DNA of 56,854 nucleotides from Prochlorococcus sp. AG-402-I23 (GTDB taxonomy: Bacteria; Cyanobacteriota; Cyanobacteriia; PCC-6307; Cyanobiaceae). Below, piece after piece: positions 1-56,854 of the stretch. The stretch lies in contig QCIB01000010.1 of assembly GCA_003216915.1 (NCBI GenBank), forward strand, positions 1 to 56,854, read 5' to 3'. The translations under genes and the position numbers were made by a program. How positions within the stretch are numbered: the stretch's first letter is position 1; each line of letters opens with the position of its first letter. The notes under the pieces are model-generated. The model saw only the letters and a list, made by a program, of their open reading frames with translations. It did no database searches and was not told where the DNA came from.

Positions 1-1
1 T

Positions 2-436
2 ATATACTCCTCTGGAAGAAAAAAAGGTATTTGGTGGAAATATAAAGTTGATCCTATGCAACTAGATGCTGTTCTAATTTACGCTAGGGGAGGTAGCGGT
101 AGAAGAGCTGGTCTTTATACAGATTACAGTTTTGCATTATGGAAAGACCAAGAATTAATTAAATTTGCAAGTGCATATTCTGGTTTAACGAATATTGAGA
201 TTAAAGAGCTAGATAAATGGATAAGGAAAAATACAACGGAAAAATTTGGTCCTGTTCGATCGTTAAAACCAGAAATGGTATTCGAAATATCTTTTGAGAA
301 AATACAAATTTCAAAACGTCATAAGTCAGGCATAGCAGTAAGATTTCCAAGAATAACAAAATGGAGAAAAGATAAGAAAATCAATGATGCAAATAGCCTA
401 GAGAATGCTTATGAACTAATGAAAAAAATATCATGA
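2..436 (+). CDS. ATP-dependent DNA ligase, C-terminal part (5' truncated by window)
   Basis: The reading frame is open from base 2, so the gene begins before the window. The visible 144 residues start with IYSSGRKKGIWWKYKVDP and continue LDAVLIYARGGSGRRAGLYTD. This resembles the end of the adenylation domain (the K-x-K element) running into the OB fold of bacterial ATP-dependent ligases. Such ligases seal nicks after adenylation of an active-site lysine, which would lie upstream and is not visible. The TGA stop overlaps the ATG of the helicase gene (ATGA), so the two are translationally coupled. The following helicase and PdeM-type phosphoesterase match the known ligase-associated DNA damage response cluster, whose fourth member, an exonuclease, would be expected just upstream. 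Confidence 0.85.
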   Translation: MYSSGRKKGIWWKYKVDPMQLDAVLIYARGGSGRRAGLYTDYSFALWKDQELIKFASAYSGLTNIEIKELDKWIRKNTTEKFGPVRSLKPEMVFEISFEKIQISKRHKSGIAVRFPRITKWRKDKKINDANSLENAYELMKKIS

Positions 437-2919
437 AAAATATTACAAAAAACAGTAGTCAAAATAATTTAATTTCCAAAATTAAACAGTTTTTCTCCAC
501 AAATGGATGGGAGCCACTAACCTACCAGATCGAATCTTGGGAAGCATTTTTCAATGGACAGAGTGGAATAATACAAGTTCCTACTGGATGCGGCAAAACT
601 TATGCTGCATTAATGGGACCTCTATCACAGATAGAAGATCCCAAAAATAATAAAAGTGTGAATATATTATTAATAACCCCTTTAAAAGCACTAAGTAGAG
701 ATCTAAAAAATTCCATACAATTAGCAGCTTTGCATTTTAATAAAGAAATCACAGTTGAAATTAGAAATGGGGATACAACTTCATATGAAAAGAAAAAGCA
801 ACTAACTAAACCACCTAATATTCTTATTACCACTCCAGAGTCTTTATCTCTTTTACTTTCTAATAAAGAATCTAATAATCTGTTCAAAGAGTTGTCATCA
901 ATAATTATTGACGAATGGCATGAATTGATGGGTAGTAAAAGAGGTAACCAGTGCGAGTTATCTTTAAGTTGGCTCAGAGGTAATGTAAAAAATTTACAAA
1001 TTTGGGCAATGTCTGCAACTATAGGAAATATTGAAGAAGCGGCAAGATCAATAGTTGGCATTAGCGCTATTAAGCCCAAAATTATAAGTACAAATATTCA
1101 AAAAGAGATCGAAATTATAAGCGTTTTGCCAAATGAGGAAACGACCTTTCCATGGAGTGGCCATCTTGGAATCAGAAGTCATTCTTCACTTTTAAAAATC
1201 CTAGACAAAAATAAAAGCACCTTATTATTCACCAATACAAGAAACCAATCTGAAAGATGGTATCAATGTCTTAAATTTTTTCTCCCAGAGATGGAAGACA
1301 AAATCGCACTTCATCACAGCTCTCTCGATAAAGAAGATAGAAAAAGAGTTGAAGAAGGGGTTAAAGATGGATTAATAAAATGGGTAGTCTGTACCAGCTC
1401 GTTAGATTTGGGAGTTGACTTCCAACCTGTAGATCAAATAGTTCAAATTGGTAGCGCAAAGAATTTAGCTAGACTTATCCAAAGAGCGGGAAGAAGTGCT
1501 CATAGACCAGGTGGGAAATCAAAAATAATTTTTATGCCTACTAATTCTTTAGAGTTATTTGAAATTAGTGCAATGAGAAGAATTATAAAAAGTGGTATAT
1601 CTGAGGAAATTAGACTTCCTGAATTATCTTATGATGTGCTTCTTCAACATCTAATAAGTTTGGCATGCGGGAATGGCTTTGATCCGAAAATTGAGAAAGA
1701 AAGAATTAAAAGTTGTTGGAGTTATAGAAACTTAAAAGATCAAGATTGGAATTGGTGTCTTGACTTTTTAGAATATGGAGGAAAATGTCTTAAAGCATAC
1801 CCAAAATATAAAAAGATAGTTAAAGAAGAATCTCAAAATAATAATGAAAACTTTAAATATTTTGTAAAAGACAAATCTTTAATAAGAATGCATAAGTTCA
1901 ATATTGGGACAATTACAAGCGACAAATTTGTGAATGTTAAATATATGAAAGGGAAATCCTTAGGAAATTTAGAGGAGAATTTTGCTTCAAAATTAAATCC
2001 TGGAGATACCTTTTACTTTGCCGGTAAAATACTTCAATTTGTAAGAATAAGAGATATGGTTTTATACGTTAAAAAATCAACAAAAAAAAGTTCTCTAATT
2101 CCTGCATGGGTTGGAGGTCAAATGGCAATTTCTGATCTACTTTGTGAAAGCTTGAGAAAAGAAATAGATATATGCAATGAATCAGAAAATTATGATTACT
2201 TGAATCCTGAACTAAATTCATTACGCCCAATATTGAAGAAACAACAGCTTCTTTCAAACATTCCAAAGAAAGATGAATTCCTTATTGAAATATATAAAAC
2301 CAAGGATTTATCAAATATTTTTGTTTTTACACTTGATGGTAAATTTGTAAATGAAGGAATTGCATTTTTATGGGCTTTAAGATTGGCAAAGTTAAACCAA
2401 TCTACATTTAGTATTACTGCTAATGATTTTGGATTCAGCTTAACTACCTCAGAAGATTATGATTTTTCCATAATAAAAAAAGAAGCTGATTACTTTTTGG
2501 ATAACAAAAAATTAGAGGAAGATCTAGAAAATGCACTTAATTTTTCAGAATTAACAAAACGTAGATTTAAAAATATTGCCCAAATAAGTGGACTAGTAAA
2601 TCAAAATAATCCAACCAAAACAAAAACTTCTTCTCAACTTCAAATAAGTTCAAGTCTTTTCTACGATGTCTTTACTAAATATGAAGAAGGCCATCTTTTG
2701 ATAAAACAATCGCATCAAGAAGTTAAAGAATATCAATTAGAAAATAAAAGAATATCTAGATCATTAGAAAGATTAAAAAATTTAAAAATGCTATTAAACG
2801 AGATAAAAACTCCAACTCCTTTTGCTTTCCCTTTATTAGTTGAAAGACTTAAAAATTCTTTAAGCAATGAACCAATAGAAAAAAGAGTAGAAAAACTTAT
2901 AAAAAAATATAGTGATTAA
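433..2919 (+). CDS. Ligase-associated DEXH-box helicase (Lhr-like)
   Basis: Superfamily 2 helicase of 828 residues. Walker A is PTGCGKT (about 50-56). Motif II is DEWH (160-163), the DEXH form seen in Lhr-type enzymes. Motif III is SAT (about 194-196), and motif VI is QRAGRSAHR near residue 350. The long C-terminal part past residue 400 carries the Lhr-specific extension. It overlaps the ligase stop by 4 nt and is followed directly by the phosphoesterase gene with no gap, so the three form one operon. Family knowledge says these helicases act with the neighbouring ligase and nuclease in DNA damage repair. The substrate in this organism is not known. Confidence 0.92.
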   Translation: MKNITKNSSQNNLISKIKQFFSTNGWEPLTYQIESWEAFFNGQSGIIQVPTGCGKTYAALMGPLSQIEDPKNNKSVNILLITPLKALSRDLKNSIQLAALHFNKEITVEIRNGDTTSYEKKKQLTKPPNILITTPESLSLLLSNKESNNLFKELSSIIIDEWHELMGSKRGNQCELSLSWLRGNVKNLQIWAMSATIGNIEEAARSIVGISAIKPKIISTNIQKEIEIISVLPNEETTFPWSGHLGIRSHSSLLKILDKNKSTLLFTNTRNQSERWYQCLKFFLPEMEDKIALHHSSLDKEDRKRVEEGVKDGLIKWVVCTSSLDLGVDFQPVDQIVQIGSAKNLARLIQRAGRSAHRPGGKSKIIFMPTNSLELFEISAMRRIIKSGISEEIRLPELSYDVLLQHLISLACGNGFDPKIEKERIKSCWSYRNLKDQDWNWCLDFLEYGGKCLKAYPKYKKIVKEESQNNNENFKYFVKDKSLIRMHKFNIGTITSDKFVNVKYMKGKSLGNLEENFASKLNPGDTFYFAGKILQFVRIRDMVLYVKKSTKKSSLIPAWVGGQMAISDLLCESLRKEIDICNESENYDYLNPELNSLRPILKKQQLLSNIPKKDEFLIEIYKTKDLSNIFVFTLDGKFVNEGIAFLWALRLAKLNQSTFSITANDFGFSLTTSEDYDFSIIKKEADYFLDNKKLEEDLENALNFSELTKRRFKNIAQISGLVNQNNPTKTKTSSQLQISSSLFYDVFTKYEEGHLLIKQSHQEVKEYQLENKRISRSLERLKNLKMLLNEIKTPTPFAFPLLVERLKNSLSNEPIEKRVEKLIKKYSD

Positions 2920-3570
2920 ATGAAAATAAGTTCTTTTAAATTTTTTTGGGAAGATACAAAGTTAGAGATGCTTCCTTCTAGAGCTTTATTTCTACCGGAA
3001 ACAAAAGAGTTGTTAATATGCGATATTCATCTTGGGAAAGCTGAGTATTTTCAGCAAAATGGTATACCTCTTACTAATAATTCAGATAAAAACAATTTCG
3101 CAAGAATAAAAAAAATAGTAAAAGAACATTCTCCCGAAAAGTTAATAATATTGGGAGATTTATTCCATAGCAAATATTCAATAGATAAAACTCTTCAAAA
3201 AAAAGTTGAGGATCTTCCTGAGCTGCTAAAAACTAATGTTGAGCTCATCCTCGGAAATCATGATGTAGGTTGTGATATTAAAAATATAAAAATTTTTGAC
3301 ATTAGAAAATCTAAAAATATTACATTTAGCCATGAGCCAGTTAATTTAGAAAACAATAAAACCTTGAATATTTGTGGACATTATCATCCAAAAATCTATT
3401 TAAAAAGCAATGGAGATAAATTATCTTTTAGGTGTTTTGCAATGGATAAGAATAAAAATACTTTATTTTTGCCTGCATTTGGAGACTTGACAGGAGGATA
3501 TCCTTGCAAAAAATCATTCAAAAAATGGGCAATTGTATCTGAAGAAGAAATTATCGAAATAAAATCTTAA
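2920..3570 (+). CDS. pdeM: Ligase-associated DNA damage response endonuclease PdeM-like
   Basis: Calcineurin-like metallophosphoesterase of 216 residues with all metal-binding blocks: D-x-H (DIH, 35-37), GDLFH (79-83), GNHD (112-115) and GHYH (153-156). The ATG starts on the base after the helicase stop codon, showing operon membership. PdeM proteins of this family occur in a four-gene cluster with an ATP-dependent ligase, a DEXH helicase and an MBL-fold exonuclease. The product is probably a two-metal nuclease or phosphodiesterase acting on damaged DNA. The symbol rests on context plus motifs. Confidence 0.85.
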   Translation: MKISSFKFFWEDTKLEMLPSRALFLPETKELLICDIHLGKAEYFQQNGIPLTNNSDKNNFARIKKIVKEHSPEKLIILGDLFHSKYSIDKTLQKKVEDLPELLKTNVELILGNHDVGCDIKNIKIFDIRKSKNITFSHEPVNLENNKTLNICGHYHPKIYLKSNGDKLSFRCFAMDKNKNTLFLPAFGDLTGGYPCKKSFKKWAIVSEEEIIEIKS

Positions 3571-3777
3571 GAAAAATCCAATGAAAGTGGCTTAAATTTT
3601 TCATTTAGATATGCCAATTTATACTTAAAAGTCTCGATAAGTTTGTTTATCAATTAATTTAAATTTAATAAATTTATTTTCTACTAGTAAAGTAGATAAT
3701 AAAAAATTTATACAGCTTATTACCCTTTCCTTAGCAGACAATCCACGTTATAAAAAAAATAAACACCTATTATAGAA

Positions 3778-4080
3778 ATGAAGAAATTAATAACCTTGAT
3801 TTTATTTCCATTTCTTATAATTTCATTTGGAGCAAAAGCAAATGATAATTTTTCTGTTGAGATAGAGGCACTTACACTAGTAATGGAGCAATATAAGGAA
3901 GATATTGAATCAAGTGTTGAATTAGATATGGAAGACAGAAAGCCAAGTTATATGGCTCTTAAACAAGACGAATGTAATGCAACTGTTAAAGTTACAGAAA
4001 AAACAGGATTAGAGATTGTAAATACTGAATCTTTCGATGTAAACGTATGCTTGAAAGAAATCTATAAAGTAATCAACTAA
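3778..4080 (+). CDS. Small secreted protein, unknown function
   Basis: 100 residues with a clear signal peptide: MKKLITLILFPFLIISFGA followed by an AKA-type cleavage site near residue 21. The mature part is acidic and contains two cysteines (CNATVKV, VNVCLKEI) that could form a disulfide in the periplasm. No family recognised. It stands alone, 207 bp after pdeM, so it probably has its own promoter. Confidence 0.75.
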   Translation: MKKLITLILFPFLIISFGAKANDNFSVEIEALTLVMEQYKEDIESSVELDMEDRKPSYMALKQDECNATVKVTEKTGLEIVNTESFDVNVCLKEIYKVIN

Positions 4081-4201
4081 ATTGGCAGATTATAAAAATA
4101 CAATAAAAACAAAAAATTAAAGAGATCTTTTACTTAAAGAAGGTAAGACCTCAAGACCTAACAGAAAACTTTGGAACGGGTTCTGCATAACCAATTAATA
4201 A

Positions 4202-4218
4202 CTACAATGGAATTGTAG
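4202..4218. repeat. 7-bp inverted repeat
   Basis: CTACAAT-GGA-ATTGTAG is a perfect hairpin of 7 bp with a 3-nt loop. It sits in the 180-bp gap between the secreted-protein gene and a convergent small gene. The preceding 60 bases are less AT-rich than the surroundings. It could be part of a bidirectional terminator or a small RNA. There is no long T tract. Confidence 0.3.
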
Positions 4219-4261
4219 AGGTGTAATTAAAAGTACAAAACCTAAAATTATTTTTAAATAA

Positions 4262-4408
4262 TTATTTTTTCTTTGATAATGCTTGTGATTCTTCTCTAGA
4301 CATTAAAGCTTCAATTTGAGCAAGAACTTTTTGAAGTTCATCCGTTTTTGTAAGAGATGCTTCTGCTACTTCTCTTAATTTTTCTAACTGTTCTTTAGTT
4401 TTATCCAT
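4262..4408 (-). CDS. 48-residue coiled-coil microprotein
   Basis: Starts at ATG (4406-4408) and ends at TAA (4262-4264). The product begins MDKTKEQLEKLREVAEAS, is highly charged, and has a leucine heptad pattern with a KKK end, so it should form a helix or coiled coil. No family recognised. It lies 10 bp downstream of another possible small gene on the same strand. Confidence 0.6.
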   Translation of the reverse strand: MDKTKEQLEKLREVAEASLTKTDELQKVLAQIEALMSREESQALSKKK

Positions 4409-4418
4409 GATAAATAAA

Positions 4419-4574
4419 TTAGAAATTAACCACTTTAAAAAATGGTTTTAATACAGATTTTTCACTCCCACACAGATTCATATTCTCTCTTTTTTTTATA
4501 AAGTCAAATAAACTTGGCTTTATTAAGGTTTTATGAGGACTTCCAATTAATTCCGTATTTATTATTGAAACCAT
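4419..4574 (-). CDS. Possible 51-residue protein
   Basis: Open frame from ATG (4572-4574) to TAA (4419-4421), starting MVSIINTELIGSPHKTLIKP. It contains one Cys and no clear domain. It is co-directional with the coiled-coil microgene, 10 bp upstream of it. It may be a real gene or chance reading of AT-rich sequence. Confidence 0.35.
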   Translation of the reverse strand: MVSIINTELIGSPHKTLIKPSLFDFIKKRENMNLCGSEKSVLKPFFKVVNF

Positions 4575-4604
4575 AAAATTACCTGAAATAGAAATACTCT
4601 TAAA

Positions 4605-4694
4605 TCATGAAGTAAATACAGGCAATCCTATTGTTGCAGTTGTTATGAGAGCCCCTGCGAAAATCAAGAACGGTAGAAAAGGGTAGTTTTTCAA
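4605..4694 (-). CDS. Possible 29-residue single-helix membrane peptide (TTG start)
   Basis: TTG start at 4692-4694, stop TGA at 4605-4607. The peptide reads MKNYPFLPFLIFAGALITTA and ends in GLPVFTS, a clean transmembrane helix. Such mini membrane proteins are common in cyanobacteria, for example as accessory subunits. It lies about 100 bp downstream of pstB on the same strand. No family assigned. The start is inferred because no ATG is in frame. Confidence 0.45.
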   Translation of the reverse strand: MKNYPFLPFLIFAGALITTATIGLPVFTS

Positions 4695-4802
4695 CGATAA
4701 ACTTATTTAATTCGAAATAACTATATAGGTATTTATACTGTTTGTCTACCCCTTGACTGTCTTAAAGGTAAAAATTTTTCTATTAAAAGTAAAAATTTAA
4801 CA

Positions 4803-5612
4803 TCAACCAAATTTACCTGATATGTATTCCTGAGTAGTTTTTTCTTTGGGAGAATTAAAAATTTTCTTAGTGGAATTAAATTCTGCAAGATAACCAACTT
4901 TTCCTCCATCACCATCTTCGTATTCAATAGCATTAAAAAATGCAGTCATATCACTAACTCTTAATGCCTGTTGCATATTATGAGTAACGATTATTATTGT
5001 GTAATTCTTCTTAAGTTCATGCATGGTCTCTTCTATTTTTAAAGTAGAGATTGGATCTAAAGCTGAGCATGGCTCATCCATGAGAATTATTTCAGGTTCA
5101 ATTGCGATTGTTCTTGCTATACAAAGTCTTTGTTGTTGTCCGCCAGATAACGAGTAACCACTATCATTCAATTTATCCTTACATTCGTCCCACAAGGCAG
5201 CTTTTCTAAGTGAACTTTCCACTAATTCATCCATATCTCCAGTAAAGCCATTAATTCTTGCCCCAAATGCAATATTTTCGTAGATAGATTTCGGGAAAGG
5301 ATTAGGCTGCTGAAAAACCATTCCAATTCTTCTTCTTACTTCAACTGGATCTACTCTTTTGTCGTAAATATTAGTTCCATCAAACAGGACTGTTCCTTTC
5401 AAAGAACAATTTGGAATCAAATCGTTCATCCTATTTAATGATCTAAGAACAGTTGATTTACCACAACCTGAAGGGCCAATAAGGGAGGTTATATTTCCTT
5501 TTTTAAAGTTACAAAAAACATTTCTTACTGCTTCAAAAGTTCCATAGCTAATAGATACATTTTCAAGAGATAAAATGATATTCTTTGGTATTTTGTTATT
5601 AGTTTTAATCAT
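4803..5612 (-). CDS. pstB: Phosphate ABC transporter ATP-binding protein PstB
   Basis: 269-residue ABC ATPase that energises high-affinity phosphate import with PstC and PstA. Walker A is GPSGCGKST (46-54), the signature is LSGGQQQR and Walker B is [13 protein letters not shown]. The Q-loop [16 protein letters not shown] is typical of PstB. It follows pstA directly (pstA stop and pstB start are adjacent), so pstC-pstA-pstB is one transcript on the minus strand. Length matches the family (250-270). Confidence 0.97.
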
Positions 5613-6506
5613 TTATACTCTCTTAGTTTTCTCAGTAAAAGCAGCTAATATCCTTGAAAATATATTTACTGATAGTATCGACAAAACAAGAATAAAGGAA
5701 GCTGCCCACGCTAATTTATTCTGTGCATCGTATGGTTCTAGAGCAAAGTTATATATCAATACAGCCAAAGAACCCATCTCATAAAACAAGTCTCCAAAGC
5801 CTGTTATGTAGTAGTAAGAGAATAAAGCCGTAAATATCAAAGGTGCTGTTTCACCTGCAGCTCTTGCGATTCCAAGAACAACACCAGTAGCAATAGACCT
5901 AAAGGCAGAGGGCAAAGTAACTTTCAATATGGTTGTATACATACTTGCTCCAACACCAAGAGACGCATATCTTAATTCGTTAGGAACTAACTTTAAACCT
6001 TCGTCAGTGGTCTTAATCACAGTAGGTAACATCAATATTGAAAGCGCCATTCCTCCGGCCAGGCCACTGTACATACTTCCAAACAAGATCTTTGTAGAAA
6101 CAATTAAGGCATAAATAAACACTCCTGCAATTATTGAAGGAACTCCAGCTAAAACATTTACCCCGAATCTTATAAATCTTGAAAAAGCACCACCTTTAGA
6201 ATATTCAGCTAGATATATGCCACCGCCGACACCTACTGGTATCGCAATAATTGAAGCAATGCTAGTAATTATTAATGTCCCTATTAATGCAGGATTAATA
6301 CCTCCTGCATCTAAATCATCTCCAGGAGGATTTGGTTCCAAAGTAAATAATTCTGGTGTAATTTGAGATCCACCTTTGTAAAGGATATAAGTCACTAAAA
6401 AAATCAAAGGAAGTATTGCTATCAATGCACAAATTACTGACAAAGAAGTAAAGAATTTATCTCCTATATTTCTTGATAATCTTTTCTGGTAATAGAGTGA
6501 ATTCAT
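5613..6506 (-). CDS. pstA: Phosphate ABC transporter permease PstA
   Basis: 297-residue inner-membrane permease with about six transmembrane helices. The EAA-type loop reads ELRYASLGVGASMYTTILKV, which docks to PstB. It sits between pstC (6-bp gap) and pstB (no gap). It forms the translocation channel with PstC for phosphate delivered by PstS. Confidence 0.96.
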   Translation of the reverse strand: MNSLYYQKRLSRNIGDKFFTSLSVICALIAILPLIFLVTYILYKGGSQITPELFTLEPNPPGDDLDAGGINPALIGTLIITSIASIIAIPVGVGGGIYLAEYSKGGAFSRFIRFGVNVLAGVPSIIAGVFIYALIVSTKILFGSMYSGLAGGMALSILMLPTVIKTTDEGLKLVPNELRYASLGVGASMYTTILKVTLPSAFRSIATGVVLGIARAAGETAPLIFTALFSYYYITGFGDLFYEMGSLAVLIYNFALEPYDAQNKLAWAASFILVLSILSVNIFSRILAAFTEKTKRV

Positions 6507-6512
6507 TATTAT

Positions 6513-7460
6513 CTAATATTTGAGACTAAATTTCTTAACTAGCCACTGCGCAAAGATATTTACTACCAAAGAAAGGATCATAAGTACAAAAGCCGCATAA
6601 AAAAGTGATGAAACCTGACTTCCATCAGCCTCACCAAACTGGTTTGCGAGCATGGAGGAAATGGTATATCCAGGAGATAATAGAGACCAACTAAATGCAT
6701 TTGAATTACCAATAATCATTGTCACAGCCATTGTTTCTCCCATTGCCCTACCTAAAGCAAGAAGAACACCTGCCATAATTCCTGATAATGCTGCCGGCAA
6801 AATTACTGAAAATATTGTTTTCCATCTACTCGCTCCAATTCCATAAGCCGCATTTCTTAGCTTTTTAGGAACCTGATTAAGTGAATCCCTTGCAATAGAA
6901 GTCACTATTGGCAAAAGCATTACTACTAAAATCAATATTGCTAAGAAAGAATTCCTGCCTGTAGGTTCTGTACTGAATAAAGGTATCCAACCAAAGAAAT
7001 TATGTAAAAAGACAAAAAAGGCTCTAAAAAAAGGTTCCATAACAAATATTGCCCAAAGTCCCAATACAACTGATGGAATTGCTGCTAATAATTCAACAAA
7101 AGAACCTATTATTTCTCTAAAAACTTTTGGTACAAAGTCCTCGGTAATAAATATTGCAGTTCCAACGCCCAAAGGGATAGTTATTAATAACGAAAGAAAT
7201 GAGGTTACTAATGTGCCATATATTGCGGTAAAAGCTCCGTATTCATCTTTTACAGGATTCCATTCAGAGGTTACTAAAAACTTCAAGCCATACCTTGAAA
7301 AGGATTCAAATGACTGAAAAAAAACTACTAAAATAATGCCTAAAAGTATTATTGCTACTAAACTAGACAAGACTAGAGTAGTATTCTTGAAGATAATATC
7401 TATATTTTTTTCGATACCGAATCTTTTACGATTCTTGAAAAGAGTTAATTTCTCTTCCAT
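6513..7460 (-). CDS. pstC: Phosphate ABC transporter permease PstC
   Basis: 315 residues with a long N-terminal segment before the first helix, about six transmembrane helices, and the EAA loop LRNAAYGIGASRWKTIFSVI. It pairs with PstA. The 106-bp gap to pstS upstream holds a candidate Pho box, suggesting that pstCAB can be read from its own promoter as well as from pstS. Confidence 0.96.
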   Translation of the reverse strand: MEEKLTLFKNRKRFGIEKNIDIIFKNTTLVLSSLVAIILLGIILVVFFQSFESFSRYGLKFLVTSEWNPVKDEYGAFTAIYGTLVTSFLSLLITIPLGVGTAIFITEDFVPKVFREIIGSFVELLAAIPSVVLGLWAIFVMEPFFRAFFVFLHNFFGWIPLFSTEPTGRNSFLAILILVVMLLPIVTSIARDSLNQVPKKLRNAAYGIGASRWKTIFSVILPAALSGIMAGVLLALGRAMGETMAVTMIIGNSNAFSWSLLSPGYTISSMLANQFGEADGSQVSSLFYAAFVLMILSLVVNIFAQWLVKKFSLKY

Positions 7461-7501
7461 TAAAAAAAGAATATCTCTATAAATCTACTACTAAATGTTG
7501 T

Positions 7502-7528
7502 AAAAGACTTTAAGAGGGGTTAAAGGTA
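7502..7528 (-). promoter_or_regulatory. Candidate Pho box upstream of pstC
   Basis: Read on the minus strand, the sequence contains CTTTAACC-CCT-CTTAAAGT-CTT. These are two TTAA-containing octamers with an 11-bp period, like the cyanobacterial Pho box of 8-bp repeats separated by 3 bp. The match to the consensus is partial. It lies 42-68 bp before the pstC start. PhoB would be the expected regulator, but no phoB or phoR is in the window. Confidence 0.35.
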
Positions 7529-7566
7529 TATGAAAGTCATGATAATTTGACATCTATTAAAAAAAT

Positions 7567-8538
7567 TTAATTACCTATTTTTTCAACGGCAGCTCTTGAC
7601 TTCTCAAGAATATCTCCTTTTAAGGGGACAAATCCAAGTGATGGAGCTTTATCTTGATACTCATCACTTAACAATGTATTAAAGGCTTGTTTGATAGCTT
7701 TAGTGTTTCTACCATTACCCTCTTCATAAGCAAGTATCCATGTTAATGAAGCTATAGGGTAAGCTCCTTTTGCCGTTGGATTAGGATTTTTACCCGCAAG
7801 ATTTTCATCTAGAGTAATATCATTAAGAGCCTTAGCTCCTGCTTCTACAGATGGTTTTAGAAACTCACCTGAAAGATTTTGAAGTGCTGCAGCTTTGACA
7901 TTACCTTTTATGTAAGACTGGTTAACATAACCAATTGCACCAGGAGTATTTTGAATAACACCTGCGACACCAGAATTACCTTTAGCACCAACACCTCCCG
8001 GCCATTTTACAGACTTACCTGTGCCTAATGTCCAGGTTTTTGAAAAAGCTTCCATAGAGTTTGTGAAAGCCTTAGTAGTTCCTGATCCATCAGAACGATG
8101 AGTCCAAGTCAATTTCCCTGGTTTACAACCTAATTCTTTCCAATCTTTAATCATTCCCATAGCAACTTGTACTTCTTTCTCTTGGGAAAGTTTTAAATCG
8201 CAATCATAGTTATAACCAAATGCAATAGTTCCTCCAACCATAGGAATCTGTACTAAACCTCTTGTTACCTTTGCTATATCTTTAGTCTTCATAGGATCAT
8301 CTGAAGCACCGAAGTTAACAGTCTGATCAATAAATGCTTTTCTTCCAGAACCAGAACCAACTGCTTGGTAATTAACTCTTGGTCCACCTGATTTTGCTAG
8401 ATCAAAAAACCATCGAGTGTAGATTTTAGCAGGGAATGATGCTCCAGCTCCGCTCAATCTTTTTGAAGCAATCGCTTCTTGAGAGAGAAATAATGAGATA
8501 GCAGAAGAAAAAATAAGGACTTTTTTGAAAATGCCCAC
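7567..8538 (-). CDS. pstS: Phosphate ABC transporter substrate-binding protein PstS
   Basis: 323-residue periplasmic phosphate-binding protein with a signal peptide (MGIFKKVLIFSSAISLFLSQ, cleavage after about residue 24). Phosphate-contact blocks typical of PstS are present: SGAGASFPAKIY, VGSGSGRKAF, and the HRSDGSGTTKAFT loop. The start is GTG (8536-8538). It is the first gene of the pst group and is probably strongly induced by phosphate starvation. About 170 bp of AT-rich DNA separates it from the upstream gene. Confidence 0.97.
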   Translation of the reverse strand: MGIFKKVLIFSSAISLFLSQEAIASKRLSGAGASFPAKIYTRWFFDLAKSGGPRVNYQAVGSGSGRKAFIDQTVNFGASDDPMKTKDIAKVTRGLVQIPMVGGTIAFGYNYDCDLKLSQEKEVQVAMGMIKDWKELGCKPGKLTWTHRSDGSGTTKAFTNSMEAFSKTWTLGTGKSVKWPGGVGAKGNSGVAGVIQNTPGAIGYVNQSYIKGNVKAAALQNLSGEFLKPSVEAGAKALNDITLDENLAGKNPNPTAKGAYPIASLTWILAYEEGNGRNTKAIKQAFNTLLSDEYQDKAPSLGFVPLKGDILEKSRAAVEKIGN

Positions 8539-8611
8539 TTTGTAATGAGAAATAAGTCTGTTTAATATAAATTAAAGCCAAAAGGTAATTTAAAAATTTA
8601 ATGATGTATAA

Positions 8612-8627
8612 ATCAAATTATTTTGAT
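8612..8627. promoter_or_regulatory. Palindrome upstream of pstS
   Basis: ATCAAA-TTAT-TTTGAT is a perfect 6-4-6 inverted repeat, 74 bp upstream of the pstS start. It could be an operator. In sequence this AT-rich a chance origin cannot be excluded. Confidence 0.25.
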
Positions 8628-8710
8628 ATAAATATTTATTATTATTATGTATATTGGCATTTAGAGCTCAGCTAGAAATTAAAATTTTCAATTAAATATC
8701 AACTCTTTAT

Positions 8711-9079
8711 TTAGAATTTAATTTTTGTTTTTACTCTATTTTTATTTTGAGATTTGAATTCAAAAATTCCTGTATCAGTAAATATGGTCAACTCATCTCC
8801 AGATGTTTCTTCAATTGCAATTTCTTCAGACTCTAAATTTTTTACATATACATTACCAATAAGTTTTAGAGATTTATCATCCTTGTCAAAAGTAAGCTTG
8901 TCAGAATAAGCCTCAAAATTACCACCATTACTCTTAATGACTACATTCCCCTTAGCCTCTAGATCTCCTTCTAAAGTATTTATTTGAGAATCAGATGTAA
9001 TTGTATAATTAGTTAATTCCTCAGCAAAAGAAAACTCAGCTAATAAAAATAAAAACGATGCAATAAGTACGCTTTTCAT
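8711..9079 (-). CDS. LptA/OstA-like periplasmic protein
   Basis: 122 residues. An N-terminal signal peptide (MKSVLIASFLFLLAEFSFA) is followed by short beta repeats of the LptA/OstA N-terminal type: EGDLEAKGNVVIKSNGGNFE and KSLKLIGNVYVKNLES. In the family such modules form a beta-jellyroll bridge for lipopolysaccharide transport across the periplasm. The product is short for a full LptA. It starts immediately after the stop of the cytochrome gene (TAA followed by ATG), so the two are co-transcribed. Confidence 0.75.
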   Translation of the reverse strand: MKSVLIASFLFLLAEFSFAEELTNYTITSDSQINTLEGDLEAKGNVVIKSNGGNFEAYSDKLTFDKDDKSLKLIGNVYVKNLESEEIAIEETSGDELTIFTDTGIFEFKSQNKNRVKTKIKF

Positions 9080-9457
9080 TTACTCCCAACCCTTTTCTGC
9101 ATTTTGAATAATCCATTGTGCAAGAACCTTATTCTCTCCATCCTTTAATTTATTTTTAAAACCCTTCATAAAACCAATACCTTCATTGGCAATTTTTGCT
9201 ATTGAAATCTCATCTGCTATTCCTCTTTTTTCAAGGTCAGAAAGTTTTAATGATTTGGATCCTTTAAGAACGACTGATCCACCTCTTACATGGCAGCCTG
9301 CACAAACATTTCTAAAAATTGTTTCTCCATCTCTAATATCAGAAGCCATTAGATATCTATTTTGCAAAGAGGTTTGAAAAATAATTATTAAAGTTATTAC
9401 AGGAATTACAATTAGAAATTTAAATATTTTCATTTGATTTATTTCACCCACAATCAA
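9080..9457 (-). CDS. Cytochrome c6-type (c553) monohaem cytochrome
   Basis: The single haem site CAGCH near residue 52 follows an N-terminal hydrophobic export segment. The C-terminal part NKVLAQWIIQNAEKGWE ends with the QAEKGW-like signature of cytochrome c6, and FMKGFKNKL supplies the likely axial Met. It would carry electrons in the thylakoid lumen or periplasm, between cytochrome b6f and photosystem I or an oxidase. The internal Met at residue 9 (MKIFKFLIVIPVI) is a likely true start, because it gives a standard signal peptide. Confidence 0.85.
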   Translation of the reverse strand: MIVGEINQMKIFKFLIVIPVITLIIIFQTSLQNRYLMASDIRDGETIFRNVCAGCHVRGGSVVLKGSKSLKLSDLEKRGIADEISIAKIANEGIGFMKGFKNKLKDGENKVLAQWIIQNAEKGWE

Positions 9458-9487
9458 TTTAGCAATTAATTCTGAATCTCAATCAAT

Positions 9488-10543
9488 CTATTTTAATAAC
9501 TCTACTGCTACAACAAGATTTCCTAATAAACCGTTCAGAATATTTAGCTGTTCTTTGCTACCAAATGCTATTAATACCTGACCTGGTTGAAGTATGAAAT
9601 TACCTCCAGGATTGGTAAACAGCTTTTCATTTTCTTTAATGGCTAATATTTTTGCACCACTTTTTTTTCCTATTCCTAGTTCAGAAAGTGATCTTTTCTC
9701 TGCAGTTTCAAAAAGACTAATATCATTACTTAATTCAAATTCTTCAATTTCACATTCACTTCCTGCAAGCAGATCAAGGAAGTCGATAGCTATTGGTCTT
9801 AAAGCCATTGATGCCATTGCTCTTCCTGCAGCTATATAAGGGCTTACGACTATACTTGCTCCAGCTAATCTCAATTTACTTGCGGCTTCTTCAGTTCCAG
9901 CTCTTGCAATTACTCTTATAGAACTTCTTATCCCTTTAGCACTCAAAACTACATATAAATTTGCAGCATCGTTAGGTAAGGTGACGACCAAACTTTTGCA
10001 TTTTTCTAATCCTGCTAGTTTTAAAGTCTCATCAAGAGTAGCGTCAGCACAAAGAACTTCTAAACCATTTTCTTCCGCAATCTTTTTTCTATCTTCATCG
10101 CTCTCAACCACAATAATTGGAATATTTTGCGTTTTTATTTGGTTAGATATTTCCTGACCTACCCTCCCATATCCGCACAAAATTACATGATTTTCCATTT
10201 TTCTAAGAAGTCTTTTAAAACGTAATTCGTTTACTCTTTGAAAATAGCCGGATTCGAATAATCTAACAGCTTTTTGAAAAGTAAATTGAATAAAGATCAA
10301 TCCGCCTACGATTACTAAAACAGTTACGATCCTGCCTTCAGGACTTAAAGGTTGAACTTCTCCAAAACCAATAGTGGTTATTGTGATTAGAACCATCCAT
10401 AAGCAATCACTCCATTCCCATCCTTCTGTTATTCGATAGCCAATTGCACCTAAAAAAAACAGAAAGAATAAAGAATAAATAAGACCAAACCAGGGCCTTA
10501 AATAGTCTTTAATAAAATAGAACTCAAATAATCTAAGCTTCAT
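9488..10543 (-). CDS. Potassium channel with RCK/TrkA-N domain (VIC family)
   Basis: 351 residues. Two transmembrane helices flank a pore loop with the filter TTIGFGE (about 56-62), a TxGFG variant of the K+ channel filter. A Rossmann RCK domain follows, starting HVILCGYGRVGQEI (about 119-132), and a C-terminal TrkA-C-like part ends in GNLVVAVELLK. This MthK-like layout suggests a ligand-gated K+ channel in the cytoplasmic membrane. The start is ATG, 36 bp from the next open region. Confidence 0.88.
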   Translation of the reverse strand: MKLRLFEFYFIKDYLRPWFGLIYSLFFLFFLGAIGYRITEGWEWSDCLWMVLITITTIGFGEVQPLSPEGRIVTVLVIVGGLIFIQFTFQKAVRLFESGYFQRVNELRFKRLLRKMENHVILCGYGRVGQEISNQIKTQNIPIIVVESDEDRKKIAEENGLEVLCADATLDETLKLAGLEKCKSLVVTLPNDAANLYVVLSAKGIRSSIRVIARAGTEEAASKLRLAGASIVVSPYIAAGRAMASMALRPIAIDFLDLLAGSECEIEEFELSNDISLFETAEKRSLSELGIGKKSGAKILAIKENEKLFTNPGGNFILQPGQVLIAFGSKEQLNILNGLLGNLVVAVELLK

Positions 10544-10726
10544 ATCCCTTATTATCGTTAACTATTCAAAAATTTCAAAAAAACTTTCTATTATGTTCCT
10601 AAAACTATTTATTTGTTTAAGTGAAATATATACTAAGCAGAATAATAATATTTATTTTCGTAGCTCTATGCATTAAACAAATGATAACTATCTCAGGTCT
10701 TATTTAATGCTTCATTAAAAGTTAAT

Positions 10727-10858
10727 TTAAGGTTTTACTTGTACTGATTCAATAAGAAAATCAGAAGCTGCTTTTAACCAATCCGCGACTGTAAGACGAA
10801 GGTCAGGTTGAGAATATACAAGCGCGACAATAATTCCAACTAAGATTATCTTTACCAT
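10727..10858 (-). CDS. 43-residue membrane microprotein
   Basis: ATG at 10856-10858, stop TAA at 10727-10729. The product starts MVKIILVGIIVALVYSQPDL (one membrane helix) and continues RLTVADWLKAASDFLIESVQ, an amphipathic helix. It looks like a conserved cyanobacterial mini membrane protein. Function unknown. Confidence 0.65.
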   Translation of the reverse strand: MVKIILVGIIVALVYSQPDLRLTVADWLKAASDFLIESVQVKP

Positions 10859-10935
10859 GGCAATTCAAATATTCTTATGAATTAAAGCACAACTTTTTAG
10901 TAAAAAGAACCTTAAATTTATAAAAAATAGATTAA

Positions 10936-11367
10936 TTAAAATTTCTCTAATTGATTAAACAAGTATTCCACTCTTCTAAGATTTACGCCTAAATCAGATT
11001 GCCCTAATCTTGCTGCAGATCTTATCTGAATAATTCCTTTTGATCTATCTACATAACTTCTTACATCAAGCTTTAAAATTTCGAGGTCATCTGGAAATCT
11101 AAAAATTAAGCTTCTACAAACACCTCTCCAATAATTTCTACCACTTTCAATAACTTCTGTACGAGGTAAACCTTCTGCAAGAGAAACAAGTTGAATAAAC
11201 TTTTGATCAACATTTATTAGTTTCTTTTCTACTAAGACACTATTTAATGGATTAGTTATTGGAGCAAGACCTTGGATGGAGGAAACCATATTTTTTATGA
11301 ATGATGTAAATGTTCTAACCGATTTCATACACAAAGTGAGAGGAAATAGTAAAGAATTTTTTCCCAT
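10936..11367 (-). CDS. DUF1499 family protein
   Basis: 143 residues. The C-terminal part shows the DUF1499 pattern: TEVIESGRNYWRGVCRSLIF, FPDDLEILKLD, then IIQIRSAARLGQSDLGVNLR with RVE after it. The family has no established function. An alternative start at Met14 would shorten the N-terminus. It is the last clear member of a minus-strand series of small genes running from 12030. Confidence 0.8.
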   Translation of the reverse strand: MGKNSLLFPLTLCMKSVRTFTSFIKNMVSSIQGLAPITNPLNSVLVEKKLINVDQKFIQLVSLAEGLPRTEVIESGRNYWRGVCRSLIFRFPDDLEILKLDVRSYVDRSKGIIQIRSAARLGQSDLGVNLRRVEYLFNQLEKF

Positions 11368-11412
11368 AAATTTGATCTCTTTATAAAGATTCCTTATTTT
11401 GTGATCAAAATT

Positions 11413-11550
11413 CTAGAATTTGAGATTTTTTATTAATTTTTTTGATAGAGATGGTTGCCTACATTGTTTACTATTTAGTTTCCTAACCCATAAAAAAACT
11501 CCTACAAACAAAAATATTTCAAGAATAATTCCAACCTTTATTAAACTCAT
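11413..11550 (-). CDS. 45-residue single-helix membrane protein
   Basis: ATG at 11548-11550 overlaps the stop of the upstream 31-residue gene (ATGA). The product starts MSLIKVGIILEIFLFVGVFL and has a basic C-terminal tail. It has an outward N-terminus and one membrane helix. The overlap supports translational coupling and reality of both small genes. Function unknown. Confidence 0.65.
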   Translation of the reverse strand: MSLIKVGIILEIFLFVGVFLWVRKLNSKQCRQPSLSKKLIKNLKF

Positions 11551-11642
11551 TTTTTATCCTCTTTTTTCTTATTAGTGCCCTCTATGTATGGCACAAGGAT
11601 ATTTAATAACCATTTCTTAAATGAACTTAATGGTTTCATCAT
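11547..11642 (-). CDS. 31-residue basic microprotein
   Basis: Two consecutive ATG codons (11640-11642 and 11637-11639). The product reads MMKPLSSFKKWLLNILVPYI followed by EGTNKKKEDKK. It lies 4 bp after the stop of the 127-residue membrane gene and overlaps the next small gene by 4 nt, so it is part of that operon. Function unknown. Confidence 0.55.
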   Translation of the reverse strand: MMKPLSSFKKWLLNILVPYIEGTNKKKEDKK

Positions 11643-11646
11643 TTAT

Positions 11647-12030
11647 TTATTTGCCTTTTCTCCACATACTCCTCCCTTTGATGAGATCCTCTATATTTGG
11701 CCAAGCTGCTATTAATTCTTTAAGTGCCTTTCTATTAGGAGTATAGAAAACACATGACAATGCACTTATTAAATAAAGTATGAACCATAACTTACTTTCT
11801 GAATAAGCTAAAAACAAAGAGAAAAGAAAACTTCCAATAAAGAAAAAGAAAAATGACCTATTTAATATTTCTAATGGAGTTCTTTTAAGTCTGTAAAATT
11901 TAGTCTTTTTTTTGTCTGGTTGAGTATCATTCAGAAATTTACTTTCGTATGAATTAATTATTTCTTCTTCTAAAACTTTTTCGTACTCTAAATTATCAAT
12001 TGGGTCGCTTTTATCCTTTTTATTTTTCAT
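11647..12030 (-). CDS. Two-helix membrane protein, unknown function
   Basis: 127 residues: a charged N-terminal third, a hydrophobic hairpin at about residues 60-95 (FFFFFIGSFLFSLFLAY, LWFILYLISALSCVFYT), then a short amphipathic tail PNRKALKELIAAWPNIEDLI. First gene of the small operon 12030-11413. No family recognised. Confidence 0.7.
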   Translation of the reverse strand: MKNKKDKSDPIDNLEYEKVLEEEIINSYESKFLNDTQPDKKKTKFYRLKRTPLEILNRSFFFFFIGSFLFSLFLAYSESKLWFILYLISALSCVFYTPNRKALKELIAAWPNIEDLIKGRSMWRKGK

Positions 12031-12313
12031 TAAAGTCTGCTAATCATAAACATCGTAACTAATTTAAAGTATTTTAAAAAGTATCAAATTTTATTTGTCA
12101 ACTATAGCTATACAAACAAATCATGGTTTTGAAAATACTTAAAGATTGTCTTATTTATAAAAGATAAATTAGTCAAAATATTCTTTTTAATTTTCCCAAA
12201 TCTATCGGTCATTTAAAACAATCACTTCTATAAACTTCATAGCATTAATTAAATTGGGAGGCAATATCTAAATCTAGAGTTAAAATAGTTTAGAGATTTT
12301 ACTAATAATCTAT

Positions 12314-12625
12314 ATGCAAAGATATTTGATTTCCTACGAATTTACAGATGGCGAGGATCAAGAAGAAGGCGCAGAAATGCTAATTAATTGGTATGAATCA
12401 GGTGGTCCCCAAAACAGACCTGAAAACTATGAGGTTCATTCTTGGATTTTTATGGTTCAAAATGGCATTGGACATTCTGTAGTGAGTGCAGATTCTCTTG
12501 AGACAATTTGGAAGCAATGGCATCCCTGGAGAAGGTTAATGGATATTAGTATTCAGCCGTGTATGGATCTTGATGAGACAGTCGGATTATTCAAAAAACA
12601 AAAAATGAATACAAGAATGGTCTAA
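12314..12625 (+). CDS. DUF3303 family protein
   Basis: 103 residues starting MQRYLISYEFTDGEDQEEGA, with VHSWIFMVQNGIGHSVVSAD and a Trp-rich segment WKQWHPWRRLMDISIQPCMD. This pattern fits DUF3303, a small ferredoxin-like (Dabb-like) fold. No function is established. It stands alone on the plus strand. Confidence 0.75.
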   Translation: MQRYLISYEFTDGEDQEEGAEMLINWYESGGPQNRPENYEVHSWIFMVQNGIGHSVVSADSLETIWKQWHPWRRLMDISIQPCMDLDETVGLFKKQKMNTRMV

Positions 12626-12722
12626 AAGTATTTCTCATTTAACTTATAAATTCCTTTTTAGTAGCAGACAATACTACATACAGAATCCTTTGCGTTAAAA
12701 AGGATAAGATTGATTTTCCAAT

Positions 12723-12914
12723 ATGAATGATTCTTATCACATTTACTTCAAAGGAGAAATTCTTTTCAAGAATTTAAGTAAAGATGAATTCGAATTTGTT
12801 TGGGGAAAACTTTATACATCCTATATAAATGCCCTAAATAAAGAACTCACATACGAATTAATTAGCGAAAATAATATTAAAGAGCCTACCTTTAACCTTG
12901 AGCCCTCTTACTAA
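12723..12914 (+). CDS. 63-residue hypothetical protein
   Basis: Soluble, acidic and aromatic-rich: MNDSYHIYFKGEILFKNLSK, then FEFVWGKLYTSYINAL. Composition is protein-like rather than random. No family recognised. Confidence 0.65.
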   Translation: MNDSYHIYFKGEILFKNLSKDEFEFVWGKLYTSYINALNKELTYELISENNIKEPTFNLEPSY

Positions 12915-12931
12915 ATAAAAAAGATCTTAAC

Positions 12932-13174
12932 TTATGAATAAAATAAGAAAAGTTGTTTCTTTTTTATTTTAAGATACTCTTTTTCCTCTTTAGTTATATC
13001 CAAACCAATTTTATTAGCTTCAATTTCGACATTTGACATATAAATTTCATATTTTTGCTCTCTCTTAAATAGGGCAGCAATTCCAATGTCTGTTATGAAC
13101 CAAATAAAGTGATCAGTTTCACCAATTGGCTCCTCTCTTAAAGAATCAATAATAAAATCACTTGCTGAATCCAT
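12932..13174 (-). CDS. 80-residue hypothetical protein
   Basis: Starts MDSASDFIIDSLREEPIGET. The middle FIWFITDIGIAALFKREQKY may form a beta hairpin. The end is rich in Lys and Glu. It converges with the plus-strand gene ending at 12914 (17-bp gap). No family recognised. Confidence 0.65.
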   Translation of the reverse strand: MDSASDFIIDSLREEPIGETDHFIWFITDIGIAALFKREQKYEIYMSNVEIEANKIGLDITKEEKEYLKIKKKQLFLFYS

Positions 13175-13196
13175 TTAGTTTATATTTATGGGACTT

Positions 13197-13433
13197 TTAA
13201 TTGCCTCCATTGCAATATCTTACTGCCTCAGAATTTGTACCACCATCTTTAATAATTTCGGCAACACATTTATTGAAAAGTTTAGACTCTTTATTTACTG
13301 AACATAATCCAAGAGCAATCGCAGCTAAAGCTATTGCAGATACGAAACCAGAACCAAGTTGTATAAAACCATAGGCAAACATAATGTTTTTCTTCCTAGA
13401 ACATTTTTTTGAATCCTTTTTTTCTTCAGCCAT
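13197..13433 (-). CDS. 78-residue membrane protein with Cys-rich flanks
   Basis: A basic N-terminus (MAEEKKDSKKCSRKKN) precedes a helix FIQLGSGFVSAIALAAIALG. The exported tail holds paired cysteines (LFNKCVAEI, AVRYCNGGN) that could form a disulfide. Lies 22 bp upstream of the 80-residue gene on the same strand. Function unknown. Confidence 0.7.
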   Translation of the reverse strand: MAEEKKDSKKCSRKKNIMFAYGFIQLGSGFVSAIALAAIALGLCSVNKESKLFNKCVAEIIKDGGTNSEAVRYCNGGN

Positions 13434-13527
13434 TTTAATTATTTAACTCATTCAAACCTATTTGATTAATCTTACGTTTGGGAAGTATTGCCATAGAGAA
13501 AACCGAATCAAGACTTAATTTAAACAG

Positions 13528-13713
13528 ATGAGACAAATTTTCAAAAATTCAAGATCCTTTTTATTTTTCTTAACTTTATTTGTCAATTTGATACACCATT
13601 CAATAATAAATTTTTTAAATTTTTTCTCAACACTAGTTTCAAGAAAAGATCCTTTTTATAAATATAAAAGTAATGATCCCACAGTCATAACAATAGATTA
13701 TGATGCCTTTTAA
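13528..13713 (+). CDS. Possible 61-residue membrane-anchored protein
   Basis: MRQIFKNSRSFLFFLTLFVN begins a basic start plus hydrophobic helix; the tail is polar (KDPFYKYKSNDPTVITIDYD). It could be a small anchored protein. Strongly AT-driven composition makes it uncertain. Confidence 0.4.
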   Translation: MRQIFKNSRSFLFFLTLFVNLIHHSIINFLNFFSTLVSRKDPFYKYKSNDPTVITIDYDAF

Positions 13714-13744
13714 ACTACATTTAAACTTTTCTTGATGAAGTATT

Positions 13745-13761
13745 AATACTTAAAAAGTATT
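13745..13761. repeat. AATACTT inverted repeat
   Basis: AATACTT-AAA-AAGTATT is a perfect 7-3-7 inverted repeat just after the 61-residue reading frame. It may be a weak terminator or an operator. No T tract follows. Confidence 0.3.
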
Positions 13762-13796
13762 TCAGAAAAGCGTGTTTTGAACATGCTCCCCGAGAG

Positions 13797-13907
13797 TTAT
13801 CCACTTTTTTAGTGTTTTTCAACAGGTTTTTCCACAATATGTTGATTAAATTGAAACTTCTATGTGCAAAATAAAATATTTTCTCTTTTTAAAAAAATAT
13901 TTCCACA
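13797..13907 (+). promoter_or_regulatory. Cluster of three DnaA-box-like motifs
   Basis: TTATCCACT (13797-13805), TTTTCCACA (13828-13836) and ATTTCCACA (13899-13907) all lie in the same orientation within 111 bp of non-coding DNA. Against TTWTNCACA they match 8/9, 9/9 and 8/9. No dnaA or dnaN lies nearby, so this is more likely a DnaA-binding regulatory or titration site, or chance, than an origin. Confidence 0.3.
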
Positions 13908-13967
13908 TTTTGTTTTGATGATAAGTAGGATTCAAAAAGTCAATTTTTTTATTGATTTTTAAAACTT

Positions 13968-14093
13968 ATGAATCTCAACAAAATAAAAAAAAACTCGACC
14001 TATGAAATCAAAGATAAACTTAAGAAATCGAAGTTTGATATACTTACTAACGAAAATGATTTTTTAGTTAAAAATCTAAAAAAGGCTGGATAA
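13968..14093 (+). CDS. Possible 41-residue basic protein
   Basis: ATG at 13968-13970, TAA at 14091-14093; begins MNLNKIKKNSTYEIKDKLKK. Lysine-rich and soluble. No ribosome-binding site or homology is evident. It may be real or chance. Confidence 0.35.
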   Translation: MNLNKIKKNSTYEIKDKLKKSKFDILTNENDFLVKNLKKAG

Positions 14094-14257
14094 TCTCCAG
14101 GATTCATCGAAAATAAATTTTTTGAAAATCTCTAAAATTTATCCCAATTAATACAAACATTCATTTGTTTTAAATATGCAAAAATAGTTCATCAAATATA
14201 AATTTTCTATTAAAAATAAAAAATAGTACTCACACAATAAACATTAACAGAAAATAT

Positions 14258-14308
14258 CCGTTATATTAATCTAATCTCAACTTGAGATCAGATTAAAGAT
14301 ATAAACGG
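14258..14308. repeat. 51-nt imperfect hairpin in intergenic DNA
   Basis: The arms CCGTTATATTAATCTAATCT and the complementary arm ending ATATAAACGG fold on the centre CTCAACTTGAG. The inner stem (TTAATCT and ATCTCAA against TTGAGAT and AGATTAA) has a single mismatch. The outer stem CCGTT/AACGG closes it. It is much longer than the usual hairpins here and lies 75 bp before the zinc-knuckle gene. It could be a small RNA, a 5' leader element or a palindromic repeat. Confidence 0.45.
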
Positions 14309-14382
14309 TAAATTCATAGGGCTTATTTTAATTTTTTATTGATTCCTTTTACCTATATTTGAAAACTAGTTCCAGTTAAAAG

Positions 14383-14628
14383 ATGAATACCCAAGAACTT
14401 AAAGTCAACTACAAAAAGCTTTTAAACAAAGCTGCTAAAGCAAACGGACGTAAAGAAACAGTTTCTTACTTAAATCGTGCTGCTAAAATCAAGTCAAAGC
14501 TCTACTCGAATACTAAAGTAAATTGCTTTAGATGTAATGGAGCAGGTTTTCTAAGAATTTCATTAGATGAGACTAAAACGTGTCTATCATGCTATGGAAA
14601 GGGATTTTTAATTAAAGAAATACAGTAG
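14383..14628 (+). CDS. Small protein with DnaJ-type zinc knuckle
   Basis: 81 residues. The N-terminal half is helical and basic (YKKLLNKAAKANGRKETVSY). The C-terminal half has two CxxCxGxGF units, CFRCNGAGFL and CLSCYGKGFL. This is one zinc-binding half of the DnaJ cysteine-rich domain, without a J domain. Such proteins usually act in protein folding or as disulfide or zinc carriers; the role here is unknown. Confidence 0.75.
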   Translation: MNTQELKVNYKKLLNKAAKANGRKETVSYLNRAAKIKSKLYSNTKVNCFRCNGAGFLRISLDETKTCLSCYGKGFLIKEIQ

Positions 14629-14651
14629 GTTTAAAACAAATTTTATTATTA

Positions 14652-14807
14652 ATGAAAGATCTCATTCAAGCTCACAAAAAATTAATTAAAACAGTCAAAG
14701 AACAAATGGGATTTTCTGATTATGGGATGTACTGGTTGGCTTTCCTGGAAGGGGGGTTAACTATATGGTTGCTGGATAGAATATTTTTCCACTGGTTAAA
14801 GTTTTAA
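14652..14807 (+). CDS. 51-residue membrane microprotein
   Basis: ATG 14652-14654 to TAA 14805-14807. Starts MKDLIQAHKKLIKTVKEQMG, then an aromatic hydrophobic stretch MYWLAFLEGGLTIWLLDRIF. It begins 23 bp after the zinc-knuckle gene and is possibly co-transcribed with it. Function unknown. Confidence 0.65.
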   Translation: MKDLIQAHKKLIKTVKEQMGFSDYGMYWLAFLEGGLTIWLLDRIFFHWLKF

Positions 14808-14895
14808 TTCTGATTCATATCAAAAAAATTCTGCAGGTATTAAAAATTAATTTATCGAAACCATTTAAAAAGTTGTAACATAGTAATAAACCAAT

Positions 14896-15123
14896 ATGCA
14901 ATTACTGGGTTTAATTCTTCTTCTAGCTAGTAGCTGGTACTTATGGAAATTAACATCAAACTTTCTTGATGAACCAACAAAAAAAGAGCTGAAAAATAGT
15001 TTTAATAATCTTAAAAATAAATTCTCTGAGGGGAAACAAAACTTCTCTAAAGCAAAAATTAGTGAAGCTTGGGAAAAATACAAGGAAGAAGGTGGAGCCT
15101 TATCTAATAAAGACAAAAGCTAG
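14896..15123 (+). CDS. 75-residue membrane-anchored helical protein
   Basis: An N-terminal helix (MQLLGLILLLASSWYLWKL) is followed by a long charged helix (PTKKELKNSFNNLKNKFSEG). Stop TAG shares a base with the GTG start of the next gene, showing coupling. Function unknown. Confidence 0.7.
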   Translation: MQLLGLILLLASSWYLWKLTSNFLDEPTKKELKNSFNNLKNKFSEGKQNFSKAKISEAWEKYKEEGGALSNKDKS

Positions 15124-15377
15124 TGGACTTTTTTATTATTACAAGTCTCACTAAAGATATTTCTAGAATTGATCTAATTGGTATTTTGATTGGTCATTTA
15201 ATTTTTGGTGTTGCATTAACACAACTTTTAGATTGGACTTGGTTGAAGAACCTCATGAGTGAAGAAGATAAAAAAAGAATGCTTAAAAGTTATACATGGA
15301 AAGACTTATTAGTAGATGGAGCAGTTGTTATGGTAGTTCTAGGAATAATCTTTTTGATAATTAGCATTTTCCTATAA
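15123..15377 (+). CDS. 84-residue two-helix membrane protein
   Basis: GTG start at 15123-15125 overlaps the upstream TAG by one base. The two hydrophobic segments (LIGILIGHLIFGVALTQLL and VVMVVLGIIFLIISIFL) flank a charged loop LMSEEDKKRMLKSYTWKDLL. The next small gene starts on the base after its stop. Function unknown. Confidence 0.7.
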   Translation: MDFFIITSLTKDISRIDLIGILIGHLIFGVALTQLLDWTWLKNLMSEEDKKRMLKSYTWKDLLVDGAVVMVVLGIIFLIISIFL

Positions 15378-15467
15378 ATGAACGTAACTTACATCCTTTT
15401 AGTTTTTTTAATGATATCAATTGTGATTTTCACTCAAATAATCAATTCCTTCGATAAATCAAAATAA
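15378..15467 (+). CDS. 29-residue single-helix membrane peptide
   Basis: ATG follows the preceding stop directly. The peptide MNVTYILLVFLMISIVIFTQ ends INSFDKSK. It is sandwiched without gaps between two other small membrane genes, which supports it being real. Confidence 0.55.
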   Translation: MNVTYILLVFLMISIVIFTQIINSFDKSK

Positions 15468-15569
15468 ATGACAGAACTAACTAGCAACTCCTCAACTGGT
15501 TGGTACTTAATCGCATTGGTAAGCACTTTATCATTTTTGGCCTTAATTTATTTTGGCCAAAAAAGATAG
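15468..15569 (+). CDS. 33-residue single-helix membrane peptide
   Basis: The ATG follows directly on the stop of the previous gene. The product starts MTELTSNSSTGWYLIALVST and ends in FGQKR. It is the last of a run of four abutting membrane microgenes (14896-15569), probably one operon. Confidence 0.6.
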   Translation: MTELTSNSSTGWYLIALVSTLSFLALIYFGQKR

Positions 15570-15600
15570 AGTACATTTTGAAAGATTATTTAAATTTAAT

Positions 15601-15631
15601 AAAAAACCCTGCAACTACTTGAGATGCAGAG
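15601..15631 (-). terminator. Rho-independent terminator after 40-residue gene
   Basis: On the minus strand CTCTGCA pairs with TGCAGGG (one G-U) across a loop of 11 nt, followed by six T. It ends the transcript of the minus-strand microgene at 15655-15777. Confidence 0.65.
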
Positions 15632-15654
15632 CATTTGATTATCTAATGACTGAT

Positions 15655-15777
15655 TTATATAAATCTGTTGATGATAAAACCTTTTTTCTTAATTAAAGAA
15701 AAAGAGACCGATGAATGTGATGAAGATACTGAATTCACGGCCCCTTTGATAACCGCATTTTTCGGTAGATACGACAA
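15655..15777 (-). CDS. 40-residue microprotein with strong ribosome-binding site
   Basis: TTG start at 15775-15777, preceded at 7-nt spacing by a full GGAGG (15785-15789, within AAAGGAGGTGA), which is unusually strong for this genome. The product reads MSYLPKNAVIKGAVNSVSSS, then a Ser-rich segment and KKKGFIINRFI. Its own terminator follows. The free-standing unit with an excellent Shine-Dalgarno argues for a real gene. No family recognised. Confidence 0.55.
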   Translation of the reverse strand: MSYLPKNAVIKGAVNSVSSSHSSVSFSLIKKKGFIINRFI

Positions 15778-15909
15778 TGAATCACCTCCTTTACTAATGT
15801 TTTTCTTAACATAACTAAAAGAGTTAAACAAGGAAAGAAATTCGTTAAAAATTTAAAAGTTTTTTAACAAATTATCGATATAAATCTCTTCAACATAAAA
15901 GTATAGATA

Positions 15910-16575
15910 TTACCAGGGCAAAACTTCTCCGTTGGCATGCCAAAATGTACCTGAGTTTTTTTTATTTAAAGAATCAATACGTTTTAAAAGTCCATTTGCT
16001 GATTCTTCAGGACTAATTCCATTTCTTGTAAAGCCAGTCATTCTTGTACTCACTAACCCAGGATGCAAAATAGCTACATAAATATCTTCTTTTAATAAAT
16101 CTATATAAAGTGATTTTGCTGCCATGGACAAGGCGACTTTAGACATCCTATAACCATAAGAACTTCCAGATGTATTATCTTCAATAGATCCCATTCTGCT
16201 TGTGATAAAAGCAACTTTAGAAGATCTGTTTAAAAGATGTTTAAGTGATTGAGTCATACATATTGGGCTCAATGCATTCACTTCAAATTGACGCATAATA
16301 CTTTTTTTATCTATGTTTTCGAAAGAGTTAAATTCATAAATTCCAGCATTATGAATTAAACAATCTAAATTAACTCCAGATAATTTTTTACACAATTTTG
16401 TTATCGCCTCATTAGAAGAAATTTCTATATTCTCTTCAATTCTCACTCCTAAATCTCTAAGTTCTTTTGAAGCTTTCCTACACGTTGCAATTACATTATC
16501 TCCCCTCTTATGAATTTGCCTACATAATTCTAATCCAATACCCCTATTTGATCCTGTAATTAGATAAGTCGGCAT
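15910..16575 (-). CDS. Short-chain dehydrogenase/reductase (SDR)
   Basis: 221 residues. The nucleotide-binding motif TGSNRGIGLEL is at about 7-17, NAG appears in CLIHNAGIYE, the catalytic Ser in AFITSRMGS, and YGYRMSKVALSM supplies Tyr-x-x-x-Lys. It is an NAD(P)H-dependent oxidoreductase; the substrate is unknown. Similar to the C-factor and carbonyl reductase branch. Stands alone on the minus strand. Confidence 0.88.
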   Translation of the reverse strand: MPTYLITGSNRGIGLELCRQIHKRGDNVIATCRKASKELRDLGVRIEENIEISSNEAITKLCKKLSGVNLDCLIHNAGIYEFNSFENIDKKSIMRQFEVNALSPICMTQSLKHLLNRSSKVAFITSRMGSIEDNTSGSSYGYRMSKVALSMAAKSLYIDLLKEDIYVAILHPGLVSTRMTGFTRNGISPEESANGLLKRIDSLNKKNSGTFWHANGEVLPW

Positions 16576-16744
16576 CTTTAAACTAAAAATTAAAAATTAA
16601 TCTAAATCCAAATAAAAAAAAAACAAACTAGAAAAAGAAAAAATTTATAAAATTCCTTATAAGAATTTTTAAGGTTATAATAGTTTGTGATATTAAAAGA
16701 TTTTATAAAAGAAAGCGAAGATATTTATTTTCAAAATTTAATGT

Positions 16745-16951
16745 ATGGAAATTTTCAATCAAGAATTTATACAAGAGATAATTAGGTTAACGTGGAGAAA
16801 TCCTGCTTTCATGGCTATTGCTATTGCATTAGTTTGGCTTATCCCACAATTATTTATCAGAAAAATAATGGCAAAAAAATATGAACAAAGAAAAATAGAA
16901 ATTCAAAAAAATAAAATTCAGAAGCTTTACCCAACCAATACTCCTAAATAG
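16745..16951 (+). CDS. 68-residue single-helix membrane protein
   Basis: A short N-terminal amphipathic part leads into the helix FMAIAIALVWLIPQLFI, then a long basic tail (KKYEQRKIEIQKNKIQK). A TATAAT box at 16676-16681 lies about 60 bp upstream. Function unknown. Confidence 0.65.
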   Translation: MEIFNQEFIQEIIRLTWRNPAFMAIAIALVWLIPQLFIRKIMAKKYEQRKIEIQKNKIQKLYPTNTPK

Positions 16952-17013
16952 GATTTTTATTTATGAGATGATTTAATGAAACAATAAATAATACTTTTGC
17001 ATCTGAGTAAAAT

Positions 17014-17205
17014 ATGACCTACAAAATAATTAGAATTGATGGGAAAGTTGATGAATTAACCGCCCAAAGTTTTGATAAGTATTCAGATGCATACGATTTG
17101 TTAGAGGAACTATATGGAGATTTATGTTGTTCAGATGCAGATTATGGAGACATAACCTATTACGATATTGTAGAAAATAATTTAAAAAATATTAATGGAG
17201 AATAA
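17014..17205 (+). CDS. 63-residue acidic hypothetical protein
   Basis: Starts MTYKIIRIDGKVDELTAQSF. Very acidic, with a Cys pair (GDLCCSDADYGD). It overlaps the next gene by 11 nt, so the two are coupled. Function unknown. Confidence 0.7.
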   Translation: MTYKIIRIDGKVDELTAQSFDKYSDAYDLLEELYGDLCCSDADYGDITYYDIVENNLKNINGE

Positions 17206-17404
17206 AAAATGGGCTCCCTCCCAAGAAGAAAATATTGGGGTAATAACAAGTGTATATGAATCCATTAAAGAAGAGCTTTCAGAACTTCAAAAAGAAACTG
17301 GTTGTCCCGATTCATTTATATATGATTTCATTAGCAAGATTCAGAATGAATGGCATCCTGAATCTTGTTACTCGATAGTTAGAGATAAAAAAAGGAAAAA
17401 TTAG
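17195..17404 (+). CDS. 69-residue hypothetical protein
   Basis: Starts MENKKWAPSQEENIGVITSV. Helical and acidic, with CPDSFIYDFISKIQNEWHPE and a basic end. Coupled to the preceding gene by an 11-nt overlap. Function unknown. Confidence 0.7.
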   Translation: MENKKWAPSQEENIGVITSVYESIKEELSELQKETGCPDSFIYDFISKIQNEWHPESCYSIVRDKKRKN

Positions 17405-17441
17405 AAGATTATATATATTTAATTCAAATATATAAAAATTA

Positions 17442-17470
17442 AAAGAATTTTTATTTAAAAAAAATTCTTT
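17442..17470 (+). terminator. A/T-only hairpin after 17404 gene
   Basis: AAAGAATTTTT and AAAAATTCTTT form an 11-bp stem, followed by AATATAAT. It probably ends the 17014-17404 transcript. The trailing TATAAT could be the promoter of the next microgene. Confidence 0.4.
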
Positions 17471-17499
17471 AATATAATCTGAAAGTAAAACACTAAAGC

Positions 17500-17586
17500 A
17501 TGATTATTAGAATTCTAGGTATCGTACTTATTCTTGGCACCATTGCATATTATGGTTTAGTTTTGACTGGCCAAAGCAACCTTTAG
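17500..17586 (+). CDS. 28-residue single-helix membrane peptide
   Basis: ATG 17500-17502, TAG 17584-17586. Reads MIIRILGIVLILGTIAYYGL then VLTGQSNL. A perfect single membrane helix in an otherwise empty gap, with a TATAAT box about 27 bp upstream. Function unknown. Confidence 0.55.
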   Translation: MIIRILGIVLILGTIAYYGLVLTGQSNL

Positions 17587-17610
17587 TTTTTTAACTTTTT
17601 AAAATTTCTC

Positions 17611-17823
17611 ATGAAATGGCCTCCTACTCTTTGCTGGACTGCGCCAAAAACAATTAATGGCAATAGGCATTTTCAAGTTAAAGCTTATGGTGGTAAAAAT
17701 GAAGGTAGATGGGTTGATATTTTTCCTACCAAAAATAAAAAAGATATTAAAAGGATCTCATGGGTAAAACTAAAATCAGAATGGACTTCTGGATGGTTAA
17801 AGCTCCCAAAAGAAAAAGATTAA
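17611..17823 (+). CDS. Trp-rich small protein (TIGR02450-like)
   Basis: 70 residues with six tryptophans. The pattern KW..L.WTAP..HFQVKAYG, then WVKLKSEWTSGWLKL, fits the TIGR02450 Trp-rich family found in marine cyanobacteria and proteobacteria. No function is established. Confidence 0.75.
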   Translation: MKWPPTLCWTAPKTINGNRHFQVKAYGGKNEGRWVDIFPTKNKKDIKRISWVKLKSEWTSGWLKLPKEKD

Positions 17824-17921
17824 TTTGTTTATGTAAACAAATATTATTAACCAGAAAACTGTAAAAAATAATACCTAATACGAAAAAAATAACTTCTAAT
17901 ATTTTTAAAAAGCTATTTAAT

Positions 17922-18095
17922 ATGAAGCCGCAACCGAAGAAAAAACTTCCTAATAAAAAAGTTATAAGCTCAGCAAAATTTGAGGCAAAAGAACAATTTA
18001 CAAAATCTGCATTAGAAAATTTAAAAACAGAAAATGAAAGACTTGTTGATTCACTAAAAAAATCTGGAGAAATTAAAGAATCAAAAAAAAAATAG
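17922..18095 (+). CDS. 57-residue basic coiled-coil protein
   Basis: ATG 17922-17924, TAG 18093-18095. Starts MKPQPKKKLPNKKVISSAKF and then forms a charged helix (SALENLKTENERLVDSLKKS). A soluble Lys-rich protein that might bind nucleic acid. Function unknown. Confidence 0.6.
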   Translation: MKPQPKKKLPNKKVISSAKFEAKEQFTKSALENLKTENERLVDSLKKSGEIKESKKK

Positions 18096-18146
18096 ATTTA
18101 CGGAATTAAAAATTTTTTATTATTATATTGTTTTATAGATTGAGAA

Positions 18147-18266
18147 ATGATTGAAAAAATCTCTATTGCGAATTCTCATTTACCTCAACTTATTGGGTTC
18201 GTACTTATGTCAATAGGTTATACATTAGGCAATAAATTCTATCTTCCAGAAATTAAACAAAAATAA
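18147..18266 (+). CDS. 39-residue membrane microprotein
   Basis: ATG 18147-18149, TAA 18264-18266. Starts MIEKISIANSHLPQLIGFVL and ends FYLPEIKQK. One membrane helix. Function unknown. Confidence 0.55.
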   Translation: MIEKISIANSHLPQLIGFVLMSIGYTLGNKFYLPEIKQK

Positions 18267-18623
18267 TTATTCCAAGTTATTCAAAATTATTTGAAATAAA
18301 TAAAATTGAAAATATTCCCCTATTAAAAATTTTTAATTCTCTACTTCTCTTTGATACAAAGAAATAGAACTTTCAAACATATATTCAACTACATCATGAC
18401 CACTTATTATTATGTGTCACGTAAATGTATCATTATAGTCATTGCTTTATTTTAAATCCAAAGAAAAAGTAAGAATTCATACTAAATTTTTTTAAATATG
18501 TTACATTTGTTAATAATTAAAGTTAAGTTCTTCTGTTAATAAAGCAGATATAAGGAAACGTTTGTTATATACAAATGTCATTTACTCTTTAGCTTACTAA
18601 TTGATCACATTTGAATTCTAAAA
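18267..18623. other. 357-bp intergenic stretch, nothing recognised
   Basis: Very AT-rich. I found no credible reading frame, RNA fold or strong repeat on either strand. It probably holds the promoter of the HLIP gene at 18624. Confidence 0.5.
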
Positions 18624-18878
18624 ATGGATGCTCTTACTAGTTTTATAGTTGTTATCATCGCAATTACAATACAATTCTCTTTATACGCGATCAAAAGGTT
18701 GCAGGAACCTTTAGAACCAAATTATTTGATAGATAAAGATTCAAAAGAATTCAAAAACTATACGGGCAAATATTGGAAAAATGCTGAAATAACAAATGGA
18801 AGATTAGCTATGATTGGTTTTTTAGCTCTAACAATAAATTACGGCTTTTTTGGGTGGATAATTCCAGGTTTTATATAA
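18624..18878 (+). CDS. High-light-inducible protein (HLIP), extended form
   Basis: 84 residues. The C-terminal half carries the chlorophyll-binding HLIP helix with NAEITNGRLAMIGF (about 53-66), including the E-x-x-N-G-R pigment-ligand pattern. Unlike the shortest HLIPs it has an extra N-terminal hydrophobic helix (FIVVIIAITIQFSLYAI). HLIPs bind chlorophyll and carotenoid in the thylakoid and protect photosystem assembly intermediates under light stress. Likely stress-induced from the upstream gap. Confidence 0.88.
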   Translation: MDALTSFIVVIIAITIQFSLYAIKRLQEPLEPNYLIDKDSKEFKNYTGKYWKNAEITNGRLAMIGFLALTINYGFFGWIIPGFI

Positions 18879-18951
18879 GATATTAATAATTAAAGTAATA
18901 ATAAATCTTTCGTTCAAGACACACTCTCCTTTTAAAAAAAAATTTTTTATT

Positions 18952-19202
18952 ATGAGTAAAAAAGTATTTGAGTAATTCTGATTTTGATAAAAATGGAATA
19001 GACAGCTTTGGAATACATTGGCTTCAATATGTTGCTTTTGCTGTTTCTGGTTTTGCGATATTTACGACCTGGGCATTTTTTTTTGATGAAAGATTCCATA
19101 ATTTCATAATGAACATTTTTAGGATCATTAATTGCAGTGGTTTTAACTGTAATGGAGCTTTTTAAAATTCTATGGCTAATCCAGATCAAAAAACAATATT
19201 AA
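18952..19202 (+). pseudogene. Frameshifted small membrane-protein gene
   Basis: Three frames join into one sensible protein if one base is removed from an A6 run near 18959 and one T from the T run near 19119. The ATG at 18952 (MSKK) then leads to SNSDFDKNGIDSFGIHWLQY, FAIFTTWAFFFDERFHNFI, and a third-frame helix GSLIAVVLTVMELFKILW. Without both changes the frame starts at TTG 18968 and ends at 19165, losing the last helix. Either a decaying gene, a sequencing homopolymer error, or slippage. The 3' end overlaps the next gene. Confidence 0.55.
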
Positions 19203-19354
19203 TCGATAATGCTTTTGAGGAAATAAAAAATATTTGTATAAATCTTCAAAAAGATACTGATGCTTCGAATTTAGAAGTTAAAAGTTTACTAAAACTAATT
19301 ATGGATGAATGGGAAGAAAAGGAAGAACAAAAAACTAGTTTTGGATTCAGGTAA
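19172..19354 (+). CDS. 60-residue acidic hypothetical protein
   Basis: Starts MANPDQKTILIDNAFEEIKN. Predicted helical, ending in WEEKEEQKTSFGFR. Overlaps the end of the frameshifted gene. Function unknown. Confidence 0.6.
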   Translation: MANPDQKTILIDNAFEEIKNICINLQKDTDASNLEVKSLLKLIMDEWEEKEEQKTSFGFR

Positions 19355-19463
19355 AGTTTGCCACTATCTAAGAAGTGACTTTGGCATCAAATAATTTTAA
19401 TATGAACAGATTTTTTACTTTAAAAATTTAATATTTATAGTTTCATATTATTTTAGAAAGAAA

Positions 19464-19500
19464 TTAAAAAGGAATGAATCTCAAATAGAAGATTCATTCC
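19464..19500 (-). terminator. Rho-independent terminator
   Basis: On the minus strand GGAATGAATCT pairs perfectly with AGATTCATTCC (11 bp, 8-nt loop), followed by TTTTT. It ends the short transcript carrying the 13-codon reading frame at 19527-19568. Confidence 0.7.
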
Positions 19501-19526
19501 AGATTTAGCATTAGTTTTATCTAGAT

Positions 19527-19568
19527 TTAAATTTTATAATCTAACTCCTCTGGTGGACTGTCAATCAT
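19527..19568 (-). CDS. Candidate 13-residue peptide gene
   Basis: ATG 19566-19568 follows AGGAGG at ideal distance. The peptide is MIDSPPEELDYKI. A strong terminator follows 27 bp downstream and a TATAAG box lies upstream. It may be a real micropeptide or the ribosome-loading part of a small RNA. Confidence 0.4.
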   Translation of the reverse strand: MIDSPPEELDYKI

Positions 19569-19620
19569 TAGATCCCTCCTATTAAACAAGTTAAACCTAA
19601 GCCTTACTTATAAAGAAAGT

Positions 19621-19642
19621 AAATCAGTAAAAATACTGATTT
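19621..19642 (-). terminator. Hairpin after 33-residue gene
   Basis: AAATCAGTA-TTTT-TACTGATTT is a perfect 9-bp stem lying 8 bp after the stop of the 33-residue gene on the minus strand. A pyrimidine-rich tail follows. Confidence 0.55.
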
Positions 19643-19650
19643 ATTATTTT

Positions 19651-19752
19651 CTAAAATGTTTGAATTAAAGAAGCCAATTCTGGTGCATCTAATAAAAGTG
19701 CAAAAAATGTAAGCACAACTAATAAAAATATTGAAAAGTAAAATTGAATCAT
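19651..19752 (-). CDS. 33-residue single-helix membrane peptide
   Basis: ATG 19750-19752, TAG 19651-19653. Reads MIQFYFSIFLLVVLTFFALL then LDAPELASLIQTF. One membrane helix and a short polar tail, with its own terminator. It looks like a conserved picocyanobacterial mini protein; function unknown. Confidence 0.6.
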   Translation of the reverse strand: MIQFYFSIFLLVVLTFFALLLDAPELASLIQTF

Positions 19753-19850
19753 GCTTCAAAATTACTTAAAAATAATTTTTTAAGTTGTATAAAATAATGC
19801 TTTGTTTACATAATTAAATATCTACCTTGAGAAGATTAATTAGAGAATAA

Positions 19851-20084
19851 TTAAGATGCTTCAGAAGAAAATATCGTCCTATTTTTCTGCAAATACTCAC
19901 AACCTTTAAGTAAATGATCGCCCTGTGGTATGCGTTTTTCGTATCTTGGACAGATCAAGATAGTAGCCAAAATTTCTGTAGTGCTGTAGCGAAAGTGATT
20001 GCAAGTAATACAAATCTTTGTTCGTTTTCGCTTTAGGGTGGATTCTTTTAGATATTCCCATTTTGACGGATTTACTTTGATCAT
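19851..20084 (-). CDS. 77-residue four-cysteine (putative zinc-binding) protein
   Basis: A basic N-terminal part precedes CITCNHFRYS and CPRYEKRIPQGDHLLKGCEY. The arrangement C-x2-C, C and C suggests one metal site, with HF and DH as further ligands. Similar short proteins occur widely in picocyanobacteria. No function assigned. Confidence 0.65.
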   Translation of the reverse strand: MIKVNPSKWEYLKESTLKRKRTKICITCNHFRYSTTEILATILICPRYEKRIPQGDHLLKGCEYLQKNRTIFSSEAS

Positions 20085-20086
20085 GA

Positions 20087-20377
20087 CTACTGAAATTTAT
20101 TAGTAACAATTTGCCAACCTCCTGAAATTAATTCATTCCATGTTTCACAAGCTCACTCAATAGAATGAATTCTTGAATTTTTAATTTGGGCTGTTTCACC
20201 TAATTCATTTGCATAGAAAACATAAGTATATACTTTTAAGTTTTTAGATAAAGATTTCTTATAACTCTCAAAAAAATTTAATAAACCACTTTTTTTGTTA
20301 AATAACCAGCCATTTGGGGGGTCAATAAGACTGCCAAGATAAAAATAAGTCCGAACATTAGCGACTCCTGAAGTCAA
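20087..20377 (-). pseudogene. DUF1651 protein interrupted by an in-frame TGA
   Basis: TTG start 20375-20377. The frame reads MTSGVANVRTYFYLGS, NGWLFNKKSGLLNFF, VYTYVFYANELGETAQ and stops at TGA 20153-20155 after 74 residues. In the same frame ACETWNELISGGWQIVTNKF continues to a TAG at 20087. That tail aligns with the end of the intact relative at 22542-22841 (NAWDKWHDLQLEGW). The product therefore lacks its C-terminal third unless the stop is read through. DUF1651 has no known function. Confidence 0.6.
20278..20358 (-). CDS. 26-residue hydrophobic peptide in alternative frame of DUF1651 locus
   Basis: ATG 20356-20358, preceded by CAGGAG. Reads MFGLIFILAVLLTPQMAGYL and ends TKKVVY. A peptide of exactly the same length and start (MFGLIF, then PQ and G) lies at the same place in the second DUF1651 locus (22742-22822). 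Conservation in this frame and the better ribosome-binding site suggest it is translated. Confidence 0.5.
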   Translation of the reverse strand: MFGLIFILAVLLTPQMAGYLTKKVVY

Positions 20378-20383
20378 TAAGAT

Positions 20384-20397
20384 AATACATTTGTACT
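20384..20397 (-). promoter_or_regulatory. LexA-like box before first DUF1651 locus
   Basis: AGTACAAATGTATT on the minus strand matches the cyanobacterial LexA consensus RGTACNNNDGTWCB except for one base. It lies 7 bp before the TTG start. A near-identical site (AGTACAGATGTATT) lies at the same place in the second locus. Confidence 0.4.
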
Positions 20398-20498
20398 GTT
20401 AATATAAATGTACTACTCGTAGGTGTCAAGTGTTCCTCCGGGTAATTATTTAAATACAAAAATTACTTACCAGAAATAATCAACCGTAAACTTCATAT

Positions 20499-20807
20499 TT
20501 GGTAATAGTGAATACAAGCAACTCCTTGAAAAGGAAAATATCATTTAGAGAGTATATCCACAAGAATGCAATGTATCGAAATCCCTTCTATTTAGGTTGG
20601 AATAAAGGTTGGTCTTTTTTATTTTTTTTAGAGGGTGGCATTGCAAAAATTGAAGCAAAAGGTTTTGGAATATCTATTACAACAAAAATTAAGAAAGGAG
20701 AATCACCCCTAGAATCTGCGGATAGATTAGTCTCGAAAGAGCAAAGGATTAGAAAATCAAGATATTATTCTTGGCTTAAATCTATTAATGAAAAAACATT
20801 AAATTAA
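20499..20807 (+). CDS. 102-residue hypothetical protein
   Basis: TTG start at 20499; a GTG at 20508 is an alternative. Aromatic-rich centre (FYLGWNKGWSFLFFLEGG), then IAKIEAKGFGISITTKIKK and a basic end. No signal peptide or family seen. Divergent from the DUF1651 locus. Confidence 0.55.
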   Translation: MVIVNTSNSLKRKISFREYIHKNAMYRNPFYLGWNKGWSFLFFLEGGIAKIEAKGFGISITTKIKKGESPLESADRLVSKEQRIRKSRYYSWLKSINEKTLN

Positions 20808-20876
20808 GTAATCCTTAAGTTATTAAAGTAATTTGTTAAAAATCAATTTAAAATAGAAATTAGTGATTTATTTTTC

Positions 20877-21134
20877 GTGTCCAATAAATTTTATGAATGG
20901 TGGAAAAACCATAGAAAAGTTGTAACCTATGGAACTTTTATCATCTTGTTTGGTTTTTACTTATCTCCTGTTGTCAAAGAAGCAAAATACAAAAACCAGT
21001 GTATTAAGTACTCTACCAAAGGAGCATTAACTAAATTTAATAAGGACGATATCGGAGAAACTTTATTAGAGGAAACAGGCTTGAACATTGAAGGACTAGC
21101 GAAGATCGAAGGTTATAAGAATTGCATTAATTAA
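20877..21134 (+). CDS. 85-residue single-helix membrane protein
   Basis: GTG start. A basic N-terminus (KFYEWWKNHRKVV), helix TYGTFIILFGFYLSPVV, then an exported tail with two cysteines (QCIKYS, YKNCIN) that may pair. Function unknown. Confidence 0.6.
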   Translation: MSNKFYEWWKNHRKVVTYGTFIILFGFYLSPVVKEAKYKNQCIKYSTKGALTKFNKDDIGETLLEETGLNIEGLAKIEGYKNCIN

Positions 21135-21178
21135 AAAGTTTGCAAAAATTACGCTGAGTTTTTTAAATTATTAAAGTT

Positions 21179-21262
21179 ATGATTAAACTTATTTTATTAA
21201 TATTATTATTTAGATTTATATCAATAAGCCAAAAAAAAGATATTTGGTTGGCATATCTCTAA
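21179..21262 (+). CDS. Possible 27-residue membrane peptide
   Basis: ATG 21179-21181. Reads MIKLILLILLFRFISISQKK then DIWLAYL. Single hydrophobic segment; weak evidence beyond context among other microgenes. The DNA that follows (21284-21375) encodes WIIEKPSWIPSQKTFKPSY without a usable start and may be a gene remnant. Confidence 0.35.
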   Translation: MIKLILLILLFRFISISQKKDIWLAYL

Positions 21263-21375
21263 AACAAATGTCTTCATTTCTTTAATGTACTGTTAAATAT
21301 GAAGATAGAGAAAAATGGATTATAGAGAAACCAAGTTGGATACCCAGCCAAAAAACATTTAAGCCATCGTATTAA

Positions 21376-22125
21376 ATGAAGACTTATTTAGAAGAACGAA
21401 TTGAATGGTATGACGATAATTATAGAAATGGTAATGCTTTAATCTCTGATAATCAGTTCGACCAACTTGAAAAGAATTTATTAAGAACAAACCCTAATTG
21501 TGATTACTTTAAAAAGAAAAATAAACTAGTTTTACCTTCATTAGAAAATGATTCAATAGATGAATTTTTGAAAGGATTATTAGTAGATACAAGATTATTA
21601 ATTGAACCGAAAATTGATGGTTGTGCTGTTGCTTTGCAATATAGGGATGGAAGCTTAGAGAAAGCAATTTCAAGAAAAGGGGCCGACGTTACTAGTAAAC
21701 TTTTTAAAGTCCAGGACATTCCCAATAATCTCCCTTTACGAGGAGTTCTTCAAGTCAGGGGTGAATTATATGCACCCAACCAAAGTCCAAATATCTCCCA
21801 GAAAATCGCTTCTGGATTTCTAAGAGCTAAAGAAGGATTTTATGAAGGTCTTAGCTTCTGCGCATTTCAAATACTTAATTCAACACTTAACCAATATGAA
21901 TCCAAAAAAAGTCTTTCAAAGCTTGGCTTCACAATCCCTCAGGATATTACATGCAACTTTACGAGCCAAGTTCAAGTATTTAGAAAACAGTGGCTAGAAG
22001 GGAAGCTTTTTGAGAAATATCCAACAGATGGAATAGTAGTAAAGATAAATTCTAGAAAATTACAATTAATGAGAGAAAATTCAAATTTAGATTATCCTTA
22101 TTGGCAAGTGGCAATAAAAAGTTAA
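21376..22125 (+). CDS. NAD-dependent DNA ligase-like protein, adenylation domain only
   Basis: 249 residues. The N-terminal part resembles domain Ia of LigA (WYDDNYRNGNALISDNQFDQ). The nucleotidyltransferase core follows: motif I EPKIDG (77-82, active-site K79), VRGELY, motif IV DGIVVK near 218 and motif V WQVAIK (243-248). The protein ends there: no OB fold, zinc finger, helix-hairpin-helix or BRCT domain. Full LigA is about 670 residues. It may adenylate itself but probably cannot seal nicks alone. The stop overlaps the next ATG. Confidence 0.8.
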   Translation: MKTYLEERIEWYDDNYRNGNALISDNQFDQLEKNLLRTNPNCDYFKKKNKLVLPSLENDSIDEFLKGLLVDTRLLIEPKIDGCAVALQYRDGSLEKAISRKGADVTSKLFKVQDIPNNLPLRGVLQVRGELYAPNQSPNISQKIASGFLRAKEGFYEGLSFCAFQILNSTLNQYESKKSLSKLGFTIPQDITCNFTSQVQVFRKQWLEGKLFEKYPTDGIVVKINSRKLQLMRENSNLDYPYWQVAIKS

Positions 22126-22238
22126 TGGAATTATTAGACCAGATTTTTCCGACTTGGCATATTTACTTGGACATGTTTTTGGTTGGCTTTGCAACTTACG
22201 GTTTTCTAATAATTAAGAAAAAAATAAAAACCAAATAA
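22125..22238 (+). CDS. 37-residue single-helix membrane peptide
   Basis: ATG shares a base with the stop of the ligase-like gene (TAATG), so it is translationally coupled. Reads MELLDQIFPTWHIYLDMFLV then GFATYGFLIIKKK. Function unknown. Confidence 0.55.
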   Translation: MELLDQIFPTWHIYLDMFLVGFATYGFLIIKKKIKTK

Positions 22239-22262
22239 ATGATTCATAAGTAAAGTTTTAAA

Positions 22263-22415
22263 TCATCCGTGGTCCTTAAGCATGGATTTAAGTTGTTCGC
22301 TGTCTAATTGTTCAAGATAATTTCTCATCGCCAACCAAGATCTTCTACTTTCTAACTTTCCACTTTGTTTAAATAAATTTGCGGAAACTTGATCTATCAA
22401 TTCTTTATTAGTCAT
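22263..22415 (-). CDS. 50-residue helical protein
   Basis: The ATG at 22413-22415 (MTNKELIDQVSANLFKQSGK) is chosen because it overlaps the end of the preceding gene; a longer frame to 22451 exists but would cover that gene. The product is helical, with RRSWLAMRNYLEQLDSEQLK. Third gene of a coupled trio with DUF1651. Function unknown. Confidence 0.65.
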   Translation of the reverse strand: MTNKELIDQVSANLFKQSGKLESRRSWLAMRNYLEQLDSEQLKSMLKDHG

Positions 22416-22545
22416 ATTTAAATTCTTCATCAAGTTCAATGACAACACCATTAAAAAATTCTGCTAATAATTTTGATGGGTCTTGTATAGATATCTTTCT
22501 ATCTGCTTTTGATAGTTTCTTTTTGATTGGATTTAAATTAGTCAT
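22408..22545 (-). CDS. 45-residue hypothetical protein
   Basis: ATG 22543-22545 overlaps the DUF1651 stop (ATGA); stop at 22408-22410 overlaps the next start. Starts MTNLNPIKKKLSKADRKISI and ends VVIELDEEFKYD. Overlaps on both sides support it. Function unknown. Confidence 0.6.
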   Translation of the reverse strand: MTNLNPIKKKLSKADRKISIQDPSKLLAEFFNGVVIELDEEFKYD

Positions 22546-22841
22546 ACAGATTCAGGTAATTCAAGTTCTTCAAAAGTCCAACCCTCTAATTGAAGGTCAT
22601 GCCATTTATCCCAAGCATTATCCAAATACATTTGAGTTGATGATTTAATTGCCATTGGCTCACCAAGATCATTTGCATAATATGTATGAGAAAAAATTCT
22701 CATACTATTTCTTGGAGATTTTTTATTCCTTGTAAATAAAATTAATCTGCTGCGGTCTGGGCTAAGCAACCAACCACTTGGGGACTCATTACGATAACCG
22801 TAAGAAAAATTAGTCCAAACATTAGCTCCTCCTAAAGTCAT
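22542..22841 (-). CDS. DUF1651 protein
   Basis: 99 residues. The core reads SGWLLSPDRSRLILFTR, RIFSHTYYANDLGEP, then AIKSSTQMYLDNAWDKWHDL and GWTFEEL, which is the DUF1651 pattern of picocyanobacteria. First gene of a coupled trio (22841-22263). ATG start at 22839-22841 has no obvious ribosome-binding site, while a strong one inside the gene serves an overlapping frame. Function unknown. Confidence 0.75.
   Translation of the reverse strand: MTLGGANVWTNFSYGYRNESPSGWLLSPDRSRLILFTRNKKSPRNSMRIFSHTYYANDLGEPMAIKSSTQMYLDNAWDKWHDLQLEGWTFEELELPESV
22742..22822 (-). CDS. 26-residue hydrophobic peptide overlapping DUF1651 in another frame
   Basis: ATG 22820-22822 preceded by AGGAGG at 6-nt spacing. 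Reads MFGLIFLTVIVMSPQVVGCL and ends AQTAAD. Same length, same first six residues and same PQ and G positions as the peptide at 20278-20358. Likely a translated membrane peptide, or the zero frame of a frameshift that yields DUF1651. Confidence 0.5.
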   Translation of the reverse strand: MFGLIFLTVIVMSPQVVGCLAQTAAD

Positions 22842-22849
22842 TAATTAGT

Positions 22850-22863
22850 AATACATCTGTACT
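22850..22863 (-). promoter_or_regulatory. LexA-like box before second DUF1651 locus
   Basis: AGTACAGATGTATT (minus strand), one mismatch to RGTACNNNDGTWCB, 9 bp before the ATG. The surrounding TATATTAA and GTACT bases are also shared with the first locus, so the whole control region is duplicated. Confidence 0.4.
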
Positions 22864-22989
22864 ATTAATATAAGTACACTAGCGATGGATCGTCAAGTAT
22901 TTTGGCAAGTGAATTATTTACGCTCATAGAGAATAAAACAGTCCAACTATTCCTATAAAAATAAAATACCTACCAAAAGCCTGTTTTAA

Positions 22990-23195
22990 CAAGCAATTTG
23001 ATAGGTAACACCGGATCCCCGTCAGTTCTCTGCTGCATCGACCTGGAAATGCCAGAAGAGGATTCAAAGTGGGCTTTCGTTTCCGATTACAAGATCGGTT
23101 TACTACCGCATCACGACAGTCTCCTCATGTCGAAAGAGAGTCAGATCAGAGCACATAAAGAAGAACTTAACCAAAGATCCAGCAATCTAACTCTA
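22990..23195 (+). ncRNA. ssaA: 6S RNA (SsaA/Yfr7-type)
   Basis: About 200 bases with much higher GC than the surroundings and extensive folding. Examples are CCGAT-TACAAG-ATCGG, CGACA..TGTCG, CTGG..CCAG, and an outer pairing of CTCTG with CAGAG. A T-rich end (ATTTTTTTA) follows near 23200. The 6S RNA of cyanobacteria is known to lie beside purK, and purK ends here on the opposite strand. 6S RNA binds RNA polymerase holoenzyme. An open frame across it is considered accidental. Ends and strand are estimated. Confidence 0.65.
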
Positions 23196-23205
23196 ACTTA
23201 TTTTT

Positions 23206-24396
23206 TTATGCATTTGGAGATGGCCAAATGTCTCTTACCATAGTTAATAAAATTTGAGCTTCATCATATCTTTCTGAATGCGTTTTACCATTTAATAAAA
23301 ATGTGATGTGAGCCATTTTTCTTCCCAGAATTTCTCGGGATTTGCCATAACAATGAATATTAGAACCCTCAATTTCAGATAACATTTTAATTCTGGTTTC
23401 CATTGAGATTGGGAAATTCTTTTTTAACCCTAGTAGATTTATCATAATTGCACCTTCACAGTTCATTTTAATTTCAGGTGGCATTATCCCAGAAGAAATG
23501 CAAACATATTGATCGAACTGACTTGAAGTGCAAGCTTCAATAGAGAAATGGGCTGAGTTATGCGTTCTAGGAGCTATTTCATTAATTAAAAGACCATTAT
23601 CTCCATAGAAGAATTCAATAGCTAAAACTCCAACGTAATTAAGTTCATTGACTATTGAAGAGAAAATATTTATTGCAAATAAGTTCAAATCATATTCATT
23701 TGTTCCAGGTGCAAGAACCCAATCACAAACATGGTTTGATTGGAACGTCTCAACTATTGGGAAGAATCTTATCTTACCCGTCCTATCTCTCGAACCAACA
23801 AGAGCCAGTTCTTTTTCATACTCTATCCATTCTTCTATTAACCATTCATTAGAACCATTCTCTGTTAAAAAAGAATCTAAATCTTCTTTTGTTTTTATTT
23901 TTCTGTTCCCTTTGCCGTCATATCCACCTTTATTTGATTTTGCCATTAGAGGAAAAGTCCAATTATTGATTTCCTCATCCGAGAGATTTTTAAAATCTTC
24001 AATACTTATCCATTTTGGGCAGGGAATATTCATTCTGTCTATTAATTTTTTTTGAGAAAACCTATCTACTAATGGCTTAATTGCATTAAGGCTTGGAACA
24101 AAAATATCTTTATTGTCAATTAAATTTAATTTATCAATTTTTATCCATTCATTTTCAAAAATTATTTTTTCACACTCATTAATTAATGATTTATTACCTC
24201 TTATCTTTAAAGGATCAGCTTCTATGACATGATCTGCTTTTAAACCAGCAGGATCATCACAAGATTTTGTTTGAACACATACTTCTAGATCTCTTTTTTT
24301 TGCTGCCTCGGTTAACATCAAAGCCAGTTGACCACCTCCAATTATTCCGAGGGAATAATTTTTCTTAATATCGTTTATATTTTTTTTTAAACTCAT
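23206..24396 (-). CDS. purK: 5-(carboxyamino)imidazole ribonucleotide synthase PurK
   Basis: 396-residue ATP-grasp enzyme that converts AIR, ATP and bicarbonate to N5-CAIR in purine synthesis. The N-terminal nucleotide motif is LGIIGGGQLALML (about 17-29). The ATP-grasp core includes FPLMAKSNKGGYDGKGNRKI and INEIAPRTHNSAHFSIEAC. Length is normal for PurK. Starts at ATG, divergent from aroB. Confidence 0.96.
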   Translation of the reverse strand: MSLKKNINDIKKNYSLGIIGGGQLALMLTEAAKKRDLEVCVQTKSCDDPAGLKADHVIEADPLKIRGNKSLINECEKIIFENEWIKIDKLNLIDNKDIFVPSLNAIKPLVDRFSQKKLIDRMNIPCPKWISIEDFKNLSDEEINNWTFPLMAKSNKGGYDGKGNRKIKTKEDLDSFLTENGSNEWLIEEWIEYEKELALVGSRDRTGKIRFFPIVETFQSNHVCDWVLAPGTNEYDLNLFAINIFSSIVNELNYVGVLAIEFFYGDNGLLINEIAPRTHNSAHFSIEACTSSQFDQYVCISSGIMPPEIKMNCEGAIMINLLGLKKNFPISMETRIKMLSEIEGSNIHCYGKSREILGRKMAHITFLLNGKTHSERYDEAQILLTMVRDIWPSPNA

Positions 24397-24521
24397 AGCA
24401 TGATTTTATTACCATTTGTAATTCTTAACAACTGAATTTTTAAGGATCTAGAGCTTAGATTTTGCTAATATATAAATTATTTAATATCAAATATTTATAA
24501 ATATTAACTAGGTAATCAATT

Positions 24522-25613
24522 GTGAATAAAAGAAAAATATTAATCCCATTAGGTTATAAGTCATACGAAGTAACTCTAGAAGCAGGGATACTTAATAATA
24601 TCAGCGAAGAACTTTTAAAAATTGGAATAACAAAGAATAGAAAAATACTTGTGATTTCAAATGAAGAAATATCAAATTTGTATGGAGAAAAATTTTTAAA
24701 TAATTTAAAAGATAATAAATTTCAGGCCAAAATGTTCCTTATCAAGGCTGGAGAATCATATAAAAACTTAAAAACCTTAAGTGAAATATATGATGTAGCA
24801 TTTGAATTTGGCTTAGATAGAAATTCAATAATTATTGCCCTTGGAGGAGGAATTGTTGGAGATGTAAGTGGTTTTGCAGCTGCGACTTGGCTGAGAGGTA
24901 TCGAATATATTCAGATTCCAACAACATTATTATCAATGGTTGATTCATCTGTGGGAGGAAAAACAGGAGTAAATCATCCAAAAGGTAAGAATTTAATTGG
25001 GGCTTTCAATCAACCTAAAGCAGTTTTTATTGATCCAGAAACTTTAAAAAGTTTGCCCAAAAGAGAATTTAGTGCAGGCATGGCCGAAGTAATAAAATAC
25101 GGAGTAATAAGAGATAAAGAACTTTTCGAATACTTAGAAATTGAAAAAAACAAAAATGAACTCTTAAATCTCAAAAATGAATATCTAATTAAAATAATTA
25201 ATAGTTCAATTAAAACAAAGTCTCATATTGTTTCTGAAGACGAACATGAAAATGGTGTTAGAGCAATATTGAATTATGGTCATTCTTTTGGTCACGTTAT
25301 TGAAAATTTATGTGGATACGGCAAATTTCTACATGGTGAGGCAATATCAATTGGTATGAATATTGCGGGGGAAATAGCAATTGAGAAAGGGTTATGGTCT
25401 AAAGAAGAATTAGAGAGACAGAAGAATCTTTTGAAGAGTTACGATCTTCCTACCGAGATCCCCAAAATAAATAAAGAAGACGTTCTAACAATACTTATGG
25501 GCGATAAAAAAGTTCGTGATGGCAAAATGAGATTTATATTACCGAAAGAAATTGGTGCTGTTGATATATATGATGACGTAGAAGATTCATTATTTTTAAA
25601 GTTTTTTTCTTAA
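24522..25613 (+). CDS. aroB: 3-dehydroquinate synthase AroB
   Basis: 363 residues, second step of the shikimate pathway (DAHP to 3-dehydroquinate, NAD+ and a divalent metal). The NAD-binding block [18 protein letters not shown] is at about 106-123, then [15 protein letters not shown], and the metal ligands lie in [13 protein letters not shown] and [14 protein letters not shown] start. The 3' end overlaps the convergent methyltransferase gene by 4 nt. Confidence 0.96.
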
Positions 25614-26800
25614 CGCAAACAGGTTGAATTTATATTCATTTTCTTCTCATTAAACTTTTTAAAAACAAACCACCTAAAATTACCTAAACAAACAGGATCA
25701 ACGAGTCTAAGTAATGCCTCTCTTCTTAGAAGGGCATTTGATAAATCCTCTTTAATTTCTTTCTGAATCCCATAAAGTCTCTCTGCCAATCCAAGTGCCA
25801 ATAAAGCCTCACCTTGTTTAGTTATTCCAACATTATCAAATCCAAGAGTCTCAGCATCATTAATTAAAGTTTCTATGCACACATGAGATGTTAAATCGCA
25901 ATTTCCAGGAGAATCTAGGACATTATTCGTCATTTTTTGATTTTCATAAGAAACTATTGTCCCATCAAAATTCTTAGAGGTGTAGTATTTTTTGGCTTCT
26001 TTAGCGTAATCAATTATCAATAAAATTCCATTATTAATTTTTTGATAAATAGCTTTTAACCATTTTGAGTTATCTATATGCCATTCTGTCGTCCATCCTT
26101 CAAGAGCGTCTTCAGGCGGAATAGTGATCCCCAACTCACTTTTAGCAAGTTCAATACTTTTTCTCAATTCACTTGTAATTGGCATTTCATCAAAATATAA
26201 TTTATGAGATTTTTTGTCTATAGAAATTGCTTGTCGAAGTAATTTTCCTTTTGAGAAGGTTATTCTCTCTACTGGCAAAGCATCCAAAACCTCATTTGCA
26301 AGAACTATTCCATTTATATTATTTTCCTCTACTTCTTCCAAACCTTTCCATAAAATATCAATGCCTAAGTTTAAAAATTCTTCCAATTTATTTTTTTGTT
26401 TTTCTACCATCCCTTCATTGGGTTCAATAATTACAAAAGAAACTCCTTCCAAAAAATTCTTGTTATTTCCTAAAAAATATTTAATTAATCCACTCATAAA
26501 ACTTCCATCTCCTGCTCCAAATTCAATTACAGCTAATTTCTGATTAGAAAAAAAACTATTTTTGAACTGAATCAACCAATCTTCTATTTGTTTACCAACC
26601 AAAAAAGCAAAATCATCAGATAAAGAGGGTGATGTGACAAAATCTCCTCGAACGCCTAACTCAGCTTTACCGCTGCCGTAATAACCATTAATAGGATCAT
26701 TTAATGCGAAATTCATAAAGTCATAAAAACTTATAGTCCCACCCATTTTTATTATTTTTTTTACTAACCAATCTGGATTATTCGCGGGTAAGCTATTCAT
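25610..26800 (-). CDS. SAM-dependent methyltransferase, MidA/NDUFAF7 family
   Basis: 396 residues. The N-terminal segment contains [10 protein letters not shown] and [20 protein letters not shown], typical of the family. The SAM site is [28 protein letters not shown] follows. The eukaryotic relative methylates an arginine of a complex I subunit; a role in NDH-1 assembly is possible but only inferred. It starts only 31 bp from the divergent TPM gene, so their promoters must overlap. Confidence 0.88.
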
Positions 26801-26831
26801 CGGTGAAAATATAAAAAGACAGAACTTATTT

Positions 26832-27629
26832 ATGCCTTCAAAGATTAACTATTTATTAGGAATATTTCTATCTATATTAGTTTTAATTTCAAATAAACCC
26901 GTTTTCGCGATAAATAATCCAAATCTCTTACCAGAAGAAAAAACACCAGTAATTGATTTAGCTAAAACATTAAGCCCTAATCAGAAAAAATCTCTAGAGG
27001 AAAAGCTCAATAATCTAGAAATTGAAAGTGGGTGGAAAATTAAATATTTATCTCAGTTTGAAAGTTCTCCTGGTAGCGCAATAAAGGACTATTGGGATTT
27101 AGATGAGACAAGTTTATTGATAGTTGCAGATCCTAGAGGGGGAAATTTGCTGAACTTTAACGTCGGCGAGGCTTATTTTAATTTTATGCCAAGGTTATTT
27201 TGGGTTGAACTTCAAACAAGATTTGGCAACCAATACTATGTTAAAGATCACGGTGAGGATGGTGCAGTATTAGATGCAATTGATTCAGTAAAGATTTGCC
27301 TCGAAAGAGGAGGATGTCAAGTTGTCCCTGGCCTACCCAAAGAGCAATATATATGGACTTTATGTACATCTATTCTTGGAGGTTTAGTAGCAGGTTTCGC
27401 ATCTGCTCCAAGAAAAGAAGGTCAAGTCATATCAATGGGATTTTTAGCTCTTCTTTCTCCTTTGTGGGGAATGTTATTTGGAATTTTTGGTTTGGCACCG
27501 ATAATATCCAGAACAAATGATTTATTACCTTTATTTAAAAATGGTTTGGCTTTTACAGCCGCAGGAATTGCGGGTTATATCTTGTCTCAAACATTATTTT
27601 CAAGATATGAAAAGCCCAAAAATACTTAA
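26832..27629 (+). CDS. TPM-domain thylakoid protein, Psb32/TLP18.3-like
   Basis: 265 residues. A signal peptide (cleavage near AINNP, about residue 26) is followed by a TPM domain with LAKTLSPNQKKSLEEKLNNL and NFNVGEAYFNFMPRLFWVE. A C-terminal membrane region includes two to three helices (SILGGLVAGFASAP, GFLALLSPLWGMLFGIFGL). Psb32 and TLP18.3 support photosystem II repair in the lumen; that role is inferred. Confidence 0.82.
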   Translation: MPSKINYLLGIFLSILVLISNKPVFAINNPNLLPEEKTPVIDLAKTLSPNQKKSLEEKLNNLEIESGWKIKYLSQFESSPGSAIKDYWDLDETSLLIVADPRGGNLLNFNVGEAYFNFMPRLFWVELQTRFGNQYYVKDHGEDGAVLDAIDSVKICLERGGCQVVPGLPKEQYIWTLCTSILGGLVAGFASAPRKEGQVISMGFLALLSPLWGMLFGIFGLAPIISRTNDLLPLFKNGLAFTAAGIAGYILSQTLFSRYEKPKNT

Positions 27630-27652
27630 AATATGAACAAAAATATCTAATC

Positions 27653-28486
27653 CTAAAAAAATTTTTCTTCTTCACGAATTTCACCAGATTCTGAATACCA
27701 TCGATGAGAAACATGACTTAATCCCTTTTTTTTAAACTCAATCCATGAAAAGTTAATTAGTAATTTCCCATCTTCATCAGTTTTATATCTTGGCACCACA
27801 GCAGTATTGAAATAAATTGTTCCTTTGCTATCAATTTTAAACATCTCTCTTAAACCAAGATTTCTTTTAAGCCGGTTGTGCATATGACCAAAAATTACAA
27901 GATCAACTTTTCTTCTCTTTTGTATTTGAGAAATAGCCACAGATAAATCTCTATCTCCCCAATCTAATGAGGGTAATTTCCAGTCTTTCCCGCAAATGCT
28001 TTTAGGTTCTGAGCCTAAACCCGAGGGGCCAGCATGAGACATAATTATTAAAGGTATATCTTCGACACTCTCTTCTGAACATTTGATAATTTTATTTATT
28101 GAATCTTGTTCGGTGATAGGTCCATAAACACCTTTAACTTCTTTCGAAAGATAATAGCCACCGCCAGAACTACATGGTCTAGCAGACAATAAATTTATTT
28201 GATTATCAAAAACTTTCAAATCCCATGCACAATATTTTTCACCAAGAACACGTATCTGCTTTGAGAGAGTTTCGCCTGTAGAATCTTTCCCTCTATCATG
28301 ATTGCCTAAAATCACAAAAGTAGGAATTTTGATCTCATTGATTTTCTTAATTATTTTGACACTCCCATCAGAAATATCACCAACAAATAAAACAATATTT
28401 GGTTTGATAATCGATAAAACTTTCAAGTCTAATTCAGACCATTGACCATGACAGTCACCAACAATAGCAATTTTTAAATTTGTCAG
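27653..28486 (-). CDS. Metallophosphoesterase (TIGR04168-like), probable CTG start
   Basis: Calcineurin-like fold: GDCHG near the N-terminus, VGDISD, GNHDRGKD, MSHAGPSG and GHMHNRL. The first metal block (KIAIVGDCHGQW) lies upstream of the first ordinary start (TTG 28426), and no ATG, GTG or TTG occurs before the upstream stop. CTG at 28484-28486 would give MTNLKIAIVGDCHGQW and is my choice; ATT at 28487-28489 is the alternative. It is divergent from nadA. Probably a phosphodiesterase or nucleotidase; substrate unknown. Confidence 0.78.
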   Translation of the reverse strand: MTNLKIAIVGDCHGQWSELDLKVLSIIKPNIVLFVGDISDGSVKIIKKINEIKIPTFVILGNHDRGKDSTGETLSKQIRVLGEKYCAWDLKVFDNQINLLSARPCSSGGGYYLSKEVKGVYGPITEQDSINKIIKCSEESVEDIPLIIMSHAGPSGLGSEPKSICGKDWKLPSLDWGDRDLSVAISQIQKRRKVDLVIFGHMHNRLKRNLGLREMFKIDSKGTIYFNTAVVPRYKTDEDGKLLINFSWIEFKKKGLSHVSHRWYSESGEIREEEKFF

Positions 28487-28535
28487 AATTTTTTCTGTTT
28501 AAAGGCATATAATCTATTTAGAGATATTCTAAATC

Positions 28536-29504
28536 CTGACCAGTATAACTTCTACTGCAAAACAGAAATCATTTCAAAACGAAGAGGATTTGATTTCTGA
28601 AATAAAGGAGCATTGCAAAAATGCTAATGCAATTATTCTTGCGCACTATTATCAAGCTCCAGAGATTCAGGAAATTGCAGATTTTATTGGCGATTCATTA
28701 GATCTATCTAGGAAAGCTGCTAATAATGATGCAGATATAATAATTTTTTGCGGCGTGCACTTCATGGCCGAAACCGCAAAAATACTTAGCCCTAATAAAA
28801 CAGTCCTACTACCAGATATTGACGCGGGATGCTCGTTAGCAGACGATTGTCCCTCAGATAAATTTCAAAAGTTCAGGGAAGAAAATCCAGATCACTATGT
28901 CGTAAGTTATATAAATTGCACTGCAGAAGTAAAAGCTCAAAGTGATCTGATATGTACAAGCAGTAATGCAGTCTCATTAATTAAAAAGATACCTGAAGAT
29001 AAAAAGATAATATTTGCACCAGATCAGAACCTTGGGAGATGGGTACAGAAAAATTCAGGAAGAGATCTTAAATTATGGCCTGGCAGCTGTATTGTTCATG
29101 AATCATTTAGTGAAGAAGCACTACTAAAACTAAAATACCAAAATCCAGGATCAAAAGTAATTGCTCATCCTGAATGTAGTCAAAATTTACTACTTCTCTC
29201 AGACTTTATTGGATCAACAAGTAAACTGCTTGATTTCGTAAGTAAAGATCCATCTAAAACTTACATGGTATTAACCGAACCTGGAATAATACACCAAATG
29301 AAGAAGAAAGAACCTAACAAAATTTTTATTGAAGTCCCCGACATAGAGGGTTGTAAATGTAACGAGTGTCCATATATGAAATTAAATACTTTAGAAAAAA
29401 TTCTTGATTGTTTGAAAAATAATTCCCCGTCTATCGAACTTGACCCGGAAATAATAAGAAGAGCCTATGTACCGATAAAGAGAATGTTGGATATGAGTAA
29501 TTAA
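28536..29504 (+). CDS. nadA: Quinolinate synthase NadA, probable CTG start
   Basis: [4Fe-4S] enzyme that makes quinolinate from iminoaspartate and dihydroxyacetone phosphate in NAD synthesis. Cysteines appear in IIFCGVHFMAETAKIL, NCTAEVKAQSDLICTSSNAV and EGCKCNECPYMK. From the TTG at 28590 the protein has 304 residues. An in-frame CTG at 28536 (LTSITSTAKQKSFQNEE before DLISEIKE) would give an MTSIT start typical of the family, and no ATG, GTG or TTG occurs between the upstream stop and 28590. Overlaps ctpA by 4 nt at the 3' end. Confidence 0.92.
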   Translation: MTSITSTAKQKSFQNEEDLISEIKEHCKNANAIILAHYYQAPEIQEIADFIGDSLDLSRKAANNDADIIIFCGVHFMAETAKILSPNKTVLLPDIDAGCSLADDCPSDKFQKFREENPDHYVVSYINCTAEVKAQSDLICTSSNAVSLIKKIPEDKKIIFAPDQNLGRWVQKNSGRDLKLWPGSCIVHESFSEEALLKLKYQNPGSKVIAHPECSQNLLLLSDFIGSTSKLLDFVSKDPSKTYMVLTEPGIIHQMKKKEPNKIFIEVPDIEGCKCNECPYMKLNTLEKILDCLKNNSPSIELDPEIIRRAYVPIKRMLDMSN

Positions 29505-30835
29505 TTCAATGAAAATACTTTATTTTCCTTATTAATTTTCAGGAATGCATTAAGATTAGTAGTGTTTGGATTAAATTTACTTATATGATTATTTTTTTTA
29601 ATTATATTTACTAGCTCTTTTTCACCAGCTCTATATTGTTTATCTTTTCTAGTTCCAATTTCTCTTTGCAGAATAGGGTTTATATTCATTTTTACTTCTA
29701 TATCTGGAATAATTCCAGATTTATTTATATCAGTGCCGTTCGGAGTTAAATACTTAGCGACTGTAACAGTTAGGCCTGAACCATCAACTAATGTTCTCAT
29801 AGATTGAACTAGACCTTTACCAAACGTTTTCTTCCCAACTAATTTTCCTCTTTTGTTATCTTTTATTGCACCAGAAACTATTTCACTAGCACTAGCAGAA
29901 CCCTCATTAACCAATACAACTAAGGGCTTTTTTGTAAGAGCTTGACCGTTTCCTTTTTTCGTTTCTTTTAAACCATCTTTACTTACTGTACTTACTATTA
30001 CTCCTTTGTTAATGAAGTGCCTTGAGATATCAATGCTTGATTCTAATAAACCTCCTGGGTTACTTCTCAAGTCAAGAACATATCCTGCGACTTTTTTTGT
30101 TTCTAAATCCTTAATAGCATCTCTAGTTTCTTTTGATGCATTTGCATTAAATTGTTTAATTCTTAGATAGCCAATTAAAAAGCCATTTTTTGTTTGATTG
30201 ACTTTACTTGATACAGATTTTATTTCAATTTTTTCTCTTGATAAAGTCTTAAAAAAGGATTGAGAACCTCTAAGAATTTCAAGCTTTACTTTAGTACCTC
30301 TTTGTCCTCTTATTAATTTCACGGCCTCCTCAATATTCATACCTTCAGTAGAAATATCATCTATAGATAATATTTTATCTCTAGCTTTAATTCCAGCATC
30401 AAATGCAGGGGTGTCCTCTATGGGAGAAATAATTATTAAATCATCAGATTCTTTATCTTTAACTATTTGGATACCAACTCCAGTTAATTCGCCAGAGGTA
30501 TCAATTCTCATTTGATTAAATTCCTTAGGTTCTAAAAATCTTGTATAAGAATCATCTAAATTAGAAAGCATATCTCTAATCGCATCATATGCTTCATTGC
30601 TGTCTGAATATGTTTTTGATAAAACTTCTTTTCTTAGATTAATCCAATTGGACTTTTGAAATTTGCCGCTTGAATCAAGAAAATCTCTATATACAATTTG
30701 CCAAACATGATCAATTACTTCTTTATAACTATTATTTAAAACTGTTGCCTCTGCAAAATTATTTAAAAATAGCCCAGAAAAGGATGTCGCAAACAGAAAT
30801 ATATATTTTTTTTTAAGCAATTTTCTTATCTTCAA
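29501..30835 (-). CDS. ctpA: Carboxyl-terminal processing protease CtpA-like
   Basis: 444 residues. Signal peptide or anchor (KKKYIFLFATSFSGLFLNNF), then a PDZ domain (GELTGVGIQIVKDKES ... GIKARDKILSIDDI). The S41 serine protease core has the catalytic Ser in NEGSASASEIVSG and Lys in GKKTFGKGLVQSM. In cyanobacteria CtpA matures the photosystem II D1 protein in the lumen; close paralogues CtpB and CtpC exist, so the exact member is inferred. Confidence 0.88.
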   Translation of the reverse strand: MKIRKLLKKKYIFLFATSFSGLFLNNFAEATVLNNSYKEVIDHVWQIVYRDFLDSSGKFQKSNWINLRKEVLSKTYSDSNEAYDAIRDMLSNLDDSYTRFLEPKEFNQMRIDTSGELTGVGIQIVKDKESDDLIIISPIEDTPAFDAGIKARDKILSIDDISTEGMNIEEAVKLIRGQRGTKVKLEILRGSQSFFKTLSREKIEIKSVSSKVNQTKNGFLIGYLRIKQFNANASKETRDAIKDLETKKVAGYVLDLRSNPGGLLESSIDISRHFINKGVIVSTVSKDGLKETKKGNGQALTKKPLVVLVNEGSASASEIVSGAIKDNKRGKLVGKKTFGKGLVQSMRTLVDGSGLTVTVAKYLTPNGTDINKSGIIPDIEVKMNINPILQREIGTRKDKQYRAGEKELVNIIKKNNHISKFNPNTTNLNAFLKINKENKVFSLN

Positions 30836-30896
30836 GTAATTCGATATTTTTTATTATAAAAAGAATTTATTTATAATTCAAAAATTTGACAAATCC

Positions 30897-32114
30897 TTAA
30901 GGATCAATCCACTTCCCATCATCCTTAATTAGTTGGATTAAAGCATTAACCCCCTCATCTTCAGGTACTCTTTTTATCTCTTCTTTCCTTCTATATAAGG
31001 CAATAGTTCCTTTACCTTTTCCAACATAACCATAATCAGCATCTGCCATTTCTCCTGGCCCATTAACAATACATCCCATTATTGCTATATCTAGACCCGT
31101 TAAATGCGAGGTGGCGTTCCTAACTTTATCTACAACTTCTTCTAGATTGAAAAGTGTTCTACCACAACTAGGGCAACTGATGTATTCAACCATTGTTTTT
31201 CTTAATCCTAAAGATTGCAAAATTGAATAGCACACTGGTATTTCCTTTTCTGGAGCTTCTGTTAAGGAAACCCTGATGGTATCTCCTAATCCCTCTGCTA
31301 AAAGTGTTCCAATTCCAGCAGTACTTTTAATCCTTCCATAATCACCATCACCAGCTTCGGTCACACCCAAATGTAAGGGATAGTTATATCCTTCTGAGTC
31401 AAGCCTATCTGCAATCATTCTGTAAGCTGCCATCATGACCGGAGCCCTAGAAGCTTTCATAGAAATAATTATGTTATGAAAATCAAGCTCATCACAAATT
31501 TTGACGAACTCCATCGCAGATTCTGTCATTCCTAATGGCGTATCTCCATAAGTAAAAAGCATCCTCTCAGATAAAGACCCATGATTAACTCCAATCCTTA
31601 GAGCTTTGTTTTCAGCCTTTAAAACTTCAACTAAAGGAGTAAATCTTTTAAGTATTGTTTGCTTAATAGTTTCAAATTCCTCATCTGTATATTCAGTTCT
31701 TGTAGGGTCTGATTTTTCAAAAACAAACAATCCAGGATTAATTCTTACTTTATCAACATGTTTTGCAACTTCCATTGCAATTTTCATACCATTATGGTGA
31801 ACATCAGCCACCAAGGGGGTGTTGATATTATTTTCTAATAATTTTACCTTTATATCTCCTACTGCTTTGGCATGTGCTAAGGAAGGGACAGTTAACCTTA
31901 CTATTTCACAACCCACTTCATGAAGTCTTTTGATAGCTAAGTAAGCATTTTCGACATCCATTGTATCTTCATTTATCATCGATTGAACTCTTACTGGATA
32001 ATCACTTCCAATAGCTACATCACCCACCATTACTGTTCTAGTTATCCTTCTCTCAATATGAGTTGAATATCTTTTGGAGAGACTATTAACCTCTTTTGAT
32101 TGAGTTAATGACAT
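30897..32114 (-). CDS. ispG: 4-hydroxy-3-methylbut-2-enyl diphosphate synthase IspG (GcpE)
   Basis: 405-residue [4Fe-4S] enzyme of the MEP isoprenoid pathway, converting MEcPP to HMBPP with electrons from ferredoxin. Iron-sulfur cysteines are in [12 protein letters not shown] and [20 protein letters not shown], and the TIM-barrel blocks [11 protein letters not shown] and [14 protein letters not shown] are present. ATG start. Confidence 0.96.
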
Positions 32115-32149
32115 TAAAATTCTTGATATTCAAAAAGGATTTCACTAAA

Positions 32150-32653
32150 TTATACGGCATATAGTTTACCACTTACATTCTCTAGGTCTTTCAAAGTTAG
32201 ATGGTAAGGTTTATTGATTTCTTTTGAAGGAAATCTCAACAAATAAGATGGATGGAAAATTACCATAATTTCTCTCCCATCTTTTTTAATCCATTGACCT
32301 CTTAAATTACTTATAGGATCTTTAACTTCTAAAATAGCTCTCATAGCAGTAGAACCAGTAAGTAATATAAATTTTGGATCAACTAGCTTTATTTGCTGTA
32401 ATAACCAAGGTTTATGAATATTAATTTCTCTAGCAGTGGGTTTTCTATTATTTGGTGGACGACATTTAATTACATTACAAAAATAAACATCCTTCTTATA
32501 GTCAATCCCTGCTTTTATTAATAATTCGTTTAATAACTTACCTGATTTACCTACATATGGTTTTCCTTCTAAATCTTCCTGTACTCCAGGTGCTTCACCA
32601 ATTATTAACAAATCTGCAAATACACTTCCTCTCCCAATTACTAACCTTTTCAC
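32150..32653 (-). CDS. Family 4-like uracil-DNA glycosylase lacking Fe-S ligands
   Basis: 167 residues from a GTG start. Motif A is GEAPGVQED (19-27) and motif B is HPSYLLRF (134-141), both typical of family 4 UDGs. Classic members hold a [4Fe-4S] cluster with four cysteines. Here the N-terminal CxxC pair is absent, no in-frame upstream DNA encodes it, and of the later pair only C64 (KCRPP) remains while the second is His80 (NIHKPW). It may excise uracil without a cluster or have another role. Confidence 0.82.
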   Translation of the reverse strand: MKRLVIGRGSVFADLLIIGEAPGVQEDLEGKPYVGKSGKLLNELLIKAGIDYKKDVYFCNVIKCRPPNNRKPTAREINIHKPWLLQQIKLVDPKFILLTGSTAMRAILEVKDPISNLRGQWIKKDGREIMVIFHPSYLLRFPSKEINKPYHLTLKDLENVSGKLYAV

Positions 32654-32814
32654 CGAAAATAAAACTTTAAATATTTTTATCTTAAGAACTCAAAACATGA
32701 AAATAAAATAGATTAAGAAAATGAACTAAATTAAACCATAGTGTGATAATTTTATTTATTGTTAATTTATGCATTTGTCATTATTAAAAGTCATATTTGA
32801 AAAGTCATAAGTCA

Positions 32815-33993
32815 ATGAGTCAAGTTAATTTATCTGATCGGGCACTTTCAATTGAGCCTTCTCTTACATTGCAGATAAGTGCTAAAGCAAATCAATTATC
32901 TGCAGAAGGAGTAGATATTTGCAATTTAAGTGCAGGAGAACCTGATTTTGATGCCCCAAAAGAAGTTATAGAGGCTACAAGTAAAGCTATATTTGATGGA
33001 TTTACAAAGTACGGGCCCGCAGCGGGGAATTTAGATCTCCGAAAAGCAATTGCAAATAAACTTCAAATTCAAAACGATTTAAATTATGAATTTGAAAATG
33101 TAATGGTCACAAATGGTGCTAAGCAAGCAATATATAATCTTTTCCAAGTCTTGTTAAATACTGGAGACGAAGTTATTATTCCTTCTCCATATTGGTTAAG
33201 TTATCCCCAGATGGTTAGATTGGCGGGTGGGAAGCCAATTTTTACAAATTCTTCTGCAGAAGATGGATTCAAAATAAATATAAAAGATTTGAAGTCTAAA
33301 GTCTCTTCAAAAACTAAATTTATAATTATCAATTCTCCTAATAACCCTACAGGAAGAGTTATGTCAAAGGAAGAATTATTACAAATTGCCGATTTAGCCA
33401 GAGAAAATCCAAATATCAATATTCTATCTGATGAGATTTACGAACTAATCCTTAAAAAAGAATTTAAACACTACAGTTTATCTTCATTAGCAAATGACTT
33501 AAAAGATAGGATTTTTATAATAAATGGATTTGCGAAAGGATGGGCTATGACAGGTTGGAGGATAGGTTATTTAGTAGGTCCCAAAGATGTAATCAAAGCA
33601 TCCTCATCATTACAAAGTCAAAGTACAAGTAATGTTTGCTCTTTTGTTCAAAAAGGTGCTTTAGAGGCTTTAAAAATTAATAATGAATTTTTCTCAATGA
33701 TAAATAGCCATTATGATCAAAGAAGAAGTCTTCTCTATGAGGGCCTTAAAAATATAAATGGAATTTATATTGAAGAACCTAATGGAGCATTTTACGCATT
33801 TCCAAAATTACCTAACTCTTCAATTAATTCCGTTGATTTCTGTAACAAAGCTCTTCAAGATTATGGATTAGTTGTTGTACCTGGGAAAGCTTTTGGGGCT
33901 GACGAATGTATAAGAATTTCTTGTGCCGCTTCTGAGGTTAAAATAAAAGATGGACTAGAAAGGGTTGAAAAAGCAATTTCTAAATATTATTGA
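32815..33993 (+). CDS. Class I aminotransferase (aspartate aminotransferase type)
   Basis: PLP enzyme of 392 residues from the ATG at 32815 (MSQVNLSDRALSIEPS); an in-frame TTG at 32797 would add six residues. Motifs are LSAGEPDFDAP, NGAKQAIYNLFQVLL, NSPNNPTGRV, and the PLP lysine in INGFAKGWAMTGWRIGYL. It probably interconverts aspartate/2-oxoglutarate and oxaloacetate/glutamate. It precedes phnD by 12 bp and could share its transcript. Confidence 0.9.
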   Translation: MSQVNLSDRALSIEPSLTLQISAKANQLSAEGVDICNLSAGEPDFDAPKEVIEATSKAIFDGFTKYGPAAGNLDLRKAIANKLQIQNDLNYEFENVMVTNGAKQAIYNLFQVLLNTGDEVIIPSPYWLSYPQMVRLAGGKPIFTNSSAEDGFKINIKDLKSKVSSKTKFIIINSPNNPTGRVMSKEELLQIADLARENPNINILSDEIYELILKKEFKHYSLSSLANDLKDRIFIINGFAKGWAMTGWRIGYLVGPKDVIKASSSLQSQSTSNVCSFVQKGALEALKINNEFFSMINSHYDQRRSLLYEGLKNINGIYIEEPNGAFYAFPKLPNSSINSVDFCNKALQDYGLVVVPGKAFGADECIRISCAASEVKIKDGLERVEKAISKYY

Positions 33994-34005
33994 TTAAAGT
34001 TCATT

Positions 34006-34899
34006 ATGATTAATTTTAAAAATTTCATAATAAGTTCATCTATATTATTTTCTATTTTTTCATCCCCTGTATTTTCAAATCCCAAAGTTTTAAAAGTTGG
34101 AGCAATACCTGATCAAAACCAAGATGTTTTGGACAAAAGATTTAATTTATTTTCAAAAGAATTATCCAAACAACTTGATGTAGAAGTTAAATACATTCCT
34201 GTTATTAATTATGTTGCAGCAGTAACTGGATTTAGAACTAAAGATTTAGATTTAGTTTGGTTTGGCGGTTTATCAGGAGTTCAAGCAAGATTACAAACAC
34301 CTAATTCAATTGTCATAGCTCAAAGAGATATCGATAAAGAATTTAAAAGTGTTTTTATAGTAAACAAAAATTCAAAACTTAACTCAATTTCAAACATTAA
34401 AGGACTTAAAAAACTAAAGAATTTAAGATTTACTTTTGGCTCTGAAAACTCAACTTCTGGAAGATTAATGCCAGAATATTTTTTAAATCGAGCAGGGTTA
34501 GAAATTAAACATTTTAAAGGAAATAAAGCAGGTTTTAGTGGGAGTCACGATGCCACTATAGCTTTAGTTAATAGTGGGGCATTTGATGCTGGAGCTTTAA
34601 ATAAACAAGTTTGGGAAAATAATCTTAAAAATAATCCCAAAAGAACAAGTAATTTAGAATTATTCTGGATCACCCCAGAATATGTTGACTATCATTGGTT
34701 AGCTCAAGGAGATCTTGAAAATAGATTCGGGGAAGGGTTTACAAAAGAACTTAAATCAGTAATTCTAAATTTAGATATAAATCAAAAATCACATAAACAG
34801 ATTTTAAATATGTTCAATGCAAAAAGATTTATAAATGCAGAAGCAAAACAGTATAAAAATATAGAGGAAGTAGGGAGGAAATTAAATAAAATTAGATGA
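34006..34899 (+). CDS. phnD: Phosphonate/phosphite ABC transporter binding protein PhnD-like
   Basis: 297 residues. Signal peptide to about residue 25 (SPVFS|NPK). The binding-protein blocks VKYIPVINYVAAVTGFRTKD, LVWFGGLSGVQARLQTP and GSENSTSGRLMPEYFL are typical of PhnD and PtxB. Studies of Prochlorococcus PhnD1 show binding of phosphite and methylphosphonate; the same is inferred here. Overlaps phnC by 4 nt, giving a phnDCE operon. Confidence 0.87.
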   Translation: MINFKNFIISSSILFSIFSSPVFSNPKVLKVGAIPDQNQDVLDKRFNLFSKELSKQLDVEVKYIPVINYVAAVTGFRTKDLDLVWFGGLSGVQARLQTPNSIVIAQRDIDKEFKSVFIVNKNSKLNSISNIKGLKKLKNLRFTFGSENSTSGRLMPEYFLNRAGLEIKHFKGNKAGFSGSHDATIALVNSGAFDAGALNKQVWENNLKNNPKRTSNLELFWITPEYVDYHWLAQGDLENRFGEGFTKELKSVILNLDINQKSHKQILNMFNAKRFINAEAKQYKNIEEVGRKLNKIR

Positions 34900-35636
34900 A
34901 TAATACTCTATTAGAATTAAAAAATATATCTTATAAATACAAAAATAATCTGATTCTAAATAAAGTAAATTTAAAAATAAATTCAGGGGAGAAAATTGCA
35001 CTTTTAGGTAAAAGTGGTTCAGGAAAAACTACACTTATATCAATACTTAATGGCTCTATCAAGCCAACTCAAGGTCAGGTTAAATTATTCAATAAAAGTT
35101 TCGAGGAATTAGATAGAAAACAGAAAAGTAAGATAACAACTATTTGGCAAGATTTAAGATTAATAGAAGATCTCTCTGCAGAACAAAATGTTAATTGTGG
35201 ACTACTAGCGGAAAACAATTTTTATTTTGCTTTTAAAAATTTGCTAAATATAAGTTCTTTTAAGAAGGCGCATAAATATATGCAATTATGTAGACTTCAT
35301 AACTCTGTTTACGACAAAAAAATCAGGAAACTATCTGGGGGGCAAAAACAAAGGGTGGCTATAGCTAGATCATTAATTCAAGGATCAAATATATTTCTTG
35401 CAGATGAGCCTTTTAATAACTTAGATCCTAAATTGATAACAACAATTAAAAACCTGCTGCTAGAAAATGTGGATAAAAATAATACAAAAAAATCCCAAAA
35501 GACCGTATTAGTTGCATTACATAGATTAGATTTGCTGAGCGATTTCGATAAAGTTATTGGAATAAGAGATGGTAAAATTTTTTTCAATATTAAAAGAAAT
35601 AACTTAAAGAAGCTTCATTTAGACAAAATATATTAA
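34896..35636 (+). CDS. phnC: Phosphonate/phosphite ABC transporter ATPase PhnC-like
   Basis: 246-residue ABC ATPase: Walker A GKSGSGKTT (about 38-46), signature LSGGQKQRVAIARSL, Walker B NIFLADEPFNNLDPK. ATG overlaps the phnD stop. Works with PhnD and PhnE in import of reduced phosphorus compounds. Confidence 0.88.
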   Translation: MNNTLLELKNISYKYKNNLILNKVNLKINSGEKIALLGKSGSGKTTLISILNGSIKPTQGQVKLFNKSFEELDRKQKSKITTIWQDLRLIEDLSAEQNVNCGLLAENNFYFAFKNLLNISSFKKAHKYMQLCRLHNSVYDKKIRKLSGGQKQRVAIARSLIQGSNIFLADEPFNNLDPKLITTIKNLLLENVDKNNTKKSQKTVLVALHRLDLLSDFDKVIGIRDGKIFFNIKRNNLKKLHLDKIY

Positions 35637-35640
35637 TTAG

Positions 35641-37143
35641 TTGAATAAATTAAAATTAAACTATACCTCATTATCTTTTCTTCCAATTTTGGTATGCATA
35701 CCCTTAGGGTATCAATTAATAAACAATATTCATTTTGGAGGACTTAAATTATTCCAAGAATTCTTAATTTCTGCATTTAATCCCAAGATCGATAATGAAA
35801 TTATTATTACCGTAATTAATCGATTAAATGAAACTATTTTAATTGGTTTTTTTAGTTGGTTAATAAGTATTATTTTTGGAGCAATTTTTGGAATAATATC
35901 CTCAAATATTTTTTATAAAATCTTTAATATTCCAAATTTTTTATACCGCATAATAAGGTTTCTTCTAACAATAATTAGATCTATTCATGAAGTAGTTTGG
36001 GGAATAGTATTAATGCAAATATATGGAATAAATTTTTCAATAGGAATAATAGCTATATGTATACCTTATATTGCTGTAAATTCAAAAGTTTTTGCTGAAC
36101 AATTAGAAACTATTGACTACAAAAGTTTTGAATCTATAAATCAAATAAATGCACCTAAATTTTCTTCTTTATTAACTATAATATGGAATCCAATAATAAA
36201 TACATTTAAAAACTTTGGTTTATATCGATTAGAGTGTTCAATAAGAAGTACCGTGATTTTAGGACTTTTTGGGATTGGAGGAATAGGTACTAGTATTTTT
36301 TTATCTTTCCAAACTTTGAATTTTAGAGAGTTATGGACTTATTTATGGTCCTTAGCAATTTTGATAATTCTTTCTGGATTAATATTCAAAAAAATAAAAT
36401 TTAATACTTCAAATAAAATCCTATCTATTTTTTTTATTACAGTTTTTTTCATAACAATTTTATTTTCTTTTTCATATTTTCTTTATTTTATTTTTAATAA
36501 TAATTTTGAAAATTTTAATTCTTTTAGTTCTCTATTTAAATCAAGCTCAGATTTAGGATTATTTGATTTCTTAAAACTTATATTAGAAACAATAATTTTA
36601 AGTTTTTTATCAACAGGAATCGCAATTAGTTTCCCTCCATTAGTAATAGGAATTTTTAACAACAATACTTCTAAAATTTTTATAAAAATTTTTGCATTTT
36701 TATTACGTTTAATACCTTCACCTGTAATACTTCTAATTCTATTAACTTTTAATAATCCTTCATTATCTTTAGCAGCTTTAACATTAGGTCTTCACAACGC
36801 TAGCATTACAAGCAAATTACTTTTTAAAAATCTAGAAAGCCAAGACAGGAGAAATTATATTGCAATGAAATCTCTAGGAATCTCAAAAAAGAATAGTTGG
36901 CTTCTAGGTTTATTTTCTCAACAAGCAAAAAGTTACTTAGCATATTGCGCTTATAGATCTGACATCATTATTAGAGAAACTGCAATTGTTGGGGTCATTG
37001 GAAGTGTTGGTCTAGGTTGGCAATTGCAAGAATCACTAAGTTCCTTCGCATGGCAAGAAGTTACCAAAGTTTTGATAGCTTATAGCTCCATCGCAATATT
37101 TGGCGAATTAATAAATGGTAAAATCAAAAATAGTTTAACTTGA
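35641..37143 (+). CDS. phnE: Fused double permease PhnE-like
   Basis: 500 residues from a TTG start. Two permease modules are joined in one chain, each with several helices and an EAA-type loop (FESINQINAPKFSSLLTI in the first, IAMKSLGISKKNSWLLGL in the second). Most bacteria use a single-module PhnE of about 260-280 residues that dimerises, so this is a tandem form. Very AT-rich, with many Ile, Phe and Asn residues. Ends the phnDCE operon. Confidence 0.87.
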   Translation: MNKLKLNYTSLSFLPILVCIPLGYQLINNIHFGGLKLFQEFLISAFNPKIDNEIIITVINRLNETILIGFFSWLISIIFGAIFGIISSNIFYKIFNIPNFLYRIIRFLLTIIRSIHEVVWGIVLMQIYGINFSIGIIAICIPYIAVNSKVFAEQLETIDYKSFESINQINAPKFSSLLTIIWNPIINTFKNFGLYRLECSIRSTVILGLFGIGGIGTSIFLSFQTLNFRELWTYLWSLAILIILSGLIFKKIKFNTSNKILSIFFITVFFITILFSFSYFLYFIFNNNFENFNSFSSLFKSSSDLGLFDFLKLILETIILSFLSTGIAISFPPLVIGIFNNNTSKIFIKIFAFLLRLIPSPVILLILLTFNNPSLSLAALTLGLHNASITSKLLFKNLESQDRRNYIAMKSLGISKKNSWLLGLFSQQAKSYLAYCAYRSDIIIRETAIVGVIGSVGLGWQLQESLSSFAWQEVTKVLIAYSSIAIFGELINGKIKNSLT

Positions 37144-37191
37144 TTTGTAAGAATAATTTGTTGAATCAAGTAATTATTTTTTCCGATTATA

Positions 37192-37836
37192 GTGATTAGT
37201 TTACCAAAACAGCTAGTTGTAATTGGAGATAGCTCAGTTTATGGATGGGGAGATAATGAAGGTGGCGGATGGTGTGAGAGGCTTAGAAAAGATTGGCGAA
37301 GCAACGAAAATGGGCCAGTAATTTATCAACTTGGCGTAAGGGGAGATGGGATAGAAAAAGTTTCATTTAGATGGGAAAAAGAATGGTCATCTAGAGGAGA
37401 AACGAGAAGAAATAAACCTAAAGCAATCATGCTTAATGTTGGTCTTAACGACACTGCAGCAATTGGTCAGAAAAACGGAAGACATCAATTAGATATAGAT
37501 GGATTTGAATATGGATTAGAGAGACTTATTAATAAAATGAACTCCCAAACAAATGTCTTTGTTATTGGTCTGACACCCGTTGACGAAAGCAAAATGCCCT
37601 TCGCAGGATGTTTATGGTACTCAAATGATTTTTGTAATTCTTATGAAAGGAGAATGGAGGAAGTATGCCTCAATCAGAATATCCCATTTCTTCCTACTTT
37701 TAGAGAAATGTACTCTGATAAAAGGAGTAAAAATTGGATTACGCATGATGGAATTCATCTAAATTCCGAAGGTCATTTCTGGCTTTTCCAAAGACTGAAG
37801 AGCTGGGAGATTCTTACAAAATGGAAGGAATCCTAA
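37192..37836 (+). CDS. SGNH/GDSL-family hydrolase
   Basis: 214 residues from a GTG start. Block I VVIGDSSVYGWGDNEGGGW has the nucleophile Ser, block II has Gly in LGVRGDG, block III is LNVGLNDTAA, and block V DGIHLNSEG carries the Asp and His. An esterase, lipase or acyltransferase of unknown substrate, cytoplasmic as no signal peptide is seen. Confidence 0.85.
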   Translation: MISLPKQLVVIGDSSVYGWGDNEGGGWCERLRKDWRSNENGPVIYQLGVRGDGIEKVSFRWEKEWSSRGETRRNKPKAIMLNVGLNDTAAIGQKNGRHQLDIDGFEYGLERLINKMNSQTNVFVIGLTPVDESKMPFAGCLWYSNDFCNSYERRMEEVCLNQNIPFLPTFREMYSDKRSKNWITHDGIHLNSEGHFWLFQRLKSWEILTKWKES

Positions 37837-37852
37837 GTCTTTTCAAATATTT

Positions 37853-38596
37853 TTAATTTAAAAAATATCCATATAAATAAAGAGTAAAGATAGCAAAAAC
37901 AGAAGCAATACTTGTCTGAATAGCATTTACTAATTCATTACTTAATTTATATTTGTTTTGAAATTTAGCACCAATAATACTCTCAGAAAGTGTGGCCAAA
38001 AATCCCGAAACTGCAACAACTATGAAATGGTATTTTGTAGAAATAATTGATAGACGAAACATTACAAAGGCCATAAATATTGATCCCAAAAAACTAGCTA
38101 ATGTCCCTTCTAAACTGACTCCTCCTTCAGTTCCTCTATCAACCTTTTTAAGTGAAGTAATTAAATATGTATCCTTCCCAAACCTTTTCCCAATTTCGCT
38201 GCCAAAAGTATCCGCCAACTTTGCAGCAAAACTTGCAGCAAATCCTATTTTAAACATCACTACGTTGGCAGGATTAAATTTAGTCATAATTGCAAGAAAT
38301 AATCCTGTAGCTGCAGAGCCCCATACATTTTCAGGACCTCTTCTCCCACCTCTTTTTTCAGCTATTCCTTGTTCTTTTTTAAATTTAAAACCTATTTTGG
38401 TAACTAGAGATCCAAATATTAAATAAATTACAACTGACATCCATCCCTGCCAAGACAAACATCCCCACAAAATTGTTCCTAAAATACCTGCACTAATCCA
38501 ACCACCTTTTGTCATCAAAGGAATCTTGCAAAATATATAAATCAAAATGAAATTTATTAAAAAACCCATAAAAAATTGATTTCTAATTAAATCCAT
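37853..38596 (-). CDS. DUF92 membrane protein, VTE6-like
   Basis: 247 residues, about six helices. GLFLAIMTKFNPANVVMFKI, AAKLADTFGSEIGKRFGK and GTEGGVSLEGTLAS match DUF92. The plant member VTE6 and its Synechocystis relative phosphorylate phytyl phosphate to phytyl diphosphate for tocopherol and phylloquinone. That function is plausible here. It precedes no operon partner except rsmE, which starts upstream on the same strand. Confidence 0.82.
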   Translation of the reverse strand: MDLIRNQFFMGFLINFILIYIFCKIPLMTKGGWISAGILGTILWGCLSWQGWMSVVIYLIFGSLVTKIGFKFKKEQGIAEKRGGRRGPENVWGSAATGLFLAIMTKFNPANVVMFKIGFAASFAAKLADTFGSEIGKRFGKDTYLITSLKKVDRGTEGGVSLEGTLASFLGSIFMAFVMFRLSIISTKYHFIVVAVSGFLATLSESIIGAKFQNKYKLSNELVNAIQTSIASVFAIFTLYLYGYFLN

Positions 38597-38602
38597 ATTT
38601 AT

Positions 38603-39376
38603 CTAATTCCTTAATTTCAAATCAATTCTCCATTGATTTAGAATTGATGATGCGTTAATACTAGCTGTTGAAGTTCTTAAGATAGTGTCAGAGAGTTTAA
38701 CAAAGGTAATATTATTTAGATTAAAAAAATCAATTTCTTTAGAGGACCAACCTCCTTCAGGGCCAATTACATTCCAAAATATACCTCCTTTTTTATTCTC
38801 AAATTCATGCTGTTTTCTTAACCATTGATTTAAGTCATATATTGTTTCTTCTCTAGTTATAGAAATTGAAACTCTTTCTTGATTATTTCTACTTTTTAGC
38901 CATTCAATAATATCCACACCATTTAAAATAGATGGTTTCCATAATCTCTCACTTTGCTCAACTGCTTCTTTGATAATTGAATTCCATCTCAAAAGTTTTC
39001 TCGAAAAATTTAAATTTTTGTTTACCTGTCTTTCTGAAAATAATGGCTGTATATAATCAATTCCTATTTCAGTACACATTTTTAAAATATCCTCAAAACC
39101 ACTTTTTGGTATAACAACAGCTATTCCTAATAAGTAAATTTCTGGTTCTTGAAATAAGTAAGGTTTTTTTAATTTATTTATTTCTAAACTATCATTTTTA
39201 ACTTTTATAGCTTTCCATAATGAACCCTCTCCGTTAGCTATAAATATTTCTTTACCATTTTTTATCCTCATTACATTATTTAAGTAATGAGCCTCTTCTT
39301 TAGAAAGTTCTAAATTATTGTTCTTAATATTTTCAATTCTTTCATGGGAAATAATTAATCTTGTTAAGTCTTGCAT
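38603..39376 (-). CDS. rsmE: 16S rRNA (uracil-1498-N3)-methyltransferase RsmE
   Basis: 257 residues of the SPOUT RsmE family: N-terminal PUA-like part (NNVMRIKNGKEIFIANGEGS), then KMCTEIGIDYIQPLFSERQ and the SAM knot WNVIGPEGGWSSKEIDFF. It methylates U1498 of 16S rRNA. Sits between DUF3531 and DUF92 genes with gaps under 10 bp, so the three are one operon. Confidence 0.93.
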   Translation of the reverse strand: MQDLTRLIISHERIENIKNNNLELSKEEAHYLNNVMRIKNGKEIFIANGEGSLWKAIKVKNDSLEINKLKKPYLFQEPEIYLLGIAVVIPKSGFEDILKMCTEIGIDYIQPLFSERQVNKNLNFSRKLLRWNSIIKEAVEQSERLWKPSILNGVDIIEWLKSRNNQERVSISITREETIYDLNQWLRKQHEFENKKGGIFWNVIGPEGGWSSKEIDFFNLNNITFVKLSDTILRTSTASINASSILNQWRIDLKLRN

Positions 39377-39385
39377 CTAAAATAC

Positions 39386-39829
39386 TTAATCTTTGAAAAC
39401 TAAATCTTCATGTTCTTCAATTGCCCAATCATTATTTTCACCCCCAATAATTAACTCTTCAATTTTTACATAATTATTTGATATCTCATTCAAAGAATTA
39501 ATTAATATATCTATTGAAATGGAGTCTGAAGTTCCAAAATCAACCCAACATCTTCCCCAAAGATTTTGATATTCCATAATTCCTAAATTATGCATTAAGG
39601 CTGGAATAGATGCATTTTTTTGGTCGTTATCGTAGGACATCCAACTTAGATCGGAACCCTCTTCATGAGTTTGCAAATTTTCAGAATTAAATCCACCTAA
39701 CCTTCCTAAAACGTACCAACTATCAAAAACACCATCTAAATAATTTTTTTCGTCTTGAGTTGGTGATTCTGAAAACCTGATCCATATCCAACAATTAAAA
39801 GGATCAACTTCCCTAAAAATAATATTCAT
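39386..39829 (-). CDS. DUF3531 family protein
   Basis: 147 residues starting MNIIFREVDPFNCWIWIRFS, with LDGVFDSWYVLGRLGGFNSE and LWGRCWVDFGTSDSISIDIL. Fits the cyanobacterial and plastid DUF3531 family, function unknown. First gene of the 39829-37853 operon. Confidence 0.78.
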   Translation of the reverse strand: MNIIFREVDPFNCWIWIRFSESPTQDEKNYLDGVFDSWYVLGRLGGFNSENLQTHEEGSDLSWMSYDNDQKNASIPALMHNLGIMEYQNLWGRCWVDFGTSDSISIDILINSLNEISNNYVKIEELIIGGENNDWAIEEHEDLVFKD

Positions 39830-39912
39830 ATTGACTAATAACTTTTTAGATCTACAGCTATTATAAGTAAGTTATTACTAGATTAAAATTCATACCTATA
39901 ACTTAATTAATA

Positions 39913-40560
39913 ATGCTTGACTTAAAAGAAATATCTTATCAACCCCAAACTGGTGAAAGAAAAATAATAGACAATTTAAATTTAAAAGTTCATGAAAATG
40001 AAATCATTTTAATTTGCGGTAATAGTGGTTCTGGGAAAACAACACTACTCGAAATAATAAGCGGATTAACAAATCCACAAAAAGGAAAAATTTCTTGGAA
40101 GAAGAAAATTTTATCTTCTAGACAAAGAAGATGGTTTTGTGGAGTTGTATTCCAATTTCCTGAAAGATACTTTATAGGAACAACCATTGGGAAAGAATTA
40201 AAAATAGGCCATAAATCTTTAAGAGAAAAAAATATAGAAATAGTTTTAAATAAAGTTGGTTTGAAAAAAATTAATCTAACCCAACCACCAGAACAACTAA
40301 GTGGCGGACAACAAAGGCGATTAGCTGTAGCAGTTCAACTACTTAGAAACCCCTCAATTCTTTTACTTGATGAACCAACTGCTGGACTAGACTATTCAAT
40401 GAGAAATGATGTAAAGAATTTAATTCTTGATTTAAAAAATAAAAATACAATTATTATTGTTACTCATGAACCTGCCTTATTTGAGGGGATTCCTTCTAGG
40501 ATATTATTCTTGGAAAAAGGGAAAATCAAAAATTTTATGAAAGAAAATCATGCAGGATAG
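39913..40560 (+). CDS. ABC transporter ATPase, Ecf/Cbi-type
   Basis: 215 residues. Walker [13 protein letters not shown] (about 36-47), Q-loop [12 protein letters not shown], signature [17 protein letters not shown], Walker [13 protein letters not shown]. The FPERYF Q-loop is like EcfA and CbiO ATPases for vitamin or metal uptake, but no permease gene is adjacent. Overlaps hslO by 11 nt. Confidence 0.85.
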
Positions 40561-41458
40561 GATAGTTCGGGCTACTGCAGCAAATGGAGGAATAAGATTA
40601 GTCGCAGTCTTAACAACAGAATCTTCTTTAGAAGCAAAAAAAAGACACGGTCTTTCTTATTTAACCACCTGTATCTTAGGAAGAGCATTTAGTGCTTCAC
40701 TACTTTTGGCAAGCTCGATGAAGATAATGCATGGGAGAGTTACCTTAAGAGTTAGATCTGACGGACCTTTAAAAGGATTACTAGTTGATGCAGGTAGAGA
40801 CGGAAAAGTTAGGGGTTATGTAGGGAATCCTAATTTAGAATTAGACCTAGTCAAAAAAGGCAATAATAAATATTCTTTTGATTTTACAAAAGCATTAGGT
40901 AGAGGATATTTAAATGTAATTAGAGATAGTGGATTTGGAGAACCCTTTACAAGCACTGTTGAATTAGTAAATGGAAATATTGCCGAAGACTTAGCTTCAT
41001 ATTTATATCATTCAGAGCAAACTCCCTCTGCTGTATTTATTGGAGAAAAAATTCAAAATAAAAGTGTTATTTGTAGTGGTGGCTTATTAGCTCAAGTTCT
41101 ACCTAAAAAAGATACTGACCCACTACTAATCTCACTACTTGAAGAAAGATGTAAAGAAATTAATTCTTTCAGCGAAGACCTATTTAAGTCAAAAGATAAT
41201 CTTCTTTCGTTAATTAGAAATATATTTCCCGATATTGACGATAAATCAATCTCTGAAAAAGCCCGTTCTCAAGACGTGAGTTTTAAATGCAAGTGTTCCA
41301 AACAAAGAAGTTTAAATGCGATGAAAATGCTAGATAAAAGCGAGCTAGAGGACATCCTCAAGAAAGATGGCAAAGCAGAGTTGGTTTGTGAATTTTGTAA
41401 AAATAAATATCTTATAAATTATAAAGAAATTAAATCGATGATAGAAAATCAATCATAA
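40550..41458 (+). CDS. hslO: Redox-regulated chaperone Hsp33 (HslO)
   Basis: 302 residues. N-terminal domain with [20 protein letters not shown] and [21 protein letters not shown]-terminal zinc site C-x-C (KCKCSKQ) and C-x2-C (CEFCKN). Oxidation releases zinc and activates the holdase. Coupled to the ATPase gene by an 11-nt overlap; converges with the CPP1-like gene by 6 nt. Confidence 0.95.
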
Positions 41459-42127
41459 AAAAATTACGCCTAGCCATAAAATAACCATGGCCGGAATACT
41501 TTGAATTTTTTGTATTGATAAAGAGTTGTTTGATACTTCCTGAATGAAAGAATTATTTTCAAGCAATCCACCAAATATTAATCCTATCGAGAGAAAGGTA
41601 ACACTCCAACCCAGGGAACCTATAAATCTTTTCCCCGATTTAATTTGAGTATAGGTAAGTATTAATGTTGAGATAGAGAGTAAAAGTCTATTATTAGAGT
41701 CTGGACTAATAAATAACAAAATTAAAAATAATAGCCCAACAGATATTTTTATTGAAAGATTATCAAATGAGGGGGGAGTTATTTTTGGCAGACTATACTG
41801 ACTTGAATTGTTAGAGTTATTATTTAAATTTTTTAACTTAGAAAGAAGTGAAAAATTATTATTGGTAAATTGATTAATTTGTTTTTCTTTTTTTGAGGCA
41901 CTCACAGCTTCATAGCTTACATTTCCAGATTGCCTGGCTTTCAAACTCCCCATAAGTAATTGATCAAAGGAAGATTCTATTTTCGCTTTTAAAATTAAAT
42001 CTTCACCAGCCTCTTTAACTTTAATATCTCTAGCCTTCTGAATATCCTCAAAAGCAGCACCTTCTTTTACACCTAAAATTTCATAAGGTGATTTTTCGCT
42101 ATTATTTTTATTACTGTTTGAATCCAA
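41453..42127 (-). CDS. CPP1-like (DUF3353) J-like membrane protein
   Basis: 224 residues. A J-domain-like N-terminus ([20 protein letters not shown]) has no HPD motif. [18 protein letters not shown] is typical of the family, and a C-terminal group of about four helices follows. The plant relative CPP1 protects protochlorophyllide oxidoreductase; a chlorophyll-synthesis chaperone role is inferred. Confidence 0.82.
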
Positions 42128-42178
42128 AATTTTTTACCAATACTAACAGATTAACTAATTTTATAATCCATTAAGACT

Positions 42179-43816
42179 TTATAAAATAATTGGTTCGACT
42201 CCACTAACAACGGGCGCAACTTTGTTTAAATTTAATTGATTATTGTCTTCAACAAATTGATTTAGATTCCACTCATTTTTGAAAAGAATAACTGGCCTAT
42301 TCCAACAATCTTTAACTATTTTACAGTTGAATATTCTGCCTAGTTTTTCAATGGCTGGCCATCCATCAGAAATCCATCTAGCCAATTGATATGGCATTGT
42401 TTCAAGATTTGAATCTACACCATATTCACTTTTTAATCTGTGGGTTACTACCTCCAACTGCAATTGACCAACCGCTGCGAGTATAGGGTCTCTTTTACTC
42501 TCATCAAAGTCATAAAGAATCTGAACAGCACCTTCTTCTCGAAGTTCATTAACACCCTTTCTAAAGTTTTTAAATGCTGAGGGATTTGGATTTCTTAGCC
42601 AGCTGAATATTTCAGGACTAAAGGATGGTATGCCCTCATATTCCAGATGAGCACCAGTATAAAGAGTATCTCCAATAGAAAACATCCCTGGATTATTTAA
42701 ACCAATAACATCTCCAGGATAGGCATCATCGACTACTTCTCTATCTTGCCCAAATATTTTTTGTGGTCTTGATAATCTAATTGTTTTCCCAGTTCTGGAA
42801 TGTTTAACTGACATATCTTTTTCAAATTTGCCACTACAAACTCTTATAAAAGCAACCCTATCTCTGTGCTTGGGATCCATATTTGCCTGAAGCTTAAAAA
42901 CAAACCCACTAAATTCATCGCTTGCAGGTTCAATATCCCCTTTATTACTATTTCTTGAAGTTGGTTTTTGTGCCATTTTCAAAAAACTATCTAAAAATGG
43001 CCTTACGCCAAAATTAGTCATGGCAGATCCAAAGAAAACTGGGGTTAAAGAGCCATTAAAAACTTTTTCTTTTTCAAATTTAGATCCTGCCTCATCAAGA
43101 ACCTCCAATTCTTCAAGTGAGTTTTCAAGTAAATCTCTCTCTACATATTTTGATAGCTCTTTATCTTCAATACTTAATCTTTTCTCATTCGATTGTTTCC
43201 CTCTCACTGCTTTATCAAATAAAATCACCTCTCTCGAAAATCTATCAATAACCCCTCTAAATTCCTCGCCACTCCCAATTGGCCAGTTTATAGGTAGAGT
43301 ATTTAATCCAAGTTCTGATTCAATTTCATCAAGTAAAGAAAATGGTTCTCTTCCTGGTCTATCCATTTTATTTATAAAAGTAAATATTGGTATTTTTCGC
43401 ATCTTGCAAACTTCAAATAATTTTCTTGTTTGAGGTTCTAATCCTTTAGCAGCATCTTCCAACATAACTGCATTATCAGCAGCAGCTAATGTTCTATAGG
43501 TATCTTCGGAGAAATCTTGGTGTCCTGGTGTATCTAATAGATTAATTACAGATCTTTCATATTCAAATTGCAATACAGTTGATGTAATAGAAATACCTCT
43601 TTGTTTCTCAAGTTCCATCCAGTCTGAGGTGGCTTTTCTCTGATTACCCCTGGCTTTTACTGCTCCTGCCTGTTGAATGGCACCTCCATACAAAAGAAGC
43701 TTCTCGGTAAGAGTCGTTTTCCCAGCATCTGGATGTGAAATAATAGCAAAATTTCTTCTTTTATTTACCGCATCCAGTATTTCTTTATTATTTAGAATTT
43801 TAGTACCTAAGCTCAT
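42179..43816 (-). CDS. prfC: Peptide chain release factor 3 (PrfC)
   Basis: 545-residue GTPase that recycles RF1 and RF2. G1 [15 protein letters not shown], switch [14 protein letters not shown]3 [14 protein letters not shown] and G4 FINKMDR are all present; length fits RF3. ATG start. Confidence 0.95.
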
Positions 43817-43847
43817 TTATATAATATAAGGGCCTTTCACTTAGTTC

Positions 43848-44543
43848 TTAAACATTACCATAGACTATTAAATAATTTTCACCTTCCTCAAACACATCTA
43901 AAGAGGATAGATCATTCTCTAAAATGAAATTTTTTAACTCTTTAAAAGTATAAGAAGCTCTTAAAGAGGCATAATAATCATTAGTTAAAATCTCATTATA
44001 TTTAGTTGAACATTGTGCTTTGAGTTCTAAAGCAGACTTTTCATCTAATGGCCTTTTTAAGTCCTTGTGAAAATTTACAGTAATATTACTAGATAAAATT
44101 CTTATTGTGTTGAAGAAATCTTCAAGATTGGTAATGTGATGAATCAAACTGTTGCTTACAAGTAAACTAATTCTTTTTTTAAATAAAAAATTATTTGATT
44201 TAATTTCTTTGATGTCAGAACAAATGTAGCGTAAATTTTTTAATTTTTTTTGATTTTTAGAAATACTCTTATTATATTCTGCTCTCAAAATCATCTCTTT
44301 AGAACCATCTATTCCTACGACTGCAGTATTAGGCCATTTTATTGCTAACTTCTCAGAAATATTTCCTGGGCCACATCCCAAATCAACTATTAAATCTTTT
44401 TCACCTAAAGAAATATTTTTTTTCAAAAGATATTGATTTATTTGATTAATTAGATTAACTTCCCCTTCTGAAAAATCAGCTTCGTCATAAGAAATGACCT
44501 GCTCTTTTTCCTCCATTAATTCAGGTTCGGGGACTCTTTCCAT
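43848..44543 (-). CDS. Class I SAM-dependent methyltransferase
   Basis: 231 residues. Motif I is LIVDLGCGPGNISEKLA, followed by VVGIDGSKEMILRAEY, and SLLVSNSLIHHITNLEDFFN. Substrate unknown. Lies 31 bp upstream of prfC on the same strand and is divergent from nrdJ. Confidence 0.78.
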   Translation of the reverse strand: MERVPEPELMEEKEQVISYDEADFSEGEVNLINQINQYLLKKNISLGEKDLIVDLGCGPGNISEKLAIKWPNTAVVGIDGSKEMILRAEYNKSISKNQKKLKNLRYICSDIKEIKSNNFLFKKRISLLVSNSLIHHITNLEDFFNTIRILSSNITVNFHKDLKRPLDEKSALELKAQCSTKYNEILTNDYYASLRASYTFKELKNFILENDLSSLDVFEEGENYLIVYGNV

Positions 44544-44677
44544 ATCCTTTCTTGAAACAAAGATTTCATATTAAACATAATTCTACACAAACCGTTAAAT
44601 AGTGGTAAGAATAGTTGCAGACGCCACAGGTAGAGTTATTCTTCCAGTACGGGTTATTTACATACGTTTTTTTTATC

Positions 44678-47011
44678 GTGACTGTTGCACCAAATAAAGC
44701 TTCTTCAGAGAGCAATTCCAATAATCTTAAAAAAGATGATTTTCCAAAGACTGCGCCAGCTGCTTACCCAGTTTTTTTCAGATCTTATAGTAGAAAAACT
44801 TCATCTGGCAAAAGGGAGAACTGGAGCGAAGTAGGCGAAAGGAATTTATCGGGATTAAAAGAATTAGGAAAACTTTCTGAAGAAGAATTAATCCTAATGA
44901 GAGAGATGCAAAGTAACCAAAAAGCTCAACCTTCAGGAAGATGGTTATGGATAGGCGGAACCCCTTGGATTAATAAGAACCAAAATTTCTCAGGGGCATA
45001 CAACTGTACCTCAACAAACTTAATTGATTGGGAAGCCTTCGCATTAATGATGGACTTAGCAATGATGGGATGTGGAACAGGTGCAATAATTGAGCCTCAT
45101 TTTATAAATAATCTACCTACTGTAATTAACAAAATAAACATTAAATCAGTTAGTGAAGTTGGAATAACTCCTAAAGATCAAAGAGAAGAAAAGTCATCAT
45201 CAGAAATTAAAGGAAAAGATCTTCATATCAAAGTTGGAGATAGCAGAAGAGGATGGGTAGATAGCTATAAATATCTTCTTGAGGCATCAAGTAACGAGAG
45301 TCTTGAAAGAGAAATTGATGTTTATATTGATTTGGAAGATATTAGGCCTGCTGGAGAATCATTAAAAGGTTTTGGTGGTATGGCAAATCCTATCAAATTG
45401 AAAGATCTTTACTCTAGAGTCGCATCACTTCTTGGAAAGGCAATTGGTAGGAAATTAAGTACAGTAGAATGTTGTTTATTAATTGATGAAGCTGCAGTAA
45501 CCATAGTTGCTGGGAATATAAGAAGAAGTGCTGGAATGAGACAATTTGCTTCAGATGATCAGGAAGCCGCATCAGCAAAAGAAAATTTATGGAGTCAAGA
45601 TGAGAATGGTAATTGGAGAATAGATCCTGAAAAAGATGCCCTCAGAATGGCCAATCATACTAGGGTTTACCATACAAAACCCACTTACCAAACTGTTTTG
45701 GATGCAGTAACAAAACAATTCCATTCAGGTGAGGGAGCCATTCAATTTGCTCCAGAAGCAATCGCAAGGTCAAATGCAGATATTCTCAAAGATGATGAAT
45801 TGAGAAAGGAATTTATTGAAATTTACTCGGAACAAGGCAAGGATGAAGCGAGAAATTGGATAAATAGTAGTTATGGTCCTTTTTCAGAAGAAGAGTTAGA
45901 CCACAGGATGAGCCGATATGGACTTAACCCTTGTGGGGAGATCTTGGGAAATGATTTCCACTGCAACTTGGCTGAAGTTCATTTAAATCAGATTGATCCA
46001 GGAAATTTTGAAGAGCAAAAAAAAGCTTTTAAAGCAGCCGCTCTTTCTGTAGCATGCTTACTTAATCATGAATTTGAAGTTGAGCGTTACAGAAAAAGTA
46101 GGGAATATGATCCTATCGTAGGAGTAAGCTTCACTGGATTATTTGATTTTTGTGTCCATGCATTTGGGACGCCATGGTTGAAATGGTGGGAAGCAGGAAG
46201 GCCAAATAGCGAAGAAGGGCAGGCCTTCAAAGAAAAGGAAGCTAAATTCTTAGATTCTTGGAGAAAAATAGTAAAAGAAACTGTATGGGAATATTGTGAT
46301 AAGCATAATCTAAGGAGACCAAATAGATGCACAACAGTTCAACCAGCTGGAACCAAAAGTCTTCTTACTGGAGCAGCTCCAGGTTGGCATCCTCCAAAGG
46401 CTCAAAGATTCATAAGAAGAATAACTTTCAGGAAAAATGACCCAATCGCTTTAGCTTGCATGGATTATGGTTACTCAGTTGTTCCATCTCAATCTGATAA
46501 AGATGAAAATGGTTGTTTGCTCGATAATCCATTTGATCCAAGATGCACAGAATGGTTAGTTGAAATCCCTACAGAGGTTAGTTGGGCAAATATAGATGGT
46601 GCAGACCAAATAGACATCAATAATTTCTCAGCATTAGCTCAATTTGATTTTTACATGCAAGTGCAGAAATTTTATACAGAGCATAATACCTCTGCAACCG
46701 TAGAATTTAGAGAAAATGAAATCGAGGATTTAGCTAAGGCTATTCATAATGCGATAGAAAATAATGAGGGATATATTTCAGCGGCATTGCTAGCTCGATT
46801 TAGTGCGAACGCTACTTTCCCGAGATTACCCTTTGAACCAATAAGTAAAGAGGAATATATCTCATTGCAAAATAAAGTAATAGAAAGGAAAGTCAATAAC
46901 GATTTCTTTGACGCTCTTAATAAATATGATGTTGGAGAACTATCTGAAGCAGGACCAGCAGGTTGTGATTCAGATAAGTGCTTACTTCCTCTGGCTAAAC
47001 CAAAAGATTAA
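44678..47011 (+). CDS. nrdJ: Class II (adenosylcobalamin) ribonucleotide reductase NrdJ
   Basis: Starts best at GTG 44678 (VTVAPNKASSES); the open frame reaches 44615 but adds an unlikely hydrophobic piece. 777 residues. Active-site blocks are GAYNCTSTNLIDWEAFALMM, MGCGTGAIIEPHF, NPCGEILGNDFHCNLAEVHL and the C-terminal redox pair GCDSDKC. Reduces ribonucleoside triphosphates using B12, without a separate radical subunit, as known for Prochlorococcus. Confidence 0.93.
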   Translation: MTVAPNKASSESNSNNLKKDDFPKTAPAAYPVFFRSYSRKTSSGKRENWSEVGERNLSGLKELGKLSEEELILMREMQSNQKAQPSGRWLWIGGTPWINKNQNFSGAYNCTSTNLIDWEAFALMMDLAMMGCGTGAIIEPHFINNLPTVINKINIKSVSEVGITPKDQREEKSSSEIKGKDLHIKVGDSRRGWVDSYKYLLEASSNESLEREIDVYIDLEDIRPAGESLKGFGGMANPIKLKDLYSRVASLLGKAIGRKLSTVECCLLIDEAAVTIVAGNIRRSAGMRQFASDDQEAASAKENLWSQDENGNWRIDPEKDALRMANHTRVYHTKPTYQTVLDAVTKQFHSGEGAIQFAPEAIARSNADILKDDELRKEFIEIYSEQGKDEARNWINSSYGPFSEEELDHRMSRYGLNPCGEILGNDFHCNLAEVHLNQIDPGNFEEQKKAFKAAALSVACLLNHEFEVERYRKSREYDPIVGVSFTGLFDFCVHAFGTPWLKWWEAGRPNSEEGQAFKEKEAKFLDSWRKIVKETVWEYCDKHNLRRPNRCTTVQPAGTKSLLTGAAPGWHPPKAQRFIRRITFRKNDPIALACMDYGYSVVPSQSDKDENGCLLDNPFDPRCTEWLVEIPTEVSWANIDGADQIDINNFSALAQFDFYMQVQKFYTEHNTSATVEFRENEIEDLAKAIHNAIENNEGYISAALLARFSANATFPRLPFEPISKEEYISLQNKVIERKVNNDFFDALNKYDVGELSEAGPAGCDSDKCLLPLAKPKD

Positions 47012-47099
47012 TTTTTGAATTATTTGTAAATAAAAAATATAAATTAGTTTTTAAAAATTTAATTTATGGCTACCTCTTAAGTAGGGACATAAATTATTT

Positions 47100-47366
47100 A
47101 TGACATTAAGCTTAAATATTGGGAACTTATTTAATGACTCCTCTAGTCATGCATTAGTGGATGAGCTAAGAAAAAGAACGTCTGAAGAAGATATCTTAGA
47201 TTTTGAGGAAAAATTTAACTCCAAAAACGAAAAAAATCTACACGTTTATTTATGTAGATTTCTAAAAAATAGATCTATATCCAGAGGGCTCGCCTCTAGA
47301 TGGTTAATAACCATAATTGAAAACAAAGAATCAAAAATTGATGCTTTGCAAAAATTAAATAATTAG
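47100..47366 (+). CDS. 88-residue hypothetical protein
   Basis: Starts MTLSLNIGNLFNDSSSHALV. Helical and charged, with LRKRTSEEDILDFEEKFNSK and LASRWLITIIENKES. Converges with the next gene by 4 nt. Function unknown. Confidence 0.65.
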   Translation: MTLSLNIGNLFNDSSSHALVDELRKRTSEEDILDFEEKFNSKNEKNLHVYLCRFLKNRSISRGLASRWLITIIENKESKIDALQKLNN

Positions 47367-47557
47367 GTCAACCCTGATAGTTTCCATAGAGCAATTCCAA
47401 AAATTGAGAATCCCATAATAAAAGTAAAAGCCAAGGCATTTACCAATTGAACCTTATCATTCATTCTGTTTGCGAATGGTAATAATTGAGCAAATAATGG
47501 AGTCTCTTCAACTATTGCGGATTTTTTTACTGTAGGTTTTTTGCCTCTAGAAAACAT
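47363..47557 (-). CDS. 64-residue single-helix membrane protein
   Basis: Basic N-terminal tail (MFSRGKKPTVKKSAI), then PLFAQLLPFANRMNDKVQLV and a helix ALAFTFIMGFSIFGIALWKL. It resembles small thylakoid or inner-membrane subunits in layout, but no family could be named. Confidence 0.65.
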   Translation of the reverse strand: MFSRGKKPTVKKSAIVEETPLFAQLLPFANRMNDKVQLVNALAFTFIMGFSIFGIALWKLSGLT

Positions 47558-47753
47558 AAAACAAATTTTATAATCTTAAGAATTTTACATTTAAAAGTTC
47601 ATTAAAAAAAAAATACTTCTCAAAAACGAACAAAATGTAACCTGCATGAAACTACACAAAGAAAAACATAAATTTCTTTAGTATTAGCCTATTTCATTAT
47701 TAAAGTATAAAGTTTATTTATTAGAGACCTAGACAAATAATTTTCTTGAATGA

Positions 47754-47759
47754 TATTAT
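47754..47759 (+). promoter_or_regulatory. Predicted -10 box of the DUF4278 gene
   Basis: TATTAT at 47754-47759 places transcription start near 47766, just where the GTA-N8-TAC palindrome begins. No clear -35 element. Confidence 0.4.
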
Positions 47760-47765
47760 TAAATT

Positions 47766-47779
47766 GTAGCAACCGCTAC
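47766..47779 (+). promoter_or_regulatory. NtcA-type palindrome GTA-N8-TAC
   Basis: GTAGCAACCGCTAC fits the NtcA consensus GTAN8TAC and overlaps the predicted start of transcription, a position used for NtcA repression. The bases also form an RNA hairpin GTAGC-AACC-GCTAC, so it could instead be part of the leader RNA. Confidence 0.4.
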
Positions 47780-47784
47780 TAAAA

Positions 47785-47862
47785 CGTTCAACTTGCGTAT
47801 AGCAAGCCGCAAATCGACTTAAGCCATGGAACGGGGACTTAAGCGAAACCGGAGCTTAAAAA
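47785..47862 (+). ncRNA. Glutamine riboswitch, downstream-peptide type
   Basis: CGTTCA (47785-47790) pairs with GGAACG (47828-47833) as P1. A hairpin CTTGC-GTATA-GCAAG follows CGTTCA, then CCGCAAATCGA as the conserved core. This fits the downstream-peptide motif, a glutamine aptamer known from cyanobacteria. Two TTAAGC copies (47819-47824, 47839-47844) can each pair with GCTTAA (47854-47859) overlapping the GGAG ribosome-binding site, offering a simple switch. The small DUF4278 gene starts at 47863. Confidence 0.7.
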
Positions 47863-47964
47863 ATGACTCTAATTTACAGAGGACAAAAGTACGTCCAGAA
47901 CAAAGCAGCAGCTAAAAAGCAGCACATCGAACTAACTTATAGAGGAAAAGCTTACACAAGCTAG
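47863..47964 (+). CDS. DUF4278 microprotein, PirA-like
   Basis: 33 residues with a duplicated motif: LIYRGQKYVQ at the N-terminus and LTYRGKAYTS at the C-terminus, the DUF4278 signature. PirA of Synechocystis, a PII-binding regulator of arginine synthesis, has this domain, and relatives are known to sit behind glutamine riboswitches. This one is shorter, and a PII interaction is only inferred. Own terminator follows. Confidence 0.8.
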   Translation: MTLIYRGQKYVQNKAAAKKQHIELTYRGKAYTS

Positions 47965-47984
47965 TTCATTTATCAAATAAGTTT

Positions 47985-48011
47985 AAAAAGCCACTTTTAG
48001 TGGCTTTTTTT
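47985..48011 (+). terminator. Rho-independent terminator of the DUF4278 gene
   Basis: AAAAAGCCACT-TTT-AGTGGCTTTTTTT: an 11-bp stem with a GC core and a T tract, 21 bp after the stop codon. Confidence 0.9.
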
Positions 48012-48098
48012 GTCCAAACTTAATCTAACAAAATCACTTAATACTTCTAACAAGCATTAAACTAATATGATTTAATTGCATTTATATATTTGATAACT

Positions 48099-48248
48099 AT
48101 GGCAGACCAGAAACCTTTATTTAAGGCACCATATGACATAAAAGATGTAAGTGCTCTTTTCGCCATAGTTGCCTTCGTTTTAATAATCGCTGCCATAGTT
48201 GGTAATAACTTATTTGGTTTATTTCAACAAAATGTCAACTTTGGATGA
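48099..48248 (+). CDS. 49-residue single-helix membrane protein
   Basis: ATG 48099-48101, TGA 48246-48248. Starts MADQKPLFKAPYDIKDVSAL; the helix FAIVAFVLIIAAIVGNNLFG follows, with a short polar tail. Good composition and isolated position suggest a real conserved mini membrane protein. Function unknown. Confidence 0.65.
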   Translation: MADQKPLFKAPYDIKDVSALFAIVAFVLIIAAIVGNNLFGLFQQNVNFG

Positions 48249-48806
48249 TTTTTATGAGTAGCAGAATAATTTTATGAACTAAATGCGACTAATATATAGA
48301 CTGTTATAACTATTTAACCCGTCATTATTAATAATAATTCTGCTCTATAACTAGTTTCTTTAAATTATTTTTTAATCTTTGATTTTATAGACTATGACTA
48401 ATTTCTTATGTTATAGTTTTAAGTTGAATAAAACTGAATAACCCATTTGAGAGGTTGACGAGTGGTTTAAGCCTCTAATCTTAAAAACTAAATTATTTTT
48501 GGAAAGAAAATAAATAATCAATCTTCAAACTAACTGATATAAAATACTTCTTATTAAGACTAATAAAATTATAAAAATACCATATGTCTATACTGTTGCC
48601 GCTTTGTTGGCAGTAAGCTTATTTTTTAGATTCTCTAATCTTTATGACTAACGTGACAACTTTAAAAGAAAAATATAATCCTCAAGAATTAATAATAAAA
48701 AAATAAAAAAAGGTTACTTATGAATAATCAAAATATTTTATAATAACTGTAGTCTCATAGCTATAAGAATATTTCGTCACTTTTAAAATACCTTTAAGCT
48801 CTAATA
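48249..48806. other. 558-bp intergenic stretch with decayed tRNA and membrane-peptide remnants
   Basis: Contains the decayed 5' tRNA-Ser half at 48447-48492. Around 48580-48650 one frame reads YVYTVAALLAVSLFFRFSNL without a usable start and may be a gene remnant. Otherwise very AT-rich with no supported gene. Confidence 0.5.
48447..48492 (+). pseudogene. Decayed 5' half of tRNA-Ser
   Basis: GAGAGGTTGACGAGTGG and CCTCTAATCTTAAAAACTA follow the order of the intact tRNA-Ser (acceptor, D arm, anticodon arm) with several changes, and stop after the anticodon arm. The bases upstream resemble those upstream of the second half copy at 49893. Confidence 0.6.
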
Positions 48807-49781
48807 ATGAAAATTGATTCAAAATATAATTCTCAAGAGGATTATTTAATATATTTAATTGAAAATACAAAATATTTCTCAGAAATTATAAATCTTATAA
48901 TTAAGACTTTTCCCGAACATAAAAGTTCTATCAAAAGATCTTTTTATAAATTAGAAAAAAAAGATTTAGAAATAATTGAATATATTTCTAAATTTATTTG
49001 TGAAATTTCAGAAGAAAAATTGAATGAATTTGTAAAAGACTATAAATGGCTTTGTAAAGAAATGATAGTATACCAATTTTTATTTAGAAAAAATAAAGGA
49101 TATAGATTTAAAAGTAATAAGGAAATATTTACAAAAATATATTCTGAAAAAGATTACATGCGTAAATATCTTAATGGATTATTGATAAGTCAAATAATTT
49201 GGAGTAATCATTATCTATCAACTATTAATTTTGTTAATTTCATAGATAACTTCTTCAAAAATTCAACTTTTTTAGAAATTGGACCTGGGCATGGATTATA
49301 TTTATCAATTGCATCAAAGAGTTTGAATTTTTCAAAACTTGAGGGTTGGGATATTAGTAAAACATCTTTATTAACGACTAAAACTAATTTAGAAAGAATT
49401 TCTATATTCGAAGACGATAACTTAAAACTTAAGAAAATAGATATAAATAAAGCAATTGATGTTAAATATCATGATTTTTTTGATTTGGTTGTTATTTCAG
49501 AAGTTTTAGAGTGCGTAGAAAATCCATCACTGGTGTTGAAGAATATTTATGAACTTCTTAGTTTAAATGGTTCTCTTTACATCAATTTCCCAATAAATTC
49601 ACCCGCTCCAGATAATATTTATTTATTAGACAATATTGAAAATATTGAACAATTATTAATAAAAAATAAATTTCAGGTTATTTCGAAATATGAATTCCCT
49701 TCAATGGGGCTTAGTTTAAAAGATGCAAAAATAACTCAAAGCTCCATATCCTGTGTTATGGTTGCTTCAAAAAATATTTAA
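48807..49781 (+). CDS. SAM-dependent methyltransferase in tRNA-Ser island
   Basis: 324 residues. A helical N-terminal region of about 145 residues, then the SAM fold: FLEIGPGHGLYLSIA, GWDISKTSLL, and VVISEVLECVENPSLVLKNI with SLYINFPINSPAPDN. Substrate unknown; sugar or polysaccharide methylation would suit an island gene. It lies between two decayed tRNA-Ser halves and is more AT-rich than the core genes, suggesting transfer. Confidence 0.78.
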   Translation: MKIDSKYNSQEDYLIYLIENTKYFSEIINLIIKTFPEHKSSIKRSFYKLEKKDLEIIEYISKFICEISEEKLNEFVKDYKWLCKEMIVYQFLFRKNKGYRFKSNKEIFTKIYSEKDYMRKYLNGLLISQIIWSNHYLSTINFVNFIDNFFKNSTFLEIGPGHGLYLSIASKSLNFSKLEGWDISKTSLLTTKTNLERISIFEDDNLKLKKIDINKAIDVKYHDFFDLVVISEVLECVENPSLVLKNIYELLSLNGSLYINFPINSPAPDNIYLLDNIENIEQLLIKNKFQVISKYEFPSMGLSLKDAKITQSSISCVMVASKNI

Positions 49782-49892
49782 AGAATTTTAAAATTCAAGA
49801 CTGCGTGAAGCTATTCCTATGACTTGACTTAATAGTTTATGAGTACCTTCCTATGCTATGATTTTAAGTTCAAAAACAATTGAATAGCCCAA

Positions 49893-49939
49893 GGAGAGGT
49901 GGTTGAGTGGTTTAGGGATCTAGTCTTGAAAGCTAGATT
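49893..49939 (+). pseudogene. Second 5' half of tRNA-Ser (UGA)
   Basis: GGAGAGGTGGTTGAGTGG and TCTAGTCTTGAAAGCTAGA match the intact tRNA up to and including the anticodon arm (loop CTTGAAA kept), then similarity ends abruptly. Upstream bases hold TATGAT, like an old tRNA promoter. Confidence 0.75.
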
Positions 49940-50022
49940 TATCTTTAGTTGTGCCAATAGCTTTCTTATCTAACTTGACATGCGTTTCCGAACTGTTTCC
50001 GAAAAAATCAACCACCTTTTGA

Positions 50023-50028
50023 TATAAT
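50023..50028 (+). promoter_or_regulatory. -10 box of the tRNA-Ser gene
   Basis: TATAAT, 31 bp before the mature tRNA. The flank differs from those of the two half copies, so the intact tRNA has a different promoter. Confidence 0.5.
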
Positions 50029-50059
50029 TAAAAAGCTAAAAATTTAATATTTTTCGCCT

Positions 50060-50146
50060 GGAGGGGTGGTCGAGTGGTTTAAGGCTCTAGTCTTGAAAAC
50101 TAGCGTGTCTGCAAGGGCACCGTGGGTTCGAATCCCACCCCCTCCG
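50060..50146 (+). tRNA. tRNA-Ser(UGA)
   Basis: 87 nt. Acceptor GGAGGGG pairs with CCCCTCC (discriminator G). The anticodon arm CTAGT-CTTGAAA-ACTAG gives anticodon TGA. The long variable arm (GTGTCTGCAAGGGCAC) is typical of serine tRNA, and the T arm is GTGGG-TTCGAAT-CCCAC. CCA is not encoded. Its 3' 62 bases are repeated exactly at 51172-51233. Confidence 0.95.
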
Positions 50147-50147
50147 T
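50086..50147 (+). repeat. Left copy of 62-bp direct repeat (att-like)
   Basis: From TCTAG in the anticodon stem to the T just after the tRNA; identical to 51172-51233. Interpreted as one end of an integrated element. Confidence 0.9.
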
Positions 50148-50172
50148 AATGAATACTGACTTCTATAGAAAC

Positions 50173-50200
50173 AACTCCTATTAGGAGTTTTCTTTATTTT
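50173..50200 (+). terminator. Terminator after tRNA-Ser
   Basis: AACTCCT-ATT-AGGAGTT followed by TTCTTTATTTT, 27 bp after the tRNA. Confidence 0.75.
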
Positions 50201-50261
50201 CTGACCATTTAAATAAGTTCCTTAGAGTTCCTCTAAGTTGCCGAATTCTTAGTATCAAAAG

Positions 50262-50308
50262 CGGTTACATTTCGGTTACACTTTTAAAAACGGTTACAAG
50301 CGGTCACA
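50262..50308 (+). repeat. Four CGGTTACA-type repeats, left end of element
   Basis: CGGTTACA at 50262-50269, 50273-50280 and 50291-50298, and CGGTCACA at 50301-50308. The first two are 11 bp apart, one helical turn. Possible arm-type binding sites of a tyrosine recombinase. Confidence 0.6.
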
Positions 50309-50369
50309 CTAGACTAGCGAATGAAATACTCCCATTTTAAGAAAATAATTAGAGGAAAATTTAAATAAA

Positions 50370-50870
50370 ATGAAATTTCTCAAAATATTTCTGCAAATAG
50401 TTTTATGTGGTTATATATCAGCTGCGAGTGCAAGTGTTAAAGATGAATATAACCGTAGAGAAAATGAATTAAGAATTAAAAACAATAACTCTTTACAGTG
50501 TTTACAAAATCAACAGGAAAAAGGTGTTGTGCTTTGGTTTATGCGAAACCGAGATGTATATTATGAGTATGAATATGATTATGTTGTCGTAAACGGCGCT
50601 TACCTTGAAATTTGGGAAAATTGTAATATTGTTAGAAGTTATGAGTTTGGCACAACATATAACCGTGGACCCAATTTTAAATTTGAACTTGAATTGTTTT
50701 ATGAGGACGAGGAGCTTTGCGCATCAGGTCGCCCTTGTCGGAACTACTTCGTTAATATGTACGTTAAAGATTCTGATGAAATTAATCTAAAAACTCTTCC
50801 TTCAGGGATTTGGCATGATGACTATATATTTTGGAAAATCTTGTATTTGTTGAAGGTATATTACGAGTAG
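50370..50870 (+). CDS. Secreted protein of unknown function, element cargo
   Basis: 166 residues. Signal peptide MKFLKIFLQIVLCGYISAAS with cleavage near ASA|SV. The mature part is rich in Tyr, Asn and charged residues, with five cysteines (SLQCLQNQ, WENCNIV, ELCASGRPCRN). Higher GC than neighbours (for example GCATCAGGTCGCCCTTGTCG). No family recognised. Only gene in the tRNA-Ser element. Confidence 0.75.
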   Translation: MKFLKIFLQIVLCGYISAASASVKDEYNRRENELRIKNNNSLQCLQNQQEKGVVLWFMRNRDVYYEYEYDYVVVNGAYLEIWENCNIVRSYEFGTTYNRGPNFKFELELFYEDEELCASGRPCRNYFVNMYVKDSDEINLKTLPSGIWHDDYIFWKILYLLKVYYE

Positions 50871-51042
50871 TAAGCGTTTTTTACTTTCTTTGTCTTTTAC
50901 CTTTAGCTCTGAGTACTAAATTTATAGTAATCGCAGTTCTAAGTATTCCAGCATCTATATAATAAGTAATAAAAAATATTTATTAGCCGATCAAAGAAAT
51001 AAGAAGAGTCATTATCTTTTCAGCTATAAATCTTTTATCCAT

Positions 51043-51068
51043 AAATAAGAGCTAATGAACTCTTATTT
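51043..51068. terminator. Hairpin inside element
   Basis: AAATAAGAG and CTCTTATTT form a 9-bp stem with an 8-nt loop. Probable terminator for the cargo gene. Confidence 0.4.
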
Positions 51069-51106
51069 TATATCGATATTTAAAGAATAAAAACAAAACC
51101 GTAAAG

Positions 51107-51125
51107 TGGTTACGTTTCGGTTACA
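51107..51125 (+). repeat. Paired GGTTAC repeats, right end of element
   Basis: TGGTTACG (51107-51114) and CGGTTACA (51118-51125), 11 bp apart, matching the left-end pair in spacing and orientation. Lies 46 bp before the right tRNA copy. Confidence 0.6.
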
Positions 51126-51171
51126 TCTGTTCCTTAAGAGATACTAAAACGGTTGGTATCACTTGAATATA

Positions 51172-51233
51172 TCTAGTCTTGAAAACTAGCGTGTCTGCAA
51201 GGGCACCGTGGGTTCGAATCCCACCCCCTCCGT
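51172..51233 (+). repeat. Right copy of 62-bp direct repeat (3' half of tRNA-Ser)
   Basis: Identical to 50086-50147. It has no 5' half and cannot be a working tRNA. Marks the other end of the element and the probable original tRNA 3' end. Confidence 0.9.
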
Positions 51234-51306
51234 TCAAATAAAAAGAACCGAACAATATAAACGCCCTTTTGAAACGTACTTGTTAGGATAAATTTTTATT
51301 TAGATT

Positions 51307-51507
51307 ATGAGTAAAGGATTTGCCACAGAAAATTTAATATCCAAAAAATCGAAAAAAAAAGTTATTTCAAATGAACCGCAAGGAAGATTAATATCTTGGT
51401 CTCCTTGGCCACCTGCTAATTTTCAAACACGATATCCTGCTTTCCCTTTGGTTCTTACAATATTAATTATAGTAATCGGGCAATGGTACCTTTCTCTACT
51501 CAGGTGA
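51307..51507 (+). CDS. 66-residue membrane protein
   Basis: Basic N-terminal half, NEPQGRLISWSPWPPANFQT, then a C-terminal helix FPLVLTILIIVIGQWYLSLL. First gene outside the element. Function unknown. Confidence 0.65.
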   Translation: MSKGFATENLISKKSKKKVISNEPQGRLISWSPWPPANFQTRYPAFPLVLTILIIVIGQWYLSLLR

Positions 51508-51561
51508 CCCGAAACTGTTTTTTTTATTTAAATTAGGATGAATTAAAGTTTAGAATTTATT

Positions 51562-52146
51562 TTGTTTTTTTCAATTTTATTATTTGCCCACTTTCAAGCG
51601 GCAATAATCCCAATATTATTAGGTATTAAATCGATCAATAAATTCAAACATATAAGCAAGAACAAATTGATACCTTTCGGTTTTATTTTTTTAGGATTGG
51701 CATCGATTTCTGAAATGATAGATCATACCCAAACATCTTGGATTTATGTAGATCACTCCTCTTTATATAATTGGTTATTTTATTCTTTCCTATCTTTAGG
51801 TCTAACATGTTTATCTATATCAGTTATAAAAAATAAATTCATTCAAAAAACTAATTTTTGCATTTCTTTATGTTCAATAATCTCATATTTTTTATTTGAT
51901 AAAACTATTGCTCTCATTTTTCAAGTAATAATAAGTATCCTTTTAATTATTAATTGGCAAAGAGTTTTTAAAGATTGGCTTTTTATTCTTTACCCAATTT
52001 TTGGTATTATTTTTACGACTTTCTTTGGCACAAAGCTCTCAATTAGTGGCGATCAATTTTGGCATGTTTTAATAGGCCCATCTGGAACAATTAGCGTTCT
52101 TACCTTTTATTTAGTATTAAAGAGATCGGACAAAAATTTTACTTGA
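51562..52146 (+). CDS. Integral membrane protein, unknown function
   Basis: 194 residues from a TTG start, about seven hydrophobic segments spanning the whole chain. Polar residues cluster in MIDHTQTSWIYVDHSSLYNW, which could be a substrate or ligand loop. No family recognised. Followed after 7 bp by the next gene. Confidence 0.68.
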   Translation: MFFSILLFAHFQAAIIPILLGIKSINKFKHISKNKLIPFGFIFLGLASISEMIDHTQTSWIYVDHSSLYNWLFYSFLSLGLTCLSISVIKNKFIQKTNFCISLCSIISYFLFDKTIALIFQVIISILLIINWQRVFKDWLFILYPIFGIIFTTFFGTKLSISGDQFWHVLIGPSGTISVLTFYLVLKRSDKNFT

Positions 52147-52153
52147 GATTCTT

Positions 52154-52483
52154 ATGAAAATATTTGTATTTGTAAGTTTTATAATGTGCTTAGTCACAAT
52201 AATCTCTCCAGTTGTAATCTTTGCTGATACGGCACTTGATGTTTACATGAATGATTTTTATTCTAAATCGAATGAAGCTAGCCAGATTCTTAAAGAAATC
52301 GAAAATAGTTTAAAAGAGGGATCAAGAAAAAAAGTATGCTCTAGGCAAAGAGAGGCAGCAAGATTAGGACTATTAGCTAATAAATCATTAATTAAAGCCT
52401 TTGAAATAGAGGGGGCTAATCCGCCAATGCAAGCAATAAAAGCAAGTCAACAAAGATGGGAATCTATTCTGAATGAGTGCTGA
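52154..52483 (+). CDS. Secreted helical protein
   Basis: 109 residues. Signal peptide to about residue 25 (IISPVVIFA|DTA). Mature part helical with two cysteines (KKVCSRQRE, ILNEC). Likely co-transcribed with the preceding membrane protein. Function unknown. Confidence 0.7.
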   Translation: MKIFVFVSFIMCLVTIISPVVIFADTALDVYMNDFYSKSNEASQILKEIENSLKEGSRKKVCSRQREAARLGLLANKSLIKAFEIEGANPPMQAIKASQQRWESILNEC

Positions 52484-52510
52484 AGAAAGTCAGTAAATCT
52501 ATAAATCTTT

Positions 52511-52972
52511 TTAAATTTGCATTCTTACAGATTTACTAATTAAGGGAATTTCAGGTTCAACTCCATAAATACATTGAAAGACAGAAAAAATAAATATAGA
52601 AAAAGATGCAATAAATATAATTGATATTAACGAGGGAAGAGGTAAGGAAAATATTCCCAAGATATAAGTAATTATTAGAAGTGAAATATTAAGTAACAAT
52701 GCTTGGCAGGCGTTGAACCTTACAAAATAAGGGACCTTTGGATTTCTAACAACTCCTGCAAACAGCACAAAAAATATCAATAAACCGCTAAAACCTCCAA
52801 GGCCTCCATATCTAAGAGTTCCTTCTATTAAATTTATTGGAAGTGTTAAATAAAATATTAATACTTTTAGAAAGTAATATTTTGCAAATAAATAATTTCC
52901 AAAAGGAACTGAAGCCTTAAGCATATAAGTATATAAACAAACTGAAGTAACTCGATGCAATATTTGATTCAA
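52511..52972 (-). CDS. Tic20-like membrane protein
   Basis: 153 residues with about four helices. KVPYFVRFNACQALLLNISL is the conserved Tic20 segment, and PEIPLISKSVRMQI the typical end. The plastid relative is part of the inner-envelope import channel; the cyanobacterial role is unclear. Confidence 0.82.
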   Translation of the reverse strand: MNQILHRVTSVCLYTYMLKASVPFGNYLFAKYYFLKVLIFYLTLPINLIEGTLRYGGLGGFSGLLIFFVLFAGVVRNPKVPYFVRFNACQALLLNISLLIITYILGIFSLPLPSLISIIFIASFSIFIFSVFQCIYGVEPEIPLISKSVRMQI

Positions 52973-53105
52973 TATATTATTGAAATTTCGTATTCATATT
53001 TTAACCTAATTTTTTGAAATTAATAAAAAGACTTAGACTCGAAAAAATCAACTTTGGCAGATGGTTATTAAATATTAGATAATTGATTAAGGTTCATAAT
53101 TCAAA

Positions 53106-53495
53106 ATGCGTATCCTACATACAATGTTGAGGGTTGGAGATTTAGATAAATCCATTGATTTCTACGTCAATAGATTAGGAATGAATTTATTACGAAAAAA
53201 GGATTACCCTCATGGAAAATTCACTTTGGCATTTGTTGGTTATGGCTCAGAAAAAGAAAACACAGTAATTGAATTAACTTATAACTGGGACAAAAAGTCT
53301 GCAGACTATGAGCTTGGAGATAAATATGGTCATATAGCTATTGGAGTAAAAGATATTCATCTAATTTGCCAAGGATTAGAAAATAATGGTTGTAAAATAA
53401 CAACCAAACCTAAAACAATGAAAAACAGTACTACTGTCTTAGCTTTTGTTGAGGATCCTGATGGTTATAAAATTGAACTTATTGAAAGAGATTAA
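53106..53495 (+). CDS. gloA: Lactoylglutathione lyase (glyoxalase I) GloA
   Basis: 129 residues. [41 protein letters not shown] and [14 protein letters not shown] include the metal ligands His, Glu, His and Glu of glyoxalase I. Detoxifies methylglyoxal with glutathione. Confidence 0.93.
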
Positions 53496-53685
53496 AAGCT
53501 CAGAAGTTTTTAATTAAATAAACAAATAACTAAATTTTAAAAAGATTGAATTATCTAATATATTATTTTCAATTAACGAAAAAAAATACCTCTAAGATCA
53601 CATTGGATAGATTCTGCAGTTCCAATTATTGTAAAAGATTATTTCTAAGAGGAGGAATTATTAAAAATAAAATTTAAACTTTATA

Positions 53686-53733
53686 AAATCTAAATTAAAT
53701 CTATTTAGATTTTATAGACAATCTATATAGATT
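53686..53733. promoter_or_regulatory. Palindromic operator array upstream of RHH gene
   Basis: Half-site AAATCTA at 53686-53692, palindrome AAATCTA-TT-TAGATTT at 53697-53712, and palindrome AATCTATATAGATT at 53720-53733. The palindrome centres are 22 bp apart, two helical turns. It lies 31 bp before a ribbon-helix-helix gene, and autoregulation is likely. Confidence 0.55.
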
Positions 53734-53763
53734 TATATATCATAGAATTATCGCATAAAGCTT

Positions 53764-54261
53764 ATGCCTAGCAATTGGTCAAAAATAAGAGATGAATGGC
53801 TTGATAGAACCGCTGTTGCGAAAGATGATGCTAAATGGGCATTAGAAGCTTTAATTAATTCAGAAGAAGAGTTATTTGAAATAGACCAAAAAATAAAGAA
53901 TAAAGAGGACGCTATAAGCCAAGTAAAATTTTTGAAGAAAAAGGTTAAAGAAACTATTTCCTCTAAAGAAATTAGTCTCGATGATATTGCATTAAATACT
54001 TCAAATTCAAACAAAGTACAGATCTCAGTACCATCAAACCTTACTTATCTTTTGAAGGTTTGGGCCGCAGCAGAAGGAAGAGATCTATCAAGTGTTGCTT
54101 TTCAATGTTTAGAAACTGGTATAAGGGAAATGAAAAGCAAAGGTTCAATACCTTCAGTAGCAGTAAATAGATATGACTCTGCCTGTCAAAAGAGGATTGC
54201 ATTAGCAGAAGTAAACAATCTATTGGAGAAATACGAATTAGCTCAGGATGAAATCAAATAA
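53764..54261 (+). CDS. Coiled-coil protein with ribbon-helix-helix domain
   Basis: 165 residues. N-terminal helical part (about 1-75, charged). Residues about 83-120 read VQISVPSNLTYLLKVWAAAE then GRDLSSVAFQCLETGIREMK: one beta strand and two helices of the CopG/Arc (RHH) type. The C-terminal helix ends LLEKYELAQDEIK. Probably a DNA-binding regulator. Two base pairs separate it from the next gene. Confidence 0.7.
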   Translation: MPSNWSKIRDEWLDRTAVAKDDAKWALEALINSEEELFEIDQKIKNKEDAISQVKFLKKKVKETISSKEISLDDIALNTSNSNKVQISVPSNLTYLLKVWAAAEGRDLSSVAFQCLETGIREMKSKGSIPSVAVNRYDSACQKRIALAEVNNLLEKYELAQDEIK

Positions 54262-54263
54262 TT

Positions 54264-54656
54264 ATGAATAACAGAAAAATCATTAAAGGATACAAAACAT
54301 TCAAATCATCAAGATTTAGTGTATATACTTCTGTAGATAAATTCAAAGATGGAATTATTTATACTCTTTATTCTGATGAATTTAATTCACTTAAAGTTGG
54401 TTTTGCTGAAAATGATAAGGTTCTAGAAAAAAAATTATCAAGTGAAGCATTGATATTGTTGGATATGAAAAAAGGCAACAAGAAAGATCTATGTTTATTA
54501 ATAACCACTCTAAAAGAACTTGGCATCAAATATTCAGACAATTTTTATTTCAAATACTCAGGTTCTTTAATGAAACATTTATCTACTTTAGGTTGGCCTG
54601 TTGGAAGATCACTTTATAAACAAAGAAAGATTAAAAAAGAACTTGTATTTGCATAA
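54264..54656 (+). CDS. Hypothetical protein, possible GIY-YIG/T5orf172-like fold
   Basis: 130 residues. GIIYTLYSDEFNSLKVGFAE resembles the start of GIY-YIG-type modules (IYxLxS..LKVGF), but the catalytic Arg and Glu are not clear. Basic C-terminus (YKQRKIKKELVFA). Paired with the RHH gene in one operon, so DNA-related work is plausible. Function unproven. Confidence 0.6.
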   Translation: MNNRKIIKGYKTFKSSRFSVYTSVDKFKDGIIYTLYSDEFNSLKVGFAENDKVLEKKLSSEALILLDMKKGNKKDLCLLITTLKELGIKYSDNFYFKYSGSLMKHLSTLGWPVGRSLYKQRKIKKELVFA

Positions 54657-54658
54657 AT

Positions 54659-55132
54659 TTAAATGTAATCGCATTCTAAAGTTTCTCTGGTTTCTCTATT
54701 TGTAATTGGATTAGTTCCAGTAGCACTTTCACAAAATTTCCTAGTAATATCTTTTGGCAAAAAAACATTTGTGAAGTCCGCGCCTTGTATTTTTACATTT
54801 TCAAACTGGGTACTATAAGCAAAAGAATCCTCCAAGTTAGTATTTGATAAATCTGTTCCATCTAAAACAGCTGAGTCTAAAGTTACTTCTCTTAAGTTGG
54901 AGTTACTTAAATTAGTATCTTTCAATTTTGCTCCATAAAGAGTCGCATTTTGGAGCTCACAACCCGACAAATTTGCGTCTTGTAAATCAGTCAAATAGAA
55001 AGTTGCTCCTTTTAAATCAGATCCAGAAAAATCAGCCCCTACCAAAGATTGTTTACCATAATCCAACGCAGCGAAGCTTCTAGAAGGGAGGGTTAAAACA
55101 ACTATTAAAAAAGTTAAAATTATAAATCTCAT
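54659..55132 (-). CDS. Secreted pentapeptide-repeat protein
   Basis: 157 residues. Signal peptide MRFIILTFLIVVLTLPSRSF. Then about 14 pentapeptide units A(D/N)LxX, for example DLQDANLSGCELQNATLYGA, forming a right-handed beta helix. C-terminal cysteines in RKFCESATG and LECDYI may pair. Probably in the lumen or periplasm, as in similar cyanobacterial lumen proteins. Confidence 0.88.
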   Translation of the reverse strand: MRFIILTFLIVVLTLPSRSFAALDYGKQSLVGADFSGSDLKGATFYLTDLQDANLSGCELQNATLYGAKLKDTNLSNSNLREVTLDSAVLDGTDLSNTNLEDSFAYSTQFENVKIQGADFTNVFLPKDITRKFCESATGTNPITNRETRETLECDYI

Positions 55133-55239
55133 TTGTTTGAGTAGTCTTTAAATAGATTCTAACTTCTTAAGCTGAAATCTAAAAATTAATAATTTACTGA
55201 ATGCTATATTTATTGAAATAGCAAATCACGAACTAGGTT

Positions 55240-56854
55240 TTGGATATAAGTCCCTATGATGCAATTGTTGTTGGTTCTGGAGCTACAGGAGGAATAGCAG
55301 CACTTACATTGGCAGAACAAGGGATCAAAGTTTTAGTAATAGAAGCAGGGCCTCAAGTTAAAAGGCATGAAGCTAGTAATCATGAGCCAAAAAGTACATT
55401 AAAAAGATTATCAGGAGTTTTAACAAAAAAACATGCCAATCAATGCCAACATCCTGGTTATTGGAAAAATAATCCAGACTTATATTCAAATGAATTGAAG
55501 CATCCTTATGAATGCCCTAAAAAAAAGCCATTTCTTTGGACACAAGGGAAACAATATGGGGGGAGATCATTAACATGGGGCGGAATAACATTAAGACTTT
55601 CCTCAGAAGATTTTCATCCGGCTAAAAAAGACGGATTCGGAACAAACTGGCCTATTTCATATGATGAACTTTCCCTTCACTATGATTTCATTGAAAATTT
55701 CTGTGGAATCTATGGACGAAAAGATAACATTAAAGAAGTTCCAAACGGTAAATATATTGGTGAAATACCTCTTACAGAAAACGAAAATATTTTTGGCAGC
55801 AAAGTTAAATCAAAATTAAACTATCCATTTATACAATCGAGAGGATTTGACAGTAATTCATCAGTAAAAGATAAAAAATGGCCCAAATCCTCTAGTTTAG
55901 GTAGCACTTTAAAAAAAGCTTTAGATACTGGGAATGTGCAAATAATTTCAAATCACTTAGTGGAATCTTTTGAGATTAACAAGATAACAGAGCTTGCATC
56001 AAAACTAACGATCGTAAACTTAGAAAATGGATGCAAAAAAGAATTAAATTGTAATTTAATCCTTCTTTGCGCATCAACAATTTCAACACTCAGAATACTG
56101 CTGAACTCAGAATATAAATCAAATCCCTCAGGTTTTAAAGATAATTCTGGGAAATTAGGTAAATGCCTTATGGACCATATATCTATCTGTAGATTTTTTT
56201 CAGTCCCAAAAACAAACAACTCAGGACATCCATTAGATAATCCTCCCAATCTTTCTGGAGCAGGCAGCTTCTTTATTCCATTCGGTTCAAATTTACCAAA
56301 AATTGACGACATAAATTTCCATAGAGGTTATGGAATCTGGGGGGCAATTGATCGATTAGGGATACCTAAATTTTTGCAAAAAGACACAAACACATCCATT
56401 GGCTTTCTTATCGCCCATGGAGAAGTCCTTCCTAGAGAGAAAAACTCAGTTTCTCTATCAAAAAAAACAGATGAATGGGGTATCCCAATTCCCTACATTG
56501 AATTCGAATGGAGCGAAAATGAGTTAAACATGGCTAAGCATATGGAAAATACAATACGAAAATCAATAAAAGCTGCAAATGGAGAAATAAAAAATATTAA
56601 TGAACTAATGAACATCCCATTAGGGAGTTTATTTACAAAAAATTTGATCGCACTTTCAGATAGTCCTCCTCCTCCTGGATATTACATTCATGAAGTAGGG
56701 GGAGCACCAATGGGGATGGATGAAGAAAATAGCGTAGTTGATAAATTTAATAGATTATGGAGATGCAAGAATGTGCTTGTACTAGATGGAGCATGCTGGC
56801 CCACATCATCTTGGCAAAGCCCTACGCTTACAATGATGGCCTTGAGTAGAAGAG
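55240..56854 (+). CDS. GMC-family oxidoreductase (3' truncated by window)
   Basis: TTG start at 55240, open to the window end (538 codons seen). The FAD-binding motif VVGSGATGGIAALTLAEQG lies near residues 10-28, followed by VLVIEAGPQ. QGKQYGGRSLTWGGITLRLS and, near the end, PGYYIHEVGGAPMGMDEENS with VLDGACWPTSSWQSPTLTMM match the GMC C-terminal domain with its His pair position. A choline or glucose dehydrogenase-like enzyme; substrate unknown. Confidence 0.88.
   Translation, partial: MDISPYDAIVVGSGATGGIAALTLAEQGIKVLVIEAGPQVKRHEASNHEPKSTLKRLSGVLTKKHANQCQHPGYWKNNPDLYSNELKHPYECPKKKPFLWTQGKQYGGRSLTWGGITLRLSSEDFHPAKKDGFGTNWPISYDELSLHYDFIENFCGIYGRKDNIKEVPNGKYIGEIPLTENENIFGSKVKSKLNYPFIQSRGFDSNSSVKDKKWPKSSSLGSTLKKALDTGNVQIISNHLVESFEINKITELASKLTIVNLENGCKKELNCNLILLCASTISTLRILLNSEYKSNPSGFKDNSGKLGKCLMDHISICRFFSVPKTNNSGHPLDNPPNLSGAGSFFIPFGSNLPKIDDINFHRGYGIWGAIDRLGIPKFLQKDTNTSIGFLIAHGEVLPREKNSVSLSKKTDEWGIPIPYIEFEWSENELNMAKHMENTIRKSIKAANGEIKNINELMNIPLGSLFTKNLIALSDSPPPPGYYIHEVGGAPMGMDEENSVVDKFNRLWRCKNVLVLDGACWPTSSWQSPTLTMMALSRR

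Follow-up and report, generated by a model that had tools for sequence, protein, structure and literature searches.

We propose that the 1,086-bp segment bounded by the tRNA-Ser(UGA) gene of Prochlorococcus sp. AG-402-I23 and a displaced copy of that gene's 3' part is one member of a family of tiny recombinase-less cassettes, probably moved in trans by the lambda-type integrase of larger elements with matching ends (a probability of roughly 0.6). At this tRNA we observe a family of related elements, empty sites, junctions at the anticodon loop, a common arm geometry, words matched between the two ends, and an integrase family next to the gene. Excision, movement and helper action in trans of the small elements would complete this scheme, as the comparison of their sequences leads us to expect. 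The window analysed here is a stretch of 56,854 nucleotides (positions 1 to 56,854 of contig QCIB01000010.1) from a draft assembly of 37 contigs that is about 88% complete, and its features at the locus are collected in Table 1.

Table 1. Features of the window on both sides of tRNA-Ser(UGA), in order of position
Feature	Position	Strand	Remarks
Upstream flank gene U2	48090..48248	+	52 aa
Displaced tRNA-Ser 5' half, left edge of upstream-type element	48448..48491	+	8/44 mismatches
Arm-like repeat pair of upstream element	48595..48613	+	GTTGCCGCTTTGTTGGCAG; about 102 bp from core end
Cargo ORF of upstream element	48807..49781	+	324 aa; methyltransferase-domain protein
Second displaced 5' half	49893..49936	+	5/44 mismatches; 167 bp before intact tRNA
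Arm-like repeat pair of 167-bp unit	49984..50003	+	GTTTCCGAACTGTTTCCGAA
Intact tRNA-Ser(UGA)	50059/50060-50147	+	ARAGORN, Rfam
Core, anticodon stem arms around 7-nt loop	50087..50103	+	CTAGT-CTTGAAA-ACTAG
Terminator-like hairpin and T-rich run 3' of tRNA	50173..50195	+	read by eye
Left arm pair	50261..50280	+	GCGGTTACATTTCGGTTACA; 159 bp from core end
Main cargo ORF	50370..50870	+	166 aa; orphan
Stretch of about 180 bp similar to one elsewhere in the genus	50897..51077	.	
Right arm pair	51106..51125	+	GTGGTTACGTTTCGGTTACA; 47 bp ahead of displaced core
Displaced 3' 62 bp of tRNA-Ser, right element edge	51172..51233	+	0 mismatches
Downstream flank gene D1	51307..51507	+	66 aa; 1248 bp from tRNA start

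The window element and its relatives

The 62-bp repeat of the 3' part of tRNA-Ser(UGA) is exact, as the initial annotation had reported, with copies at 50086-50147 and 51172-51233 that stand 1086 bp apart from start to start. The same annotation had described the enclosed DNA as holding one orphan secreted protein and no recombinase, a description that we confirm, with secretion judged by eye only from a signal-like stretch at the N-terminus that makes the protein look secreted. The 166-aa protein had no Pfam match up to E 1 and no PHROG match up to 0.01, and when about 5.8 billion proteins were searched and 13 candidates scored, it matched only itself. No recombinase was recognised inside the element among its ORFs, with Pfam or in the integrase search, and the two PF00589 matches of the window genome both lie on contigs other than the window's. 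Packaging or helper-exploiting genes, the mark of phage satellites, are absent from the element, whose one orphan ORF is its only gene, and its interior matched no phage record. We found no larger ancestor with this cargo in the protein collection or in the genomes of the genus. The interior does have matches within the genus, in 209 of 264 other genomes; among the matches listed, this is almost always through the stretch of about 180 bp that follows the cargo gene, at 72-84% in most. That stretch has no second copy in the window genome and no credible Rfam match, and its counterpart in L324 lies outside ORFs of at least 40 aa. Sequence resembling the region of the terminator-like hairpin was seen by eye at several left ends of the downstream type.

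The 62-mer has matches in 191 of the 200 genomes that were searched from the genus of the window. The locus was taken from 132 genomes off this match list, those with two matches first, which biases the frequencies given here. We kept 130 loci, each with an intact tRNA; G088 and G111, in which no intact tRNA was found within 12 mismatches, were left out, as was a second piece from G025. We located D1, the downstream flank gene, in 111 of the 130 genomes. In 53 of these the site is empty, with D1 160-241 bp from the tRNA start, and in the other 58 it holds inserts, one of them (G096) being an inverted repeat. This case (L046) comprises two copies of the tRNA-Ser region and of an integrase and is perhaps an assembly effect. 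On the other side, 50 genomes have a recognisable upstream flank gene, U2, which lies no more than 260 bp from the tRNA in 22; the locus is empty on both sides in 12 of the 130. The empty sites that the annotation had proposed to look for therefore exist, and subtracting their commonest D1 offset (161) from that of the window (1248) leaves 1087 bp, against a repeat period of 1086.

A displaced 3' half occurs 0.57-3.4 kb downstream of the tRNA in 21 of the 130 genomes, and displaced 5' halves occur upstream in 40, at a constant 166-167 bp in 27 of them. Two of the 21 downstream cases (G043 and G077, with more than 8 mismatches) were excluded from the arm tests. The 19 small downstream elements that were tested measure 0.57-2.4 kb and hold one to three ORFs of at least 60 aa, with a single such ORF in 11. 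Their cargo interiors are mostly unrelated, and what sequence they have in common is confined to the ends or to short stretches, of which several fall at a common signal-like gene start. Like ends with different cargo, a second check that the annotation had suggested, are thus found at this tRNA, and on these comparisons the common trait of the family is its end architecture, not its cargo. The cargo ORFs of L031, L037, L041, L044, L230, L232 and L242 share a near-identical signal-like start of the MKRLLLPLLAALALPTAVNAE type and then diverge; a loose pattern for this start fits 16 ORFs in the loci.

The upstream side of the window is also occupied, U2 being 1.8 kb from the tRNA there and about 196 bp at empty sites. 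Three units lie in the window: the downstream element, an upstream one that carries the methyltransferase gene, and a gene-less 167-bp unit (49893-50060) that is opened by the relic at 49893-49936 and runs to the tRNA. Neither of the two cargo genes (166 aa; methyltransferase) was found at the other 129 loci. Gene-less units of 166-167 bp, made up of a 5'-half relic, one arm pair, a promoter and the tRNA 5' half, are present in 27 of the 130 genomes. Because they stand behind differing upstream sequences, they suggest that this unit was inserted repeatedly. A repeat pair one base off GTTTCCGAACTGTTTCCGAA adjoins the integrases of L141-L144.

Junctions and putative arm sites

Each displaced half was compared with the tRNA of its own genome in order to map the junctions. 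Among the 21 displaced 3' halves, 1 of 147 cells differs within the anticodon loop, against 31 of 126 in the six columns to its left and 41 of 1029 to its right, these last mostly from a few old copies. The 44 displaced 5' halves mirror this pattern, with 5 of 308 cells differing in the loop versus 42 of 220 in the five columns to its right. Since the mismatches avoid the loop, the sequence of an element starts on one or the other side of CTTGAAA. These seven nucleotides form the loop, and the stem arms CTAGT and ACTAG on either side form an inverted repeat; an inverted repeat around a short spacer is the expected core layout of a tyrosine integrase. Strand exchange would then take place in the 7-nt anticodon loop, which in the window corresponds to 50092-50098. 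The annotation had noted that the repeat starts in the anticodon stem, where tyrosine recombinases often cross over; the junctions map to the loop.

Within both ends of the window element lie imperfect 23-bp repeats (50258-50280 and 51103-51125) that contain the arm pairs. Most downstream elements have such a repeat pair, phased by 11 bp, inside each end. The left pair is present in 15 of the 19 elements, 13 times at 156-160 bp from the core and twice at 172, and the right pair in 14, 13 times at 46-47 bp and once at 52. Both ends carry arm pairs in 13 elements, while a recognised left pair is missing in 4 and a right pair in 5. Dinucleotide-preserving shuffles, tested in position windows that were chosen after the positions were known, gave for the downstream type an expected 0.09 left and 0.04 right pairs, with maxima of 2 and 1 in 1000 shuffles. 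The upstream elements have their pairs in mirror orientation, the left at 102-104 bp in 11 of 16 and the right at 172-176 bp in 6 of 16, with shuffle means of 0.09 or less in position windows chosen in the same way. We infer from this geometry that the phased repeats are integrase arm sites.

One feature of these pairs is that their words change from element to element. GGTTAC is common to the window and G151, GGTGAA to G001 and G195, GGGTAC to G181 and G199, GGCTCA to G013 and G039, and GGCACA to G053 and G147, and GGGTAT/GGTCAT is found in five other elements. In the downstream type (n=19), the longest word shared by a left and a right end averages 13.7 within elements versus 9.1 between elements, a difference reached in 0 of 20000 permutations. 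Matching of the two ends is weaker in the upstream type (n=16), yet present (10.6 versus 9.0; 35 of 20000 permutations). A near-constant position combined with words that change and yet remain paired is as expected of protein-binding sites with evolving specificity. Exact copies of the right-end motif number 10 in 200 genomes, one in each of 10, and all of them lie in downstream elements of the locus set. When one mismatch was allowed, the motif returned mostly one conserved variant that is unrelated to the elements. In G043 (L106, 1430-1520), a downstream-type right end with GGTTAC arms is joined at the tRNA core to an apparent upstream-type left end, and these fused ends lie about 23 kb from the intact tRNA.

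Integrases at the locus and candidate helpers

An integrase family, here called A1, is encoded upstream of tRNA-Ser, and divergent from it, at 24 of the 130 loci; 22 of its members are 381-415 aa long, one has 323 aa and one is cut by the end of the locus. The genome collection yielded 26 loci with A1 relatives, all titled Prochlorococcus and two of them from one contig. A tRNA-Ser 5' half lies 187-730 bp away at 25 of the 26, and the gap between integrase and tRNA contains a repeat pair in 25 of 25 (7 or more matching bases of 8; no control by shuffling), with a period of 11 in 13 and of 14 in 12. Apart from the inverted repeat of G096, no A1-like integrase was found downstream of the tRNA in the 130 loci, and no A1-like or PF00589-like recombinase was recognised inside the 19 tested downstream elements. 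Among the matches listed for PF00589 in 200 genomes, none lies downstream of this tRNA.

A candidate for a helper-bearing element comes from L285 (IMGVR_UViG_2667527299_000001), a contig of the virus collection on which tRNA-Ser is followed by GGCTCAC at +228 and +239, an integrase from +271 to +1417, a second small tyrosine recombinase and a VapE-like protein, a gene make-up that appears satellite-like. G013 and G039 each have a recombinase-less element with this GGCTCAC pair at its left end; the full pair is seen at that end only, and the right end shows a single copy of the word. Pfam gave no match to the L285 integrase at 0.01, so the PF00589 profile would miss its kind. Its alignment-based structure model (mean pLDDT 89.1, pTM 0.63) found full-length lambda integrase at the top of the solved structures (E 1.2e-6, TM 0.46), with an rmsd of 17.5 over 380 columns that indicates a different placement of the domains. 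The N-terminal region of the model consists of three strands and one helix; in lambda Int, the N-terminal domain binds the arm sites. The protein collection holds 109 relatives of this integrase, the nearest cluster having 102 members. Its only close match in 266 genomes is in G252 (90% over residues 141-381), where it is cut by the contig end on a piece that showed no tRNA, and the remaining matches, among those listed, are at most 41% identical. Around the 30 integrase loci that the search with this protein produced, a divergent tRNA-Ser half lies nearby in 26 and a same-strand half in none.

No integrase adjoining the window's own word GGTTAC was found. In 200 genomes searched with up to two mismatches, 5 places in 3 genomes show a GGTTAC pair, namely the two ends of the window element, two in G043 and one in G151, and a reversed-pattern control gave 1 place. 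The annotation's suggestion of movement in trans gains some support: two small elements have at their left ends an arm pair that also stands next to an integrase, and the window's word has so far led to no integrase. At about 88% completeness, the window assembly may lack the gene of a helper present in this genome. The upstream integrases were considered as helpers of the window cassette and rejected, as their arm words differ and the two show no tendency to occur together; they are present in 4 of 21 genomes with small downstream elements versus 20 of 109 others, which is no enrichment. The window genome also encodes, at C6:55940-57055 (L101), a 386-aa tyrosine recombinase that is related to the tRNA-Ser integrases and 28% identical to that of L285. 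Matches to the L285 integrase occur in 223 of 266 genomes and, among those listed, are mostly recombinases of 386-404 aa, and it is no more than conceivable that this near-universal type of 386-389 aa acts as helper.

Viral sequences gave few leads. A scan with the right-end motif picked out 40 contigs with no core nearby, which we take as chance, and four viral matches to GGTTAC had no tRNA half. The scan for A1 in viral contigs gave 16 stretches, none of which was confirmed; L285 is in this collection all the same, so the scan misses relatives. The tRNA arrays of virus contigs L283, L284 and L287 contain a tRNA-Ser(UGA) with an identical core, a possible docking site in phages. A lone tRNA-Ser 3' half is found on L286, a virus contig of 46.9 kb (about 6700-7200, reverse strand), behind an end that resembles the displaced end of the G042 element.

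Possible movement or decay, and comparison with known elements

The turnover of the elements was judged on a tree of the downstream flank (86 of the 130 genomes, about 2.2 kb), a region that may itself recombine and gives limited power. Downstream elements (15 tips) require 14 changes versus a shuffled mean of 14.1 (range 11-15), and the 167-bp unit (22 tips) 21 changes versus 19.7 (range 14-22), so that neither has phylogenetic signal; insert versus empty has some (21 changes, shuffled mean 28.6, range 22-34). Such scattered presence would fit rapid gain and loss. Identity among the upstream elements of G043, G055 and G057, which have like cargo, is 96.6-97.9% along some 560 bp, with flanks at 94.6-95.0%, and this points to near vertical descent, with little support for recent transfer.

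Could the small elements be decayed remnants of larger integrase-bearing elements that lost their middles, leaving att-bounded scraps that still hold a cargo gene and no longer move themselves? There is precedent, as CIMEs by definition have lost their integration and transfer genes and kept attL and attR (PMC5704250), and decay was suggested for 15 ssrA islands of Dehalococcoides that have no integration module (PMC3146451), as far as the available parts of these papers go. The three near-vertical elements with like cargo agree with decay, as do those, G013 and G039 among them, that have no arm pair at one end. However, 13 of the 19 downstream elements keep both arm pairs even though no recombinase was recognised in any, related ends enclose largely unrelated cargo, and the elements are scattered like shuffled labels (14 versus 14.1 changes on 15 of 86 tips, with limited power). 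We consider decay unlikely, though a serious competitor.

Less probable still is that homologous recombination between the flank genes carries the elements today and that site-specific recombination acted only long ago. The flank genes are conserved on both sides, allele replacement between them is possible, and the flank tree, built on about 2.2 kb, may itself be affected by recombination. Against it, a tRNA half and an arm word travel with each element, the junctions fall at the loop, and the 167-bp unit stands behind quite different sequences, which suggests insertion at the core. A lone 62-bp repeat in a draft of 37 contigs could also stem from duplication of the tRNA end on the spot or from an error of assembly, and we give this explanation hardly any weight: displaced 3' halves occur in 21 of the 130 genomes with mostly unrelated DNA in between, the window copy fits the family geometry (159 and 47 bp), and the empty sites and the family-wide geometry contradict it.

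Tycheposons were reportedly first described in Prochlorococcus by Hackl et al. in 2023. In the available text on them, they are elements of 4-200 kb in which a recombinase gene is present (PMC10872708). The elements described here resemble them in host, in being bounded by a tRNA, in their basis in tyrosine recombination and in their variable cargo, but the 19 small ones measure 0.57-2.4 kb and none was seen with a recombinase. The label of tycheposon that the annotation had considered consequently does not suit the window element: it does lie between a tRNA gene and an incomplete copy of that gene, but no tyrosine recombinase was recognised in it, and its 1,086 bp fall far below 4-200 kb. Elements with an integrase of the L285 type at this tRNA may well be tycheposons. 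The window element agrees with a CIME in that both presumed att sites, whose function we deduce from comparison, are kept without integration or transfer genes. Like CIMEs and the Dehalococcoides ssrA islands, as presented in the portions available, the Prochlorococcus elements are att-bounded, have no recombinase and are stacked at one RNA gene beside recombinase-bearing elements (PMC5704250, PMC3146451). With this precedent, the small elements vary a known kind. Their own traits are the one to three ORFs, insertion on both sides of the tRNA, anticodon-loop junctions and per-element arm words at near-constant distances. The picocyanobacterial integrases at tRNA-Phe and tRNA-Cys are similar as cryptic Prochlorococcus tyrosine integrases upstream of one tRNA with variable cargo, but they use other tRNAs, and the accessible portion of that paper does not describe small recombinase-less members or arm words (PMC10187409). 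Our literature search, in the partial texts it covered, found no account of recombinase-less elements with arm words at this tRNA; the original tycheposon paper may contain one.

We favour the reading of a cassette moved in trans. Its circular form would contain one core (anticodon stem and loop), two flanking arm pairs and its own tRNA 3' half. An integrase that reads the arm word would exchange strands in the 7-nt loop, whereupon the 3' half of the cassette would complete the tRNA and the old 3' half would be pushed to the far end. The mirror class would carry a 5' half and promoter instead and so insert upstream. Integron gene cassettes are single-gene units with common end sites (attC) that are moved by a recombinase (IntI) in trans, and the likeness is in working only, as the ends here are tRNA halves and direct-repeat arms. 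We advance only tentatively, and with distinctly less confidence, the broader idea that tRNA-Ser(UGA) offers, in its anticodon loop, an integron-like docking port. Cassettes from a common pool, most with one or two genes, would dock there on both sides through mirror att sites, with the arm word directing each to its helper integrase; the smallest would be the 167-bp unit, which has no gene and would exchange just the promoter and 5' half of the tRNA.

If the trans-mobilised cassette is real, a streamlined and abundant ocean phototroph would be able to trade single genes in the form of addressed cassettes that bring no recombinase themselves, which would account for the orphan secreted proteins found here and for the unusual two-sided use of the tRNA. 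The matched arm words and integrases would form a natural series in which DNA reading by lambda-type N-terminal domains can be studied, and it would become directly testable which vehicle carries small pieces of genomic islands in Prochlorococcus.
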